A stretch of 64,000 bases of DNA from Hyphomonadaceae bacterium TMED5. GTDB taxonomy: Bacteria > Pseudomonadota > Alphaproteobacteria > Caulobacterales > Hyphomonadaceae. Below are positions 1 through 64,000 of the stretch, piece after piece (the first letter of the stretch is position 1; each line of letters opens with the position of its first letter). The notes beneath the pieces are model-generated. The model made no database searches. It saw only the letters and a program-made list of their open reading frames with translations, and had not been told where the DNA came from. The position numbers were made by a program, and so were the translations under genes. Location of the stretch: contig NHBK01000008.1 of the NCBI GenBank assembly GCA_002173095.1, forward strand, positions 62,001 to 126,000. The letters are read 5' to 3'.

Positions 1-798
1 TTTGCGGGTTGGCTGCAGGTATTGTCCAATTGTGATGAAGTCGACGCCGGCTGAACGCATATCGTCCATAACCTGCATGACTTCTTCCTTGGTTTCACCA
101 AGACCGACCATCAGGCCTGATTTGGTGAACTGCTCTGGATCACGCTCTTTGACTTTTTCGAGCAGACGCAGCGAATGATAGTAGCGCGCACCAGGTCGAA
201 TGCTCAGATAGAGGCGTGGAACAGTTTCCAGATTATGGTTGAAAACGTCAGGCTTACTGTCGATAGCGATATTCGCAGCGTCGCCTTTGCGCAGGAAATC
301 CGGCGTCAGGATTTCGATTGTTGCGGATGGAGCGGCCTCACGAATCGCACGCACCGTTTGTGCGATATGATCGGCGCCGCCATCTGACAGATCATCACGG
401 TCTACGGATGTGATAACCACATGCTTTAGCTGCATATGTGCGACAGCTTCAGCAACCCGTCGCGGTTCATCCGCATCGAGCGCCGATGGAAGTCCTGTTT
501 TGACGTTGCAGAAACTACATGCGCGCGTGCAGGTGTCGCCCATAATCATCATGGTCGCATGTTTTTGTTCCCAGCACTCGCCGATGTTCGGACAGCCAGC
601 TTCTTCGCAGACGGTGAAAAGATTGTTTTCTTTCACGATCGCACGTGTTTCTGCATATCCCGCAGAGACGGGCGCCTTTACGCGAATCCAATCGGGTTTG
701 CGCAGGATCGGCGTATCAGGACGGTTCCGCTTTTCCGGGTGACGGAACTCGGATGCCTTAGCGCGCGTTGAACTCACAGTGTCTATCAATTTGGCCAT
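1..798 (-). CDS. lipA: Lipoyl synthase LipA (C-terminus cut by window start)
   Basis: A radical-SAM enzyme that inserts two sulfur atoms into octanoyl groups on lipoyl domains; it acts in the cytoplasm. I read 266 codons without a stop from ATG at 798 (protein begins [10 protein letters not shown]), and the frame runs off the window. Three cysteines at about 64, 69 and 75 ([12 protein letters not shown]) bind the auxiliary Fe-S cluster. The radical-SAM motif CTRACTFC holds C90, C94 and C97. The family is usually about 310-330 residues, so roughly 50-60 residues are missing. It faces away from the acyl-ACP synthetase gene and lies near the pdh genes whose lipoyl domains are its substrates. In many alphaproteobacteria lipA directly follows lpdA; here a plus-strand gene sits between them. 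Identification is near certain. Confidence 0.97.
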
Positions 799-947
799 AA
801 GCCAGAAATGGCTCTTTTGACGCGATACATCAAGTCAGAAGTGCGTATGGCTGATGTTCCTTATGGAATAGCTGTTATGCAAGTCTTTCACGCTCCATGA
901 CAAAGTGTTACACGGGGCGTCACAAAAAATTCAGATGGAGAACTCAG
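799..947. promoter_or_regulatory. Divergent intergenic region lipA / acyl-ACP synthetase
   Basis: This 149-bp stretch must hold the start signals of lipA (leftward) and of the acyl-ACP synthetase gene (rightward). A Shine-Dalgarno GGAG at 937-940 lies 7 bases before the ATG at 948. A TTGACG at 817-822 could be a rightward -35 box, but no good -10 hexamer follows at the right distance. A short near-palindrome TTCC-TTAT-GGAA lies at 857-868. I cannot assign promoters or a regulator with confidence. Confidence 0.4.
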
Positions 948-2528
948 ATGGTGGCAGCTGCCTATGAGTTTCGCCCTGGGAGGGCAAAGACCGACCTATT
1001 CAGCGCATTGCTTAAAGCGCGCAGCGAGTTTGGCGGTTCAAAGGAAATAATAGTCGACGGTGATGACCGCGTTCTCACCTATAACGAGATTGTTCGGGCA
1101 TCATTTGCGCTCGGAAGCGCTCTGACGAATTTCACCGAGAAAAATGAAAATGTTGCCGTCATGCTGCCTACAGGTGCAGGCGCTGTAATCGCATTCTATG
1201 CGCTGCAGGCATATGGACGCATTCCGGCCATGTTTAACTTCACCGCCGGAAGTCGCAATTTGAACGCAGCGGGTCGGGCTGCGGAAGTCAAAACCATTGT
1301 CACCGCGAAGAAATTTGTCGAATTGGGGCAACTAGAGCCGCTGATTTCAGAATTAGAAAAGTCGTTCAAAATCATCTATCTGGAAGATGTTCGAGAAGCT
1401 CTCTCTTTGAAAGACAAAGTCGCAGGCGCGCTCGGTCCCTTCATTCCTACCTTTTTCAAAGCCAGCCCGAGTTATAAATCTCCGGGTGTTGTGCTGTTTA
1501 CGTCGGGTACAGAAGGTGATCCTAAAGGCGTTGCGCTGTCACACGAAAATGTTCTGGCCAATGTCGAACAGGTTCGCGCGCACATCGATATCTACCCTGA
1601 GACCGATATTCTTTTTAACCCGCTGCCGACATTCCATTGCTTCGGACTTACCGTCGGCGCGGTTCTGCCCTTGATTGCGGGCGTAAAAAGTATCTTTCAC
1701 CCTACCCCATTACAACCCCGCGAAATCGCTCACCGGATCAAATCGACCGGATCGACCATTCTGCTCGCAACAGATACATTTATTTCGCAGTACGCACGAG
1801 CAGGTGACCAGGGGGATCTGAGCTCTCTCAGACTCTCAGTATGTGGTGCAGAGCGCGTGCGCGATGAAACCCGCCAAATGGTCCGCAAAAAGTACAATAT
1901 CGAGATATTGGAAGGCTATGGTGCGACTGAGGCTTCGCCGGTTGTTGCGGCCAATTCCATCGGAGCAAACGTACCCGGAACAGTTGGACAATTGATGATG
2001 GGGATGGAGCACAAGCTAGAGCCAGTTGCTGGAATCCAGTCGGGCGGCCGTCTCTATGTGCGCGGTCCAAACGTCATGCTTGGATATCTGCGTTCGTCTT
2101 CGCCAGGCGTTCTGGAGCCTCCAAAAGGTGGCTGGCACGACACGGGTGATATCGTGACTGTCGACACCGAAGGCTTCATCCGAATTCGAGGTCGTGTGAA
2201 GCGGTTCGCAAAAGTTGGTGGAGAAATGATCTCGCTGGCTGTCGTAGAGAACTGCGCATCATCTGTATGGCCGGATAATATGCACGCCGCTGCTGCGATC
2301 CCAGATCCGCGCAAGGGCGAGCAGATCGTTCTTCTGTCCGATGCAGAAGCTGTAAATCGCCCTGATCTATTGGCATGGGCGCAAAATCACGGCGTTTCTG
2401 AGCTGTCTGTGCCACGAAAAGTCTTCCATATAGACGAAATCCCGGTGCTGGGCACCGGGAAAGTCGATTACGGAACAGTGACGAAACTGGCATTAGAGCT
2501 TTCTGGCGCGAAAGCTCCAGATGCCTGA
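948..2528 (+). CDS. Aas-type acyl-ACP synthetase (AMP-forming), stand-alone
   Basis: An ANL-superfamily adenylating enzyme expected to activate a fatty acid with ATP and load it onto acyl carrier protein or CoA. Motifs, numbered from the chosen start: P-loop LFTSGTEGDPKG (about 183-194), GYGATEAS (323-330), GWHDTGDI (395-402), the hinge region GRVKRFAKVGGE, and the C-terminal lysine in GTGKVDYG (about K505). The sequence through HENVLANVEQ, FHCFGLTVG and KRFAKVGGEM closely resembles the synthetase half of E. coli Aas. The N-terminal PlsC-type acyltransferase and the MFS transporter of some Aas proteins are absent. I prefer ATG 948 (526 residues) because GGAG precedes it at 7 bases; an in-frame ATG at 897 has no ribosome site. 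It ends tail-to-tail with lpdA, 3 bp apart. The exact substrate is unknown. Confidence 0.85.
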   Translation: MVAAAYEFRPGRAKTDLFSALLKARSEFGGSKEIIVDGDDRVLTYNEIVRASFALGSALTNFTEKNENVAVMLPTGAGAVIAFYALQAYGRIPAMFNFTAGSRNLNAAGRAAEVKTIVTAKKFVELGQLEPLISELEKSFKIIYLEDVREALSLKDKVAGALGPFIPTFFKASPSYKSPGVVLFTSGTEGDPKGVALSHENVLANVEQVRAHIDIYPETDILFNPLPTFHCFGLTVGAVLPLIAGVKSIFHPTPLQPREIAHRIKSTGSTILLATDTFISQYARAGDQGDLSSLRLSVCGAERVRDETRQMVRKKYNIEILEGYGATEASPVVAANSIGANVPGTVGQLMMGMEHKLEPVAGIQSGGRLYVRGPNVMLGYLRSSSPGVLEPPKGGWHDTGDIVTVDTEGFIRIRGRVKRFAKVGGEMISLAVVENCASSVWPDNMHAAAAIPDPRKGEQIVLLSDAEAVNRPDLLAWAQNHGVSELSVPRKVFHIDEIPVLGTGKVDYGTVTKLALELSGAKAPDA

Positions 2529-2531
2529 AGC

Positions 2532-3944
2532 CTAGATGTGCATCACGCGGTCATAGGCCTCGAGCACGCTCTCGTGCATCATTTCTGACAGCGTTGGGTG
2601 TGGGAATACCGTTTCCATGAGTTCGGCTTCGGTAAGCTCACCCTGACGCGCAACCACGTAACCTTGAATGAGCTCAGTCACTTCGGCGCCGATCATATGA
2701 GCGCCGAGGAGCTCTCCCGTCTTCGCATCAAAGACGGTTTTAATCATGCCCTCTGGTTCACCCAGAGCGATTGCTTTGCCGTTACCGATGAATGGGAATT
2801 TACCCACTTTCACCGTATGGCCCGCTTCTTTCGCTTTTGCTTCCGTCAGACCGACAGATGCGACCTGAGGATGGCAATAGGTGCAGCCCGGAATATTCCA
2901 GGTTTCAAAGGCATGTGGATTTTTGCCAGCGATTTTTTCAACACATACAACGCCTTCATGACTTGCCTTGTGGGCGAGCCAAGGTGGCCCGGTCAGGTCG
3001 CCAATCGCGTACAGTCCTTTTACGTTTGTCGCACCGAAACCGTCTACGACAACATGCGTTCTGTCGACTTTGACGCCGAGATCTTCCAGTCCCAGGTTTT
3101 CAACATTGCCGACAATACCGATCGCCAGAACAATGCGGTCATACGTTTCGGTGGTTGTTTTGCCGTCTTTGCCTTTGATCGTGGCTGATATCTGATCCTT
3201 GCCCGGTTTCACGCTCTCGACGCTGGTTCCAGTCAGAACCTTCATGCCCTGTTTCTGGAATGATTTCAGCGCCATGCCGGAGATTTCTTCATCTTCCACC
3301 GGCAGCACGCGGTCCATCATCTCTACGACGGTCACATCAGATCCGAGAGCATTGTAGAAACTGGCAAATTCGATACCGATTGCGCCTGAGCCGATGACCA
3401 GAAGCTTGCCTGGCATCGTATCGGGAACCATGGCTTCCTTCGCCGTCCAGATGAACTTGCCATCAGGCTCCAGCCCTGCTGCTGGAATAGTGCGAGCTCT
3501 TGCTCCCGTAGCCAGCATCACATTCTTAGGCTGATAAGACGTCTCTTTTCCGTTCTTACCTTTCACGATCACTTTAGGTGCAGCACCGCCTTTGGCAACG
3601 CGGCCCTCCCCTTCGATAACCGAGATTTTGTTTTTCTTCATCAGATGCTTCACGCCGCCAGAGAGCTGACCTGCAATCTGACGAGACCGTTTAACAACGG
3701 CTTCAAGATCAAAACTCACGCCTTCGACCTTCAGGCCGTAAGCTGAAGCATTCTTCATCTGGTGAAAGACTTCTGCGCTTCGCAGGAGAGCTTTGGTCGG
3801 AATGCAGCCCCAGTTGAGACATACGCCGCCAAGCGCATCACGCTCAACAACGGCAGTCTTTAGACCCAGCTGCGAAGCTCGAATTGCGGCAACATACCCG
3901 CCAGGGCCAGTGCCGACGATTATAAGATCAAAATTTTCAGCCAT
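2532..3944 (-). CDS. lpdA: Dihydrolipoyl dehydrogenase (E3 of pyruvate dehydrogenase)
   Basis: A flavoprotein that reoxidises dihydrolipoyl arms with NAD+, completing the pyruvate dehydrogenase cycle. At 470 residues it has the usual family length. The N-terminal FAD-binding motif is GTGPGGYVAA. The redox-active disulfide is in GGVCLNWGCIPTKA, the CxxxxC pattern of the family. The second dinucleotide fold GSGAIGIEFASF is near residue 185, and the C-terminal HPHPTLSE motif supplies the catalytic His-Glu pair across the dimer. It is the last gene of eno-ftsB-pdhA-pdhB-pdhC-lpdA, 24 bp after pdhC, which implies dedication to this complex rather than to 2-oxoglutarate dehydrogenase. Confidence 0.97.
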   Translation of the reverse strand: MAENFDLIIVGTGPGGYVAAIRASQLGLKTAVVERDALGGVCLNWGCIPTKALLRSAEVFHQMKNASAYGLKVEGVSFDLEAVVKRSRQIAGQLSGGVKHLMKKNKISVIEGEGRVAKGGAAPKVIVKGKNGKETSYQPKNVMLATGARARTIPAAGLEPDGKFIWTAKEAMVPDTMPGKLLVIGSGAIGIEFASFYNALGSDVTVVEMMDRVLPVEDEEISGMALKSFQKQGMKVLTGTSVESVKPGKDQISATIKGKDGKTTTETYDRIVLAIGIVGNVENLGLEDLGVKVDRTHVVVDGFGATNVKGLYAIGDLTGPPWLAHKASHEGVVCVEKIAGKNPHAFETWNIPGCTYCHPQVASVGLTEAKAKEAGHTVKVGKFPFIGNGKAIALGEPEGMIKTVFDAKTGELLGAHMIGAEVTELIQGYVVARQGELTEAELMETVFPHPTLSEMMHESVLEAYDRVMHI

Positions 3945-3968
3945 AGTGGCAAACCCTTACTTCGCAGA

Positions 3969-5270
3969 TCAAAGGAGCATCGCTTCAGGCGTCTCAACGA
4001 AACGCTTGAAGGCCTGAAGCCATTTGGCGCCTTCAGCGCCGCCAATGACGCGGTGGTCGCATGTCAGCGTGACCGACATGACGGTCCGAGCTGCAAGGCT
4101 GCCATCATCGAGAACAACTGCACGCTTCTCGCCGCCGCCCACAGACATAATCATGCCCTCTGGAGGATTGATGATTGAACCGAATGACTTGATCCCGAAC
4201 ATACCCAAATTGGAAATGGAGAACGTGCCGCCAGTGTATTCCTGAGGTTTCAGCTTGCGGTCACGCGCGCGTGTCGCAAGGTCTTTCATCTCTTCGGAAA
4301 TTTCACGCAGACCTTTAGTCTGAGCATCCCGGATAACCGGTGTAATCAGACCGCCATCAATGGCTACGGCAACAGAAATGTTCGCAGACTTATGATAAGC
4401 AATGCCATTGTCGGTATAGCTTGAATTGCAGTCTGATTCAGCCATCAGCGCCAAAGCAGACGCTTTGATAAGCATGTCATTGACTGAGACTTTAACGCCT
4501 TCCGGAGCCGCAGCATTAATGCCTGCACGTGCCGCCAGTAGTTTATCGAGCTGAATGTCCACTTCTAGTGGGAAGTGAGGCACCTGCATAAAGCTGGTGG
4601 TCAGGCGTTTCGCAACCGTTTTACGCATGCCGTCCAGCGGAACCAGTTCATAGCTTTCCGGATCATAGATGCGATCATCCAGAACCTGAGGCAGAATGAG
4701 CCCATCTGGTGAGCCAGCTGATGCGGTTGCCGCAGCAGCGGGTTTCGGTGCAGAGGCTGCCGCTTCAACGTCTTTTTTAATGATGCGGCCGTGAGGCCCT
4801 GAACCCTTGAGAGATTTCAGGTCGACACCTTTTTGTGCCGCAATCCGGCGCGCAAGAGGGCTGGCCTTAATCCGATCGGCACCTGAGCCTGCGCTAGGGA
4901 CCGCCTTAGGCGCTTCCTCTTTTGGCTGTTCCGTAGGAGTGGGTGTTGGAGAAGCTTCGCTCTTCGAATCGGTGGCTTCCGATTTTGGAGAGCTTTCTTC
5001 TGCTACTTCTACAGAAGAAACATCTTCGCCATCTTCAGCCAGAACAGCGATCACCGAATTGACCTTTACGCCTTCGGCGCCTGCCTCGACGAGGATTTTG
5101 GCAATCTTGCCTTCATCCACGGCTTCGACTTCCATTGTCGCTTTGTCGGTCTCGATTTCCGCAATGATGTCGCCTGATGCAACATCATCACCTTCTTTAA
5201 CGAGCCATTTTGCGAGCTTGCCCTCTTCCATCGTCGGAGACAGGGCCGGCATTGTGATATTGATAGCCAT
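3969..5270 (-). CDS. pdhC: Dihydrolipoamide acetyltransferase (E2 of pyruvate dehydrogenase)
   Basis: The E2 core transfers acetyl groups from lipoyl-lysine to CoA. Domains along the 433 residues: one lipoyl domain (about 2-77, lipoyl lysine K43 in TDKATMEVE), a Pro/Glu/Ser/Thr-rich linker (about 88-130), a peripheral-subunit-binding domain (about 134-170, [11 protein letters not shown]) and a catalytic domain to the C-terminus. The catalytic His is in DHRVIGG (H406). The family motif is DHRxxDG; here the aspartate position is Gly410 (GGC at 4041-4043), which I checked on the nucleotide sequence. The rest of the domain looks normal, so the protein is probably active, but this is a real departure from the motif. 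It starts 9 bp after pdhB. Its lipoyl domain is nearly the same as that of PdhB. Confidence 0.95.
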
Positions 5271-5279
5271 GTCTGTCTC

Positions 5280-6668
5280 CTAAAGCCCTTCGCAGACAGC
5301 TTTTGCCGCTGCTACAATGTCTTCCGTTCCAGGAAGGGAGAGTTTTTCGAGGTTCGCAGCATATGGCAGCGGAACGTCTTTCTGATGAACCCGAACTGGT
5401 GGAGCATCGAGATAGTCGAACGCTTCATTGACTACAGTTGCCGCGATTTCAGCCCCAACGCCCATAAAGCGCCAGCCCTCTTCACAGCAAACAAGACGGT
5501 TCGTCTTCTTCACGCTTTCTACGACCGTATCGGTATCGAGCGGTCGGAGGGTGCGCAGGTCAATAACCTCAGCGGAGATACCCGCCTCAGCAAGCTGTTC
5601 TGCAGCTTCCAGCGCATAGCCGACCATACGGGAATGAGCGACGAGCGTTACGTCTGTTCCTTCGCGTTTGACCTTAGCCTTGCCAATTGGAAGGACCCAA
5701 TCATCAACGTCCGGAACATCAAAGCTTTCACCATAGAGAAGCTCATGCTCGAGAAATACGACCGGGTTAGGGTCACGAATTGCGGCTTTGAGAAGTCCCT
5801 TTGCGTCGGCAGCGTCGTATGGTGCAACCACTTTCAGGCCCGGAACATGCGCATACCAGGATGAATAGTCCTGACTGTGCTGCGCGCCAACTCGGGACGC
5901 AGCGCCGTTAGGACCGCGGAATACAATCGGACAGCCCATCTGGCCACCAGACATATAGAGCGTTTTCGCAGCAGAGTTGATGATGTGGTCAATCGCCTGC
6001 ATGGCGAAGTTGAACGTCATAAACTCGACGATTGGTTTGAGCTTGCCAAATGCTGCGCCTACGCCAAGACCCGCAAACCCATGCTCGGTGATCGGCGTGT
6101 CGACTACGCGTCTGTCGCCAAACTCCTGGAGCAGCTCCCGTGTAACCTTATAGGCACCCTGATACTGAGCCACTTCCTCGCCCATGACGAACACAGCTTC
6201 ATCAGCACGCATTTCTTCCGCCATGGCGTCACGCAATGCGTCACGAACCGTCGTAGACGTAAAGGATGTGCCTTCCGGAACTTCCGGATCGATAAGCGTT
6301 TTTGTTGCCGGAGCGGGAGCAGAGCTTTCTTCTGATGAAGCGGCTTCCGCAGCAGGCTCTTCGTCTGTCGCGACTGACGCAGCCTCTGCTGGAGCGCCTG
6401 AGGCCTCTACAGATGAAGCGTCTTCGCCTTCTTCCGCGAGTACAGCAATAATGCTGTTTACTTTGACGCCTTCAGTGCCTTCTTCCACGAGGATTTTCGC
6501 GAGCGTACCCTCGTCAACGGCTTCGACTTCCATCGTGGCCTTGTCGGTTTCGATTTCGGCGATGATATCGCCAGAGACGACTGAGTCGCCTTCCTTTTTA
6601 AGCCATTTGGACAGTTTGCCTTCTTCCATCGTCGGAGAAAGCGCTGGCATAAGAATATCTACGGACAT
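5280..6668 (-). CDS. pdhB: Pyruvate dehydrogenase E1 beta subunit with N-terminal lipoyl domain
   Basis: With PdhA it forms the thiamine-diphosphate-dependent E1 that decarboxylates pyruvate. The first 77 residues are a lipoyl domain (lipoyl lysine K43 in TDKATMEVE), followed by an Ala/Glu/Ser-rich linker to about 125. The transketolase-like pyrimidine-binding domain begins at [15 protein letters not shown], and the transketolase C-terminal domain includes VICCEEGWR-like and HQKDVPLPY segments. The extra lipoyl domain on E1 beta makes it 462 residues, against about 330 for the plain form; this architecture is known in alphaproteobacteria such as rhizobia and Zymomonas. The start codon overlaps the last base of the pdhA stop, indicating translational coupling. 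Confidence 0.96.
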
Positions 6669-7681
6669 TACAGGCCCTCCGCTTCAATAAGGACATCGGT
6701 CCACAGTTCTTTTGGATCGGGTTCAGGGCTCTCCTGAGCAAAGTCCACAGACTTTGCGACGATTGCCTTGATTTCCTTATCGAGCTCTTTGAGCTGTTCT
6801 TCTGTCGCTTCACCAGCCTCGAGCAATTGCTTTTTCAGGCCCTCAATCGGGTCATGGTGAGAACGGATGTCGTCAACTTCCTCCCGTTTCCGGTACTTCG
6901 CCGGGTCGGACATTGAGTGACCGCGATAGCGGTAAGTTTTCATTTCCAGAATGAATGGGCCTTTGCCGGAGCGCGCGTGCTCAACAGCTTTCAGACCTGC
7001 TTCGCGAACTTTAAGGACATCCATACCGTCAACTTCGATACCTTCGATTTCGAAAGAGATGCCACGTTTGAAGAGTTCGACTTCTGAAGCGTGTCGTTCA
7101 ACGCTTGTACCCATAGCGTACATATTGTTTTCGATCACATAGATGACCGGAAGCTTCCAGAGTGATGCCATGTTGAAGGCTTCATATACCTGGCCCTGGT
7201 TGGCCGCGCCGTCGCCAAAATAGGCAAGGCAGACTTTGGCATTGTCCTTATACTTGTTGGAGAATGCGAGGCCTGTCCCGATCGGCACCTGAGCGCCTAC
7301 AATACCGTGACCGCCATAGAACTCTTTTTCACGAGAGAACATGTGCATGGAGCCGCCCTTCCCTCGGGAATAGCCACCTTCGCGGCCGGTCAGCTCGGCC
7401 ATAACCCCATCCGGGTCCATGCCGCAGGCCAGCATGTGGCCGTGATCTCGATATCCTGTGATGACCTGATCGCCATCTTCGATGGCGTCTTGCATTCCAA
7501 CAACGACTGCTTCCTGACCGATATACAAATGGCAGAAGCCTGCGATAAGGCCGCGCCCGTATAGCTGTCCCGCTTTTTCCTCAAAGCGTCGGATCAGCAG
7601 CATGTCATTGTAGAATTTAAGTTTGTCGTCAGTCGTTATGTTCGATTTTTTTGATGACTTGCTCAAATTATCTGCTCCCAT
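6668..7681 (-). CDS. pdhA: Pyruvate dehydrogenase E1 alpha subunit
   Basis: The alpha chain of the heterotetrameric E1. The thiamine diphosphate motif runs from GDGAANQGQ through the ENNMYAMGT segment. The conserved loop [15 protein letters not shown] is the one phosphorylated in mitochondrial homologues; no kinase is seen nearby. I chose ATG 7681 (337 residues; starts [10 protein letters not shown]). The frame opens further upstream at a TTG (7711) overlapping the ftsB stop. A third candidate is the TTG at 7666, which has GGGAG about 8 bases before it, so the true N-terminus is uncertain by up to 15 residues. The gene is coupled to pdhB downstream and follows ftsB, a common alphaproteobacterial order. 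Confidence 0.94.
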
Positions 7682-7707
7682 TTGGCGAGAACATATCAAG
7701 CGGTCAA

Positions 7708-8040
7708 TCAATTGCTAAGAGCAAAAAGGTCTTCATTTTCGGGTTGCTGGGATGTCAATTCGGGTGGCTCAAGCACAATTTCGTCTGCATAAACGAAGTG
7801 AAACTTGCGTCGAGCGAGCTCTTCCAGAAAGTCATCGTCAAGAGAATCCGCGTATAACCGGTTGATATTCTGTTCCAGTTGTTCGCGTTCACCTTCAAGA
7901 TTTGAGCGCTGAAGTTCAAGCGCGCGAATCTCATTTTGCATTTCACTCCAGGACGACAGCCCCTGATCTCCAGATACCGCATGGTATCCAAGATAAGAGA
8001 TAACACCCATTAGGCAGGCGCTGACGACTGGGAATTTCAT
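7708..8040 (-). CDS. ftsB: FtsB/DivIC-type septum formation initiator
   Basis: A small bitopic division protein of 110 residues. One membrane helix spans about residues 4-22. A periplasmic coiled coil (about 30-66, rich in Leu/Glu/Arg) follows, then a C-terminal segment beginning DDFLEELARRKFHFVYADEIV, typical of the FtsB/DivIC family. By family knowledge it would join FtsL and FtsQ in the divisome. It lies between eno and pdhA, where alphaproteobacteria usually keep this gene. The last 25 residues are acidic and Gln/Pro-rich and look disordered. The symbol is by family and position; sequence similarity in this family is low. Confidence 0.85.
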   Translation of the reverse strand: MKFPVVSACLMGVISYLGYHAVSGDQGLSSWSEMQNEIRALELQRSNLEGEREQLEQNINRLYADSLDDDFLEELARRKFHFVYADEIVLEPPELTSQQPENEDLFALSN

Positions 8041-8050
8041 GAAAAGGCTC

Positions 8051-8078
8051 TCCGCGAAACCCGAACGAGTTTCGCGGA
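8051..8078 (-). terminator. Hairpin between eno and ftsB, terminator or attenuator
   Basis: A perfect 10-bp inverted repeat, TCCGCGAAAC (8051-8060) and GTTTCGCGGA (8069-8078), has an 8-base loop. Read in the eno-to-ftsB direction the stem is followed by GAGCC and only four T residues, so it looks like a weak intrinsic terminator. It would let part of the transcription continue into ftsB-pdhABC-lpdA. No clear promoter is visible in the 55-bp gap. Confidence 0.65.
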
Positions 8079-8095
8079 TGAGCGTTAGAATAAAG

Positions 8096-9594
<1,499 letters not shown>

Positions 9595-9647
9595 GTTTCA
9601 AGTCCTGGGTGTTAGAAATGGGCAAAGCCCGAAAAACCAAAACGCGT

Positions 9648-9675
9648 GTAATACACTTGATCGATAAAACTTCAA
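9648..9675 (-). promoter_or_regulatory. Candidate sigma-70 promoter for rpmF
   Basis: On the minus strand TTGAAG (9675-9670) and TATTAC (9653-9648) are 16 bases apart. This lies about 55 bases before the rpmF start codon, in a gap where nothing else is coded. It is a reasonable housekeeping promoter by consensus only. Confidence 0.5.
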
Positions 9676-9680
9676 CCCGT

Positions 9681-11416
<1,736 letters not shown>

Positions 11417-11857
11417 TTATTCTGTGGGCTGTTCGTCTGCCGGAGATGCCGGCTCTTCCAGATCAGACGGTGCGGTCGTCTCAACTGGTGCCTCGTCCAG
11501 GTCTGAATCTGGCGCTGGGCCAAGATTGTACAAATCGTCAGATGGAGCTGCATCCAGATCGCTCGGCGCATTGTTCAGCTCGTTCAATTCCTGCTGTTCG
11601 ATTGAGTCGATCAGTGAGGTCTGGCCGCCATTTGTACGCGTTGCGATAGTTGTCAGAATAAGGCTGGTCCCAAAAAACACAGCACCCAGGATCATCGTAG
11701 TTCGGGTCAGTGCCGACGCTGCACCGCGACCAGACATCAGGCCACCGCCGCCACCGCCGCCCATACCGAGCGCGCCGCCTTCTGACCGCTGCATAAGCAC
11801 CACGCCAATAAGAGCGATACATGCAATGATGTGAACGACCAGAATTACGTTTTCCAT
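11417..11857 (-). CDS. secG: Protein translocase subunit SecG
   Basis: A small membrane subunit of the SecYEG channel. Residues 1-20 (MENVILVVHIIACIALIGVV) form the first helix and about 52-73 the second, flanking the family signature: LMQRSEGGALGMGG plus a run of glycines ending in LMSGRGAAS. The C-terminal tail from about residue 75 is acidic and rich in Pro/Ser/Asp. This brings the protein to 146 residues, longer than the 110 of E. coli, a common trait in alphaproteobacteria. It follows tpiA by 95 bp. Confidence 0.95.
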   Translation of the reverse strand: MENVILVVHIIACIALIGVVLMQRSEGGALGMGGGGGGGLMSGRGAASALTRTTMILGAVFFGTSLILTTIATRTNGGQTSLIDSIEQQELNELNNAPSDLDAAPSDDLYNLGPAPDSDLDEAPVETTAPSDLEEPASPADEQPTE

Positions 11858-11952
11858 AACCGCCTACTTTTTTCGCGAACCAAAGCGCGTTCCGTTACTA
11901 CTCTGAAATGGATAAGCCAAGACCATTATGCAACCAAGAAGCCGAAAACTCC

Positions 11953-12693
11953 TCAAACAGCCTCAATAATCCCGAGAAAATCACTTGCTTTAAGGCTAGC
12001 GCCGCCAACGAGAGCGCCATTCACTTCTGAAACTGCGAGAATTTCTTTCGCGTTTCCAGGTTTGACCGACCCTCCATAAAGCAGGCGCACTTTATCAAAC
12101 TCGGAAACGCCAAGGTCTTTCAGCTTATTGCGAATGAATGAGTGGGCAACGTCGATGTCTGCAATCTCCGGGATAAGTCCTGAGCCAATAGCCCAGACCG
12201 GCTCATATGCGATGACGTACTTATCGCCTGAAACACCCGGAGGAATTGACCCGGTGATCTGTTCGCCGAGAACATCTAGAGTCTTGCCCGCTTCTTTTTC
12301 TTCAAGCGTCTCGCCAATGCAGATGATCGGCTTCAAACCAGCTGCCAGCACCGCCTTTGCTTTTTCCTGAACGGTTTCGCTGCTTTCGAAATGATCGGCG
12401 CGACGTTCTGAATGGCCGACAATGATATAATCAGCTCCAAACTCAGCGACCATTTCAGCGCTGATATCGCCGGTATGCGCACCTTTGACGTTTGCGTGCG
12501 CATCCTGAGCGCCGATCGCAACGTTTGAGCCCGTCGCAGTCTGAGTGAAAAGATCGATCAGGGTTGCCGGAGGACAGATAAGAACATCTGCGTCATCTAC
12601 CGCTTTAACGCCTTCAATCAGACTTTTAAGTTCCTGAACGGATGACTTCATTCCGTTCATTTTCCAATTTCCAGCGATTAAAGGCTTCAGCAT
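11953..12693 (-). CDS. tpiA: Triosephosphate isomerase
   Basis: Interconverts dihydroxyacetone phosphate and glyceraldehyde 3-phosphate. I chose ATG 12693 (246 residues, [14 protein letters not shown]), since the family begins here; the frame opens 10 codons earlier without family support. Catalytic residues: N9 and K11 in AGNWKMN, H94 in VGHSERR, E164 in AYEPVWAIG. The phosphate loop GGSVKPGN and GALVGGASL lie near the C-terminus. It is the first gene of the leftward tpiA-secG-pyrG group and is divergent from ppiD across 99 bp. Confidence 0.97.
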
Positions 12694-12707
12694 ACGTGTA
12701 TTCCATC

Positions 12708-12736
12708 TTGAACCAGAGACCAATCCCGCCTAGCAA
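12708..12736 (+). promoter_or_regulatory. Candidate promoter for ppiD-trpEGDC
   Basis: TTGAAC (12708-12713) and TAGCAA (12731-12736) are separated by 17 bases and lie 56 bases before the ppiD ATG. No trp leader peptide or attenuator hairpin is seen downstream of it. Consensus match only. Confidence 0.4.
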
Positions 12737-12792
12737 CCCAGATCGACACGTGCAAGAAAGCAAATGACGCGACTGACTGCCAGGAACCCCGA

Positions 12793-14691
12793 ATGCTTAC
12801 CTTATTAAGAAATCTGCTTCGTTCAAAAATTGCGCTCCTAATTATTGGTCTTTTGATCGTCGCCATGGCGTCTTTTGGCATTACAGACATTTTTGCACCA
12901 AATCTGGGCTCCAGTCTTGTCGCCGTCGGCAATCGAACAGTCGAAGCGAATGACGTAGAGCGTGATGCTGATTCTTATTTGAACCGCCTGAGCGATTCCG
13001 GAACCTATCTGACAAAACAAGATTTGGCTGAAGGCGGCCAGCTGCAGGCGATACTCGATCAGTTGGTCAGTCGTAATCTCCTTGCCGCTTATCTTCAGGA
13101 TCAGGGTATCGCGACGTCGGAAGAAGAGCTTATTGCCTATATCCGACAGCTGCCGATTTTCAGAAACGCGGTCACTCAGGGATTTAGTCAGGACGCCTAC
13201 CTTCGATTTCTGAACGACCGTCGCCAGTCTGAAAGTGAATTCCGACAGGATCTCTCGGATGATCTGACATTCTCAATGGTGAATAGTGCATTTTCTTCTG
13301 CCCTTCGCCCACCAGCGGGTGTGAGCGAGCTTTTGACAATTTTTGACAATGAAGAACGACGCATCGCCTACATGCTTATCATGCCTGAAGATCTGCCGGA
13401 ACCAGTGGCGGAACCTACGGAAGAGGAGCTTCGCGCCTTCTTTGACGAACGGTCCGGGCAAATGCTTCAGCCTGAGCGTCGGGCTTTCTCTGTAATTGCG
13501 GTACGTCCGGATGACTTCACGCATCAGGTAGAGGTTTCCGAGGAAGAAATTGCCGCACAATTTCAGGCCCAGGAATCTCGTTTTAGAGCTGCGACCAGCC
13601 GTACGTTTGAGCGCATTGTTTTTGCAAATGAGGCCAATGCGCTTCGCGCTCTTGGTTCGCTGCTTGGCGGGGAAGACGAGCAGACCATTATTTCTTCCAA
13701 CGGTGGCAACGTCATTCCGCCGCAAACTGCGACGGAAGGTGGTATCGCGAACCCAGAAATCTCAGACCTCGTGTTTGGGACCCCTGAAAATGTTTGGACC
13801 GGTCCAGTAGAACTTCCTTCAGGTCAATCGGCACTTATTCGTGTAACCGACATTACGCTTGGCGAACTGACACCTCTCGAAGAAGTTTCCGCGACCCTGA
13901 GGGCTGAGATCGTCGAATACAAAGCAGAGCAAATGTACGAAGACTCTTTCGACCTGATCGATGATGCGGTCGGGTCCGGCGGAAGTCTCGACGAAATTTC
14001 CGAAATGATTGGCTCACCCGTGCATTCATATGCGCCAGTCGACGATACCGGCCGCACGCGTGACGGCACGGTGCTCCGTGGTCTGACTGCGATTGATGGT
14101 GCGTTGGAATTCGGCTTCCAGCTCTTCCCGGATGAAACCAGCTTCCGTGAAGATGCGGGCCTCGTGCAATACATCATCCGTCTGGATGATACTGTGCCAT
14201 CCTACCTGCCTGACTTCGACGAAATGCGAGACGAGATTGCTGCCGTCGTTTACCAGCAGAATGTCCAGACTGCTCTGTCGGAATTGTCAGACGGCATCGT
14301 TTCACGCTTGAACGAGTCGAGCTTCCTGTCTCAGGAAGCCGAAGCGCTCGGTCTGGAAGTTGCGCGCCCACCTGTCGCCATCCGCCGCGATTCTGGTGCT
14401 CAGATTGGCTTCCCGGACGCCGCAATGGTCCGCATCTTTTCAGCGGAACTTGATCACGGTTTCGTCGTGCCACTTCAACGCGGCGTGTTCATTGGTGTTG
14501 TCGAATCCATCGACATTCCGACCGCTGAAGAGCTGACGAGCCTCATGGCATCTACAAACTCCGGCCTCACGCAATTGCTCGCATCTGAATTTGATGGCGC
14601 GCTTTTCGGAATGGCGCAGGACAACATCTCTTTCCGCCAGAACGATGCAGCCATTTCTGCATATTTTGAACAATACCAGGCTCAACAATGA
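12793..14691 (+). CDS. ppiD: PpiD-like periplasmic folding chaperone (SurA_N / peptidyl-prolyl isomerase)
   Basis: A membrane-anchored periplasmic chaperone of 632 residues. An N-terminal cytoplasmic stretch MLTLLRNLLRSK precedes one membrane helix (about 13-34). A SurA_N-type helical domain follows (about 36-190), then a parvulin-like region (roughly 220-360) and a C-terminal helical part. By family it helps newly exported proteins leave the Sec channel. The parvulin domain is divergent, so isomerase activity is not assured. The ribosome site AGGA precedes ATG 12793. The stop overlaps the trpE start (ATGA), so the chaperone is translationally coupled to the tryptophan genes, an arrangement seen in alphaproteobacteria. 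Confidence 0.88.
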   Translation: MLTLLRNLLRSKIALLIIGLLIVAMASFGITDIFAPNLGSSLVAVGNRTVEANDVERDADSYLNRLSDSGTYLTKQDLAEGGQLQAILDQLVSRNLLAAYLQDQGIATSEEELIAYIRQLPIFRNAVTQGFSQDAYLRFLNDRRQSESEFRQDLSDDLTFSMVNSAFSSALRPPAGVSELLTIFDNEERRIAYMLIMPEDLPEPVAEPTEEELRAFFDERSGQMLQPERRAFSVIAVRPDDFTHQVEVSEEEIAAQFQAQESRFRAATSRTFERIVFANEANALRALGSLLGGEDEQTIISSNGGNVIPPQTATEGGIANPEISDLVFGTPENVWTGPVELPSGQSALIRVTDITLGELTPLEEVSATLRAEIVEYKAEQMYEDSFDLIDDAVGSGGSLDEISEMIGSPVHSYAPVDDTGRTRDGTVLRGLTAIDGALEFGFQLFPDETSFREDAGLVQYIIRLDDTVPSYLPDFDEMRDEIAAVVYQQNVQTALSELSDGIVSRLNESSFLSQEAEALGLEVARPPVAIRRDSGAQIGFPDAAMVRIFSAELDHGFVVPLQRGVFIGVVESIDIPTAEELTSLMASTNSGLTQLLASEFDGALFGMAQDNISFRQNDAAISAYFEQYQAQQ

Positions 14692-16142
14692 CCAATACCG
14701 GCGCAGCTGACTGTCTGATAGTCCGCCGCAGAATTGCAGATACAGAAACGCCGATTTCGGCGCTTCTGAAAATCGGCGCGGATACACCAGGCCATTTTCT
14801 CTTTGAGTCCATTCAAGGCGGCCATCAACTTGGTCGCTATTCCTTCATCGGGCTTCACCCAGATCTCTGGTGGAGAGTTGCTGATGGCAAAGCAGAGACC
14901 GCACGAGATTCTGGTTTCACAGATATTGTGACTGTCTCAGATGATCCGCTCACGGATCTAGACACGTTCACGCAAGCCGCGCGCGCCGTATCTGATGAAG
15001 ACTTACCACCTATGGCGGCTGGGGGGTTCGGTTATTTAGGTTACGATATGGTTCGCTATTACGAACCAGTTGGTGACAAGCCCGAAGATGTACTGAACCT
15101 GCCTGAAGCAATTATGGTCCGCCCTCGTGTGGTTCTGATTTTTGATCATCTGTTTCAGGAGCTGATACTCGTTGGATCTGTTCGCTATTCTACGGATGGC
15201 GAAAATGCAGAAGCTATCGCAAATCAGCATCTGGACGATGTAGAAGAAAAGCTGGACACGCCCACACCCATTACGCCGCGAGGCCAGTCTGAGCGAGAAC
15301 TCGATTTTCAGTCTAATATTTCAGAGGAACGTTATTCTGAAATCGTCGAGACCGCGCGCGATTATATCAAAGCCGGCGACATTTTTCAGGTGGTACCGAG
15401 CCAACGCTTTAGTTGCCCTTACCCGTATTCTTCACTCGCATTCTATCGCGCGCTCCGCTCGCTAAATCCGTCCGCCTTCATGTTTCACATGCGCCTTGGC
15501 GGCGCGCAGCTGGTCGGAAGCAGTCCGGAAATTCTCGTTCGTGTTCGAGATGGCCGAATGTCAGTTCGTCCGATTGCCGGCACGCGTCCACGCACCAATG
15601 ATAAAGCTGAAAACCTACGCCAGCAGGAAAGCCTGCTCGCTGACGAAAAAGAGTGCGCTGAGCACCTGATGCTTTTGGATCTCGGCCGAAACGATGTTGG
15701 CCGTGTATGTGAATATGGCAGCGTCGAAGTCACTGAATCCTTCGTGGTCGAACACTATAGTCACGTCATGCACATTGTGTCTCAAGTTGAAGGCAATCTA
15801 AGGTCAGACAAGACACTCAAAGACGCGCTCATGGCGGGCTTCCCTGCGGGCACGGTTTCCGGCGCACCGAAAATCCGTGCAATGCAGATCATTGATGAGC
15901 TCGAAGGCAATGCCAGAGGCGTCTATGGTGGTGCTGTGGGGTATTTCGGCTGGAAGGGGGATCTGGACACATGTATCGCCCTTCGTACGGCGGTCATTGC
16001 TGACAATAGGCTACACATTCAGGCCGGTGGCGGTGTCGTGCTTGATAGCGATCCGAGCTATGAGTACGCCGAAACCATGCATAAATCCCGCGCCCTGAAG
16101 CGCGCTGCGGAGATGGCGGCAAAGTATGAGGGAAATTCATGA
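14688..16142 (+). CDS. trpE: Anthranilate synthase component I
   Basis: Makes anthranilate from chorismate using ammonia from TrpG. The protein has 484 residues. The N-terminal feedback domain has HFLFESIQGGHQLGRYSFIG, a variant of the LLES tryptophan-binding region. The chorismate-binding domain has PIAGTRPR, DEKECAEHLMLLDLGRNDVGRV, FPAGTVSGAPKIRAM and QAGGGVVLDSDP. The start codon overlaps the ppiD stop, and the stop overlaps the trpG start by 4 bp. There is no room for a leader peptide or attenuator before it. Confidence 0.97.
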   Translation: MTNTGAADCLIVRRRIADTETPISALLKIGADTPGHFLFESIQGGHQLGRYSFIGLHPDLWWRVADGKAETARDSGFTDIVTVSDDPLTDLDTFTQAARAVSDEDLPPMAAGGFGYLGYDMVRYYEPVGDKPEDVLNLPEAIMVRPRVVLIFDHLFQELILVGSVRYSTDGENAEAIANQHLDDVEEKLDTPTPITPRGQSERELDFQSNISEERYSEIVETARDYIKAGDIFQVVPSQRFSCPYPYSSLAFYRALRSLNPSAFMFHMRLGGAQLVGSSPEILVRVRDGRMSVRPIAGTRPRTNDKAENLRQQESLLADEKECAEHLMLLDLGRNDVGRVCEYGSVEVTESFVVEHYSHVMHIVSQVEGNLRSDKTLKDALMAGFPAGTVSGAPKIRAMQIIDELEGNARGVYGGAVGYFGWKGDLDTCIALRTAVIADNRLHIQAGGGVVLDSDPSYEYAETMHKSRALKRAAEMAAKYEGNS

Positions 16143-16711
16143 TCCTTCTTGTCGATAACTATGACAGCTTCACCTATAACCTCGCGCATTATCTCGCAGA
16201 TGTAGGCGGCGAAGCTAAAGTCATTCGCAATGACGAAATGTCTGCAGAAGAGGCTCTGGCGCTGAAGCCAGACGCGATCGTCTTGTCGCCAGGACCATGC
16301 ACTCCGAACGAAGCGGGCATCTGCATGGATATTGTAAAAATGGCTCCAGACAATTTGCCAATACTGGGCGTATGCCTCGGGCATCAATCGATTGGTCAGG
16401 CGCTCGGCGGTGATATCGTTACTGCACGTGAGATCCGACATGGGAAGCTCAGCACCATACACCAGACCGGAGGCGCATTGTTTGAAGGATTACCTTCAGA
16501 CTTTGAAGTTGTTCGATACCACTCGCTGGCTCTCGATCCGCCAAAGCTGCCAGACACACTGATTGCCGATGCAACGACAGATGACGGTGAAATCATGGCA
16601 GTCCACCACGTGTCGAGACCAGTTTTTGGACTTCAGTTTCACCCTGAAAGTATTCGAACTGAGCACGGTCATGCCATGTTGAAGAATTTCCTCAAGCAGA
16701 TCGCTAAATAG
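16139..16711 (+). CDS. trpG: Anthranilate synthase component II (glutamine amidotransferase)
   Basis: Supplies ammonia to TrpE. This class-I amidotransferase has 190 residues. The N-terminus MILLVDNYDSFTYNL is diagnostic. The nucleophile is C79 in GVCLGHQSIG, the oxyanion region is LSPGPCTPNEAG, and the catalytic His-Glu is in LQFHPESI near the C-terminus. It overlaps trpE by 4 bp (ATGA), fitting equal production of the two subunits. The similar PabA is the alternative; position in a trp operon favours TrpG, though a dual role in folate synthesis is possible. Confidence 0.95.
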   Translation: MILLVDNYDSFTYNLAHYLADVGGEAKVIRNDEMSAEEALALKPDAIVLSPGPCTPNEAGICMDIVKMAPDNLPILGVCLGHQSIGQALGGDIVTAREIRHGKLSTIHQTGGALFEGLPSDFEVVRYHSLALDPPKLPDTLIADATTDDGEIMAVHHVSRPVFGLQFHPESIRTEHGHAMLKNFLKQIAK

Positions 16712-16733
16712 CAAATAAAGCCCGACGAAACTC

Positions 16734-17765
16734 ATGTCCGAAAATCTTGTAAACGCACTTAAAGCCATTGCCCGTTCAGAACCTTTATCCGACGAGGTTT
16801 TAGAGGCGAGCTTCGAGGAAATACTTACAGGAGAAGCCAGCCCGGAACGCATTGGCGCTTTTCTAATGGGGCTCGCCGTTCGCGGCGAGACATCAACTGA
16901 GCTTCTTGCGGGTGCACGCGTAATGCGAAAGCACGCGCGGACAATCCCTCTATCTGGTGACGTCCTCGATACGTGTGGGACAGGGGGGCTGGGCTGGACC
17001 AGTCTCAATACGTCCACGGCAAGCGCGATTGTAACAGCAGCCTGCGGCGTCACGGTCGCGAAACATGGGAACCGTTCTGTACCTCCCAAGACGGGCTCCG
17101 CTGACGTTCTGGAAGCTCTCGGTGTGGGGCTGGATATCAGTGATGATCAGTTTCTGTCGGCAATCAAGGCCGCTGGTATCGGCTTTCTTTTTGCCCGTTC
17201 TCACCATTCAGCGATGCGTCACGTAGCGCCCGTCAGGGCCAGCCTTGGCATACGTACTATCTTCAATTTACTGGGCCCCCTCTCCAACCCGGCAAATGCA
17301 ACGCACCAGATTCTCGGCGTTTACGATCCAGCATGGTTGCGCCCAATGGCCGAAACCCTCCAGGCACTTGGTATCAAGAAGGCCTGGGTGGTCCATGGAC
17401 GTCACGATGGTGAGTTCGCAATCGATGAACTGTCGATCGCAGGCGCAACCGATGTGGTGGAAGTTACTCCGGGGACGCTTAGAGAGTTCACCGCGCACCC
17501 AGAAGATGCCGGATTGCCCCCTTCCCCTCTGTCGACGCTTAAGGGCGGCTCGCCGTCTCACAACGCTCAGGCAATCACAGACGTCTTTTCAGGCAAGGCA
17601 TCAGCGTTTCGTGACGCCATTATTTTGAACGCTGCCGCAGGCCTCCATCTTGTCGGAACAGCGTCATCACTAGCTGAATGCGCCGAAATCTCTGCACAGG
17701 CAATAGATTCCGGGGCCGCAGCTGAAACTCTCGCAAAACTTCAATCAGCGACACAGGATAGTTGA
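16734..17765 (+). CDS. trpD: Anthranilate phosphoribosyltransferase
   Basis: Joins anthranilate to phosphoribosyl pyrophosphate in the second committed step to tryptophan. It has 343 residues. Family motifs: the PRPP-binding DTCGTGGLGW, KHGNRSVPPKTGSADVLEALG, FARSHHSAMRHVAPVRASLGIRTIFNLLGPLSNPA, and the metal-binding HGRHDGEFAIDEL segment. It begins 22 bp after trpG and ends one base inside the preferred trpC context. Confidence 0.97.
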   Translation: MSENLVNALKAIARSEPLSDEVLEASFEEILTGEASPERIGAFLMGLAVRGETSTELLAGARVMRKHARTIPLSGDVLDTCGTGGLGWTSLNTSTASAIVTAACGVTVAKHGNRSVPPKTGSADVLEALGVGLDISDDQFLSAIKAAGIGFLFARSHHSAMRHVAPVRASLGIRTIFNLLGPLSNPANATHQILGVYDPAWLRPMAETLQALGIKKAWVVHGRHDGEFAIDELSIAGATDVVEVTPGTLREFTAHPEDAGLPPSPLSTLKGGSPSHNAQAITDVFSGKASAFRDAIILNAAAGLHLVGTASSLAECAEISAQAIDSGAAAETLAKLQSATQDS

Positions 17766-17767
17766 TC

Positions 17768-18565
17768 ATGACAACGGCGCTCGACCGCATTATCGACTAT
17801 AAGAAAGATGAAGTTGCAGAACTTCGCCGGACAACTTCAGAACAAAGTCTACTCGACGCAGCCAAGGCCGCAGATAAACCAAGAGGGTTTATTGCGTCGC
17901 TCGACCGTGTCGTGGCCTCGGGCAACAATGCGCTTATCTGTGAGGTCAAACGTAAGAGCCCATCCGCCGGCGATATTCTTATGGGTGCCGACCCGGAAAA
18001 GATTGCTTCTGAGTACGAACGCGCGGGGGCTGCGTGTCTATCGGTTCTGACCGACTTTCCAAGCTTTGGCGGCACACTGGATGACCTGGTATCGGTTCGC
18101 AGCTCGGTTGGAATTCCGGTCCTGCGCAAGGATTTCATGATTGATCCGATTCAAATCATAGAAGCCCGCGCCAATAACGCTGATTGTATACTGATCATCA
18201 TGTCAGCCCTTGATGACGTTCAAGCCTCTGAACTTTACGAGACCGCGAACAGCCTCGATCTCGATACGTTAGTTGAAGTCCACGACAACACTGAGCTGGA
18301 ACGTGCGGAACGCATGGGTGCCAGATTGATTGGTGTGAACAATCGAAACCTGAAAGAGATGACAACTGATCTGGGCATATCAGAGACGCTCTCTCTCGGC
18401 CGGACCGGGCATCAGATGGTTTCAGAAAGTGGTGTCAAAACTCCTGCCGACATTCAACGGCTCCGACGTTCCGGGTATTCGCGATTTCTTATCGGAGAAA
18501 GTCTGATGAAAGAAACAGAACGCGAACTCGCTGTGGGAAAGCTACTGAAAGCAAAGAACAATTGA
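17768..18565 (+). CDS. trpC: Indole-3-glycerol-phosphate synthase
   Basis: Closes the indole ring, forming indole-3-glycerol phosphate. At 265 residues it is the monofunctional form; no TrpF domain is fused. Key segments: LICEVKRKSPSAGDI (catalytic lysine near the N-terminus), VLTDFPSFGGTLDDL, LRKDFMIDPIQI, VEVHDNTELERAERMGARLIGVNNRNLKEM and VSESGVKTPADIQRL. I chose ATG 17768; the frame opens with a TTG two codons earlier, overlapping the trpD stop. The stop codon lies within the -35 box of the lexA promoter. trpF, trpB and trpA are not in the window. Confidence 0.96.
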   Translation: MTTALDRIIDYKKDEVAELRRTTSEQSLLDAAKAADKPRGFIASLDRVVASGNNALICEVKRKSPSAGDILMGADPEKIASEYERAGAACLSVLTDFPSFGGTLDDLVSVRSSVGIPVLRKDFMIDPIQIIEARANNADCILIIMSALDDVQASELYETANSLDLDTLVEVHDNTELERAERMGARLIGVNNRNLKEMTTDLGISETLSLGRTGHQMVSESGVKTPADIQRLRRSGYSRFLIGESLMKETERELAVGKLLKAKNN

Positions 18566-18590
18566 CGTATTAAGTGAACGGATGTAGAAC
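18562..18590 (+). promoter_or_regulatory. lexA promoter
   Basis: TTGACG (18562-18567) and TAGAAC (18585-18590) are 17 bases apart. The -35 box contains the trpC stop codon. The SOS operator occupies the spacer and the -10 box, so LexA bound there would block RNA polymerase. Confidence 0.7.
18576..18590 (+). promoter_or_regulatory. LexA operator (alphaproteobacterial SOS box)
   Basis: A perfect GAAC-N7-GAAC direct repeat, with half sites at 18576-18579 and 18587-18590. This is the known alphaproteobacterial LexA site (equivalent to GTTC-N7-GTTC) rather than the E. coli CTGT-N8-ACAG palindrome. It lies 32 bases before the lexA ATG and implies autorepression. Confidence 0.9.
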
Positions 18591-18622
18591 AAAACGCGAC
18601 TCAAATCAGATCGGGACTAATC

Positions 18623-19306
18623 ATGCTTACGGTCAAACAACGCGAATTGTTGCTCTTCATCAATCAACGTATCCAAGAAACTGGTGTTTCTCCCTCTTTT
18701 GATGAAATGAAAGAGGCGCTGGATCTCGCGTCGAAGTCCGGTATTCACCGTTTGATTACAGCCCTTGAGGAACGCGGTTTTCTGCGACGGCTCGCCAACC
18801 GCGCCAGAGCGTTGGAAGTCATTAAGCTTCCAGATTCTGTGGTTCCAAATAGTCAGGCCCGACCGACAGGACCATTCAAGCCAGAAATTGTGAGCACGAC
18901 TGAAGCCGCACCACCGCCCCCACAGGATATGAGTGTACCTCTACTTGGACGCATCGCAGCCGGTGTTCCGATTGAAGCTATTCAGCACGAGGTGGACCGC
19001 ATCGTTCCTCCGGCTGGTATTGCTGGACGAGATCATTTTGCTCTCGAGGTCAAGGGCGACTCAATGATTGAAGCCGGCATCCTCGATGGTGACATCGTTA
19101 TCTGCAATCCGGGCGAGACAGCGACGTCAGGCGATATTGTTGTCGCACTCATCGACGAAGAGGAAGCTACGCTCAAGCGCTTTCGTAAAAAGGGAGGCTC
19201 GATCGCTCTTGAAGCCGCGAACCCGAAATACGAGACCCGTATTTTTGGGCCAGACCGCGTGCGTGTCCAAGGTAAACTGGTCGCACTCGTCCGCAAGTAT
19301 AACTAA
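18623..19306 (+). CDS. lexA: SOS-response repressor and self-cleaving protease LexA
   Basis: Represses DNA-damage genes until RecA filaments trigger its self-cleavage. It has 227 residues. The N-terminal winged helix-turn-helix (about 1-66) begins [18 protein letters not shown] Pro/Ala-rich linker of about 35 residues is followed by the S24 peptidase domain. The scissile Ala-Gly bond is A113-G114 (GRIAAGVP). The catalytic pair is S147 (GDSMIEAG) and K185 (ATLKRF). The stop overlaps the comEC stop by 4 bp on the opposite strand. In rhizobia and relatives moaC and moeA separate trpC and lexA; here they are absent. Confidence 0.98.
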
Positions 19307-21393
19307 TCCCCGCATTGCGGGTATTGCGTAGACCAGAGGCGGCATTCGTCTCGCCTCTGGAAATGTCGCTGAACCTGATCGTTTCCAAATGATAGCGTAT
19401 AAGGATGCGCGACATGGATCGGAAAGCTCTCAATTGCTTGTTCCGTCACTAAGGAAATGGCTTCGGCTTGCTCATCAACCAGCAGAGCTAACCCGTCTCT
19501 CAGCTTAAACTCACACCCTGATCGGCATTCGAGGCGTTCTATATCGGAGAAGCCGATTGGACGAAGGCCGGTGCCCCCGACGCGTATTTCCGTCCACGAA
19601 TTCTCTATACGCGCAAACACATGCCCTCGATCATCTACGATGACTTCAGGCCGGTGCTGCGTACTCCAGAGCATTAGTCCTGCGATTGTCACCAGTACAG
19701 AAGCCAGCAGGCCGCGCCTGGACCAAATGGTCCAAACGATCAGGCCGAGCGTTAGCAACACCAGGGCGGCCCAGGACATTTGTGGATAATTTAGGTGCTG
19801 AAATAGATCCTGCTCGCGCGCAAAATAGTCGGCGACTTCAAGCACAACACCTAACGCGTCGGACAGCATTTTCAGAAATGGCTGCGCTAATCCGATTGGA
19901 AGCAGAACCACACTGATTGCCGCCAAAGGCACGCAAATCAGGGATATTATTGGCATCGCGACAAGGTTGGCGATGAACCCTAAAGGTGCAGCTCGGCCAA
20001 AGTGGAATAAAGCAAATGGCATAGTGGCCAGACCCGCAACAACACTGGTCACAATCAAACTTGAAATGAATGGATAGATTCTGCGACGCAAAAAGGTTTT
20101 TGGAAGATCACGCTTACGATCAGAGGGACGATAAGCCGCCAGCAGCGCAGCAGTGGCGGCAAAACTCATCTGAAAACCCGGCGTTAACACGGACCAAGGG
20201 GCTATGACGATAACGATTAGCATTGCGAGAGCCAGCGATTGAAATGAGAGCAATGGCCGATCGAACATGGAATAGCAGATTACGCTGGCAACCATTACAT
20301 AAGCACGTTGCGTAGAAATGCTTGCACCCGAGAAGATCAGATATGCTGTCACCGCAATGAGAGCCCCAATGGCCGCTAACTTCTGGACTGGAAGTCTCAA
20401 CGCCAGCGGCCGTATCAGGCTAAATATTCGATAGAGCGCGAAATAGAAAACACCTGCTGCCAGGCCCAAATGAATCCCGGAGATGGCTAGTAAGTGCGCA
20501 AGACCGGACTGGCGCAAATTGGATTGATCACCCTCTGACAGAAAGCTCCGGTCTCCAGTCAGCAGCGCTGCGGTCAATCCAGACCCTCTACTGTCGATCG
20601 TGGCGATGCTTTCGGCCAACGCGCGACGTGAGGCGTTTACACCTTCAAGAAGCCCATCTTTAACACTGGCCGCGCGGAAATTACGCCCTGGCTCGCAAGA
20701 CCCAAACACAAATCCAACTCCACCCAGCCCATCAAAATAAGCATTTCGGGCAAAATTATAGTCCCCTCTTAAAATGGGCTCCGGTGGCGGCCGGATTGAT
20801 GCGAAACAGCGGACAAAGCGCCCCGGATAGAGGTCGGGGTTCGCTCGCTGGCTCAGCCTTACAATGTCAGGCATATGCTCGTTGGAAATGCCATCAGCAG
20901 CCTGAACCCTGATCGTGAACCGCTCTCTCCCATTGCTACCTGACGCTTCCTGTATCCACCCTTCGATCATCACGCGTTCAACTGGCGCAGGAATTGTATT
21001 TGTCGCCATTGTATGACTGCGAAAAGCGCTGTAGCACATGCCCAAAATCAAAGTAAAAATCAGGAGTATCAGGAATTCTGGGAGTGCACGCATTTCAGCT
21101 TTCAGCCGCTTCACAAAGAGCAAAGCGCCAGCTGGTAAAAGCAAAAGCGAAAGCAGTGTCAGGACTTTTGGTTCGCTCGGCAGTGAAAAATATGCTGCGC
21201 ACCCGAAAGCCAGCGCCAATGGCACCCACAGCATTCTCTGAAAATACTGCTGATTTGATTCCTGTCGGAGCTGAGAAAGTTTCGACAGTTCGGAAACCAG
21301 AAAAGAGGCGAATTCGCCCGGCACAGTCGAAACAGGCTGATAGCCCGGACCGGTCCGCTTTCTTTGAAAGAGGCGTTTTATGACTGTAACCAC
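19303..21393 (-). CDS. comEC: ComEC/Rec2-family membrane protein
   Basis: A polytopic inner-membrane protein of the ComEC/Rec2 DNA-uptake family. An N-terminal DUF4131-like part with paired helices and a soluble OB-like region (about 130-230) precedes the Competence domain, recognised by [35 protein letters not shown]-type sequence and many helices to about residue 560. The C-terminus lacks the metallo-beta-lactamase HxHxDH motif of Bacillus ComEC. I prefer GTG 21393 (696 residues), with GGGAG 8 bases before it; the frame also opens at a TTG at 21456. The 5' end overlaps gltX by 14 bp head-to-head, and the 3' end overlaps lexA. A role in natural transformation is inferred from the family, not shown. 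Confidence 0.85.
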
Positions 21394-22840
21394 CCGGTTC
21401 GCTCCCTCCCCAACGGGATTTTTGCACATTGGAGGCGCTAGGACAGCTTTATTCAACTGGCTTTTTGCGCGCCACCATAAAGGCCGCTTCCTCCTCCGGA
21501 TCGAAGATACTGATCGCCAGCGTTCAACTCAGGAAGCAATTGATGCAATTCTGGACGGTATGTCCTGGTTGGGGCTTGAACCGGACGAGTCTCCCGTATT
21601 TCAAAGTTCTCGGGCTCAGCGACATGCGGAAGTCGTCGATGAGCTTCTTTCCAACGGAAATGCTTTCAAGTGCTATGTCACGCCCGAAGAACTCGCTGAA
21701 CGTCGTGAAAAAGGTCAGGCGCTTCTCCAGGAAGTCAAAGCTCTGGGCGCTGACGCACCGGAAGCAGCAAAATTGAAAGCTGAAGCGAATGCCCTGCTCT
21801 CGGCATACAGGTCGCCATATCGCGACGGTTTAAAGCCAGACAATCCCAATGCACCTTTTGTGGTACGCCTTCGTGCGCCAGATACGGGACGCCTTCAGCT
21901 GCAGGATTCTGTTCAGGGCGATGTTAGCGTCGGTACGCAGGAAATTGATGACCTGATCCTTTTACGAGCTGACGGTACACCGACCTATATGCTGGCTGTG
22001 GTCGTAGACGATCACGACATGGGTGTAACACAGGTTATTCGAGGTGATGATCACCTGACAAATACCTTCCGACAGCTTCCTATTTTCTCCGGACTTGGCT
22101 GGGATGCTCCAACATATGCGCACATCCCGCTCATCCACGGACCGGATGGTTCTAAACTATCAAAACGTCACGGCGCACTCGGCGTAGAAGCATATCGGGA
22201 CATGGGGTACCTGCCCGAAGGGATTAAGAACTATTTGCTTAGACTTGGCTGGAGCCATGGCGACGCTGAGTTCATTACCGAAGCCCAAGCTATTGATTGG
22301 TTCAACCTCGGCGCCGTGAACAAAGGCGCGTCCCGGATGGACTTTGAAAAGCTCGCTCATATCAATGCCGAGCATATTAAGCACGCGGACGACGAAAGAA
22401 TTCTTGATCTACTCACTACTCATCTGTCAAAAGAGAGCGCTCTCACGGAAGAAACAACCACGCGGTTGCGACTTTCGATCTCGGAGCTTAAATCAAGAGG
22501 CAGAACTATTCCCGAAATAGCCGATGCTTGTAGATTTATTATAGTCGAAAGACCAATTGACATTAGCTCAAAGGCTAGGAAAAAGCTTAAGCCAGAAGCT
22601 CTGGCAATACTGGGGGACTTGCGAGCCGAGTTGAGTAAAGAAGAAAACTGGACAAGCGATAACCTTGCGAACGCCATTGAGCATTTCTGCACTTCCAAAG
22701 AATTGGGGCTCGGACAGGTTGGCCCACAATTGCGAACTGCACTTACTGGCGGACTATCAGCTCCTGATCTTCACCTTGTGCTGTTCTGGCTTGGAAAAGC
22801 CGAAAGCCTTGGACGAATAGACGACGTTCTAATTGCTTAG
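21380..22840 (+). CDS. gltX: Glutamate--tRNA ligase
   Basis: A class I aminoacyl-tRNA synthetase that charges tRNA-Glu. It has 486 residues. The HIGH-type motif is FAPSPTGFLHIGGARTALFNW near the N-terminus, followed by the Glu-binding LLRIEDTDRQRST, and the KMSKS-type motif is GSKLSKRHGA (about 257-266). The anticodon-binding C-terminal helical domain is complete. GAGG lies 6 bases before ATG 21380. The start region overlaps comEC on the other strand, so its promoter must lie inside comEC coding sequence. Many alphaproteobacteria have two gltX-like genes, one possibly also charging tRNA-Gln; this cannot be judged here. Confidence 0.97.
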   Translation: MTVTTRFAPSPTGFLHIGGARTALFNWLFARHHKGRFLLRIEDTDRQRSTQEAIDAILDGMSWLGLEPDESPVFQSSRAQRHAEVVDELLSNGNAFKCYVTPEELAERREKGQALLQEVKALGADAPEAAKLKAEANALLSAYRSPYRDGLKPDNPNAPFVVRLRAPDTGRLQLQDSVQGDVSVGTQEIDDLILLRADGTPTYMLAVVVDDHDMGVTQVIRGDDHLTNTFRQLPIFSGLGWDAPTYAHIPLIHGPDGSKLSKRHGALGVEAYRDMGYLPEGIKNYLLRLGWSHGDAEFITEAQAIDWFNLGAVNKGASRMDFEKLAHINAEHIKHADDERILDLLTTHLSKESALTEETTTRLRLSISELKSRGRTIPEIADACRFIIVERPIDISSKARKKLKPEALAILGDLRAELSKEENWTSDNLANAIEHFCTSKELGLGQVGPQLRTALTGGLSAPDLHLVLFWLGKAESLGRIDDVLIA

Positions 22841-22870
22841 AACACAAATCACCTGAAAGAGGGCATATAG

Positions 22871-24175
22871 ATGGAAAACAAGACGAAACCGAACGGATCA
22901 GCGACACTTAGCGTGGGCGGCAAAAGCCTTGATCTGCCTGTGCTGTCCGGATCCGTTGGCCCGGATGTGATCGATGTGAAATCACTTTATGCCCAGACCG
23001 GCATGTTCACGCTCGATCCGGGTTTCACATCTACCGCCAGCTGTGAGTCTCAGATCACATATATCGATGGCGATGAAGGCGTTCTGCTTTACCGCGGTTA
23101 CCCTATCGACCAGCTTGCAGACAATTCCAGCTTCCTGGAAGTTTGCTATCTGCTTCTGAACGGCGAACTGCCTAACGCTGCGGAACTCGACGAGTACACC
23201 AACACCATTACGCACCACACAATGCTGCACACACAGTTCGATCGCTTCTTTGAAGGCTATCGTCGTGACGCGCACCCTATGGCGGTGATGGTCGGTACGG
23301 TTGGTGCACTGTCGGCGTTTTACCATGACTCTACAGACATCAACGACCCGATGCAGCGCATGATCGCGACGCACCGTCTGATCGCTAAAATGCCAACGAT
23401 TGCAGCTCGTGCGCATAAATATTCTGTCGGTCAGCCTTTCGTGAGCCCACGCAACGATCTCAGCTATTCTGAGAACTTCCTGCGCATGTGTTTTGCTGTT
23501 CCTGCAGAAGACTATGAAGTGAACCCGGTTCTGGCTAAAGCCATGGACAAAATCTTCATTCTCCATGCTGACCACGAGCAGAACGCTTCGACATCAACTG
23601 TTCGTCTTGCTGGTTCTTCAGGCGCTAACCCATTCGCTTGTATCGCTGCTGGCATTGCATGCCTGTGGGGTCCAAGCCATGGCGGCGCGAACGAAGCTGC
23701 ACTGAACATGCTCCGGGAAATCGGTTCTGTTGATAAGATCCCTGAGTACGTGAAGCGCGCCAAGGATAAAGACGATCCATTCCGTCTGATGGGCTTTGGT
23801 CACCGGGTTTATAAAAACTACGACCCACGTGCGAAAGTTATGCAGCAAACCTGTCATGAAGTACTCGACGTTCTCGACAAGCGCGACGAACCGCTTCTTC
23901 AGGTCGCTATGGAACTCGAAAAGATTGCTCTGGAGGACGAATACTTCGTTTCTAAAAAGCTCTACCCGAACATCGACTTCTATTCAGGCATCACGCTGAA
24001 CGCCCTCGGCTTCCCGACCGAAATGTACACAGTGCTTTTCGCACTCGCACGTACGGTTGGCTGGATCGCTCAATGGGAAGAAATGACAACGGATCCGACA
24101 CAGCGTATCGGTCGTCCACGCCAGGTCTATACCGGTGCGACAGAGCGCAATTATGTGCCGCTCGACAAGCGCTAG
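22871..24175 (+). CDS. gltA: Citrate synthase (type II, hexameric class)
   Basis: Condenses acetyl-CoA with oxaloacetate at the entry to the TCA cycle. It has 434 residues, typical of NADH-sensitive Gram-negative enzymes. Visible blocks: [38 protein letters not shown] (catalytic His), [32 protein letters not shown] (oxaloacetate His) and the catalytic Asp region [16 protein letters not shown] lies before ATG 22871. It is 30 bp after gltX and is followed directly by a strong terminator. Confidence 0.98.
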
Positions 24176-24199
24176 TAACCAGCAATTATACAAAAAGAA

Positions 24200-24227
24200 A
24201 ACGCTCCCAATTGGGAGCGTTTTTTTT
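24200..24227. terminator. Bidirectional intrinsic terminator between gltA and lpxB
   Basis: AACGCTCCCAA (24200-24210) and TTGGGAGCGTT (24211-24221) form a perfect 22-bp palindrome. A run of eight T residues (24220-24227) follows on the plus strand and an A-rich run (24192-24200) precedes it, so it can stop transcripts from both sides. The lpxB stop codon (24228-24226) lies in the T run. Confidence 0.93.
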
Positions 24228-25377
24228 ATGCTGAAATTCTTCGGATGGTGTCCGCAGCTATCTGTGCCGCTGTTTGGCCTCCGAGCCCCATTTTTCGAAG
24301 CGCGGTGAACTGGCGGTCAATTTGCGTTGTTCGCTTTTCTGGGTCTTCAAGAAGAGCTGCTGCACAGGTGTTTAAAGCGTCTGGAGTAAGCTCGCTTTGA
24401 ACGAGTTCTTTTGCGATCTCATCTTCACCGGCAACGTTGAAGAGCGTGATATATTCCGGCTTGTAGAGAAAATAGTTTGCAAGCAGCCAGGTCACAAACC
24501 CCATACGATAACCGATGACCATGGCGCAGCCCTGGGAGGCTAATTCGGTGGTCACTGTTCCGGAGCACGCCAAAGCAACATCTGCTGCGGCCATCAGATC
24601 GGGCTTTTTCGATGAATCGGTCTCGAAGACGGTACCAGTCGGCCAGTCAATTTCTGCCTCTTCGAGATACGCTCGTATTGAAGGTGATACGAGCACGAAG
24701 ACCTTCAGAATGTCGCCATATCGGTCTTTCAGCTTTGCAGCGCCTTGTGCGAGAGACGGCGCCACACGGTCAATTTCAGATTTCCGGCTGCCCGGTAGGA
24801 TCAAGAGTAGTCTGTCGTCTGATGAGATATTGTGAGCCGCTCTATATGGCTCACCGTCAACACGCTCCATACGATCAAGCGCAGGATTACCGATAACCGT
24901 GCAGTCCAATCCATACGGCTCGTAAAACGGAACTTCCATCGTGTGAATGCACAAGAGATGATCGACAGTCTTTGCAAGGGTCTTCGCCCTGCCCGGCCGT
25001 GTCGCCCAGACCTGAGGGCCGACCAGTTTGATGATCTTGATTTCAGGCGCACGAGTACGCAGGCGCTGAGCCACGCGCAGCATAAACCCCCAGGAGTCAA
25101 CAAGAATGACGGCTTTAGGAGCTTGCTGGATAATGAAATCAGTCGCTTCATCTGCAAGCGCGATGACCGTTCTATAGATCTTAAGTCCTTCGAACAGTCC
25201 CAGTACGCCGAGGGGAGCCACATCGATAGGCGAACTCAAGCCGACGTCTTCAAGCGCCGGCCCGCCAATCGCACTGACAGATATGTCCGGATCATTCTTT
25301 TTAAGTTCGCGGATCACCGAGACCGACAAGTCATCGCCTGAGGCTTCAGCCGAGACGAAAACGAAGTCCGAACTCAT
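24226..25377 (-). CDS. lpxB: Lipid-A-disaccharide synthase
   Basis: A GT19 glycosyltransferase that joins UDP-diacylglucosamine and lipid X into the lipid A disaccharide. It has 383 residues. The N-terminus has FVSAEASGDDLSVSVIREL (family SxGExSGD), then GLFEGLKIY, the PQVWATRPGRAK block, LLILPGSRKSEIDR and the C-terminal ACSGTVTTELA donor-binding motif. It overlaps lpxI by 4 bp (ATGA) and is the last gene of the envelope cluster; its stop is inside the shared terminator. Confidence 0.96.
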   Translation of the reverse strand: MSSDFVFVSAEASGDDLSVSVIRELKKNDPDISVSAIGGPALEDVGLSSPIDVAPLGVLGLFEGLKIYRTVIALADEATDFIIQQAPKAVILVDSWGFMLRVAQRLRTRAPEIKIIKLVGPQVWATRPGRAKTLAKTVDHLLCIHTMEVPFYEPYGLDCTVIGNPALDRMERVDGEPYRAAHNISSDDRLLLILPGSRKSEIDRVAPSLAQGAAKLKDRYGDILKVFVLVSPSIRAYLEEAEIDWPTGTVFETDSSKKPDLMAAADVALACSGTVTTELASQGCAMVIGYRMGFVTWLLANYFLYKPEYITLFNVAGEDEIAKELVQSELTPDALNTCAAALLEDPEKRTTQIDRQFTALRKMGLGGQTAAQIAADTIRRISA

Positions 25378-26216
25378 AAAAGACGTCCTTCTTTAGAGAG
25401 TGAGACCAAAGCAATACCTGCAGCATCAGCTAAGCGTCGCATCTCTTCCAATTCCACCCACAAAGCGCCGCCTTCGATAGCTGCGATCACCTTCAGACCT
25501 GCATCGTCCGCTAATCGAACTGTCGATGGTCCGAGCGTAGGCATATCTACACGTTGTTCCTGAATAGGTTTAGGCCGCTTCAGAAGAACACCTTTGCGAT
25601 CACTTTCGCTCCCGCGGATATTTTCAGGTAGTTTTCCGACACGCTTTAGCATCTCGTCCGTACCTTCCTGAGCCTCGACCGCAAGTACCAATCCGTTACA
25701 GACAACACAGCCCTGCCCGATATCCAGTCGCCCAATCTCGCCCGCAACTTCATATGCCAAAGCAATATCGTCGAGGGCTGTGTCATCTATCGAAACGGTG
25801 TTCAGTCGGCCTGCCGTTTGAGACAGATCATTCAGAAGATCATGTGCTCCGACAACCGCGAACCCTTCATCTTCGAACGCCTTCACAATGGCGCGCAACA
25901 GAGCGTCATCGCCCTTTCGGGCAGCGGCCACCATTTTGGGCAATAAGGACATGCCCTTCAAATCCGGCTTCAACTTTGAAAAGTCGGGGCGTTTTACATT
26001 GCCTATGAAGGAAATCGTGTCGCAGCCTTGTGCGCGCAGAGTTTTGAACGTTTTACCAAATTCGGCGAGACCGCTGACCTCATGCTCGAAATTACGTATC
26101 CAATCGCCTTCGAAGCCTTTCAACGCGATAATGAACGGAGGCTCACCAGCATCCCGGCGATGTTCTGCGATCAAACGGGGAATATCTCCCTGCCCAGTTA
26201 TGAGTGCGAGCTTCAT
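25374..26216 (-). CDS. lpxI: UDP-2,3-diacylglucosamine diphosphatase LpxI
   Basis: Hydrolyses UDP-2,3-diacylglucosamine to lipid X, replacing LpxH in alphaproteobacteria. It has 280 residues. The N-terminal domain starts MKLALITGQGDIPRLIAEH. The C-terminal (former DUF1009) domain has IGQGCVVCNGLVLAVEAQEGTDEML, a RPKPIQEQRVDMPTLGPSTVRLADDAGL catalytic segment with the conserved aspartates, and AIEGGALWVEL. It sits between lpxA and lpxB, 3 bp after lpxA, the standard alphaproteobacterial position. Confidence 0.95.
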   Translation of the reverse strand: MKLALITGQGDIPRLIAEHRRDAGEPPFIIALKGFEGDWIRNFEHEVSGLAEFGKTFKTLRAQGCDTISFIGNVKRPDFSKLKPDLKGMSLLPKMVAAARKGDDALLRAIVKAFEDEGFAVVGAHDLLNDLSQTAGRLNTVSIDDTALDDIALAYEVAGEIGRLDIGQGCVVCNGLVLAVEAQEGTDEMLKRVGKLPENIRGSESDRKGVLLKRPKPIQEQRVDMPTLGPSTVRLADDAGLKVIAAIEGGALWVELEEMRRLADAAGIALVSLSKEGRLL

Positions 26217-26219
26217 CGA

Positions 26220-27014
26220 TCACTTCCGAAAGGTACAAATCTTACGTCCGGCGCGAGGCGCGTTCAAAAAGTCGATCACCTGCATAGCCAATGGCTGGTC
26301 TTTGAACTCGATGGTCGCTGCGGCTAATCGGTCTTTGAGTTGCCCATCATCGCTGGCCAGGACAAAATGCACGGCCTTGCGAATTTGCTGCATATCAGCC
26401 CGACTAAATCCACGGCGGGAAAGGCCGACGCCGTTCAGAGACGCAAGTTTAGATTCAGTTCCCTCAGCTACCATAAACGGCACAACATCACCCGTCAGCA
26501 TACAGCCTGCCGCAATAAATGCATGATCGCCGATCCAGGTATTCTGATGAACACCCGCACCGCCGCCCATCCAGACCTGATTACCAACGATCGCATGGCC
26601 ACCAATCATAACATTAGGTGAGAAAACGCATTTGTTGCCAATCTGCACGTCATGGCCGATATGGCTGTTCACCATCAAAAAGCAATCTTCGCCAATACGC
26701 GTGGGATGTTCCTTGCCTTCTGACGCACCGTGAACAGACACAAACTCACGAAGAACTGTGCGCGCGCCGATCTCGGTTCTATTGTCGAATGGTTTCGCGC
26801 CGAGCACCTGTGGACGCGTACCAATCGCAGCGCCGTGGAAAATCTCACAACCGTCATGAAGAGTCGTCTCACCCGTGACAGTTACGCTGGAATGAAGGAC
26901 GACGTTTTCACCAATGGTTGCATTGGCCCCAATAAAACAAAACGGTCCGATCGACGCGGAGTCTGCGATCTTAGCTTCTGGATGAATTACAGCGCTGGAG
27001 TGAATATCAGCCAT
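26220..27014 (-). CDS. lpxA: UDP-N-acetylglucosamine acyltransferase
   Basis: Performs the first acylation of lipid A synthesis. I chose ATG 27014 (264 residues, MADIHSSAVIHPEAKI), matching the family's usual length. The open frame extends 43 codons further, but that part lies inside lpxD and resembles nothing. The N-terminal two-thirds is a left-handed beta-helix of hexapeptide repeats. The catalytic His is in NSHIGHDVQIG, and the C-terminal helical domain begins GLSRRGFSRADMQQIRKA. AAGGA lies 11 bases before the start. It begins 7 bp after lpxD; fabZ, usually found between them, is missing. Confidence 0.96.
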   Translation of the reverse strand: MADIHSSAVIHPEAKIADSASIGPFCFIGANATIGENVVLHSSVTVTGETTLHDGCEIFHGAAIGTRPQVLGAKPFDNRTEIGARTVLREFVSVHGASEGKEHPTRIGEDCFLMVNSHIGHDVQIGNKCVFSPNVMIGGHAIVGNQVWMGGGAGVHQNTWIGDHAFIAAGCMLTGDVVPFMVAEGTESKLASLNGVGLSRRGFSRADMQQIRKAVHFVLASDDGQLKDRLAAATIEFKDQPLAMQVIDFLNAPRAGRKICTFRK

Positions 27015-27021
27015 ATGCTGA

Positions 27022-28038
27022 CTAGTCCTTTTCTTTCGACTTTTTGCGCGCGGCGTTCCGGCTGACCCATACGACTTCGCGTTTCCATGTTTGAATAGGT
27101 CTCGCAGGTGCGCCACCCCAGGTTTCACCTTCGGGAACGTCACGCATAACGGCGGAATCTGCAGCTAGTCGCGCGTGCGAACCAACCGTTACGTGATCGC
27201 TAACACCGACGCGGCCACCCATTTGCACCCAGTCACCTATTTTTACTGACCCGGAAATCCCACCAAATGCGGCAATGAGGCTGTTACGCCCGATCTGAAC
27301 ATTGTGCCCAATGTGAGAGAGATTATCGACCTGAGTATTCTCGCCGATAACCGTATCTTCGAAAGCGCCTCGATCAACACACACATTTGAGCCAAGTCCG
27401 ACGCCATCCTGGATGATCACACGACCAAAATGCGGCATTGGTGCGAGACCTTCTTCGCTGGCAAGCAGGCCAAACCCGTCACCGCCCAGCACAGAATTGC
27501 TTTTTATGCGCACATTATTGCCAATGAGTGCGGCGTCGATCACGACGCCTGATCCAATTACGCAACCGCGACCAATGCGAACGCCTGGACCAATAACGCA
27601 ATTTGCGCCCAGCACCGATCCATCCCCAATCTCAACACCAGCTGAGATCACAGCATTCGGCCCGATACGCGCATGCTCGGAAATCCGGGATTCCCCGAGG
27701 TTCTTGCCTGGATTGTCATGTGTTCGCAGGGCAAGAATGGTGTTGGCAGCCTGCGCGAAAGCTTTCTGAGGATTGCCTACAACAATCTTAGTCAGCGTTT
27801 CAGGTAAAACGCCCTGGAGCTTTTCGGTCGTAATACAGGCAGCAGCCGCATCTGATACATCCGCCGCTTGCGCTGCATTGCCCATAAAAAAGGACAAAGC
27901 GCCGACAGTTGAAGACTGTGCCGGCGCTACTGTTATGATTTCTTCATCACCCGGACCGACCACCTGTCCGCCGATCAGAGAAGCCAGCTCTGAAACGCTG
28001 ACTTTCCTGATCGAGTGATAAAATCTCAGATCATGCAT
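27022..28038 (-). CDS. lpxD: UDP-3-O-acylglucosamine N-acyltransferase
   Basis: Adds the N-linked acyl chain to the lipid A precursor. It has 338 residues. A uridine-binding N-terminal domain (to about 100) is followed by hexapeptide repeats forming a left-handed beta-helix, with the catalytic His in LSHIGHNVQIGRNSLIA and the GGISGSVKIGDWVQMGG coil. A lysine/arginine-rich C-terminal tail follows. It lies 22 bp after the skp-like gene. By family it uses acyl-ACP made by fatty-acid synthesis. Confidence 0.96.
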   Translation of the reverse strand: MHDLRFYHSIRKVSVSELASLIGGQVVGPGDEEIITVAPAQSSTVGALSFFMGNAAQAADVSDAAAACITTEKLQGVLPETLTKIVVGNPQKAFAQAANTILALRTHDNPGKNLGESRISEHARIGPNAVISAGVEIGDGSVLGANCVIGPGVRIGRGCVIGSGVVIDAALIGNNVRIKSNSVLGGDGFGLLASEEGLAPMPHFGRVIIQDGVGLGSNVCVDRGAFEDTVIGENTQVDNLSHIGHNVQIGRNSLIAAFGGISGSVKIGDWVQMGGRVGVSDHVTVGSHARLAADSAVMRDVPEGETWGGAPARPIQTWKREVVWVSRNAARKKSKEKD

Positions 28039-28060
28039 TGATATGCTCTGAGATCATAAA

Positions 28061-28651
28061 TTACTGAGCAGCTTGCTCAGCGTTCTCGTCGATCACAACC
28101 CGGGTAACCGGAATGGTCGGAGACGTCTGATTCAGCTGTGCAATGACTTCATCTGTCACGTTGACGGTCTGGGATGCCAGATAGACATCGACACCTGCCA
28201 GAACAATATCCGCGCCACGTGCAGCGCGAACCGTTTCAGTTGCTTCCTGCATGCGCGCGGCAAAGATGTTCAGCGCGTTCGTTTCTGTTTGTTGCAGCTC
28301 ACGAGAGCGGCGCTCTGTGCTGGCCATATGCGTCTGAAGGCGACGTGAATAGGATTGAAGCTGAGCAACAAGCTCCGGATTCGCCTCGACCTGTTCACGG
28401 GTCATGCCTGCGACCTGAGTATCCAGTGTCTGACGTTCTGACTGAAGTGCCGTTTGTGCCGGCGCCAATTCAGCTTGCATGGACTGACCAATGGTTTCCA
28501 CTTTTGAGTAGAGATCCTGCCCACCAAGGCTGTCGCGAAGAACGCGTGCTGTATCGACAACGATTACGGATTGCGCGGAAGCCAGAGGTGCTGCGATCGC
28601 GCAAGCCATCATGACTCCGAATGCGGTCAAAGCCGACTTTACTTTAAACAT
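28061..28651 (-). CDS. skp: OmpH/Skp-family periplasmic chaperone
   Basis: A periplasmic holdase for unfolded outer-membrane proteins. It has 196 residues. The signal peptide (about 1-26) ends ASA before QSVIVVDTARVL. A long, charged, mostly helical middle part (about 45-140, e.g. LQSYSRRLQTHMASTERRSRELQQTE) matches the tentacle helices of Skp. The C-terminus is VNVTDEVIAQLNQTSPTIPV, family-like. It lies between bamA and lpxD, the usual place. Similarity in this family is low, so the call rests on architecture and context. Confidence 0.88.
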   Translation of the reverse strand: MFKVKSALTAFGVMMACAIAAPLASAQSVIVVDTARVLRDSLGGQDLYSKVETIGQSMQAELAPAQTALQSERQTLDTQVAGMTREQVEANPELVAQLQSYSRRLQTHMASTERRSRELQQTETNALNIFAARMQEATETVRAARGADIVLAGVDVYLASQTVNVTDEVIAQLNQTSPTIPVTRVVIDENAEQAAQ

Positions 28652-28675
28652 GGTGAAAACCTTTTCCTTGAACTT

Positions 28676-31219
28676 TTAGAATTGCGTAGAGGTGCTGAAC
28701 CTGAACGTTTCCGTCCGGTCATAGTCCTCTTTCGCGAGGATCTGAGAAAAGTCGAACCGGATCGGTCCGAACGGTGAATCCCAGAAAATACTGATGCCCG
28801 CAGCCGCCCTGAGCGAAGCTTCGTCTTCTGTACGCAGAATTTGATATCCGGTCACATTGCCGTTTGAGTCAGTAATCTCATACGTTTGCTCCGGCGTACG
28901 GTCTTCTTCGTCGAGCAGACCAACCGTACCAAACTCGGTGAACAGTGATGTACGGATACCATACTCTTCCGGAAGGAAGTTCGGCACAGCAAGCTCGAGC
29001 GTACCCACAGCATACATTTTACCGCCAAGAGAGCTTTGATTACTAGCCCGACGAACTTCTTCAACATTACCATCGAGGTCAGTCGTGATGATGACATCCC
29101 GAGGACCGAGACCGGCTACGTCGAAGCCGCGGAAGGAGTTACCGCCACGGAAGAAGCGGTTGTTAATACGAAGGTCATCGTCATTGTAAGATGACACATA
29201 ACCACCGCTCAGACGGAAAGATGCGATCAGATCGCGCCAGATACCACGATAGAATGTCGCGACGCCCTCAGTCTTGAGATAGAACACATCACCACCGAGA
29301 CCTGCCAGTTCCTGGCTGAAGCCAAGGTCAAATCCACGGGTCGGACGGATCGGGTCGTTTCGGCGGTCCCAGCTGAAGCTGTAACCGACAATCGACGCCA
29401 GATCTTCACGCTCCTGGCGACAAAGCGAAGACCGGTCGACATTGGCAATATCACATTGGTCCACGATCGCACCGCCGTCTGGAACGTTCGCCTCGACTGG
29501 ATCAACAGAAACGACGTAATAGGTATAGGCCGGGTCACGAACGATATTACCGTTCTCGTCGATAACGATATTTCGGTCACGAATTTGAACATCATCCTGA
29601 CGCAGAGTGTAGCGCAGGCTGATATTTGCACGGTCCGTCAGAGGGAATCCGATACGTCCACTCGCACCAATCGTTTGAGTCTCATAGTCGGCGATGTCGA
29701 GGAAGTCGGTACGTGTCGAGAACAGGTCTACGCCCGCGACAAGATCACGGTCCAGGAAACGAGGCTCTGTGAACCGGAAGTCGAGTGTTTGTTGACGGGA
29801 ACTCGTCTGCAGACTTGCGCTCACAAACTGTCCGCGTCCGCGCCAGTTACGCTCTGTGAAGTTCAGGTCGAGAAGGAACGAATCGACTGAAGAGAAACCA
29901 GCTGCAAAAGACACCTCGCCAGTTGGCCCCTCTGATACCCGCACATCCACTTCAGTTCTGTCAGGCAAAGATCCTGGTGTTTCTTCGATTTCGACATCCT
30001 CAAAGAAGCCGAGGCGGCGAATACGGTTGCGCGACTGGTCGAGCAGGACGCGGTTGAAAGCGTCGCCTTCTGAGATACGCATCTCACGACGAATGACGCG
30101 GTCCAGCGTTCGAGTGTTTCCGACGATATTGATGCGTTCAATATAAACGCGAGGGCCTTCATCGATCGCAAAAGTGATGTTTACAGTTTTCGTTTCAGGA
30201 TCTCGGTCGATCCGTGGGCGAACATCAACAAACGCATAGCCAGCGATACCCGCCGCAAAGGTCAGAGAGTCAACCGTGTCTTCGATCATGTCGCCACGGA
30301 AAAGCGTACCTTCCTGAATTGGGATAATCGCCTCAAGAGAGTCGCTATTCAGCTTATCCAGAGCTGTCTCAACCGTGATTTCGCCGAAGTTATACTGTTC
30401 ACCTTCGTCGATGGTGAAGGTGATGTAAAAGTCTTCCTGATCAGGTGTCAGCTCGGCAACAGCGGAAACAACCTGAAAATCTGCGTAGCCCTGGTTCGCA
30501 TAGAACTGACGCAGCAGTTCCCGGTCATACTCCAGACGATCCGGGTCATAGTTGTCATTTGAACTGAAGAAGCGCCACAAGCGCGACTGACGTGTGACGA
30601 TCTCACTGCGCAAGCGACGGTCAGAATAGACGTCATTGCCAATGAAGTTGATCGAACGCACGCCCGTCACCGGGCCTTCTGTGATTTCAAAAATCAGATC
30701 CACACGGTTCTGGCTTAGCGGAACATAGTGCGGCGTAACGTTCACAGAGAAGCGACCAGACCGGCGATAGACTTCCAGAATACGTTGCACGTCAGCCTGC
30801 ACACGCGCCGCCGTGAAGACGCCGCGAGGAGCAGCCTGAATTTCTTCGCTCAGTTTTTCATCGTCGTTGGCATTGTTGCCCTCAAAGATGACCTGATTGA
30901 TGATCGGGTTTTCAACGACCTGAACGACCAGATTATCTCCATCACGCGCAATCACGACGTCTGCGAACAACCCGGTTTCGAACAGGGTCTTAAGAGACAG
31001 GTCCACACGGCTCGGGTCGAAAGGCTGACCCGGCTCAAGCAGAAGATATGATTCGACCGTACGCGCCTCGATACGTTCATTGCCCTGAACGATAACGCGG
31101 CGAATGAGGTCAGATTCAGCCTGCTGCGCATTTGCCTCTGGGATCATCGGAGTCACGCCGAGAGCGGCACCCGCAATGATTGAGGAAAGCGCCACTGCGC
31201 TGGCTAAAACTGATCGCAT
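28676..31219 (-). CDS. bamA: Outer-membrane assembly factor BamA
   Basis: The central beta-barrel of the machine that inserts outer-membrane proteins. It has 847 residues. A signal peptide ends in ANA before QQAESDL (about residue 31). Five POTRA domains follow (about 38-430), e.g. RRVIVQGNERIEARTV and INIVGNTRTLDRVIRREMRI, then a 16-strand barrel with the lid-lock motif in the FFRGGNSFRGFDVAGLGPRD loop. The last residue is Phe (FRFSTSTQF), as needed for barrel assembly. It is flanked by rseP and skp. Confidence 0.97.
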   Translation of the reverse strand: MRSVLASAVALSSIIAGAALGVTPMIPEANAQQAESDLIRRVIVQGNERIEARTVESYLLLEPGQPFDPSRVDLSLKTLFETGLFADVVIARDGDNLVVQVVENPIINQVIFEGNNANDDEKLSEEIQAAPRGVFTAARVQADVQRILEVYRRSGRFSVNVTPHYVPLSQNRVDLIFEITEGPVTGVRSINFIGNDVYSDRRLRSEIVTRQSRLWRFFSSNDNYDPDRLEYDRELLRQFYANQGYADFQVVSAVAELTPDQEDFYITFTIDEGEQYNFGEITVETALDKLNSDSLEAIIPIQEGTLFRGDMIEDTVDSLTFAAGIAGYAFVDVRPRIDRDPETKTVNITFAIDEGPRVYIERINIVGNTRTLDRVIRREMRISEGDAFNRVLLDQSRNRIRRLGFFEDVEIEETPGSLPDRTEVDVRVSEGPTGEVSFAAGFSSVDSFLLDLNFTERNWRGRGQFVSASLQTSSRQQTLDFRFTEPRFLDRDLVAGVDLFSTRTDFLDIADYETQTIGASGRIGFPLTDRANISLRYTLRQDDVQIRDRNIVIDENGNIVRDPAYTYYVVSVDPVEANVPDGGAIVDQCDIANVDRSSLCRQEREDLASIVGYSFSWDRRNDPIRPTRGFDLGFSQELAGLGGDVFYLKTEGVATFYRGIWRDLIASFRLSGGYVSSYNDDDLRINNRFFRGGNSFRGFDVAGLGPRDVIITTDLDGNVEEVRRASNQSSLGGKMYAVGTLELAVPNFLPEEYGIRTSLFTEFGTVGLLDEEDRTPEQTYEITDSNGNVTGYQILRTEDEASLRAAAGISIFWDSPFGPIRFDFSQILAKEDYDRTETFRFSTSTQF

Positions 31220-31265
31220 GACTTACCCGTCCTACTCTAACTAACAGATCCCCAAGGGCTTAAAA

Positions 31266-32459
31266 CTACAACCCGCGGAAAAGCTCAAGAAGTCCAGCCT
31301 CTTCAAAGTCGCCAAGCGTAATAAAAATCGCAAGAACGGCCAAAAAGACCAGAGTTATAAATTTGGATTTCAGCAGTAGCTCCTCAGAGAGCCCTTTCCC
31401 AGTTACGGCTTCGTAAGTGTTGAAGACAACAACGCCGCCATCAAGGATTGGAAGAGGCAGAAGGTTGAAAAAACCCACTGCTACTGAAATGAATGCGACA
31501 AGCTGTAAGTTGCTCATCAACAGCATGTAAAGGCGTGTGCCGAGACTAACCTGTTCGGCTTCAAGCGTTGTTCGAGCCATTCCGCCAGCTACGTTTGCAA
31601 TACCGACAGGACCGGAGAGTTGCTGAATAGACTCCCTGCCCGTCACGATCCTTCCGAGCATATCGATAGACGAACTGATCGTTCCGAATGTTTCTGACAC
31701 ACCATATCCGACTGCACTCACAGGGTTTAGTCGGTTTCGGTCTACAAGCTCGCGCTGCAATGCGACACCGATAAAGCCCGTCCGTTCAGTGATCCCGATA
31801 GCGTTGGTTCTCGTCTCACGTTGCGGAACAAGCGATATCTCCACCAGCTCTTCGCCGCGCAGCATTTCAAGATCGACCGTGTCATTGCTGGAAAGCTTAA
31901 TCTCTTCAAGAATGACCTTCTGGCGGTTCGCTTCTCTGCCATTCACCGTAACAAATACATCGCCTGGAAGAATGCCAGCCGCTTCGGCAACGGAATCTTC
32001 CATAACTTCGGCAACCGTGATTCGCTGAATCGGGTCACCCAGAATCATTCCCAGGCTGGCGAAAATTCCGATCGCCAGGATAAAGTTCGCAAATGGTCCC
32101 GCGAGGGCAACGACAATTCGGGCGCCGGCGCTCAGTTCAGTGAATGGGCGACCGACCGGCTTTTCTGCTTCTGGGAGGTCTTCATTTTGATCACTGGCCT
32201 TACCTTCGTTTTCGATGATTCCATCTTCAGCAACGAAGTTTACAAAGCCGCCGAGCGGAAGCCAGTTTACCCGCCAACGCGTATTGTTTTTGTCTTTGAT
32301 CTCAAAAATGGATTTGCCAAAACCCATGGAGAAGGACTCCACAGCGGCGCCAAAATAACGACCAGCCCAATAGTGCCCCAACTCATGAATTACGATCACA
32401 ATCGAAATCACGATTACGAACATGAGGGGATACAAGAAACCCTGCGCGATCAGCGACAT
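31266..32459 (-). CDS. rseP: Site-2 metalloprotease RseP
   Basis: An intramembrane zinc protease (M50B). The HExxH motif is HELGH at 25-29 in the first helix. The LDG motif, NLLPLPILDGG, is near residue 335. A single PDZ domain is visible (about 120-220: AEAAGILPGDVFVTVNGREA), whereas E. coli RseP has two. It has 397 residues. By family it cleaves anti-sigma factors and leftover signal peptides. It lies between dxr and bamA, coupling envelope-stress control to envelope genes. Confidence 0.95.
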   Translation of the reverse strand: MSLIAQGFLYPLMFVIVISIVIVIHELGHYWAGRYFGAAVESFSMGFGKSIFEIKDKNNTRWRVNWLPLGGFVNFVAEDGIIENEGKASDQNEDLPEAEKPVGRPFTELSAGARIVVALAGPFANFILAIGIFASLGMILGDPIQRITVAEVMEDSVAEAAGILPGDVFVTVNGREANRQKVILEEIKLSSNDTVDLEMLRGEELVEISLVPQRETRTNAIGITERTGFIGVALQRELVDRNRLNPVSAVGYGVSETFGTISSSIDMLGRIVTGRESIQQLSGPVGIANVAGGMARTTLEAEQVSLGTRLYMLLMSNLQLVAFISVAVGFFNLLPLPILDGGVVVFNTYEAVTGKGLSEELLLKSKFITLVFLAVLAIFITLGDFEEAGLLELFRGL

Positions 32460-32475
32460 ACGTCAGCTTTCCAAT

Positions 32476-33648
32476 CTAGACCAAAGCTTTGTCAGATATC
32501 CAACGCTCTACGCAGGCTGTAACCTGAAGCACGTCTTCAATTGACGAAATACTGTGTGGCATTTCATTGTTCGACCTGTCCAGAGCTTGTGTCAGTGATT
32601 GATCAACCAAGCTGGAAATATCGAGAAAACCGCACCTTTTTTCCAGAAACGCCTGTCCAGCAGCTTCATTCGCAGCATTAAACACACTGGTTCCCAGCGG
32701 GCCCGCATCAGCTGCTTTACGAGCAAGCCTTAACGCAGGAAATTTTTCATCGTCCGGCTCCTCGAAATCGAGACGAGCCAATTCGGCCAGATTTAAACGT
32801 TTCACATCGGTTGGCAGGCGATCTGGAACACTCAGCGCGTAAGCGATCGGCGTTTTCATATCCGGGCTGCCCATCTGCGCGAGGACCGAACCGTCAATAT
32901 ATGAGACCAGTGAGTGCACAATGGATTGAGGATGAATGAGAACGTCGATCTGTGTCTGGGGAATATCAAACAGATACACAGCTTCGATGAGCTCCAATCC
33001 CTTATTCATCATAGTGGCACTATCAAGAGAGTTCTTTGCGCCCATGGCCCAATTGGGATGAGCCAATGCCTGATCCGGCGTCGCGATACGCATCTCTTGC
33101 AGAGTGGAGGTTCGAAAAGGTCCACCCGATGCAGTCAGTGTTATGCGTTCCACACGATTTGAAGCGTCCCAGCATTGAAGCAGAGCGTTGTGCTCTGAAT
33201 CGACCGGAATGATTCGAACACCATTCTTTTCGGCACGTGCTTTCATGATAGGACCAGCACACACCATTGCTTCCTTATTTGCGAGCAGAATATCATTTCC
33301 TGCGTCGACGGCCGCCATTGTAGGGAGAAGCCCGCACGTCCCAGATATTGCAGCCATCACCCGGTCTACTTTACGGCTGGCGGCCATTTCGACCTCAGCA
33401 TCCCCACACGCGACCTCAATACCGGTGCCCGCGAGCCCAGATTTCAGCGCACCGTATTTCGTGACATCCTGAATGACTGCGATTTTAGGACGAAACTGAA
33501 GCGCCTGCTCTATCAGCAACTCGACATTTCTGCCCGCTATAAGAGCCACAATCTGGATGTCCTGCGCGCCGCTTGCGTTTACATGCGAAACGACATCCAG
33601 CGTTGAAACTCCAATCGAGCCCGTCGACCCCAGTACCGTTAGTTTCAT
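32476..33648 (-). CDS. dxr: 1-deoxy-D-xylulose 5-phosphate reductoisomerase
   Basis: First committed step of the non-mevalonate isoprenoid pathway; the target of fosmidomycin. It has 390 residues. The NADPH-binding motif GSTGSIGVSTLDV is at the N-terminus. The metal and substrate segments are LLANKEAMVCAG, PVDSEHNALLQC and TASGGPFR, then HPNWAMGAKNSLDSATMMNKGLELIEA. The start overlaps the cdsA stop (TAATG-type), and rseP follows 16 bp later. The isoprenoids feed UppS, two genes upstream. Confidence 0.97.
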   Translation of the reverse strand: MKLTVLGSTGSIGVSTLDVVSHVNASGAQDIQIVALIAGRNVELLIEQALQFRPKIAVIQDVTKYGALKSGLAGTGIEVACGDAEVEMAASRKVDRVMAAISGTCGLLPTMAAVDAGNDILLANKEAMVCAGPIMKARAEKNGVRIIPVDSEHNALLQCWDASNRVERITLTASGGPFRTSTLQEMRIATPDQALAHPNWAMGAKNSLDSATMMNKGLELIEAVYLFDIPQTQIDVLIHPQSIVHSLVSYIDGSVLAQMGSPDMKTPIAYALSVPDRLPTDVKRLNLAELARLDFEEPDDEKFPALRLARKAADAGPLGTSVFNAANEAAGQAFLEKRCGFLDISSLVDQSLTQALDRSNNEMPHSISSIEDVLQVTACVERWISDKALV

Positions 33649-34484
33649 TATTCACCCAGCCCAAGAAACGTGTCCGGAAAGTCCGGAAAGATACTGAAAA
33701 GGATGGCGAGCACTAGCAGAACAGCTGAGAATGAGTCCAGCCGATCCAGAATACCGCCATGCCCGGGAATAAGAGCACCAGAGTCCTTTACGTTGAACTG
33801 ACGTTTCCAGAGCGATTCAGCCAGATCCCCCAATTGTCCAATCACACTGACGCCAGCGGTGAAGAACACCCAGTTCATCAGGCTTCCCTCGAGTATGCCG
33901 GATGCCAATGCCCCGATAAGTGCGGTGCAGATAACAGCCCCAGCAGCACCAGACCAGGTTTTGTTTGGGCTACCGCGCGGTGCCAGTTGAGGCCCGCCAA
34001 ACCCCCGACCCGCAAAATATGCGGAGATATCTGTCGCCCAAACACTCGTCATAACCACAATGGTCATGAAAAGCCCTGTCATCGACACGCCGCGGAGCTC
34101 AATAAGCCCCATTACGGCTCCGAAAATCACACAAACACCGAGCAGCAGCCATGCTCGCTTCGGCGTTTTGAGAACAACCATAAGACCTGTCGTCAGAGAT
34201 ACGAGCGCAATCAAGGCCACCAAGACGGAAACTAGACCGGTTGCAGCAAGGCCTAATGCGCACAGCAGTATGCCGCCCACGCACAGAAACATTGGTGATC
34301 TTGGGTCTTTGGTCGTAACGGTCCAGAATTCGGACCACATCAGGGCTGCACACGCCAAGCCTGCGATCAAAAGAACATATCCGCCGGCCCAGACAACGAA
34401 TAAACCAGCAGGTATGAGCACCAACGCAGATATCAGGCGTAGCATCAGACCGTCTGGATTTGGCGACTTCAGAGCCGCTGCCAT
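33648..34484 (-). CDS. cdsA: Phosphatidate cytidylyltransferase
   Basis: Makes CDP-diacylglycerol, the precursor of all phospholipids, at the inner membrane. The CdsA signature is seen from SLWKRQFNVKDSG to IPGHGGILDRLDS near the C-terminus, with several hydrophobic helices before it. I chose ATG 34484 (278 residues), whose A is shared with the uppS stop TAA. The open frame continues 17 codons upstream inside uppS without family support. It is coupled at both ends (uppS and dxr). Confidence 0.95.
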   Translation of the reverse strand: MAAALKSPNPDGLMLRLISALVLIPAGLFVVWAGGYVLLIAGLACAALMWSEFWTVTTKDPRSPMFLCVGGILLCALGLAATGLVSVLVALIALVSLTTGLMVVLKTPKRAWLLLGVCVIFGAVMGLIELRGVSMTGLFMTIVVMTSVWATDISAYFAGRGFGGPQLAPRGSPNKTWSGAAGAVICTALIGALASGILEGSLMNWVFFTAGVSVIGQLGDLAESLWKRQFNVKDSGALIPGHGGILDRLDSFSAVLLVLAILFSIFPDFPDTFLGLGE

Positions 34485-35215
34485 TAGTTTTCGGTCTCGT
34501 TGACCGTCAGGCCGCCATAACGCCGGTCCCGGCATTTATAGATACCTAGAGCGTCTTTGAGATGTTCTTCGCCGAAGTCTGGCCAGAGGCAATCCATGAA
34601 AACCAGTTCGGAATAGGCAATTTGCCAAAGCAGGAAATTGCTTAAACGATATTCGCCGCTGGTGCGAACCAGGAGGTCCGGGTCGGGAATTTCACCGAAC
34701 CACATCGATTCAGAGAATATGTCGGTCGTGATATCTTCGGGTTGGAGCTCACCCGTTTTGACCCGCTGCGCAATCGCGCGTGATGCCTCGACGAGTTCGT
34801 CACGGCTGCCATAATTGAAAGCAATATTGAGATTGAACTCAGTGTTATGAGCCGTTTGGCCTTCGGCCTTCTCAATGAGCTTGAGAATGTCGTCTGGAAG
34901 TCCGGAACGACTACCGAGAACACGAACCTTCACGCCGTCCTGCGCGAGCTTCTTCAAATCCTGCTGTACGTAGAGACGAAGAAGCGAAAATAGCGAAGAG
35001 ATTTCAGCAGCAGGACGTTTCCAGTTTTCAGAGGAAAACGAGAAGACCGTCAAATGCTGCAGACTCAGCCCCTGACAAGCTCGCACGGTGCGCCTCAGGG
35101 CTTCCACGCCACGCTCATGGCCTGCTTGTCTCGGCAGGCCTCGCTGTTTAGCCCAGCGACCATTGCCATCCATGATGATGGCGATGTGCTTTATGTCAGC
35201 TGACGCGTCGCCCAT
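34484..35215 (-). CDS. uppS: Undecaprenyl diphosphate synthase
   Basis: A cis-prenyltransferase that makes the C55 lipid carrier for peptidoglycan and polysaccharide. It has 243 residues. Motifs: IAIIMDGNGRWAKQRGLPRQAGH with the catalytic Asp, FSFSSENWKRP, LNIAFNYGSRDE and the C-terminal PDLLVRTSGEYRLSNFLLWQIAYSEL. It begins 24 bp after frr. The frr-uppS-cdsA-dxr order is widely conserved. Confidence 0.97.
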   Translation of the reverse strand: MGDASADIKHIAIIMDGNGRWAKQRGLPRQAGHERGVEALRRTVRACQGLSLQHLTVFSFSSENWKRPAAEISSLFSLLRLYVQQDLKKLAQDGVKVRVLGSRSGLPDDILKLIEKAEGQTAHNTEFNLNIAFNYGSRDELVEASRAIAQRVKTGELQPEDITTDIFSESMWFGEIPDPDLLVRTSGEYRLSNFLLWQIAYSELVFMDCLWPDFGEEHLKDALGIYKCRDRRYGGLTVNETEN

Positions 35216-35239
35216 AATGCGTTCAGATCAAACAGGTGA

Positions 35240-35806
35240 TTAAACCTGCATGATCTCTTCTTCTTTGGACTTCAGAGCATCATCAATGCGTTTGATGTAT
35301 TTGTCCGTGAGCTTTTGAACGTCGTCAGAAAAAGCTTTTTGCTCATCTTCTGAAATGTCGCCGTTCTTCTGCATTTTTTTCAATACATCCATGCCGTCGC
35401 GACGCACGTTGCGGATACCGATACGCGCCTGTTCCGCATATTTGCCCGCGACCTTGGCCAGGTCCGCACGACGTTCCTCATTCAATGGTGGAATAGGAAT
35501 GCGAAGATTAGTGCCGTCAACGACAGGGTTTAGTCCGAGGCCCGCATCACGGATCGCTTTATCGGCTGCCTGAACATTGCCCTTATCCCAGATATTGACT
35601 GCAATCATGCGAGGATCAGGAACAGAAACAGAGCCGACCTGGTTCAGCGGCGTTTGAGCGCCATAAGCCATGACTGTGACATTATCGAGTAAGCTTGCGG
35701 ACGCACGTCCTGTACGCAGGCCGCCGAATTCTGAAGACAGAGACTCAAGCGTTTTATCCATACGCTTTTTCAGCGCAGCTTCGTCATAATCTACTTCTTC
35801 TGACAT
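35240..35806 (-). CDS. frr: Ribosome recycling factor
   Basis: Splits post-termination ribosomes together with EF-G. It has 188 residues, the standard length. It is nearly all helical, with [20 protein letters not shown] at the hinge region and the ending [22 protein letters not shown] typical of the family. It lies 10 bp after pyrH and before uppS. Confidence 0.97.
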
Positions 35807-35816
35807 AATGGTGTCC

Positions 35817-36560
35817 TTAAGTGTCGGAAATGACCGTACAAATCCCCTGACCCGTCAGAACGTTATGCAGCGCTCCCTCTTCGTGGAGATTGAAGACTAC
35901 GATCGGAATATTGCTATCTCTTAGCAGGCTCACAGCCGACGCGTCCATCACTCTGAGGTCGCGAGCCAGAACATCCTGATAAGTCAGCGTGTCGTAACGC
36001 TCAGCATCTGGGAATTTTTTAGGGTCTGCTGAGTAAACACCATCGACCTGCGTGCCCTTAAGCATTGCATCACAGCCCATCTCAGCTGCGCGCAGCGCTG
36101 CGCCCGTGTCAGTGGTGAAATAAGGATTGCCTGTGCCGGCGGCAAAAATAACGATCCGGCCTTTTTCCATATGGCGGATCGCTTTGCGTCGAATGAAAGG
36201 TTCACAGACGGTGTGCATTGGAATTGCAGACTGAACGCGCGTTGGAATGCCAATGCGTTCAAGTGCGGACTGCATGGCGAGCGCGTTCATCACGGTCGCC
36301 AGCATGCCCATGTGGTCTGCCTGAGCGCGCTCCATTCCCTGAGCAGCGCCTGCGAGACCTCGGAAGATATTTCCACCACCAATCACCAGACAAATTTCAG
36401 CGCCGGCCTGGACCGACGCTGAGATGCCTTTGGCGAAGCTGGCACAAGTGGCTATATCGATGCCGAACCCGGTGTCTCCCATGAGCGCTTCCCCTGAAAT
36501 TTTCAGAAGAACTCTCTTGAACCGAAAGTCAGATGGAGAAGGCAAATTGGTCTCGTCCAT
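35817..36560 (-). CDS. pyrH: Uridylate kinase
   Basis: Phosphorylates UMP to UDP. It is an amino-acid-kinase-fold enzyme of 247 residues. Motifs: [15 protein letters not shown] at the N-terminus, [27 protein letters not shown], and [38 protein letters not shown]. It follows tsf by 72 bp and has a GGAG-type ribosome site. The UDP product feeds PyrG and, through UDP sugars, the Lpx enzymes downstream. Confidence 0.97.
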
Positions 36561-36632
36561 GACAGTCGGCTCCTTGAATTAAGACACTCAGAACTGGTTT
36601 GCCGGATTCGGCGAATTCAATCCAGAGGTTTA

Positions 36633-37550
36633 TTAGCTGGATTTCGTCGCAGCAGCGACTTCAGCAGCAAAATCAGCTTCTTCTTTCTCGATGCCTTCAC
36701 CGAGAGTCATACGCTTGAAGCCAACCAGCTCTGACTTCTGAGAAGACAGGAACTGAGCTACTGTTTCGTCCGGATTCATCACGAACTGCTGCTCGACCAG
36801 AACAACTTCTTTGTAGAACTTGTTCAGACGGCCAACGATCATCTTCTCGATAACCGCTTCTGGTTTACCAGATTCACGAGCCTGATCGGTCAGAACTGCT
36901 TTCTCACGCGCAACGAGCTCTGGATCGAGTTCGTCTGTGGTACCTGCAGCCGGGCTCGTCGCAGCGATGTGCATAGCGACTTTACGGCCGGTTTCAGCCA
37001 TTTCGTCAGCGCCTGCTTCACCCTTAAGAGCGACCAGAACACCGATACGGCCAAGGCCGTCAGCGGCAGCACCGTGGATGTAGTTCGTGACTACGCCTTC
37101 AGGAGACTCAATTTTCTCGACGCGACGCAAAGTGATGTTTTCACCAATCGTCGCAATCAGACGCGTGATCTGATCAGAAATCGTGCCGTCGCCAGATGTC
37201 GCAGGAGCCGCCAGAAGAGCTTCTTTCGTGCCATCTGTGTCAAGCGCAGCTTTCGCGAAGCTGAGAAGCGTGGACTGGAAGCCTTCGTTACGAGCCACGA
37301 AGTCAGTCTCGGCGTTGAGTTCAACCAGAACGCCAGTTTTCTTGTCGTCAGAAATGACGGCCGCAACCAGACCGTCCGCTGCTACGCGGTCAGCTTTTTT
37401 AGCAGCTTTAGAGAGACCCTTCGCACGAAGCCAGTCAATCGCTGCTTCTACGTCGCCGTCATTCTCAACGAGCGCTTTTTTGGCATCCATCATGCCCGCG
37501 CCAGTTTTCTCGCGCAGGTCTTTGACCAGCGCCGCTGTAATCTGAGCCAT
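36633..37550 (-). CDS. tsf: Elongation factor Ts
   Basis: Nucleotide-exchange factor for EF-Tu. It has 305 residues. The N-terminal domain begins [27 protein letters not shown], the family signature that contacts EF-Tu. The core has [17 protein letters not shown], and the C-terminal module has [11 protein letters not shown]. It lies 28 bp after rpsB; rpsB-tsf is one of the best conserved bacterial pairs. Confidence 0.98.
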
Positions 37551-37578
37551 GTCAGTTTAGCCTTTATCTTAGGGGTTA

Positions 37579-38397
37579 CTAAGCTTCAGTGGTTTCTTTT
37601 GAATCGTCATCAGACGCTTCGCCTGATTCAGCCGCAGCCAGATCAGCAGCCGCAACTTCAGACAGATCTTCAGATTCGCCGAGGTCGATGCCGAGGCCAG
37701 CTGTAGATTCAGCGAGACCATCCAGAACAGCGTCTGCAATCAGGTTCGCATAGAGCGAGATCGCACGAGCCGCGTCGTCATTGCCCGGGAATGGGAAATC
37801 GACATCGTCTGGGTCACAGTTTGTATCAACAACTGCGATAACCGGGATACCAAGCTTCTTAGCTTCTTTAATAGCAATCTGCTCTTTGTTCGTGTCGATG
37901 ACGAACATCAGGTCAGGCAGGTCGCCCATGTCCTGAATACCACCGAGTGCGCGCTCAAGTTTTTCACGCTCGCGCTCACGGTTGAGAAGCTCTTTCTTGG
38001 TCAGACCAGAAACGTTGCCGCCTTCGCCGAGAAGCTCAGTGAGTTCTTTCAGGCGTTTGATAGAGTGAGCAACAGTCTGCCAGTTGGTCAGCGTGCCGCC
38101 GAGCCAGCGATGGTTCATATAGTACTGAGCGCAACGTTGTGCGGCTTCAGCTACCGGGTCCGCAGCCTGACGCTTCGTACCTACGAAAAGAACACGACCG
38201 CCTTTAGCAACAGTCTCACGTACTTTTACCAGCGCCTGGTGAAGGAGCGGAACAGTTTGAGACAGGTCGATAATGTGAATGTGGCTACGCTCACCGTAGA
38301 TGAATTTCTTCATCTTAGGGTTCCAGCGGTGAGTTTGGTGACCAAAGTGTACGCCAGCTTCAAGCAGCTGGGCCATTGTGAATTCAGGCAGAGCCAT
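37579..38397 (-). CDS. rpsB: 30S ribosomal protein S2
   Basis: Small-subunit ribosomal protein. I chose ATG 38397 (272 residues, [25 protein letters not shown]), preceded by GGAG at 8 bases. The open frame extends 23 codons into the leader without family support. S2 blocks: [64 protein letters not shown]. The last 25 residues form an acidic Asp/Glu/Ser tail, common in alphaproteobacteria. It is the first gene of the translation/envelope cluster. Confidence 0.98.
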
Positions 38398-38495
38398 TAG
38401 ATTTTCTCCAATCCGGTTAGCCGCCGCAGGCAAAGCCAGGTCGTTATGACCCAGCACCGGATGCACCGTGATGCTGCCCGCGTGTCGGAATAGGC
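38398..38495 (-). promoter_or_regulatory. rpsB 5' leader
   Basis: About 100 transcribed bases precede rpsB, more than most genes here have. They include a CAGCA...TGCTG stem around a CACGGTGCATCCGGTG core. S2 is known to regulate its own mRNA in several bacteria, so an S2-binding leader is possible. I cannot match a specific published motif. Confidence 0.35.
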
Positions 38496-38499
38496 GTGG

Positions 38500-38527
38500 C
38501 TTATACAGCTTTTAGCCTTGCTGGCAA
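38500..38527 (-). promoter_or_regulatory. Candidate sigma-70 promoter for rpsB-tsf
   Basis: On the minus strand TTGCCA (38527-38522) and TATAAG (38505-38500) are 16 bases apart, just after the dnaE stop. It is a good consensus match for a strongly expressed ribosomal operon. Confidence 0.65.
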
Positions 38528-38534
38528 CCTAAGA

Positions 38535-41500
38535 TTACGCAGCTAATTCACGAACTGTGCGCACACCCGGTGCTGACTTGAGCGCCTGCGCCGCTGCTGT
38601 GCCAACGGCGTACTTGCCAGGAAGCGCAACAATCGCCACGCCGCCGCCCTTTACGGGCACTTCCAGACGAATTTCACCGCGCTCATGAGTAGATAAATCC
38701 GTCAGGTGTTTAGACACCTGAACCAAAGCTTCGCAGTCAGTTCCGGCCACCAGACTTACGATAAGCCCTTTTGGGGCTCCAAGCATGGCTTTTTCCAGAG
38801 GAATAGCCCCATCGACCGTCAGCCGGATCTCATCATCCTTGATGCGAGGACGAATCCGAATGACGACAGATGCGCCAACTTCAATGTCGTCGCGAATGTC
38901 CATCAGCGTCTCAGGCGGGACCATGGCCTCAAACTCACCGGTCGGATCAGAGAAGGTCACCCAGGCGAATTTTCCGCCCGCCTGTGCCGGGCGCTCATTT
39001 CTCGCACGGACAATACCCATCATTTCCAGAGACGCTTTTTCTCGCGCTGCGGTCTGAATATCCATCGCGAAGGTGATACGTTCGCGCGCACCTGCCAGAA
39101 GCAAGCCATCTAACGGGTGCCCACTCAGATAGAAACCAATGGCTTTAAACTCGTGATCGAGGAGCTGAGAAGAGCTCCAGACAGATGCGCGTGGAATTGG
39201 CGCACGGGTCTGAGACTTATCATCGCCAAAAAGGCTATTCTGATTTGCCGCGCGGTCATCCGCTGCAGAAGATGCCGTAGCGACCAGTACATCCACCGCG
39301 GCAAGCGCCCTCGCCCGGTTAGGCTCCAGCTTGTCGAATGCACCTGCTTTCGCCAGCGATTCCAGACATTTTCTATTGATTAGGCGCGGGTCTACGCGCT
39401 CCGCAAAATCATGGAGACTATCGAAGGGACGTTGTTCCCGAATAGCGCACACATGCTTCATCGCCTCCATGCCCACGCCTTTAATAGCGCCTAGCGCATA
39501 GACAATGACACCGTCTCGAACGTCAAAGTCAGCATTGCTAGAATTGATGTCCGGGGCTGCCACAGGAATGCTCAGTCGACGAGCCTCCTGAAAGAACGCA
39601 GCCAGTTTGTCGGTGTTTTGAATATCGAGGCTCATGGAAGCCGCGAGGAATTCAATCGGATGGTTCGCCTTCAGATATCCTGTCTGATAGGAGATCGCTG
39701 CATATGCCGCAGCGTGTGATTTGTTGAAGCCGTAGCCAGCGAACTTTTCCATAACGTCGAAGATGTGGCTGGCTTGTTTTTCCGGGACGTCTTTCTCAGC
39801 AGCGCCTTCAACAAAGCGCTTACGCTGCTTGAGCATTTCCTCGACTTTTTTCTTACCCATCGCCCGACGGAGCATGTCAGCTTCACCGAGTGAGTAACCG
39901 GCCAGTTCCTGCGCCATCCGCATAACCTGTTCCTGATAAACAGGCACGCCATAGGTCTCTTCAAGGATCGGCTTGAGGAGCGGGTGATAATAATCCGCTT
40001 CTACCTTGCCGAATTTTACATCGACGAACTGCGGGATGTTATCCATCGGGCCCGGACGATAGAGCGAGATGATAGCGATGACGTCTTCCATCGAGCCCGG
40101 CTGAACTTTCTTCAGCGTATCCCGCATGCCCTGCCCCTCGAGCTGGAACACGCCCAACGTGTCGCCGACCGACATGAGCTGATAGGTTTTCTCATCATCA
40201 TATGACCGCCAGGCTTGCGGCATGGACATATGTGTCTGTTCCAGGAAGTTCAGCGCCCGGTGAACAACGGTAAGCGTTTTCAGGCCGAGGAAGTCAAACT
40301 TTACCAGACCGGCCTGCTCTGCCCATTTCATATTCAACTGTGTCGCGGGCAGGTCTGAACGCGGGTCTCGGAAGAGAGGCGTCAGTTTAACGAGCGGTCG
40401 GTCGCCAATAACGACACCGGCGGCGTGCGTACCACAGTTCCGGAACAGACCTTCCAGTGCCAGTGCTTTATCCAGCATTTCGCCAACGAGTGGGTCCCGG
40501 TCTTTTTCTTCGTCAAACTTCGGTTCATCCGCAATCGCGTCTTTGAGCTTTGGCGGCTTTGCAGGATTGAACGGAATGAGCTTGGATAGTCGGTCAACCT
40601 GGCCGTAAGGCATTTGCATGACCCGGCCAACGTCTCGCACCACAGCTTTTGCCTGCAACGTACCAAAGGTGATAATCGAGGCGACGCTTTCTTCCCCATA
40701 TTTGTCACGAACATATCGGATCACCTCGCCGCGACGTTCCTGACAAAAGTCAACGTCGAAGTCAGGCATGGAGACACGTTCCGGGTTGAGGAAGCGCTCA
40801 AAGAGAAGACCGAACCGAAGCGGGTCAAGGTCGGTAATCAACAGAACCCAGGCCACAAGTGAACCTGCACCAGAACCACGCCCCGGCCCCACTGGAATAT
40901 CGTGTTCCTTCGCCCATTTGATGAAGTCCGATACGATAAGGAAGTAGCCGGGGAAGCCCATATTCTCGATAATGCCCAGCTCATAATCGAGACGCTTTTG
41001 ATAATCCTCGCGCGAGCCATACATCTTTTCAGCTTCAGCGAGCCGATTATTCAGGCCTTCATTTGCCTGAGCGCGCAGCTCATCAGCCTCGCTACGACCA
41101 AAACCGCCATCAAAGTGTGGGAGAATTGGGTCACGGAGACGAGGACGCACTGCGCAACGCTGAGCGACTTCAACTGTGTTCGAAATGGCCTCAGGCAAAT
41201 CTGCAAACAGCTCGCGCATTTCCGCTTCGGTTTTCAGATAATGCTCTTCGGTAATCCGATAGCGTTCTGTCTGGCCAACATAATTACCGTTTCGAATACA
41301 CATCAACGCATCATGGGCTGCATGATCTGAACGCTTTAAAAAACGTGCATCCTGCACGGCCACAAGCGGCAAACCTAATTCGTATGCTGCTTCGATAAGG
41401 TAAGGTTCACTCTGAATTTCTTCAGCCTCGTCATGACGCTGAATATCGACATAGGCGCGCCCGGGATAAGCCGTTTTAAGCTTCTCAAGTGCAGCTCGCA

Positions 41501-41960
41501 CCTGATCGGCCTTACCACGACATGCTGCCTGACCAGCCGCGCCCCAGGCGCCACCTGAAAAAGCAATCAGTCCATCGGTTTGTTCAAAAGCGTGCTTTTC
41601 GGCAAGTACGGGAACGCCGTCCTGACTTTCCAGATAGGCGAAAGACCCAAGCTCCATAAGACGTTCATATCCACGGTCATCCTGAGCGAGGATGGTCATC
41701 TTATAGGTCGTTGAATCATGCGCTGCGGGGAGAATGTCGAACGAAACCCCAACAATGGGCTGCACGCCCTCACCTGCCAGGTATTCTGAAATCTCAAGCG
41801 CGCCGAAGAGATTGTTGTGGTCCGTCACAGCTACGGCTGGAATATCGTTAGCGATCGCCCAGTTTTTAATGTCCGATGACGTAATCATGCTCTCAAGGAG
41901 AGAGAATGACGATCTCACGCCCAGATGGATGAATTCCGGCTTGCGATAGGCTTCAGACAT
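38535..41960 (-). CDS. dnaE: DNA polymerase III alpha subunit (DnaE1 type)
   Basis: The replicative polymerase catalytic subunit. It has 1141 residues. An N-terminal PHP domain starts FIHLGVRSSFSLLESM with VTDHNNLFGALE. The polymerase core has GPGRGSGAGSLVAW and the catalytic aspartates in SMPDFDVDFCQERRGEV, then a (HhH)2 region and an OB-fold (about 990-1080, MGIVRARNERPAQAGGKFAWVTFSDPTGEFE). Length and the YGFNKSHAAAYA block fit the main polymerase, not the shorter error-prone DnaE2/ImuC. GGGAG precedes ATG 41960. It follows lolD by 36 bp. Confidence 0.97.
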   Translation of the reverse strand: MSEAYRKPEFIHLGVRSSFSLLESMITSSDIKNWAIANDIPAVAVTDHNNLFGALEISEYLAGEGVQPIVGVSFDILPAAHDSTTYKMTILAQDDRGYERLMELGSFAYLESQDGVPVLAEKHAFEQTDGLIAFSGGAWGAAGQAACRGKADQVRAALEKLKTAYPGRAYVDIQRHDEAEEIQSEPYLIEAAYELGLPLVAVQDARFLKRSDHAAHDALMCIRNGNYVGQTERYRITEEHYLKTEAEMRELFADLPEAISNTVEVAQRCAVRPRLRDPILPHFDGGFGRSEADELRAQANEGLNNRLAEAEKMYGSREDYQKRLDYELGIIENMGFPGYFLIVSDFIKWAKEHDIPVGPGRGSGAGSLVAWVLLITDLDPLRFGLLFERFLNPERVSMPDFDVDFCQERRGEVIRYVRDKYGEESVASIITFGTLQAKAVVRDVGRVMQMPYGQVDRLSKLIPFNPAKPPKLKDAIADEPKFDEEKDRDPLVGEMLDKALALEGLFRNCGTHAAGVVIGDRPLVKLTPLFRDPRSDLPATQLNMKWAEQAGLVKFDFLGLKTLTVVHRALNFLEQTHMSMPQAWRSYDDEKTYQLMSVGDTLGVFQLEGQGMRDTLKKVQPGSMEDVIAIISLYRPGPMDNIPQFVDVKFGKVEADYYHPLLKPILEETYGVPVYQEQVMRMAQELAGYSLGEADMLRRAMGKKKVEEMLKQRKRFVEGAAEKDVPEKQASHIFDVMEKFAGYGFNKSHAAAYAAISYQTGYLKANHPIEFLAASMSLDIQNTDKLAAFFQEARRLSIPVAAPDINSSNADFDVRDGVIVYALGAIKGVGMEAMKHVCAIREQRPFDSLHDFAERVDPRLINRKCLESLAKAGAFDKLEPNRARALAAVDVLVATASSAADDRAANQNSLFGDDKSQTRAPIPRASVWSSSQLLDHEFKAIGFYLSGHPLDGLLLAGARERITFAMDIQTAAREKASLEMMGIVRARNERPAQAGGKFAWVTFSDPTGEFEAMVPPETLMDIRDDIEVGASVVIRIRPRIKDDEIRLTVDGAIPLEKAMLGAPKGLIVSLVAGTDCEALVQVSKHLTDLSTHERGEIRLEVPVKGGGVAIVALPGKYAVGTAAAQALKSAPGVRTVRELAA

Positions 41961-41996
41961 ATTGGGCTCCCTGCGTGGTTAACAGGTTGGACGATA

Positions 41997-42704
41997 TCAG
42001 GCCCAGGATGAAGCCGCTTCCACATCAAAATCTGTTAGTTGTCCATCTTCCAGCGTCAGAACGCGGTCCATATACTTGGTCAGCGCCAGATTGTGCGTCG
42101 CGATCAGCATTGCGAGCCCTTCATTTCGACCGATTTCGATCAGCTGTTGGAACACACTGCCTGTGGTGTGGGTATCCAGATTCCCTGTCGGCTCATCGGC
42201 GATCAGCACTTTCGGACGATTCGCCAACGCGCGTGCGATAGCGACACGCTGCTGTTCCCCACCGGACATTTCCATCGGCTGGTGCTTTAGACGATGAGAT
42301 AGTCCCATCCGTTCCAACAAATCTTCGGCACGTTCGCGCGCTTCAGCCTTCTTTACGCCGGATAAATACAGCGGCGCGGCAACGTTATCTACGGCGGTAA
42401 ACTCCGGGAGCAGATGGTGGAATTGATAAACGAACCCCAGACGCGTTCTGCGCATCAATGTGCGCTGACGATCATTGAGTTTTAAACAGTTCTCACCATC
42501 GAGGAATACATCGCCCTCATCCGGCTTTTCTAACAATCCCGCTGTGTGCAGCAGCGTTGATTTACCAGACCCGGAAGGCCCAACCAGACCGACGAGCTCT
42601 CCGCGATGGAGTGAAAGGTCGACGCCTTTCAGAACGTCCACTTCCAAAGCGCCGGTGCGATAGGTTCTGACAACCGAAGATAACTGAAGAACTGCGCTCA
42701 TCAT
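41997..42704 (-). CDS. lolD: Lipoprotein-releasing ABC transporter ATPase LolD
   Basis: The ATPase that powers release of lipoproteins from the inner membrane. It has 235 residues. Walker A GPSGSGKSTLL, the family LolD motif region around FVYQFHHLLPEFTAVDNV, signature MSGGEQQRVAIARAL, Walker B VLIADEPTGNLD and the H-loop ATHNLAL are all present. The start abuts the lolC-like stop without a gap (TAA then ATG ATG). Confidence 0.96.
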   Translation of the reverse strand: MMSAVLQLSSVVRTYRTGALEVDVLKGVDLSLHRGELVGLVGPSGSGKSTLLHTAGLLEKPDEGDVFLDGENCLKLNDRQRTLMRRTRLGFVYQFHHLLPEFTAVDNVAAPLYLSGVKKAEARERAEDLLERMGLSHRLKHQPMEMSGGEQQRVAIARALANRPKVLIADEPTGNLDTHTTGSVFQQLIEIGRNEGLAMLIATHNLALTKYMDRVLTLEDGQLTDFDVEAASSWA

Positions 42705-44009
42705 TTACTCCGATCTAAGGGCTTCGACAGGGTCAAGCCGTGCTGCATTCCAGGCAGGCAAGATTGCCACCAACAGGGATACAATGAAGGCATAGCCAGC
42801 AGCAAAACTAACTTCAAACCAATCGATTAGCGCCGGTATATAAGGCAAACCATAAACGTCTGGGTTCCAGATGGCGTTACCGGTGAGGAGATTCAGGAAA
42901 TCCTGAATAGGCCGGATGTTGAAGCAGAATAGCAGCCCCATACTCAAACCGAGCGCGAGGCCGGACAGGCCTAGGATTCCGCCAATCATGAGGAACACTC
43001 GAAGAACTGTACTTCTGGACGCGCCCATGGTTCGCAGAATGGCGACATCTCTGGCTTTGTTTTTCACGAGCATCACAATGCCGGTGATAATGTTCAAAGC
43101 CGTGATGGTAATGAGGACCGCAAAGATCAGCCTCATCATGCTACGCTCAACCTCTAGCGCGCCCACAATTCCGCGATAGAGCTCTTTCCAGGTTTGAGAA
43201 AGCATACCGGGAGGCAGGGCTTCCCTGCTGAGCCTTTGGTTTACGATGTCCACGTCCTGAGGTTCTGAAAGCTTCAGCTCGACGATCGGATAAGAGCTTC
43301 TGGAGTTGAAAAACAACTGCGCTTGCTCAAGTGGCATAATGATGAGCGAGTCATCGAGAGGGTTGGCGTTGCCTGAAAACACCTCGAAGACGCCAGCGAT
43401 CGTATAAACCTTTCGCCTAGGAACGACGCCGCCCATGGTTGCGGCCCCTTCCGGCGCAATGAGCGTCAACGTGTCGCCTGCTCCGACATAGAGTGAGCGC
43501 GCCAGCCGTTCAGAAACGATTATATTGTCGCCGCCGAACCGGCCGTCGCCAAACGACTCCATTGAGCCGTCATAGAGGTCTCCTTGAAGATATGGGAGAG
43601 CGGCCGTGTCGTCGGGACGGATGCCTCGCACGTATGCGCCGCGCGCCACGGCACTTGAAGAGGCCAGAACAGCGCCCTCTACAATCGGCATTGCAGTTTC
43701 GACGTCTGATCGGGCTTCTAATTCCTCGATCAGGCTATCGATATCAGCTGCAGGGAATTGTCCAGAGTATAGTCGTATGTGCCCGGAATTTCCGAGTACG
43801 CGATCGATCAGTTCAGCACGAAAGCCATTCATAATCGACATCACGATGATGAGCGCGGCTACGGCCAGCGCAATCCCCACAAGAGACAGAATAGAAACAA
43901 TAGCAACACCGCCATGCTCACGTTTCGCGCGAATATAGCGAAAGGCGAGCGAACGCTCATAGCTACCGAATGGCCGGTCTTTCAAAGCCTCCTGCGGAAT
44001 ATCACTCAC
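42705..44009 (-). CDS. lolC: Lipoprotein-releasing system permease (LolC/LolE family)
   Basis: Membrane subunit of the Lol exporter, 434 residues. One N-terminal helix (about 37-62, [19 protein letters not shown]) precedes a large periplasmic MacB-like domain, then three C-terminal helices (about 295-320, 340-370, 395-415). Family marks are [12 protein letters not shown] near the start and [23 protein letters not shown]. Only one permease gene is present, so the exporter is probably a homodimer of this protein with LolD, as in bacteria with LolF-type systems; I keep the lolC name loosely. It overlaps proS by 4 bp. Confidence 0.9.
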
Positions 44010-45328
44010 GCGTTGGCTTTCAGAAGATTATGCGCCGCGTCCATAGACATTTCTTCAGAAGAACCGTCTGCCCGAGTTTTCACTTCGACTACCCCTTTTT
44101 CCAGCCCCTTAGGACCGATCACCAGAACGTAAGGTAGACCAATAAGTTCCATGGTAGACAGCTTTACGCCTGGGCTTGCATCGCGGTCATCGTAAAGGAC
44201 ATCAAACCCGGCATTGTAGAGGGTCTGATAAGCATCGGCGCCCGCAGTTTGGATCGTCGGATCTTTCGCTTTCACCGTCACGATACCCACGTCAAACGGG
44301 CTGACCGATTTCGGCCAGATAATGCCTTTATCATCATGAGACGCTTCGATAATGCCGCCAACAAGACGAGAAACGCCAATACCGTAAGAGCCCATCTGAA
44401 CCGGAACGGATTTACCCTCGGCATTCATAATGTCAGCTTTCATCGGAGCCGAATATTTAGTGCCGAAATTGAAGATATGGCCGACCTCGATACCACGCGC
44501 AGACACCTGACGCTCTGCCGGGATGCCCTCAAATTCGGCCTCCACGTGCATCTCTTCGGTTGCCGCATAGTATTGCGTGCGCTTGGAAAGCTCAGCTTCG
44601 AGATCGCCCTCAAAGTCGAAGTCTGGACCCGGCACTGGGAGATCCAAAAGCGCCTTGTCACAGAACACGGCGCTTTCACCCGTGTCAGCCAGAATAATAA
44701 ACTCATGGCTCAGATCACCACCGATTGGACCTGTATCGGCCCGCATAGGAATGGCGGTGAGACCCATGCGATCAAACGCATTCAGATAGGCGCAAAACAT
44801 TTTCTGATAAGAGCGACGCGCACTGTCTGCATCGATATCGAAGGAATAGGCATCCTTCATCAGAAATTCGCGGCCACGCATAACACCGAAACGCGGACGG
44901 ATTTCGTCGCGAAATTTCCATTGAATATGATAGAGGTTAAGCGGCAACTGCTTATAGCTGCGCACGTATGACCGGAAAATATCCGTGATCATTTCCTCAT
45001 TGGTTGGTCCGAAAAGCATTTCGCGATCATGACGGTCTGTGATGCGCAGCATCTCTTTGCCGTAATCATCGTACCGCCCGCTTTCCTGCCAGAGCTCTGC
45101 CTGCTGGATAGTCGGCATGAGCAATTCAACAGCCCCTGCCCTGTCCATTTCCTCGCGAACGATGGTTTCGATTTTCCGGAGCACTTTCAGCCCAAGAGGG
45201 AGCCACGAATAGATGCCCGCACCGTTCTGACGGATCATGCCAGCGCGGAGCATATACTGGTGAGAAAGGATGGTCGCTTCTGCAGGCGTTTCTTTGAGAA
45301 CGGGCAGAAAATATTGGGAAAGCTTCAT
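44006..45328 (-). CDS. proS: Proline--tRNA ligase, short alphaproteobacterial form
   Basis: A class II synthetase that charges tRNA-Pro. It has 440 residues. Motif 2 ([26 protein letters not shown]) and motif 3 ([16 protein letters not shown]) are present. The insertion (INS) editing domain of E. coli ProS, about 180 residues between motifs 2 and 3, is missing; only a short stretch is there. This is the known alphaproteobacterial form, in which mischarged Ala-tRNA-Pro is cleared by separate proteins. The stop overlaps the next gene's start by 4 bp. Confidence 0.96.
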
Positions 45329-45400
45329 CGGTCCAATCGCGAATGAATGAGTAAACTGTAACTGCTCTAACGCCGTGCTCTCACACGTGCAATGCGCAAT

Positions 45401-45652
45401 CTACCACTGAACATCCGGCGGCTGCACAAGGCCGGAAATCGCGATGAGGAAAACAACAATTGTAATCCCCGTCGCGCCAATAGTGGCCCAGATCGCTTTC
45501 TTCTTCAGTTCAGCATTCTGGGGTGCACCAGGGTCGGTACCATCTGTCGGATCATAGTCTTCATGCTGGCTTCGGACGCCGACTGGCAAAACCGCCAGCA
45601 GCACCATCCACCAGGACACAACGAACACGACGAGTGCGGAAAACCAGCCCAT
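45401..45652 (-). CDS. DUF1467 family small membrane protein
   Basis: An 83-residue protein with two predicted membrane helices (about 2-24 and 56-77) and a short polar loop with DYDPTDGTDPGAP. The N-terminus MGWFSALVVFVVSWWMVLLAVLP and the loop match the DUF1467 family found in alphaproteobacteria, usually beside mce and proS as here. Its function is unknown. The ATG shares a base with the mce stop (TAATG), so it is translationally coupled and real. Confidence 0.88.
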   Translation of the reverse strand: MGWFSALVVFVVSWWMVLLAVLPVGVRSQHEDYDPTDGTDPGAPQNAELKKKAIWATIGATGITIVVFLIAISGLVQPPDVQW

Positions 45653-46062
45653 TAGTGTTTCGGTGTCTCCATGAGCTCAATCAGAACACCGTTTGAATTC
45701 TTCGGGTGAACGAAGATGATCAGCGTTCCGTGCGCGCCGATGCGCGGTTCACTGAGGATGGTGGCACCTTTGGCCTCCATTTCCCGCTTAGCTTCGTGGA
45801 TATCCTCCACTTCGAAGCAAACATGGTGTTGACCGCCTTTAGGGTTCTTCTTGAGAAAGTTTTCGATAGGAGAATTCGGACCAAAAGGCTCAATCAGTTC
45901 GATCTGACTGTTTGGCAAATTGACGAAACAAAACCGGACGCCCTGTTCGAGCATCTCACCCGGTTCTGTAATATCCGTCACACCATAGAGTTCGCGATAG
46001 GTTTGGGCTGCGTCTTCGATAGAGTGCACAGCCACGCCTACGTGATTCAAAGGTCCAATCAT
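45652..46062 (-). CDS. mce: Methylmalonyl-CoA epimerase
   Basis: Interconverts (R)- and (S)-methylmalonyl-CoA in propionate catabolism. It is a 136-residue VOC-fold metalloenzyme. The N-terminal NHVGVAVHSIEDA supplies the first metal His; GGQHHVCFEVEDI supplies the second, and the C-terminal VLIELME the Glu. Methylmalonyl-CoA mutase is not in the window. It lies 17 bp after the RNase J gene. Confidence 0.93.
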   Translation of the reverse strand: MIGPLNHVGVAVHSIEDAAQTYRELYGVTDITEPGEMLEQGVRFCFVNLPNSQIELIEPFGPNSPIENFLKKNPKGGQHHVCFEVEDIHEAKREMEAKGATILSEPRIGAHGTLIIFVHPKNSNGVLIELMETPKH

Positions 46063-46079
46063 CTGAATTCAAACTCCGT

Positions 46080-47756
46080 CTAATTTTCTATCCGCAGAAC
46101 GCTTACATCGATCAGCGGGCGTTTCCCCAATTCACGCTCACCGATTTTCCGGAGCGCACGGATTAAAGACCGCTCGACGGTTTCATCGTCAAGCCTTCCC
46201 TTCCGCTTGAGACCATCAATCGCATTCTCAGCTGCTTCATCGAAGATATCGATGGTTTCGTCGAGCACGCGACCGTCGGTCTCTGAATAGCCGCGAACGG
46301 CGACAATGGGACCATCCAGAACAGCTCCTGATTCATCGAAGCAGACGGAAACTGTAAGATGTCCGGCAAAAGACATACGCCGGCGTTCCTGAATGCCCTG
46401 TGCGTTTTCAGGGATCAGGCGATTGCCATCCAGCAAAAGACGCCCGGTCGGCACTTCATCGACAATCTTCGCGCGCCCCGGCGCTAACCGAATGACGTCG
46501 CCATTCTTTGGTGTGACCGTTTCCGGCACCTGTAGCGAACGAGCAAAGTCAGCATGCTCCAGAATATGACGGCGCTCACCATGAACTGGGACAGAAATCT
46601 GTGGGCGTACCCAGGAATACATACGGCGTAGCTCGTCGCGGCATGGGTGACCGGACACGTGGATCGGCCGCATACGGTCGGTGATAAGTTTAATGCCCCG
46701 CTCAGCAAGTGCATTTTGCAGATCAAAGATACCGCGCTCATTGCCGGGGATGACGCGTGAAGAGAAAATGACGGTGTCGCCTTCACCGAGGCTCACATTT
46801 GGATGGTTGCCCTGAGCAATTCTGGAAAGTGCCGCGCGCGGTTCACCTTGGGAGCCTGTGCACAGATACAGAATATTCTCTCTTGGCAGAAAGCCCGCTT
46901 CTTTTTCATCAACGAAATCAGCGCAGTCTTTCAACATTCCGACTGCTTTAGCTGCAGATGTAATCCGATGCATTGAACGGCCGACAAGGCATACATGACG
47001 CCCTGCGGCTTCAGCACCACGGATGATGCTTTCCACACGCGCAACGTTGGATGCAAAAGCCGTCACGGCCACACGGCCTTTCTGCTCGGCAATCACCTTG
47101 GCGATTTCGTCTTTACAGCTGCCTTCTGAACCCGCTTCACCCTCTTCGAACACATTGGTGGAGTCGCAAACCATGGCGAGCACACCATCGGACCCAAGTT
47201 TCTCAAGTGTGGCGCTGTCAAAAGGCGCGCCGATTTGAGGATCCGGGTCGATTTTCCAGTCACCCGTATGGAGAATTGTTCCCGCTGGCGTCTTAATCGC
47301 GAGACCGTTCGGTTCCGGAATCGAATGGGTCAGCGTCACATACTCAATTGAGAATGGACCAAGCTCTACTTTACCTTCGAGCGGCACGACATTCAGAGCT
47401 GCGTCATCAATAATGCCTGCATCGTGAAGCTTGCCTTTGATCAGCTCTGCTGTGAACGGCGTAGCATAGAGTGGCTTTTTGAATTTGTGCCACAAATGAC
47501 CAACCGCGCCGATATGATCCTCATGCGCATGAGTCAGAATGACGGCTTCAATGTTCTGCACTTCATCTTCGAGGAACGCCGGGTCGGGTATAATGACATC
47601 AATGCCCGGCGTTCGTTCGTCACCAAAGGACACGCCCATGTCCACGATGATCCAGCGCCTATTAGAAGGCGGCCCATACGCATAGGCGTTCAGGTTCATT
47701 CCGATTTCATTACAGCCGCCAAGCGGCAGGAAAATTAGTTCTGCTTGTTCGTCCAT
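46080..47756 (-). CDS. rnj: Ribonuclease J
   Basis: A metallo-beta-lactamase/beta-CASP ribonuclease with 5'-3' exonuclease and endonuclease activity in the family. It has 558 residues. The N-terminus LIFLPLGGCNEIGMNLNAYAYG is diagnostic. The metal site is in LTHAHEDHIGAVGHLW, with a further motif in ILHTGDWKIDPDP. The beta-CASP part has TAFASNVARVESI and ILYLCTGSQGEPRAALSRIA, followed by HVSGHPCRDELRRM. It is 2 bp after coaX. Confidence 0.95.
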   Translation of the reverse strand: MDEQAELIFLPLGGCNEIGMNLNAYAYGPPSNRRWIIVDMGVSFGDERTPGIDVIIPDPAFLEDEVQNIEAVILTHAHEDHIGAVGHLWHKFKKPLYATPFTAELIKGKLHDAGIIDDAALNVVPLEGKVELGPFSIEYVTLTHSIPEPNGLAIKTPAGTILHTGDWKIDPDPQIGAPFDSATLEKLGSDGVLAMVCDSTNVFEEGEAGSEGSCKDEIAKVIAEQKGRVAVTAFASNVARVESIIRGAEAAGRHVCLVGRSMHRITSAAKAVGMLKDCADFVDEKEAGFLPRENILYLCTGSQGEPRAALSRIAQGNHPNVSLGEGDTVIFSSRVIPGNERGIFDLQNALAERGIKLITDRMRPIHVSGHPCRDELRRMYSWVRPQISVPVHGERRHILEHADFARSLQVPETVTPKNGDVIRLAPGRAKIVDEVPTGRLLLDGNRLIPENAQGIQERRRMSFAGHLTVSVCFDESGAVLDGPIVAVRGYSETDGRVLDETIDIFDEAAENAIDGLKRKGRLDDETVERSLIRALRKIGERELGKRPLIDVSVLRIEN

Positions 47757-47758
47757 AC

Positions 47759-48529
47759 TTACTTTTTATTTCGCCGGTAAATTTCGAGCAGGCCCCGAAT
47801 AGTCACATCGGGGTCGTATATATCTATTTCTTCGCTTTCGCCTTCAAACAGTGATGCCACACCACCGGTGCCAATAACAGTCATTGGTGACCCGTACTCT
47901 TTTTTAATTCTACGGATGAGGCCATCGATCAGATCGAGATAGGCAAGGAAAATACCAGACTGCATTGCAGAAACGGTATCCTGACCGATAACTTGAGGCG
48001 GTCGCTGAATGGCAATTCGTGGCAAGCTTGCCGCTGCATCATGAAGCGCGCGCATGGACAAGTTTATGCCCGGAGAGATCACACCGCCTTCAAAACCGCC
48101 ATCAGCGCCAACAATATCAAAGGTCGTCGCCGTACCACTATCCACGACAATCAGGGCGCCTTCATGCTGCATATGCGCGCCTACGGCATTCACGAGGCGG
48201 TCAGCACCAACCTGTTCAGGCCTTGAAATCCGGATTGGAACTTTCAGCTCAACTTCCGGCTCGCCAATGAACATTGGCTCAATATCCAGATAGCGACGGG
48301 CCAGATTTCGAAAATTGAACTTCGCCTGAGGCACCACAGAAGAAATGACGCAGGCTTTGATTTCTCCAAACGCCAGGCCCTCCATCCGGCAAAGCTGGCT
48401 TAGCCATACCGCATAATCATCGGCAGTCTTCGTGGAATCGGTTCCGCTGCGCCATTGCGCAATCCAGTTTTTGTCATCATGGAGACCGAAAACCGTGTTG
48501 GTGTTGCCGACATCAATTGCGAGAAGCAT
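47759..48529 (-). CDS. coaX: Type III pantothenate kinase
   Basis: First step of coenzyme A synthesis. It has 256 residues. The ASKHA-fold phosphate motif [17 protein letters not shown] is at the N-terminus; [14 protein letters not shown] and [14 protein letters not shown] are the other family motifs. The type III enzyme is not inhibited by CoA and often needs K+ or NH4+. It overlaps birA by 17 bp, so ribosomes probably pass from one to the other. The birA-coaX-rnj order is common in alphaproteobacteria. Confidence 0.96.
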
Positions 48530-49301
48530 CTAAAAAACCTTCTTTTACAAGCTCGACATCACCAGCCGTGATCGTTTTCACTTCGCCAGAAGCAGACCGG
48601 AGCCGGAGATGACCATATTCATCTAGTCCAGCAAACTCGCCCTGAAAATGGCCGCGCCCTACTTGCGCGCGGTATTGTGAATTCTTCTGATCAGTTGCAT
48701 CCATCCAGTCGGCAATGATGCTCTCCCGACCCTGTTCCAGAATTTGCGCGAGACGCTTTCGGAAATACCCTTCCAGAACGACTAATGCATCTTCAGGCGC
48801 TATGTCGATATCCGGCGCCAAGCCGATAATTGAAGCTGTTCTATAGGCATCAATTTCAGGGGCAGTTCTCACATTCAATCCGATTCCTACGGACATCCAG
48901 CGTTCATGTGTTTCATTGCTTGTACCGCTCTCCAACAAAATGCCGCAAAGCTTGGCTTCATCAACGCGCACATCATTTGGCCATTTCAAGCCCGGAATGA
49001 CACGTCCCTGAGACAACTCAATGACACTGTCACGTACCGCCAGACCGACAGAGAGAGAGAGAGCTGCAATATCAGCTGATAATTCTGTGATTGGGAACAG
49101 AGCTGTCGTGTAAAGATTGCCGGTGTCGGAAACCCATTTGCGCCCGAGACGCCCGCGGCCAGCGGTTTGGTGCCTGGCCGCGATCCATTGTGGCTCTATA
49201 AGGCCGCCAGCCCCAATCCGAGCGGCTTCGACGCTGGTGCTATCCAGCGTCTCATGCCAACTCATTTTCCAGGCGTGATCCAGAATTCTGGACGACAACA
49301 T
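48513..49301 (-). CDS. birA: Biotin--[acetyl-CoA carboxylase] ligase BirA
   Basis: Attaches biotin to the carboxyl-carrier protein. It has 262 residues. Family motifs: [34 protein letters not shown] (biotinyl-AMP loop), [21 protein letters not shown] and GIGLNVR. There is no N-terminal helix-turn-helix, so it is a ligase without repressor function. No ribosome site precedes ATG 49301; the ATG at 49265 (MSWHETLD) with GGAAA close by is an alternative. Confidence 0.94.
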
Positions 49302-49308
49302 TCAGAAA

Positions 49309-50727
49309 TCAACCGAGCGAGAAGCTGCCACCCACAAGCGACATCATCCAACCGATCAACACGGTGAACACCGGAAAGACCAGAAGCGTTGCGCCAGTCA
49401 CAGCCAGACGCACCGTGCCGGACATGTTTTCGAATGGTGCGAGCTTATCACCGCCCCACATGATCATAATGATGCGGAGATAATATCCGAGTGAGATCAC
49501 TGAAGAGACGACGCCGATCACAACGATAGGCCACAGACCCGCTTCGACACCCGCCTGGAAGACGACCAGCTTACCAAAGAAGCCGCCAAGTGGTGGAATA
49601 CCTGCAACTGAGAAGATCAGTGCGGTCATGCATACCGCAAGCCAAGGCATGGTGGTGGACAAGCCGGACAGCTCAGAAATATCTTCTACCATTCCGCCGC
49701 GACGACGCATTGAAAGAAGCACACCGAAAATGCCGAGTTGGCTAAGCGCGTAGATCACCATGTAAACCAGCAGTGCCGGTCCGCCAATTTCTTCGCCGGC
49801 AGCCAATGCGATCAACGCATAGCCCATATTGCCGATGGAAGAATACGCCAGAATGCGTTTCATATTGTTCTGACGCAGTGCACCGAAGGCACCAATCAAC
49901 ATAGACGCACCAGAGATGATGAGGATGATATCCTGCCATTGATCAATTGCGGAACCGAAGGCGTCGAACAGAATGGTTGCAAAGACGACCATTGCTGCAA
50001 GCTTCGGCGCAGATGCGAAGAAGGTCACAACAGGCGTTGGAGCGCCTTCATAAACATCCGGCGTCCAAACGTGCAGCGGCGCAGCAGATACTTTAAACGC
50101 CAGGCCCGTAACAAGCAGAACGAGACCGAACATCAATCCAAGGCCCATCTCCGCCTCGGCGATCAGATCGTAATTGGTAGATCCGGAGAAGCCGTAAACC
50201 AGCGATGCGCCGTACAGAATGAGCCCAGACGCGATAGAGCCGAGTACAAAGTATTTAAGACCCGCCTCTGAAGACCGCTGACTGTCGCGATTAAACGCGG
50301 CCAATACGTAGGAAGACAGGCCAAGTGTCTCAATTCCCAGATACAGCGTCATCAAATCGTTCGCCGACAGCATGATGCCCATGCCCAGCGATGCAAAAAT
50401 CACAAGCAGGCAGTACTCAAACCGGATGAGCTTCTCTTTGAAGAGATAGCTTTCCGCAAGCAGAAGAGCGATCGCCGTACAGAAGTAACAAACGGCTTTG
50501 GCAATATTCGTGTATGCGTCGGTTTCCCAAAGCCCATTAAACGCCGTGCCGCCTTCCAAGTTGAGCACAGAAAGAATGGCTGCGCCCAGCAGAACTACTG
50601 CGGAGAATTTCAAAGAAATGCCCGTGAACTTCTCGCGCAGAATGGCACCGAGCAGTACTGCAATCAGTCCGACAATGGCGAGATAGAATTCTGGTGTCGC
50701 AGCTGCGCAAATTTCTGACCAGTTCAT
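49309..50727 (-). CDS. nuoN: NADH-quinone oxidoreductase subunit N
   Basis: An antiporter-like membrane subunit of complex I, forming one of the proton channels. It has 472 residues and about 14 predicted helices. The channel lysine and glutamate lie in the SYLFKEK to LYLGIETLGLSSYVLAAFNR part and in LVTGLAFKVSAAPLHVWTPDVYEGAPTPVVTFF, both family signatures. It is the last nuo gene; birA follows 7 bp later. Confidence 0.96.
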   Translation of the reverse strand: MNWSEICAAATPEFYLAIVGLIAVLLGAILREKFTGISLKFSAVVLLGAAILSVLNLEGGTAFNGLWETDAYTNIAKAVCYFCTAIALLLAESYLFKEKLIRFEYCLLVIFASLGMGIMLSANDLMTLYLGIETLGLSSYVLAAFNRDSQRSSEAGLKYFVLGSIASGLILYGASLVYGFSGSTNYDLIAEAEMGLGLMFGLVLLVTGLAFKVSAAPLHVWTPDVYEGAPTPVVTFFASAPKLAAMVVFATILFDAFGSAIDQWQDIILIISGASMLIGAFGALRQNNMKRILAYSSIGNMGYALIALAAGEEIGGPALLVYMVIYALSQLGIFGVLLSMRRRGGMVEDISELSGLSTTMPWLAVCMTALIFSVAGIPPLGGFFGKLVVFQAGVEAGLWPIVVIGVVSSVISLGYYLRIIMIMWGGDKLAPFENMSGTVRLAVTGATLLVFPVFTVLIGWMMSLVGGSFSLG

Positions 50728-50733
50728 GTCTAC

Positions 50734-52290
50734 TTATCCAATCAGTCCTGAAAAGGCAGCGAGAATAGGCGCTACGCTAGTTTCGGTGATGTCGAAAATG
50801 AGGGCTGGGAATACACCCAGAACAATCGTCGCGATAATCAGCGGCGCGAATACAATCGCCTCTGTACGCGTGAGATCTTTGATGCCGTCCAGCTTTTCAT
50901 TGGTCATCACACCAAACACAGTGCGTCGATACAGCGTCAGCATGTAAACGGCTGAGAAGATCACCCCTAAAGCTGCACCGGCAGCAGCCCAGGAGGAGGC
51001 CTGGAAACTACCAACCATCGTCAGAATTTCACCGATGAATCCACTCGTGCCCGGAAGCCCGACATTCGCCATGGTGAACAGCATGAAGACCGCCGCATAC
51101 ACCGGCATTTTCGTGACAAGACCACCGTAAAAAGCAATCTCACGCGTGTGCATCCGGTCATAAATCACGCCGACAACGAGGAAGAGCGCACCGGAAATCA
51201 CACCGTGGGACAGCATCTGGAAGATTGCGCCCTGAATGCCCGTCTCAGTGAATGAGAAAATGCCGAGCGTCACAAAACCCATGTGCGCGACAGAAGAATA
51301 AGCGATCAGCTTTTTCATATCAGTCTGACGGAACGCCACGAGAGACGCATACACAATGGCAATGACGCTCATCGCGAAGACCATTGGCTGGAAGTACAGA
51401 CTTGCTTCTGGGAACATTGGCAATGAGAAGCGCAGGAAGCCATAGCCGCCCATCTTCAACAGCACGCCCGCCAGAATCACAGAGCCCGCCGTCGGAGCCT
51501 GAACGTGTGCGTCCGGCAGCCAGGTATGAACGGGCCACATTGGAAGTTTCACCGCGAAGCTTGCAAAGAATGCGAGCCACAGAAGGTGTTGCACGCCGAA
51601 TTTTCCGTCTTCCACCGCAAAGATCTGCGGGATCACAGTTTGCAGCTCAACAATATCGGACGTTCCCGCCTGCAGATACATCGCAATAACTGCGAGCAGC
51701 ATGAAGAGCGAACCGAGCAGGGTGTAAAGGAAGAATTTGAAGGAAGCATACACACGTTCTGCGCCGCCCCAGATACCAATAATGATAAACATCGGGATCA
51801 GGCCAGCCTCGAAGAACACGTAGAACAGCATCATGTCGAGCGCGCAGAACACACCCAGCATCAGCGTTTCCAGGAATAGGAAAGCCGCTACATACTCAGT
51901 CACACGATGCTTGATGCTGCCCCAGCTTGCAAGGAAGCAGAGCGGCGTCAGAAATGTTGTTAGCAGAACCAGCAGAAGCGACATGCCATCCAGGCCGAGC
52001 TTATAACGGATACCGCCTACAATATTTCCAGCATCATCCGCCTGACCACCAAACCATGCAAAGTCTTCCACAAGCTGGAAGCCTTCCTGTGCGGGTTGGA
52101 AATACGCCAGAGCAATGAGCGAAAGGAAGAATGTTGCCGCGCTGACAAACAGGCCGGTCATGAAGGCAATCCGCGCTTCACTCTCTACGCCTTCAGCGTC
52201 GCTGACCACAAATTTCCGCAGCGCGAGGAGCAAGAGCGCTCCCAGTGCCGGGAAGAAGATGATGATCGATAGGAGCGCAAACTCGCCCAT
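50734..52290 (-). CDS. nuoM: NADH-quinone oxidoreductase subunit M
   Basis: A second antiporter-like proton channel subunit, 518 residues and about 14 helices. It begins [22 protein letters not shown]. Marks of the family are [66 protein letters not shown] and [18 protein letters not shown]. The start shares one base with the nuoL stop; nuoN follows 6 bp later. Confidence 0.97.
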
Positions 52291-54425
52291 TAATTCGCTC
52301 CCGTTACGTTAATGAGGATCACTGCACCGAACACGGCAGCTGCTCCAAGAATTACGAACGCATAGTGATAAAGATAGCCGGTGTGCATGGCTGACAGACG
52401 CGCAGCGCCCCATCGAGCCAGACCAGACAGACCGTCCGGCCCCAGGCCATCAATGATCTTCTTGTCACCAACTTTCCAGAAGAAGTCGCCAAGCTTTTTC
52501 GTGCCATTGACGAAGGTCGCCTGATACAGCTCGTCGAAATACCACTTATTGGCAAACATAGAGTGCAGAGGTCCGCCCTTCGCTGCAATCCGAGCACCGA
52601 GGCCGCGATTGAAGAGATAGGTGAACGTCGCAATCAGGAAGCCGATAATGGTGACGACCAGCGGTGCATAGAACACCCAGCCCGGGTTGATGCCGCCATG
52701 ATGGTGATCATACTTATCCGCCAGCACTGTGTTGTCTGACGCCGCGTAAATCGCACCGCTCCAGAAGTCTGCCTGATGGTGGCCGACGAAGGAGTCATAG
52801 AAGAAGAAGCCCGCGAAGACAGCGCCAATGCTCAGAACGATCAATGGGACCAGCATTACAATCGGAGATTCATGTGGCTTACCGCCATGATCATGATGAC
52901 CGTCAGCTGCGTGGCCTGCATGTTCGTCTTCTTCATGGTGATCATCATGATGATCTGCCTCAGCCATTGGGCCGTGGAATGTCATGTAGATGAGACGCCA
53001 GGAATAGAAGCTTGTAAGAAGCGCAGCAATGATACCGAACCAGAAGGCCATCTGAGCAAAGCTCACGCCCTTAATGCCCGCAGCAAACGCCGTCTCAATG
53101 ATCGCATCTTTAGAAAAGAAGCCCGCGAAACCGAATTGCGTATGAGGAACACCAAGACCGATGATCGCGATCGTACCGATCAGCATCGCCGCATAGGTGA
53201 TCTTCATATAAGGCGCGACACCGCCCATTTTCCGCATGTCTTGTTCATGGTGCATGCCGTGGATTACAGAGCCCGCGCCGAGGAACAGAAGCGCCTTGAA
53301 GAAAGCGTGCGTGAACAGGTGGAACATCGCAGCCTGATAGGCGCCAATGCCTGCAGCGAAGAACATATAGCCCAGCTGAGAACAGGTCGAATACGCGATC
53401 ACACGCTTAATGTCGTTCTGAGCCATGCCGACCGTCGCGGCATAGAGCGCAGTGATTGCACCAATAAACGCAATGAAACCGGACGCCACAGGCGCAAATT
53501 CATAAACCGGTGACAGGAGACAAACGAGATAAACACCCGCCGTCACCATGGTCGCCGCGTGGATCAACGCAGACACAGGGGTAGGACCTTCCATCGCGTC
53601 TGGCAGCCAGACATGCAGGAAGAACTGAGCAGACTTACCCATCGCGCCGATAAAGAGAAGGAAGCCAATCACTTCAAGCGCATAAAGGCGCATGCCGAGA
53701 AATTCGATAGCTGCTTCGCGTGGGCCAACACCTTCGGCAAACGCCATAATTGGGGCGACATGTTCAAAGGTATTTTCTTTGATCGCTTCCAGCATCGGTT
53801 CCAGCTCAACCGTACCAAACACGAAGAATACAGCCATGATGCCGAGCGCGAGGCCAAAGTCACCTACGCGGTTGGTCACGAACGCCTTGATGGATGCGCT
53901 GTTAGCACTGTCTTTGTGGAACCAGAAGCCAATCAGGAGATAGGACGCCAGACCAACGCCTTCCCATCCGAAGAAAATCTGGATGAGGTTATCACCGGTC
54001 ACGAGCATCAGCATCGCAAAGGTGAAGAGCGACAGATACGCAAAGAAGCGCGCGCGGTGCGGATCGTCTGACATATACCCCCAGGAATAGAGGTGTACGA
54101 GACCGGACACACTGGTGATGACAGCCATCATAACGATAGACATAGCGTCTACGCGAATGGCCCAGTTCGCCTGGAACTGTCCGACATCAATCCAGCGAGC
54201 CAGATGAATGACGTGCTGGAAGTGGTGGTGTCCATCACCGTGATGTCCACCGAACGCATAACCAAAGAGCTGAAACAGAGACAGAACGCCGGCCGTACCG
54301 ACAGTCGCTGTTGTGATAATCATCGCAACTTTGTCGCCGATAAAGCGCTGGAAACAGCCCGCAATGGCTGCGACCAGACCCGGCGCAAGGACGATGAAAA
54401 GAATTAGCGGTTCAGGCAATATCAT
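52290..54425 (-). CDS. nuoL: NADH-quinone oxidoreductase subunit L
   Basis: The outermost proton-channel subunit, with the long lateral helix along the membrane arm. It has 711 residues. Recognisable parts: [62 protein letters not shown] and [21 protein letters not shown] His/Asp/Glu-rich loop (about residues 483-510, [14 protein letters not shown]) lies between helices; such loops occur in alphaproteobacterial NuoL, and its metal-like composition is an observation only. It lies 7 bp after nuoK. Confidence 0.97.
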
Positions 54426-54432
54426 CTGTTTA

Positions 54433-54741
54433 TCAGCCCCGCATCAGATTGACGTCTTCCACAGCGATGTCGCCGCGGTTACGGAAATAGGTAACAAGAA
54501 TTGCCAGACCTACAGCTGCCTCAGCAGCGGCCACAGTCAGGACCAGCATTGCGAAAATCTGTCCGGTGATATCGCCATTGAACGCAGAGAATGCGACCAG
54601 ATTGATATTCACTGAAAGAAGCATCAGCTCCAGCGACATCAGAATGACGATGATGTTCTTCCGGTTCACGAAGATACCGAAAACACCAATCGTGAACAGC
54701 GCAGCTGAAAGCGACAGATAGTGAGCGAGAGTGAGTTCCAT
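54433..54741 (-). CDS. nuoK: NADH-quinone oxidoreductase subunit K
   Basis: A three-helix membrane subunit. I chose ATG 54741 (102 residues, [19 protein letters not shown]), which matches the usual family length of about 100; the frame opens further upstream within nuoJ. The glutamate essential for proton pumping is in the second helix ([21 protein letters not shown]), with the second one in [14 protein letters not shown]. It starts one base after the nuoJ stop. Confidence 0.97.
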
Positions 54742-54742
54742 A

Positions 54743-55336
54743 TCAGATCCCCTGCCCCGGACGGACGTCTTTAAGTTCAATCGCCTCTTCACGTGTCCGA
54801 CCAGTTTGTTTCTCAACAGACTGACGTTTCACGCCAGGACGGTGACGGAGTGTCAGGACAATTGCCCCGATCATCGCGATCAGAAGTACAACACCTGAAA
54901 TCTGGAACAGCAGCAGATAGTCGGTGTACATAACCTGACCGATCGCTTCGACATTGGTCTCCGCGTTCGGGCTCGCATCAAAGCTTGCAGAGCGCTCCAT
55001 CCCCATCGTGCCCGCAACAATTGCGATCTCAGCCAGAAATACAAACGCGACCAGCGCACCAAAAGGCGCATAATCGAGAAACTGCTTTTTGAGTTCTGCA
55101 AAATCAATGTCGAGCATCATGACGACAAACAGGAAGAGCACCGCGACCGCGCCGACATAAACGACGATCAGAAGCATTGCGAGGAATTCCGCGCCAATCA
55201 GAACCAACAAACCTGAAGAGGTAAAGAAGGCCAGAATCAGAAACAGAACCGAGTGAACCGGGTTGCGCGCCAGAATAACGCACAAGGCTGAGATCAGCAC
55301 GATGGTTGAAAGAATACTGAATGCGATGACTTCCAA
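54743..55336 (-). CDS. nuoJ: NADH-quinone oxidoreductase subunit J
   Basis: A five-helix membrane subunit, 197 residues. It has the family's pi-bulge helix region [24 protein letters not shown]. The start codon is TTG 55336, chosen because AGGGGGC lies about 5 bases before it and family alignment begins at [10 protein letters not shown] 74-bp gap, much the longest inside this operon, separates it from nuoI. Confidence 0.95.
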
Positions 55337-55404
55337 ATCAGCCCCCTAGGCCAATGGCGCAAACGCCGTTTAATACCGTGCCCGTTACCGTGCTTCGAAA
55401 CAAA

Positions 55405-55425
55405 GCGCCACTATCGATATGGCGC
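55405..55425 (-). other. Hairpin spanning the nuoI stop codon
   Basis: GCGCCA (55405-55410) pairs with TGGCGC (55420-55425), with the nuoI stop (TAG) in the loop. A second small hairpin, GGCG-CAAA-CGCC, lies at about 55356-55367. Both sit in or beside the only long gap of the nuo operon. They could influence mRNA processing or the step in expression between nuoI and nuoJ. Confidence 0.4.
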
Positions 55426-55896
55426 ATCGATTTCCAGGTTCCGTGCGATTTCACGCTCCCAACGGTCACCGTTGGCGAGCAGTTTATCCTTGTCATAGAA
55501 GAGCTCTTCTCGGGTTTCTGTGGCGAACTCGAAATTCGGTCCTTCCACAATCGCATCCACCGGGCAGGCTTCCTGACAGAAGCCGCAATAGATGCATTTT
55601 GTCATATCAATATCGTAACGCGTCGTCCGACGAGAGCCATCTTCGCGAGGCTCAGCCTCAATCGTAATGGCCTGAGCCGGACAGATCGCCTCGCAAAGCT
55701 TGCAGGCAATGCAACGCTCTTCGCCGTTGGAATAACGGCGCAGTGCGTGCTCACCACGAAACCGCGGGCTGAGCGGGTTCTTCTCGAACGGATAGTTCAC
55801 TGTCGCTTTCCGGGAAAAAATATACCGGAAGCCAATGCCCATCGCGCCGATGAAGTCGAGGAGAAGGGCGCCTTTAATCGCTTGTCCAATTCTCAT
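55411..55896 (-). CDS. nuoI: NADH-quinone oxidoreductase subunit I (two 4Fe-4S clusters)
   Basis: Carries electrons from NuoG to NuoB in the peripheral arm. It has 161 residues. The two ferredoxin-type motifs are [12 protein letters not shown] and [12 protein letters not shown], each with four cysteines, for clusters N6a and N6b. The [19 protein letters not shown] segment is typical of the alphaproteobacterial and mitochondrial (TYKY) protein. It begins 15 bp after nuoH. Confidence 0.98.
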
Positions 55897-55911
55897 GACA
55901 GTTTCTCTCTC

Positions 55912-57003
55912 TTACGCGCCAGCGGAGTTGGTGAAGACGACATAGCCAGCGATGATAAGAACCGCGACAAGTGACGTCGGAAGGAAAATCTTCCACCCGA
56001 GACGCATCAGCTGGTCATAGCGATAGCGTGGAACGAGTGCGCGAACGAACGCGAACATGAAGAAGACGAAGGTAATTTTGAGGGCGAACCAAAGCGCGCC
56101 GATCAGGCTTTCCAGAGTGCCCGTACCAAGGAAGCCCGCAAGGGTGTTCTCATCGAACAGGCCCAGGTCTCCCACTGGAGAGTGCCAACCACCCAAGAAC
56201 AGAATGCTCGTCATTGCGCACATCAGCGTGATCGCAATCTGCTCTCCCAGATAGATCAGAAGGAATGGCGTACCGGAATACTCAACCTGATACCCGGCAA
56301 CAAGCTCTGACTCAGCTTCAGGAAGGTCGAAAGGTGGGCGGTTCGTCTCAGCCAGCGCTGAAATGAAGAAGATCACCATCATCGGGAACATAACAATGAT
56401 GGTCGGCAGTTTGAAGGCATACCAGTTCCAGAAGCCGCCTGTTTGCGCCTCAACAATGGTCGCAAGGTTCATGGAACCAGCAAGCAGGATGACCGTTACA
56501 AGAACGAAGCCAATGGACACCTCATAAGATACCATCTGCGCTGCAGACCGAAGGCCACCAAGGAAAGGGTATTTTGAGTTAGAAGCCCAACCGGCCATGA
56601 TCACGCCGTAAACACCAAGCGACGACATAGCGAGCAGATACAGAACGCCAACATTCAGGTCGGAAACCACCCAACCCGGCGCGATTGGAACGACTGCCCA
56701 ACAGATAAGCGACAGAGTTGTCGACAAAATTGGAGCGATCAGAAAGACAGATTTGTTCGCACCAGCCGGTACGATCATCTCTTTCAGAACAAACTTACCA
56801 AAGTCAGCAAATGACTGCAGCAAACCAAAAGGGCCTACGACGTTCGGGCCCTTCCGAAGCATGGTGCCGGCAAGAACCTTACGGTCAAAATACAGAAGAA
56901 AAGCAATCGCCAGCAGAAGCACGACCGTGATCAGAAGGATCTGGCCAAGTGACAAAAGCACCAGAAGGATCGGGTTATCTGTCCAGGAAAGAAACTGTGC
57001 CAT
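55912..57003 (-). CDS. nuoH: NADH-quinone oxidoreductase subunit H
   Basis: The membrane subunit that builds the quinone chamber with NuoB and NuoD. It has 363 residues and eight predicted helices. Family blocks: [33 protein letters not shown] (the AxxQxRxGPN-like loop), [25 protein letters not shown] and [29 protein letters not shown], with charged residues lining the E-channel. It starts 9 bp after nuoG. Confidence 0.97.
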
Positions 57004-57012
57004 GATTAGTCC

Positions 57013-59130
57013 CTATTCCGCCGCAGCGGAGACTTCCAGTGTTTGTTTTTGCAATGAGCACTCGGCCATAGTGGACGATGCACGGGCGATTGGATTGGTC
57101 AGATAGAAATCACCAACCGGGCTGTAGATCGGGTCATCCGTCAATGCGCCACCAGCGGCTGGTAGTGCAGCAGAAAGCGCTTCAGCACCGGCAACGCCAG
57201 GCGCGAAATTCAGGCCCGCAAAGCTTGGTACTGCTTCACTAAGCGCTGAGCGTAGTGCTTCGGCTGAATCGTAAGGCAATGTCTTTCCGACCATTGCTGA
57301 CAATGCGCGGAAGATTGCCCATTCTTCTTTAGCGTCGCCTTTAGGCTGAACCGCAGGCGTCGTCATTTGAACGCGGCCTTCAGTATTCACATAAGTCGCA
57401 GCTTTTTCAGTATAGGCAGCAGCTGGCAGGATCACATCTGCGCGGCTTGCGCCAGCGTCGCCGTGGCTACCAACATAGATCACGAAGCTATCGCCCAGTT
57501 GAGACATTGGGATTTCGTCAACACCCAGAAGCACGACTGTTTCAATGTCCGAGCACTTGGTTTCGAACAGTGCCGCAGCGCTCTTTCCGCCTTCAGCTGG
57601 CAGGAAGCCAACATCAAGTGCGCCGACGCCTGATGCGGAGTTATGGAGTACGCCGAAGCCTGTCCAGGCTTCTTCGCCCGCAACAATTGCACCGCATTCG
57701 AGAGCTAGCTCATGAGCTGCTTTCAGCGTGGCATAACCCGCTTCTCCAACTGTAGCGCCCTCGCCTACAACGATCATTGGGCGTTTGGCATTCTTAAGCA
57801 CATCGCCGAATGCGCCCAGATCTTTCAGACCCGTCGCATCAGAAGAAATATGCATGTAATCATATGTGAGGTCGTGCGGTTCGCCGACGACACCAATTTG
57901 AAGATCATTCCAGAGCCACGCTTTGCGAATGCGCGCATTCCAGACTGCAGCTTCAGTACGCGGGTTCGCTCCGATCAGCAGAAGTGCATCTGCATCTTCA
58001 ACACCCATCAGTGTTGGGTTCAGAATATAGCTTTCACGCGGCAGCGCCTCGCCTGATGGAGTAAGGCCAAGAGACTGACCAGACAGACGGCTATCGAGGT
58101 TTGTTACACCGAGAGAAGAGAGAAGGTCCTTAGACGCTTTCATCCCTTCAACGCATGCCAGATCGCCCGCAAAGGCCGCAATTTTAGAAGCATCGCCTTT
58201 AAGCTTCTCTGCGACAACGCCCAGCGCCTCATTCCAGCTTGCAGCGCGCAGCTTACCGTTCTCACGGATATATGGCTTATCAAGACGCTGGCGAGACAGA
58301 CCATCCCATACGAAACGGGACTTATCTGACAGCCATTCTTCGTTCACCTCTTCATTGACGCGAGGCATGATCCGCATCACTGCGGCTCCTTTCGCATCAA
58401 TTCGAATTGCGGAGCCAAGACCATCCATCACGTCGATAGATTCAGTCTTGCGCAGTTCCCATGGACGCGCATTGAAGGCGTATGGTTTTGAGGTCAGAGC
58501 GCCAACCGGACAAAGGTCGATTACATTGCCTGAAAGCTCTGAGGTGAGAGACTTCTCAAGATAGGTCGTAATCTCCGCGTCTTCACCGCGGCTGATCATG
58601 CCGATCTCTTCCACGCCAGCAACCTCAGCTGCAAAACGCACGCAACGCGTACACTGAATACAGCGCGTCATAATCGTTTTAACGAGCGGGCCCATATTCT
58701 TGTCTTCGACCGCGCGCTTGTTCAGCTCATAGCGGGACCCTGCTCGGCCATAAGCAACAGCCTGGTCCTGAAGGTCACACTCACCGCCCTGGTCACAGAT
58801 CGGGCAATCCAGAGGGTGATTGATGAGTAGGAACTCCATCACACCATTGCGGGCTTTTTCGACATAGTCGCCTTTGGTGTTGATGTTAGGCGGAGACCCG
58901 TCCGGGTTCATACGCATATCACCAACGGTCTGCGCACAGGATGCGATTGGCTTTGGAGCACCAACCCACTGAACGAGACACATACGGCAATTGCCCGCCA
59001 CTGAAAGACGTTCATGAAAGCAAAAGCGCGGAATCTCAGCGCCGGCTTCTTCACACGCCTGAAGCAGAGTGTAATTGCGCGGAACTTCGACTTCTGTGCC
59101 GTCGACTACGAGTTTGAAAGTATCTGACAT
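57013..59130 (-). CDS. nuoG: NADH-quinone oxidoreductase subunit G
   Basis: The largest peripheral-arm subunit. I chose ATG 59130 (705 residues, MSDTFKLVVDGTEVEV), where family homology starts; the open frame reaches 39 codons upstream into nuoF. The N-terminal part binds a 2Fe-2S cluster (CFHERLSVAGNCRMC with a later Cys), a His-ligated 4Fe-4S cluster (HPLDCPICDQGGEC) and another 4Fe-4S (CIQCTRCVRF). The rest is a molybdopterin-oxidoreductase-like fold without the cofactor. It is 5 bp after nuoF. Confidence 0.97.
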   Translation of the reverse strand: MSDTFKLVVDGTEVEVPRNYTLLQACEEAGAEIPRFCFHERLSVAGNCRMCLVQWVGAPKPIASCAQTVGDMRMNPDGSPPNINTKGDYVEKARNGVMEFLLINHPLDCPICDQGGECDLQDQAVAYGRAGSRYELNKRAVEDKNMGPLVKTIMTRCIQCTRCVRFAAEVAGVEEIGMISRGEDAEITTYLEKSLTSELSGNVIDLCPVGALTSKPYAFNARPWELRKTESIDVMDGLGSAIRIDAKGAAVMRIMPRVNEEVNEEWLSDKSRFVWDGLSRQRLDKPYIRENGKLRAASWNEALGVVAEKLKGDASKIAAFAGDLACVEGMKASKDLLSSLGVTNLDSRLSGQSLGLTPSGEALPRESYILNPTLMGVEDADALLLIGANPRTEAAVWNARIRKAWLWNDLQIGVVGEPHDLTYDYMHISSDATGLKDLGAFGDVLKNAKRPMIVVGEGATVGEAGYATLKAAHELALECGAIVAGEEAWTGFGVLHNSASGVGALDVGFLPAEGGKSAAALFETKCSDIETVVLLGVDEIPMSQLGDSFVIYVGSHGDAGASRADVILPAAAYTEKAATYVNTEGRVQMTTPAVQPKGDAKEEWAIFRALSAMVGKTLPYDSAEALRSALSEAVPSFAGLNFAPGVAGAEALSAALPAAGGALTDDPIYSPVGDFYLTNPIARASSTMAECSLQKQTLEVSAAAE

Positions 59131-59135
59131 TCGCC

Positions 59136-60440
59136 CTACTCCGCTGCCACGCTGGCGCCCTGAACGAGCGGCTTGCCAATCCGGTAATTCGAAATGCGTT
59201 CTTCGATTTCGTGACGGAAATGACGGATAAGACCCTGCACCGGCCAAGCAGCCGCGTCGCCAAGCGCGCAGATGGTGTGGCCTTCGACCTGACCAGCCAC
59301 ATCCAGCAGCATATCAATTTCACTGTGTTCAGCTTTGCCGTCAGCCATGCGCTCGAGAACGCGCCACATCCAGCCTGTACCCTCACGACAAGGCGTACAC
59401 TGGCCGCAGCTTTCATGACGATAGAAATAGCTGATACGCGCAATGCCTTTTACGACGTCAGTGGAATTATCCATGACGATCATGCCCGCTGTGCCCAGAC
59501 CAGACTTCACTTCGCGAAGCGCGTCAAAGTCCATCAGAACATCGTCGCAAATCTCGCGCGGAAGGAGCGGAACGGACGAACCGCCCGGAATGACCGCTTT
59601 CAGGTTTTCCCAGCCGCCACGCACACCGCCGCAATGCTCTTCGATGAGTTGCTTCATCGGAATAGACATCGCTTCTTCTACGTTGCACGGCTTGTTCACA
59701 TGGCCGGAAATGCAGAAGACTTTCGTGCCTTTGTTATTGTCGCGACCAAAGCTTGAGAACCATTCGGCACCGCGACGCAGAATGGTCGGCGCAACAGCAA
59801 TAGATTCCACGTTGTTTACAGTCGTCGGGCAACCATAAAGGCCGGCATTCGCGGGGAATGGTGGCTTCAGACGTGGCTGACCTTTTTTACCTTCAAGGCT
59901 TTCAAGAAGCGCCGTCTCTTCACCACAGATATAAGCGCCTGCGCCATGATGAATATAAACGTCGAAATCCCAGCCATGGACGTTGTCTTTACCGATAAGC
60001 TTAGCCTCATAGGCTTCCTTAACGGCAGCTTCCATACGCTCGCGCTCGTAAATATACTCACCACGAAGGTAGATATAGCATTTGTGCGCGCGCATGGCGT
60101 AAGACGCGACAAGGCAGCCCTCAATCAGCAGATGCGGATCATGGCGCATAATATCCCGGTCTTTACATGTACCCGGTTCGGACTCATCCGCATTCACAAC
60201 GAGGTAATGCGGGCGATCTTTCACTTCCTTCGGCATGAAGGTCCATTTCAGACCTGTCGGGAAGCCAGCGCCGCCACGACCGCGAAGCCCGGACGCTTTG
60301 ATCTGGTCACAGATCCAGTCCTGACCGCATTGAAGCATTTCACGTGTCAGATGCCACGCGCCGCGCTTCTTTGCTGCCTCAAGAGACCAGTCTTCCCGGC
60401 CATAGAGGTTTGTAAAAATGCGATCCTTATCCTCAAGCAC
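59136..60440 (-). CDS. nuoF: NADH-quinone oxidoreductase subunit F (NADH- and FMN-binding)
   Basis: The NADH entry point: it binds FMN, NADH and 4Fe-4S cluster N3. It has 434 residues. The NADH/FMN motifs are [16 protein letters not shown] and [15 protein letters not shown], with [19 protein letters not shown]. The cluster motif is [16 protein letters not shown] plus a later Cys in [13 protein letters not shown]. The start is GTG 60440, set by AAGGAG 7 bases before it. This ribosome site lies inside the small gene upstream, which nuoF overlaps by 8 bp. Confidence 0.97.
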
Positions 60441-60645
60441 CGTTACGCTCCTTGGATGCTCTGACCAGCTCTATAATGGCAGGCAGTGAAAAGCCGAAGC
60501 CGCCCACTACTCCAATAGCCATCCAGACGAGCTTGTCTGTCATTATGTACCCGGCGAGTCCGGCGAGAATGCATGCACCCTCGGCCATAGCAGCCAGAAA
60601 AAAAGCCTTTTGCTGACGGCTCGTGAGGTTCATTCCTGCACTCAC
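60433..60645 (-). CDS. Small two-helix membrane protein in the complex I operon, unknown function
   Basis: A 70-residue protein with two predicted membrane helices (about 14-35 and 40-62), a short loop with Asp-Lys, and a basic C-terminus ([10 protein letters not shown]). The start is GTG 60645, preceded by GGAGAAGG at about 7 bases; the GTG overlaps the nuoE stop (GTGA). The 3' end overlaps nuoF by 8 bp and carries its ribosome site. Overlap on both sides makes it almost certainly translated. I do not recognise a family. Small extra genes at this place are known in nuo operons of other alphaproteobacteria, such as Rhodobacter. It could be an accessory or assembly factor for complex I; this is inference from position. 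Confidence 0.8.
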
Positions 60646-61682
60646 GATTTACCCTTCTCCGCCAGCTCTTTAGCCTGTTCGATCCAGCCTTCGCGTGCGA
60701 CGCGGCCTTTGAAGCTCAGATATGCGTCGATCCACGCCATCTCCGCTTCGCCCCATCCAGCGATTTGACTGAAGTAGAAAATACCGAGCGAATTCAGCTT
60801 CTTGGCCAGAACCGGACCAATACCGCTGATCGCCTCCAGGTCGTCCGCTGCGCCTTTTGACGGAGCTTCAGCCGCCTCAGGACGCTTTTGCGTTTCTGAT
60901 TCTTCCGGCATTTCATCAGCTGCTTTCACTGCTTTCTCAGCAGCGACTTTTTCAGCCTTGACCGATTTCGCTTTCTTGACCGCAGGCGTCACTTTTCCTG
61001 CTGCCTTGAGAGACGTTTCCGGCATTTCTGACGGCATATTCGGCAGAGAAGAAATACCTGTCGGGACAGAGCCGTCATAAAGCGCAGAATCGATCAAAGT
61101 GATCGCATCGCCCTCTGGCGCAGAACGCTCTCGGGCGACGAAATTACCCGGCTCTACGTCAACACCGTTTTCCAGCTTGTCGAGAATTTCCGCGAGGCTG
61201 TCAGTCGACAAATCCTCATAGTAATAGTCATTGATCTGAACCATTGCGCCATTCACGCACGCGCCCAGGCATTCGACTTCTTCCCATGAAAGGCGACCGG
61301 ACTCGTTCACCTGGAACGGTTTGCCGATCTTGGATTTACATACCTCTTTCAGGTCATTCGCACCACGCAGCATACACGGCGTTGTACCGCAAAGCTGGAC
61401 ATGATGCTTACCGACCGGTTTGAGGCGGAACATGGTGTAGAATGTCGCGACTTCGTAGACGCGAATATACGGCATTTCCAGACGCTCAGCGACTTCACGC
61501 ATTGCAGGCTCAGAAAGCCAGCCAGCATTATCTTTCTGCGCCAGCCAAAGCAGCGGAATCACAGCAGACCGCTTCCGGTCTTCCGGATATTTGCCAAGCC
61601 AGAAGCTGATTTTGTCTTCAGTTTCGGCCGCAAACTCAAAAGAGTCCCCGCCTGCTTCAATATCAAATCGACGAACAGCCAT
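60642..61682 (-). CDS. nuoE: NADH-quinone oxidoreductase subunit E with long C-terminal extension
   Basis: Binds 2Fe-2S cluster N1a next to NuoF. Residues 1 to about 165 are the thioredoxin-like core, with cluster cysteines in CGTTPCMLRGA and CLGACVNGAM. The normal subunit has about 165-220 residues; this one has 346. The extension has an Ala/Lys/Glu/Pro-rich linker (about 220-278) and a terminal domain (280-346) beginning DDLEAISGIGPVLAKKL, a helix-hairpin-helix-like motif. Similar tails are found on NuoE of other alphaproteobacteria, where the role is unclear. The start overlaps the nuoD stop. Confidence 0.95.
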   Translation of the reverse strand: MAVRRFDIEAGGDSFEFAAETEDKISFWLGKYPEDRKRSAVIPLLWLAQKDNAGWLSEPAMREVAERLEMPYIRVYEVATFYTMFRLKPVGKHHVQLCGTTPCMLRGANDLKEVCKSKIGKPFQVNESGRLSWEEVECLGACVNGAMVQINDYYYEDLSTDSLAEILDKLENGVDVEPGNFVARERSAPEGDAITLIDSALYDGSVPTGISSLPNMPSEMPETSLKAAGKVTPAVKKAKSVKAEKVAAEKAVKAADEMPEESETQKRPEAAEAPSKGAADDLEAISGIGPVLAKKLNSLGIFYFSQIAGWGEAEMAWIDAYLSFKGRVAREGWIEQAKELAEKGKS

Positions 61683-62875
61683 TAGCGGTCGATCTCCCCG
61701 AATACGATGTCCAGAGACCCGAGGATCGCAGATACGTCTGCGAGCTGGTGCCCCTTGGAGAGGTAGTCCATTGCGTGAAGGTGCGGGAAGCCCGGCGCAC
61801 GGATTTTAAGCCGATATGGGCGGTTCGTGCCATCTGAAACTAGGTACACACCAAACTCACCTTTAGGCGCTTCAACCGCCGTATAGGTTTCACCTTCCGG
61901 CACTTTGAAGCCTTCAGTGTACAGTTTGAAGTGATGAATCAGCGCTTCCATGGACCGCTTCATGTCACCACGACGCGGCGGCGCAACTTTCGTTTGCTCT
62001 GCGAGAACCGGGCCCGGCTCCATCAGCTCGATACACTGACGCATGATTTTGATCGACTCTTTCATCTCTTCCATACGGCAGAGATAACGGTCATAGCAGT
62101 CACCGTTTTTACCGACCGGAATTTTGAAGTCGAGTTCGTTATAGCACTCATAAGGCTGCGCGCGACGAAGGTCCCACGCCATACCAGAGCCGCGAACCAT
62201 GACGCCGGAGAAACCCCAGTCCAGCGCATCCTGAACAGATACAACGCCGATATCGCAGTTGCGCTGTTTGAAGATACGGTTATCCGTAAGCAAACCCTCA
62301 ATATCATCCATCACAGGAAGGAAATCATCACAGAAGGTCAAAATATCACCGAGCAGCTCAGGTGGCAGATCCTGGTGAACCCCGCCCGGTCGGAAATACG
62401 CCGCATGCATACGAGAGCCACACGCACGCTCGTAAAACACCATGAGCTTTTCGCGCTCTTCGAAACCCCAGGTAATTGGAGTGAGCGCGCCAACATCCAT
62501 AGCCTGCGTCGTGATATTCAGAATGTGGTTCGATACGCGACCAATCTCGCTATAAAGCACACGAATAAGGCTGGCACGGCGAGGAACCTCAATGCCGAGA
62601 AGCTTCTCGATCGCAAGGCAGTACGCGTGCTCCTGATTCATCGGCGCGACATAGTCGAGACGATCAAAATACGGCAGAGCCTGAAGATAGGTTTTATATT
62701 CGATCAGCTTTTCCGTACCACGGTGCAAAAGACCGATATGCGGATCAACGCGCTCTACGATCTCACCGTCCATTTCAACAACCATACGCAGAACGCCGTG
62801 CGCCGCAGGGTGTTGAGGACCGAAGTTGAACGTAAACGAACGATCGTCTGGATTATGGGCTTGTCCGTCAGCCAT
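61682..62875 (-). CDS. nuoD: NADH-quinone oxidoreductase subunit D
   Basis: The 49-kDa-type subunit that forms the quinone-binding pocket with NuoB. It has 397 residues. Family marks: [21 protein letters not shown] (quinone-site His in QHPAAHG), [42 protein letters not shown], and the C-terminal FGEIDR ending. The start shares a base with the nuoC stop (TAATG). Confidence 0.98.
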
Positions 62876-63486
62876 TACTGAGCACCCTCTCCCGCTTTCT
62901 CATCACCCGGAATGAGTGCCTGAGCACCTTCCCATGGCGAGAGGAAATCAAAGTTACGGTATTCCTGAACCAGCTTAACAGGTTCATAAACCACGCGCTT
63001 TTCGAGCTCGTCATAACGAACTTCAACATAACCCGTGAGCGGGAAATCTTTGCGCAGCGGATGCCCCTCAAAGCCGTAATCCGTCAGGAGACGACGCATG
63101 TCGGTATTGCCCGCGAAAAGCACACCATACATGTCGAGTGCTTCACGCTCGAACCATTCAGCAACCGGGAAAACTTCCACAATACTCGGCACTGCGGTCT
63201 CAGCATCCGTGCTGATTTTCACGCGGATCCGCTGATTCATACGCATGCTCAGCATGTGATAGACGATCTCAAATCGCTCGCGGCGTTGAGGAAAGTCTAC
63301 ACCGCAAATATCGACCAGCGTCTCGAAGCGACACTGACTGTCATCACGGAGAAATTTGATCAGCGAGCGGATCTGGTCACGCACACAGTAAAGCGTCAGC
63401 TCACCATGGGTGATCTCCCATTTCTGAACCGCATGCGGCTCAGCGTGAGAGATGTGATCAGCAAGATCGTTCAGAGTTTCGTCCAC
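62875..63486 (-). CDS. nuoC: NADH-quinone oxidoreductase subunit C
   Basis: The 30-kDa-type peripheral subunit, 203 residues. The signature is [22 protein letters not shown] and, later, [47 protein letters not shown]. It is separate from nuoD, unlike the NuoCD fusion of E. coli. The start is GTG 63486 with GGGGAA just upstream. It lies 9 bp after nuoB. Confidence 0.97.
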
Positions 63487-63495
63487 TTGCTTCCC

Positions 63496-64000
63496 CTATC
63501 GCTCAATCGTGCCTTCGCGGCGGATTTTCTTCTGAAGCTGAAGAAGGCCATACACGAGCGCTTCTGCTGTCGGAGGACAGCCAGGAATGTAAATATCGAC
63601 CGGAACAACACGGTCACAGCCACGAACGACCGCATAGCTATAGTGGTAATATCCACCACCATTCGCACAGGATCCCATGGAGATCACATAGCGCGGCTCT
63701 GGCATCTGGTCGTAAACTTTGCGGAGCGCAGGAGCCATTTTATTGGTCAGCGTTCCGGCTACAATCATTACGTCAGACTGACGAGGCGACCCGCGCGGAG
63801 CCATACCGAAGCGCTCAAGGTCATAACGCGGGTTACCGGCGTGCATCATTTCAACAGCGCAGCAAGCCAGACCGAACGTCATCCACATCATGGAGCCGGT
63901 ACGAGCCCAGGTAATCAGATCGTCAGCAGCAGCGACAAAGAACCCTTTGTCAGCAAGCTCGTCACTCAGACCCGCAAAGAACGGATCGTCACCGCGAACC
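63496..64000 (-). CDS. nuoB: NADH-quinone oxidoreductase subunit B (N-terminus cut by window end)
   Basis: Holds 4Fe-4S cluster N2, the last electron carrier before quinone. The frame stays open to the window end: I read about 168 codons, with [33 protein letters not shown] near the visible start. The N2 ligands are the adjacent cysteines in GLACCAVEM, one in [11 protein letters not shown] and one in [10 protein letters not shown]. The first ATG in the visible part (63891) is internal and not the start. nuoA and the true start of nuoB lie beyond the window. Confidence 0.97.

Follow-up and report, generated by a model that had tools for sequence, protein, structure and literature searches.

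A glycine at the aspartate site of the active-site motif in a pyruvate dehydrogenase E2, paired with a glutamate three residues on, in Hyphomonadaceae and a second alphaproteobacterial order

The pyruvate dehydrogenase operon in the window, i.e., the whole stretch of 64,000 nucleotides analyzed here, raises the question of how an E2 enzyme might work when Gly takes the place of the Asp in its active-site motif DHRxxDG. The preliminary description had read D-H-R-V-I-G-G with codon GGC for residue 410 at 4041–4043, and residue number, codon and coordinates proved to be exact. The gene, its domains and its neighbors are the following:

2532–3944, minus strand: lpd, dihydrolipoyl dehydrogenase (E3; TIGR01350, 561.2 bits)
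3969–5270, minus strand: pdhC, E2 of the pyruvate dehydrogenase complex (dihydrolipoamide acetyltransferase), 433 aa (TIGR01349, PF00198, PF00364, PF02817)
3972–4655, minus strand: catalytic domain of pdhC, residues 206–433 (PF00198)
4764–4871, minus strand: E3-binding domain of pdhC, residues 134–169 (PF02817)
5040–5261, minus strand: lipoyl domain of pdhC, residues 4–77 (PF00364)
4038–4058, minus strand: active-site motif D405-H406-R407-V-I-G410-G411, from the codons
4041–4043, minus strand: codon 410, GGC (Gly), Asp in most E2
4032–4034, minus strand: codon 413, GAA, for the coupled Glu
5280–6668, minus strand: pdhB, E1 beta carrying its own lipoyl domain (NF008854, 837.3 bits, and PF00364)
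6668–7711, minus strand: pdhA, E1 alpha (TIGR03182, 516.3 bits), listed as an open reading frame from a TTG, so that the true start may be internal

Codon by codon, the motif consists of GAC for D405 (4056–4058), CAC for H406, CGC for R407, GTC for V408, ATT for I409 and, beyond Gly410, GGC for G411 (4038–4040) and GCT for A412, which yields the extended form D405-H-R-V-I-G410-G-A-E413-G-A. In a profile search with the whole protein, the pdhC product reached 510.2 bits against TIGR01349 (PDHac_trf_mito; cut-off 445) and stayed at 232.2 bits against TIGR01347 (E2o, SucB; cut-off 378.65), and PF00364, PF02817 and PF00198 all exceeded their cut-offs, giving the three domains typical of an E2. The gene order pdhA-pdhB-pdhC-lpd is intact and places the E2 beside E1 alpha, E1 beta and E3, as befits a member of the complex. 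The catalytic His and the serine in the FxIS loop are likewise in place: D405, H406, R407, S353 and R222 are invariant in 173 distinct aligned E2p, with Ser353 located via the S558A chain 1dpd. Only the Asp of DHRxxDG, here Gly410, is missing from the features of a pyruvate dehydrogenase E2, and we kept the protein as an E2 because solved active E2s carry Asn or Gln at this site, so that the Asp is no defining feature of the family. Apart from this protein, only one E2-type protein was found in the genome, a SucB-like one, which leaves the window E2 as the only pyruvate-type E2 found. Since it is also conserved over dozens of species, the enzyme is, judging from these comparisons, very probably active.

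The lipoyl domains of E1 beta (5280–6668) and E2 (3969–5270) share 69% identity over 116 residues, a pattern expected if one domain arose as a copy of its counterpart. A search of the window (1–64,000) revealed no tRNA, no tmRNA and no Rfam match that reached the gathering score.

What the missing Asp does in other E2s is described in papers that were available in part. According to these portions, D607 of the E. coli E2p secures the correct tautomer of H603, D-H-R being common to all E2 (PMC8421416), and the bovine Asp624 stabilizes the protonated histidine (PMC9681731); the available part of a further paper holds no statement on the role of the Asp (PMC8626477). In the E. coli E2o, the exchange Asp379Ala left 9.5% of the activity, an 11-fold effect, and Asp374Ala and His375Ala had a 54-fold effect each (PMC5986005, available part). 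The primer sequence published there (PMC5986005) gives Glu at +3 from position 379, and the Asp379Ala enzyme consequently already resembles the Gly/Glu state.

Gly410 turned out to be widespread in the family Hyphomonadaceae. Among 105 genomes searched, 100 had a readable E2p motif (the motif of this E2 was not readable in G005, G009, G031, G073 and G102), and 84 of these 100, from seven genera, carry Gly410 together with Glu413 (g1 6, g2 2, g3 28, g4 3, g5 41, g7 1 and g9 3 genomes). The remaining 16, from three genera (g6 1, g8 1, g10 14), have Asp at 410 and either Thr413 or Val413. The idea that Gly might be unique to this genome is thereby rejected, and Asp410 probably gave way to Gly in a common ancestor of most family members. 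Within the best 80 of at least 587 named relatives, Asp was present in 76 and Gly in four (L003; L004, Henriciella mobilis; L005, Hyphomonadaceae; L077, titled Alphaproteobacteria). The codons for Gly410 vary across the family genomes and the second order described below. One family genome, G008, holds two E2p copies on two contigs (L143 and L165), each 74% identical to the window E2 and both Gly/Glu, which reflects either a duplication or a mixed assembly.

A class-wide survey with DNA patterns brought up three genomes of a second alphaproteobacterial order with DHRVFGGAEGA, and in this order DHRV[F/Y]GGAEGA was found in all eight readable genomes of nine searched (in the ninth, G695, the E2 match ends before the motif). 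In a tree of 86 E2p, computed with the motif columns left out, two Gly clades are required even when well-supported branches alone are counted; the tree is of a "quick" type, in which some details of the branching order are uncertain. Forcing Gly into one clade costs 112.9 log-likelihood units, and the AU test rejects a single origin (p-AU 8.9e-5). Kordiimonas, which has Asp, adjoins the second Gly clade with modest support (89). By these sequence comparisons, Gly410 has arisen twice.

The search for further Gly origins by DNA patterns gave matches in at least 166 of 398 genomes at the level of the order, in all 28 genomes when repeated on two families of that order, in 87 of 385 genomes for the class and in 81 of 398 for the phylum. 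Most of these matches are due to chance: of 44 chosen regions that were read, three were E2 (all from the second order) and 41 were not, and of 30 loci returned by the class-level search, two were E2 (Hyphomonadaceae) and 28 were not. Matches with residues 408/409 unlike those of the E2p examined here were left out of the reading. All patterns require a CGN arginine codon, the phylum pattern also Val, Ile or Met at 408, and the order, two-family and class patterns need T at the second place of codon 409, by which Tyr409 forms are missed; owing to these codon restrictions, the absence of further origins is unprovable from the patterns.

The second feature of these enzymes, which the preliminary description had missed, is the residue at 413. 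In the set of 173 distinct E2p, from which 44 rows (paralogous E2s, fragments and one truncated copy) had been removed beforehand, 83 are Gly/Glu, i.e., Glu413 is present in every one of the 83 Gly rows. The 90 Asp410 rows have Leu (49), Thr (20), Val (12), Ile (6), Asp (2) or Glu (1) at 413. When all 433 positions were screened for a residue present in more than 80% of each Gly clade but in less than 10% of the Asp sister genera and, likewise, of the remaining alphaproteobacteria, just 410 and 413 qualified. Position 409 is shifted as well, from Val to mostly Ile in one Gly clade and to Phe or Tyr in the other. As judged from the alignment, 410 and 413 are coupled, Glu413 accompanying Gly410 in both origins; with two Gly origins only, a paired test of the coupling is unable to reach significance.

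The original claim that the Asp is nearly invariant holds for the other alphaproteobacterial E2p, where all 90 non-Gly rows have Asp, and fails for E2s at large, in which Asn, Gln and Thr occur. The suggestion that the active site of this lineage is altered and still works agrees with the clade-wide Gly, the two origins, the role as sole E2p and the constant catalytic residues, with conservation pointing to a working enzyme. Overall, the original interpretation is thus supported in part, and the pairing with Glu413 has to be added to it. The Gly410/Glu413 form is a new variant inside a well-known enzyme family.

An AlphaFold2 model of residues 200–433 (model residue 1 is residue 200), predicted as a monomer from a 42-row alignment with a mean pLDDT of 93.4, places the two positions in the same structural element:

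3993–4040, minus strand: predicted helix, residues 411–426, with 410 as N-cap and 413 as N3 (AlphaFold2 model)

In the model, a strand ends at D405 and the last long helix begins at 411, so that 410 is predicted as the N-cap and 413 as N3, one helix turn on. N-cap and N3 are the two places of the classic capping box. The model fold matches solved E2 cores, best those of pig and human PDH (TM 0.92 to 9j1w). The model is a monomer, whereas the E2 active site is formed between two subunits (PMC8421416, available part).

The reading we favor, with a little more than even confidence, is that this pyruvate dehydrogenase E2 works with its active-site carboxylate relocated from the N-cap (410) to N3 (413), a change that is clade-wide and compensated. 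In the ordinary enzyme, Asp410 would cap the helix after the catalytic D-H-R and help to hold or polarize His406. In the Gly enzymes, Glu413 might take over from one turn further on, with its carboxylate in the first helix turn beside His406, and we infer that this carboxylate acts on His406 or its surroundings. The remaining steps would be unchanged, with His406 assisting CoA in its attack on the acetyl group carried by the lipoyl arm and Ser353 stabilizing the intermediate of acetyl transfer.

Whether Glu413 serves His406 or rather the helix start is where a serious rival enters, which we regard as the less likely but real possibility. Glu413 could compensate structurally only, by restoring a helix start weakened by the loss of the Asp cap, and catalysis would then rest on D405-H406-R407 and S353, with an acid required neither at 410 nor at 413. 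The predicted placement at N-cap and N3 speaks for this possibility, as do the textbook capping-box letters Thr-Gly-Gly-Glu of another E2 group and the E. coli E2o, in which the 11-fold effect of Asp379Ala is smaller than the 54-fold effect at Asp374 and His375 (PMC5986005, available part). However, the cap Asp mostly occurs without an acid at N3 (37 of 53 rows), although Asp-x-x-Glu would also cap well, and the available parts of the structural papers have the Asp stabilizing the catalytic histidine (PMC8421416; PMC9681731).

Relocation of the carboxylate also has to be weighed against explanations in which Glu413 has no part. A near-neutral change, in which the Asp adds little, Gly drifted in and an unrelated Glu413 coincided twice by chance, appears improbable: the same pair recurs in two origins as the sole such pair among 433 positions, and Gly and Glu are both retained in 83 of 83 distinct rows, even if Asn or Gln occurs naturally there in active solved enzymes and an 11-fold loss may be bearable where E2 does not limit the flux. 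That the E2 is inactive or decaying, or that another enzyme makes acetyl-CoA from pyruvate, would agree with the lost residue being named catalytically active in the E. coli E2p. Yet neither the three E2 domains (lipoyl, E3-binding, catalytic) nor the E1a-E1b-E2-E3 order is disrupted, in line with the initial impression of healthy domains and an unlikely decay, D405, H406, R407 and S353 are constant, and a second pyruvate-type E2 was not found in the genome; decay is accordingly rejected, and the whole explanation is highly improbable. The least credible option, a sequencing or assembly error, would need one base change only (GAC read as GGC), but Gly is encoded, by differing codons, in 84 genomes of the family and in the second order, which refutes it.

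How general an acid at +3 might be was examined in a 75-row mix of E2 groups, where all 22 non-Asp rows (Gly, Thr, Asn) and 16 of the 53 Asp rows have one; the rows are not independent, since in both groups a first find led to its relatives, which make up five of six Thr rows and four of five Asn rows. The 16 Asp rows also indicate that an acid at +3 has other uses. Thr with Glu at +3 comes from six plasmid records (Methylocella, Paraburkholderia, Cupriavidus, Caballeronia, Leisingera and Photobacterium) and Asn with Asp at +3 from five (two Paraburkholderia, Diaphorobacter, Azospirillum and Halomonas). On the tree, at least four changes between Asp and non-Asp are forced by starred branches, and the best tree needs six, among which there may be reversals to Asp. 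In four independent pairs, the acid at +3 changes the same way in 3.3 on average and the opposite way never, which is too few for significance.

Solved and mutated enzymes allow further comparison. The E2 of the mitochondrial/alphaproteobacterial type (TIGR01349; mammalian cores 9j1w, 8piu, 7uom) shares domain order, fold, D-H-R, Ser353 and operon with the window E2, but has Asp and, in the mammalian motif, Val where the window E2 has Gly410 and Glu413. The E2p of Azotobacter vinelandii (1eaa, Asn614) is active without the Asp, like the window E2, and differs by Asn at this site and Ala at +3, i.e., it lacks a compensating acid. The Asp is also replaced in the E2o domain of actinobacterial OdhA/KGD (8p5t, 8p5r, 2xt6), albeit by Gln instead of Gly and in fusion to E1o, with Glu at +3 in 2xt6 and 8p5r and Val in 8p5s and 8p5t. 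The organism of 8p5s and 8p5t is presumably Corynebacterium glutamicum. OdhA functions with a His316/Gln320 pair (PMC10415282, available part). The E. coli E2o Asp379Ala has a cap without acid and Glu at +3, like the window E2, but is a laboratory mutant and catalyzes succinyl transfer (PMC5986005, available part). The plasmid-borne Thr-Gly-Gly-Glu and Asn-Gly-Ala-Asp E2s have lost the Asp and carry the +3 acid as in the window, but belong to other E2 groups, with Thr or Asn instead of Gly.

With Asn/Ala in A. vinelandii and Gln/Val in 8p5s and 8p5t, an acid in the first helix turn is not universal, and both exceptions hold an amide, which can still bond the histidine; the Gly410 E2s examined show zero exceptions to the acid at +3. 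As a tentative generalization, which we hold at somewhat less than even confidence, the helix that follows D-H-R in E2 acyltransferases could require one carboxylate in its first turn, either from Asp at the cap or from Glu/Asp at +3, unless an Asn or Gln amide substitutes, and lineages would shift the carboxylate between both sites. If this were true, the Gly410/Glu413 clades would be natural double mutants showing that the acid itself counts, not its position.

Whether the Asp acts as histidine helper, electrostatic support or structural cap has so far been debated on the basis of a small number of model enzymes, their mutants and their structures, and two Asp-less clades with the same second-site residue offer a natural test in a central enzyme. 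Moreover, annotation demanding an intact DHRxxDG would wrongly call the Gly/Glu enzymes dead. CAT contains an Arg18-Asp199 pair. In the open-licence literature, titles and abstract openings on alphaproteobacterial or Hyphomonas E2 do not name the Gly410 variant, searches for motif names with E2 terms and for BCKD mutants matched no papers, and no relevant paper was found on plastid or cyanobacterial E2 active sites or on the Arg18-Asp199 pair of CAT. A DNA scan of viral contigs for the Tyr form that the preliminary description had ascribed to plastid E2 gave no match; one E2 relative was found in these contigs, of the ordinary Asp/Leu form.

Several observations were made in the plasmid sample, for which 28 stretches were fetched and of which L321 and L326 were excluded from the 75-row counts. 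The plasmid-borne proteobacterial E2s with Thr-Gly-Gly-Glu after D-H-R are L327 and L329–L333, and the Asn-Gly-Ala-Asp E2s of L324, L336, L337 and L338 adjoin a separate gene annotated as lipoyl domain-containing protein. L321 (Aminobacter niigataensis plasmid) loses the E2 reading frame directly behind the motif's Asp-His, owing to a frameshift or a truncated gene. The E2-like haloarchaeal protein of L326 (Halocatena marina plasmid) has Gly at 410 and Glu at 413, and was set aside as no ordinary E2 because Thr replaces the catalytic His (DTRAVGEDE); this protein may no longer transfer acyl groups or may have another activity. NZ_LT559118.1 (11.85 million bases) and NZ_AP026896.1 (4.94 million bases) are filed as plasmids and look like chromosomes.
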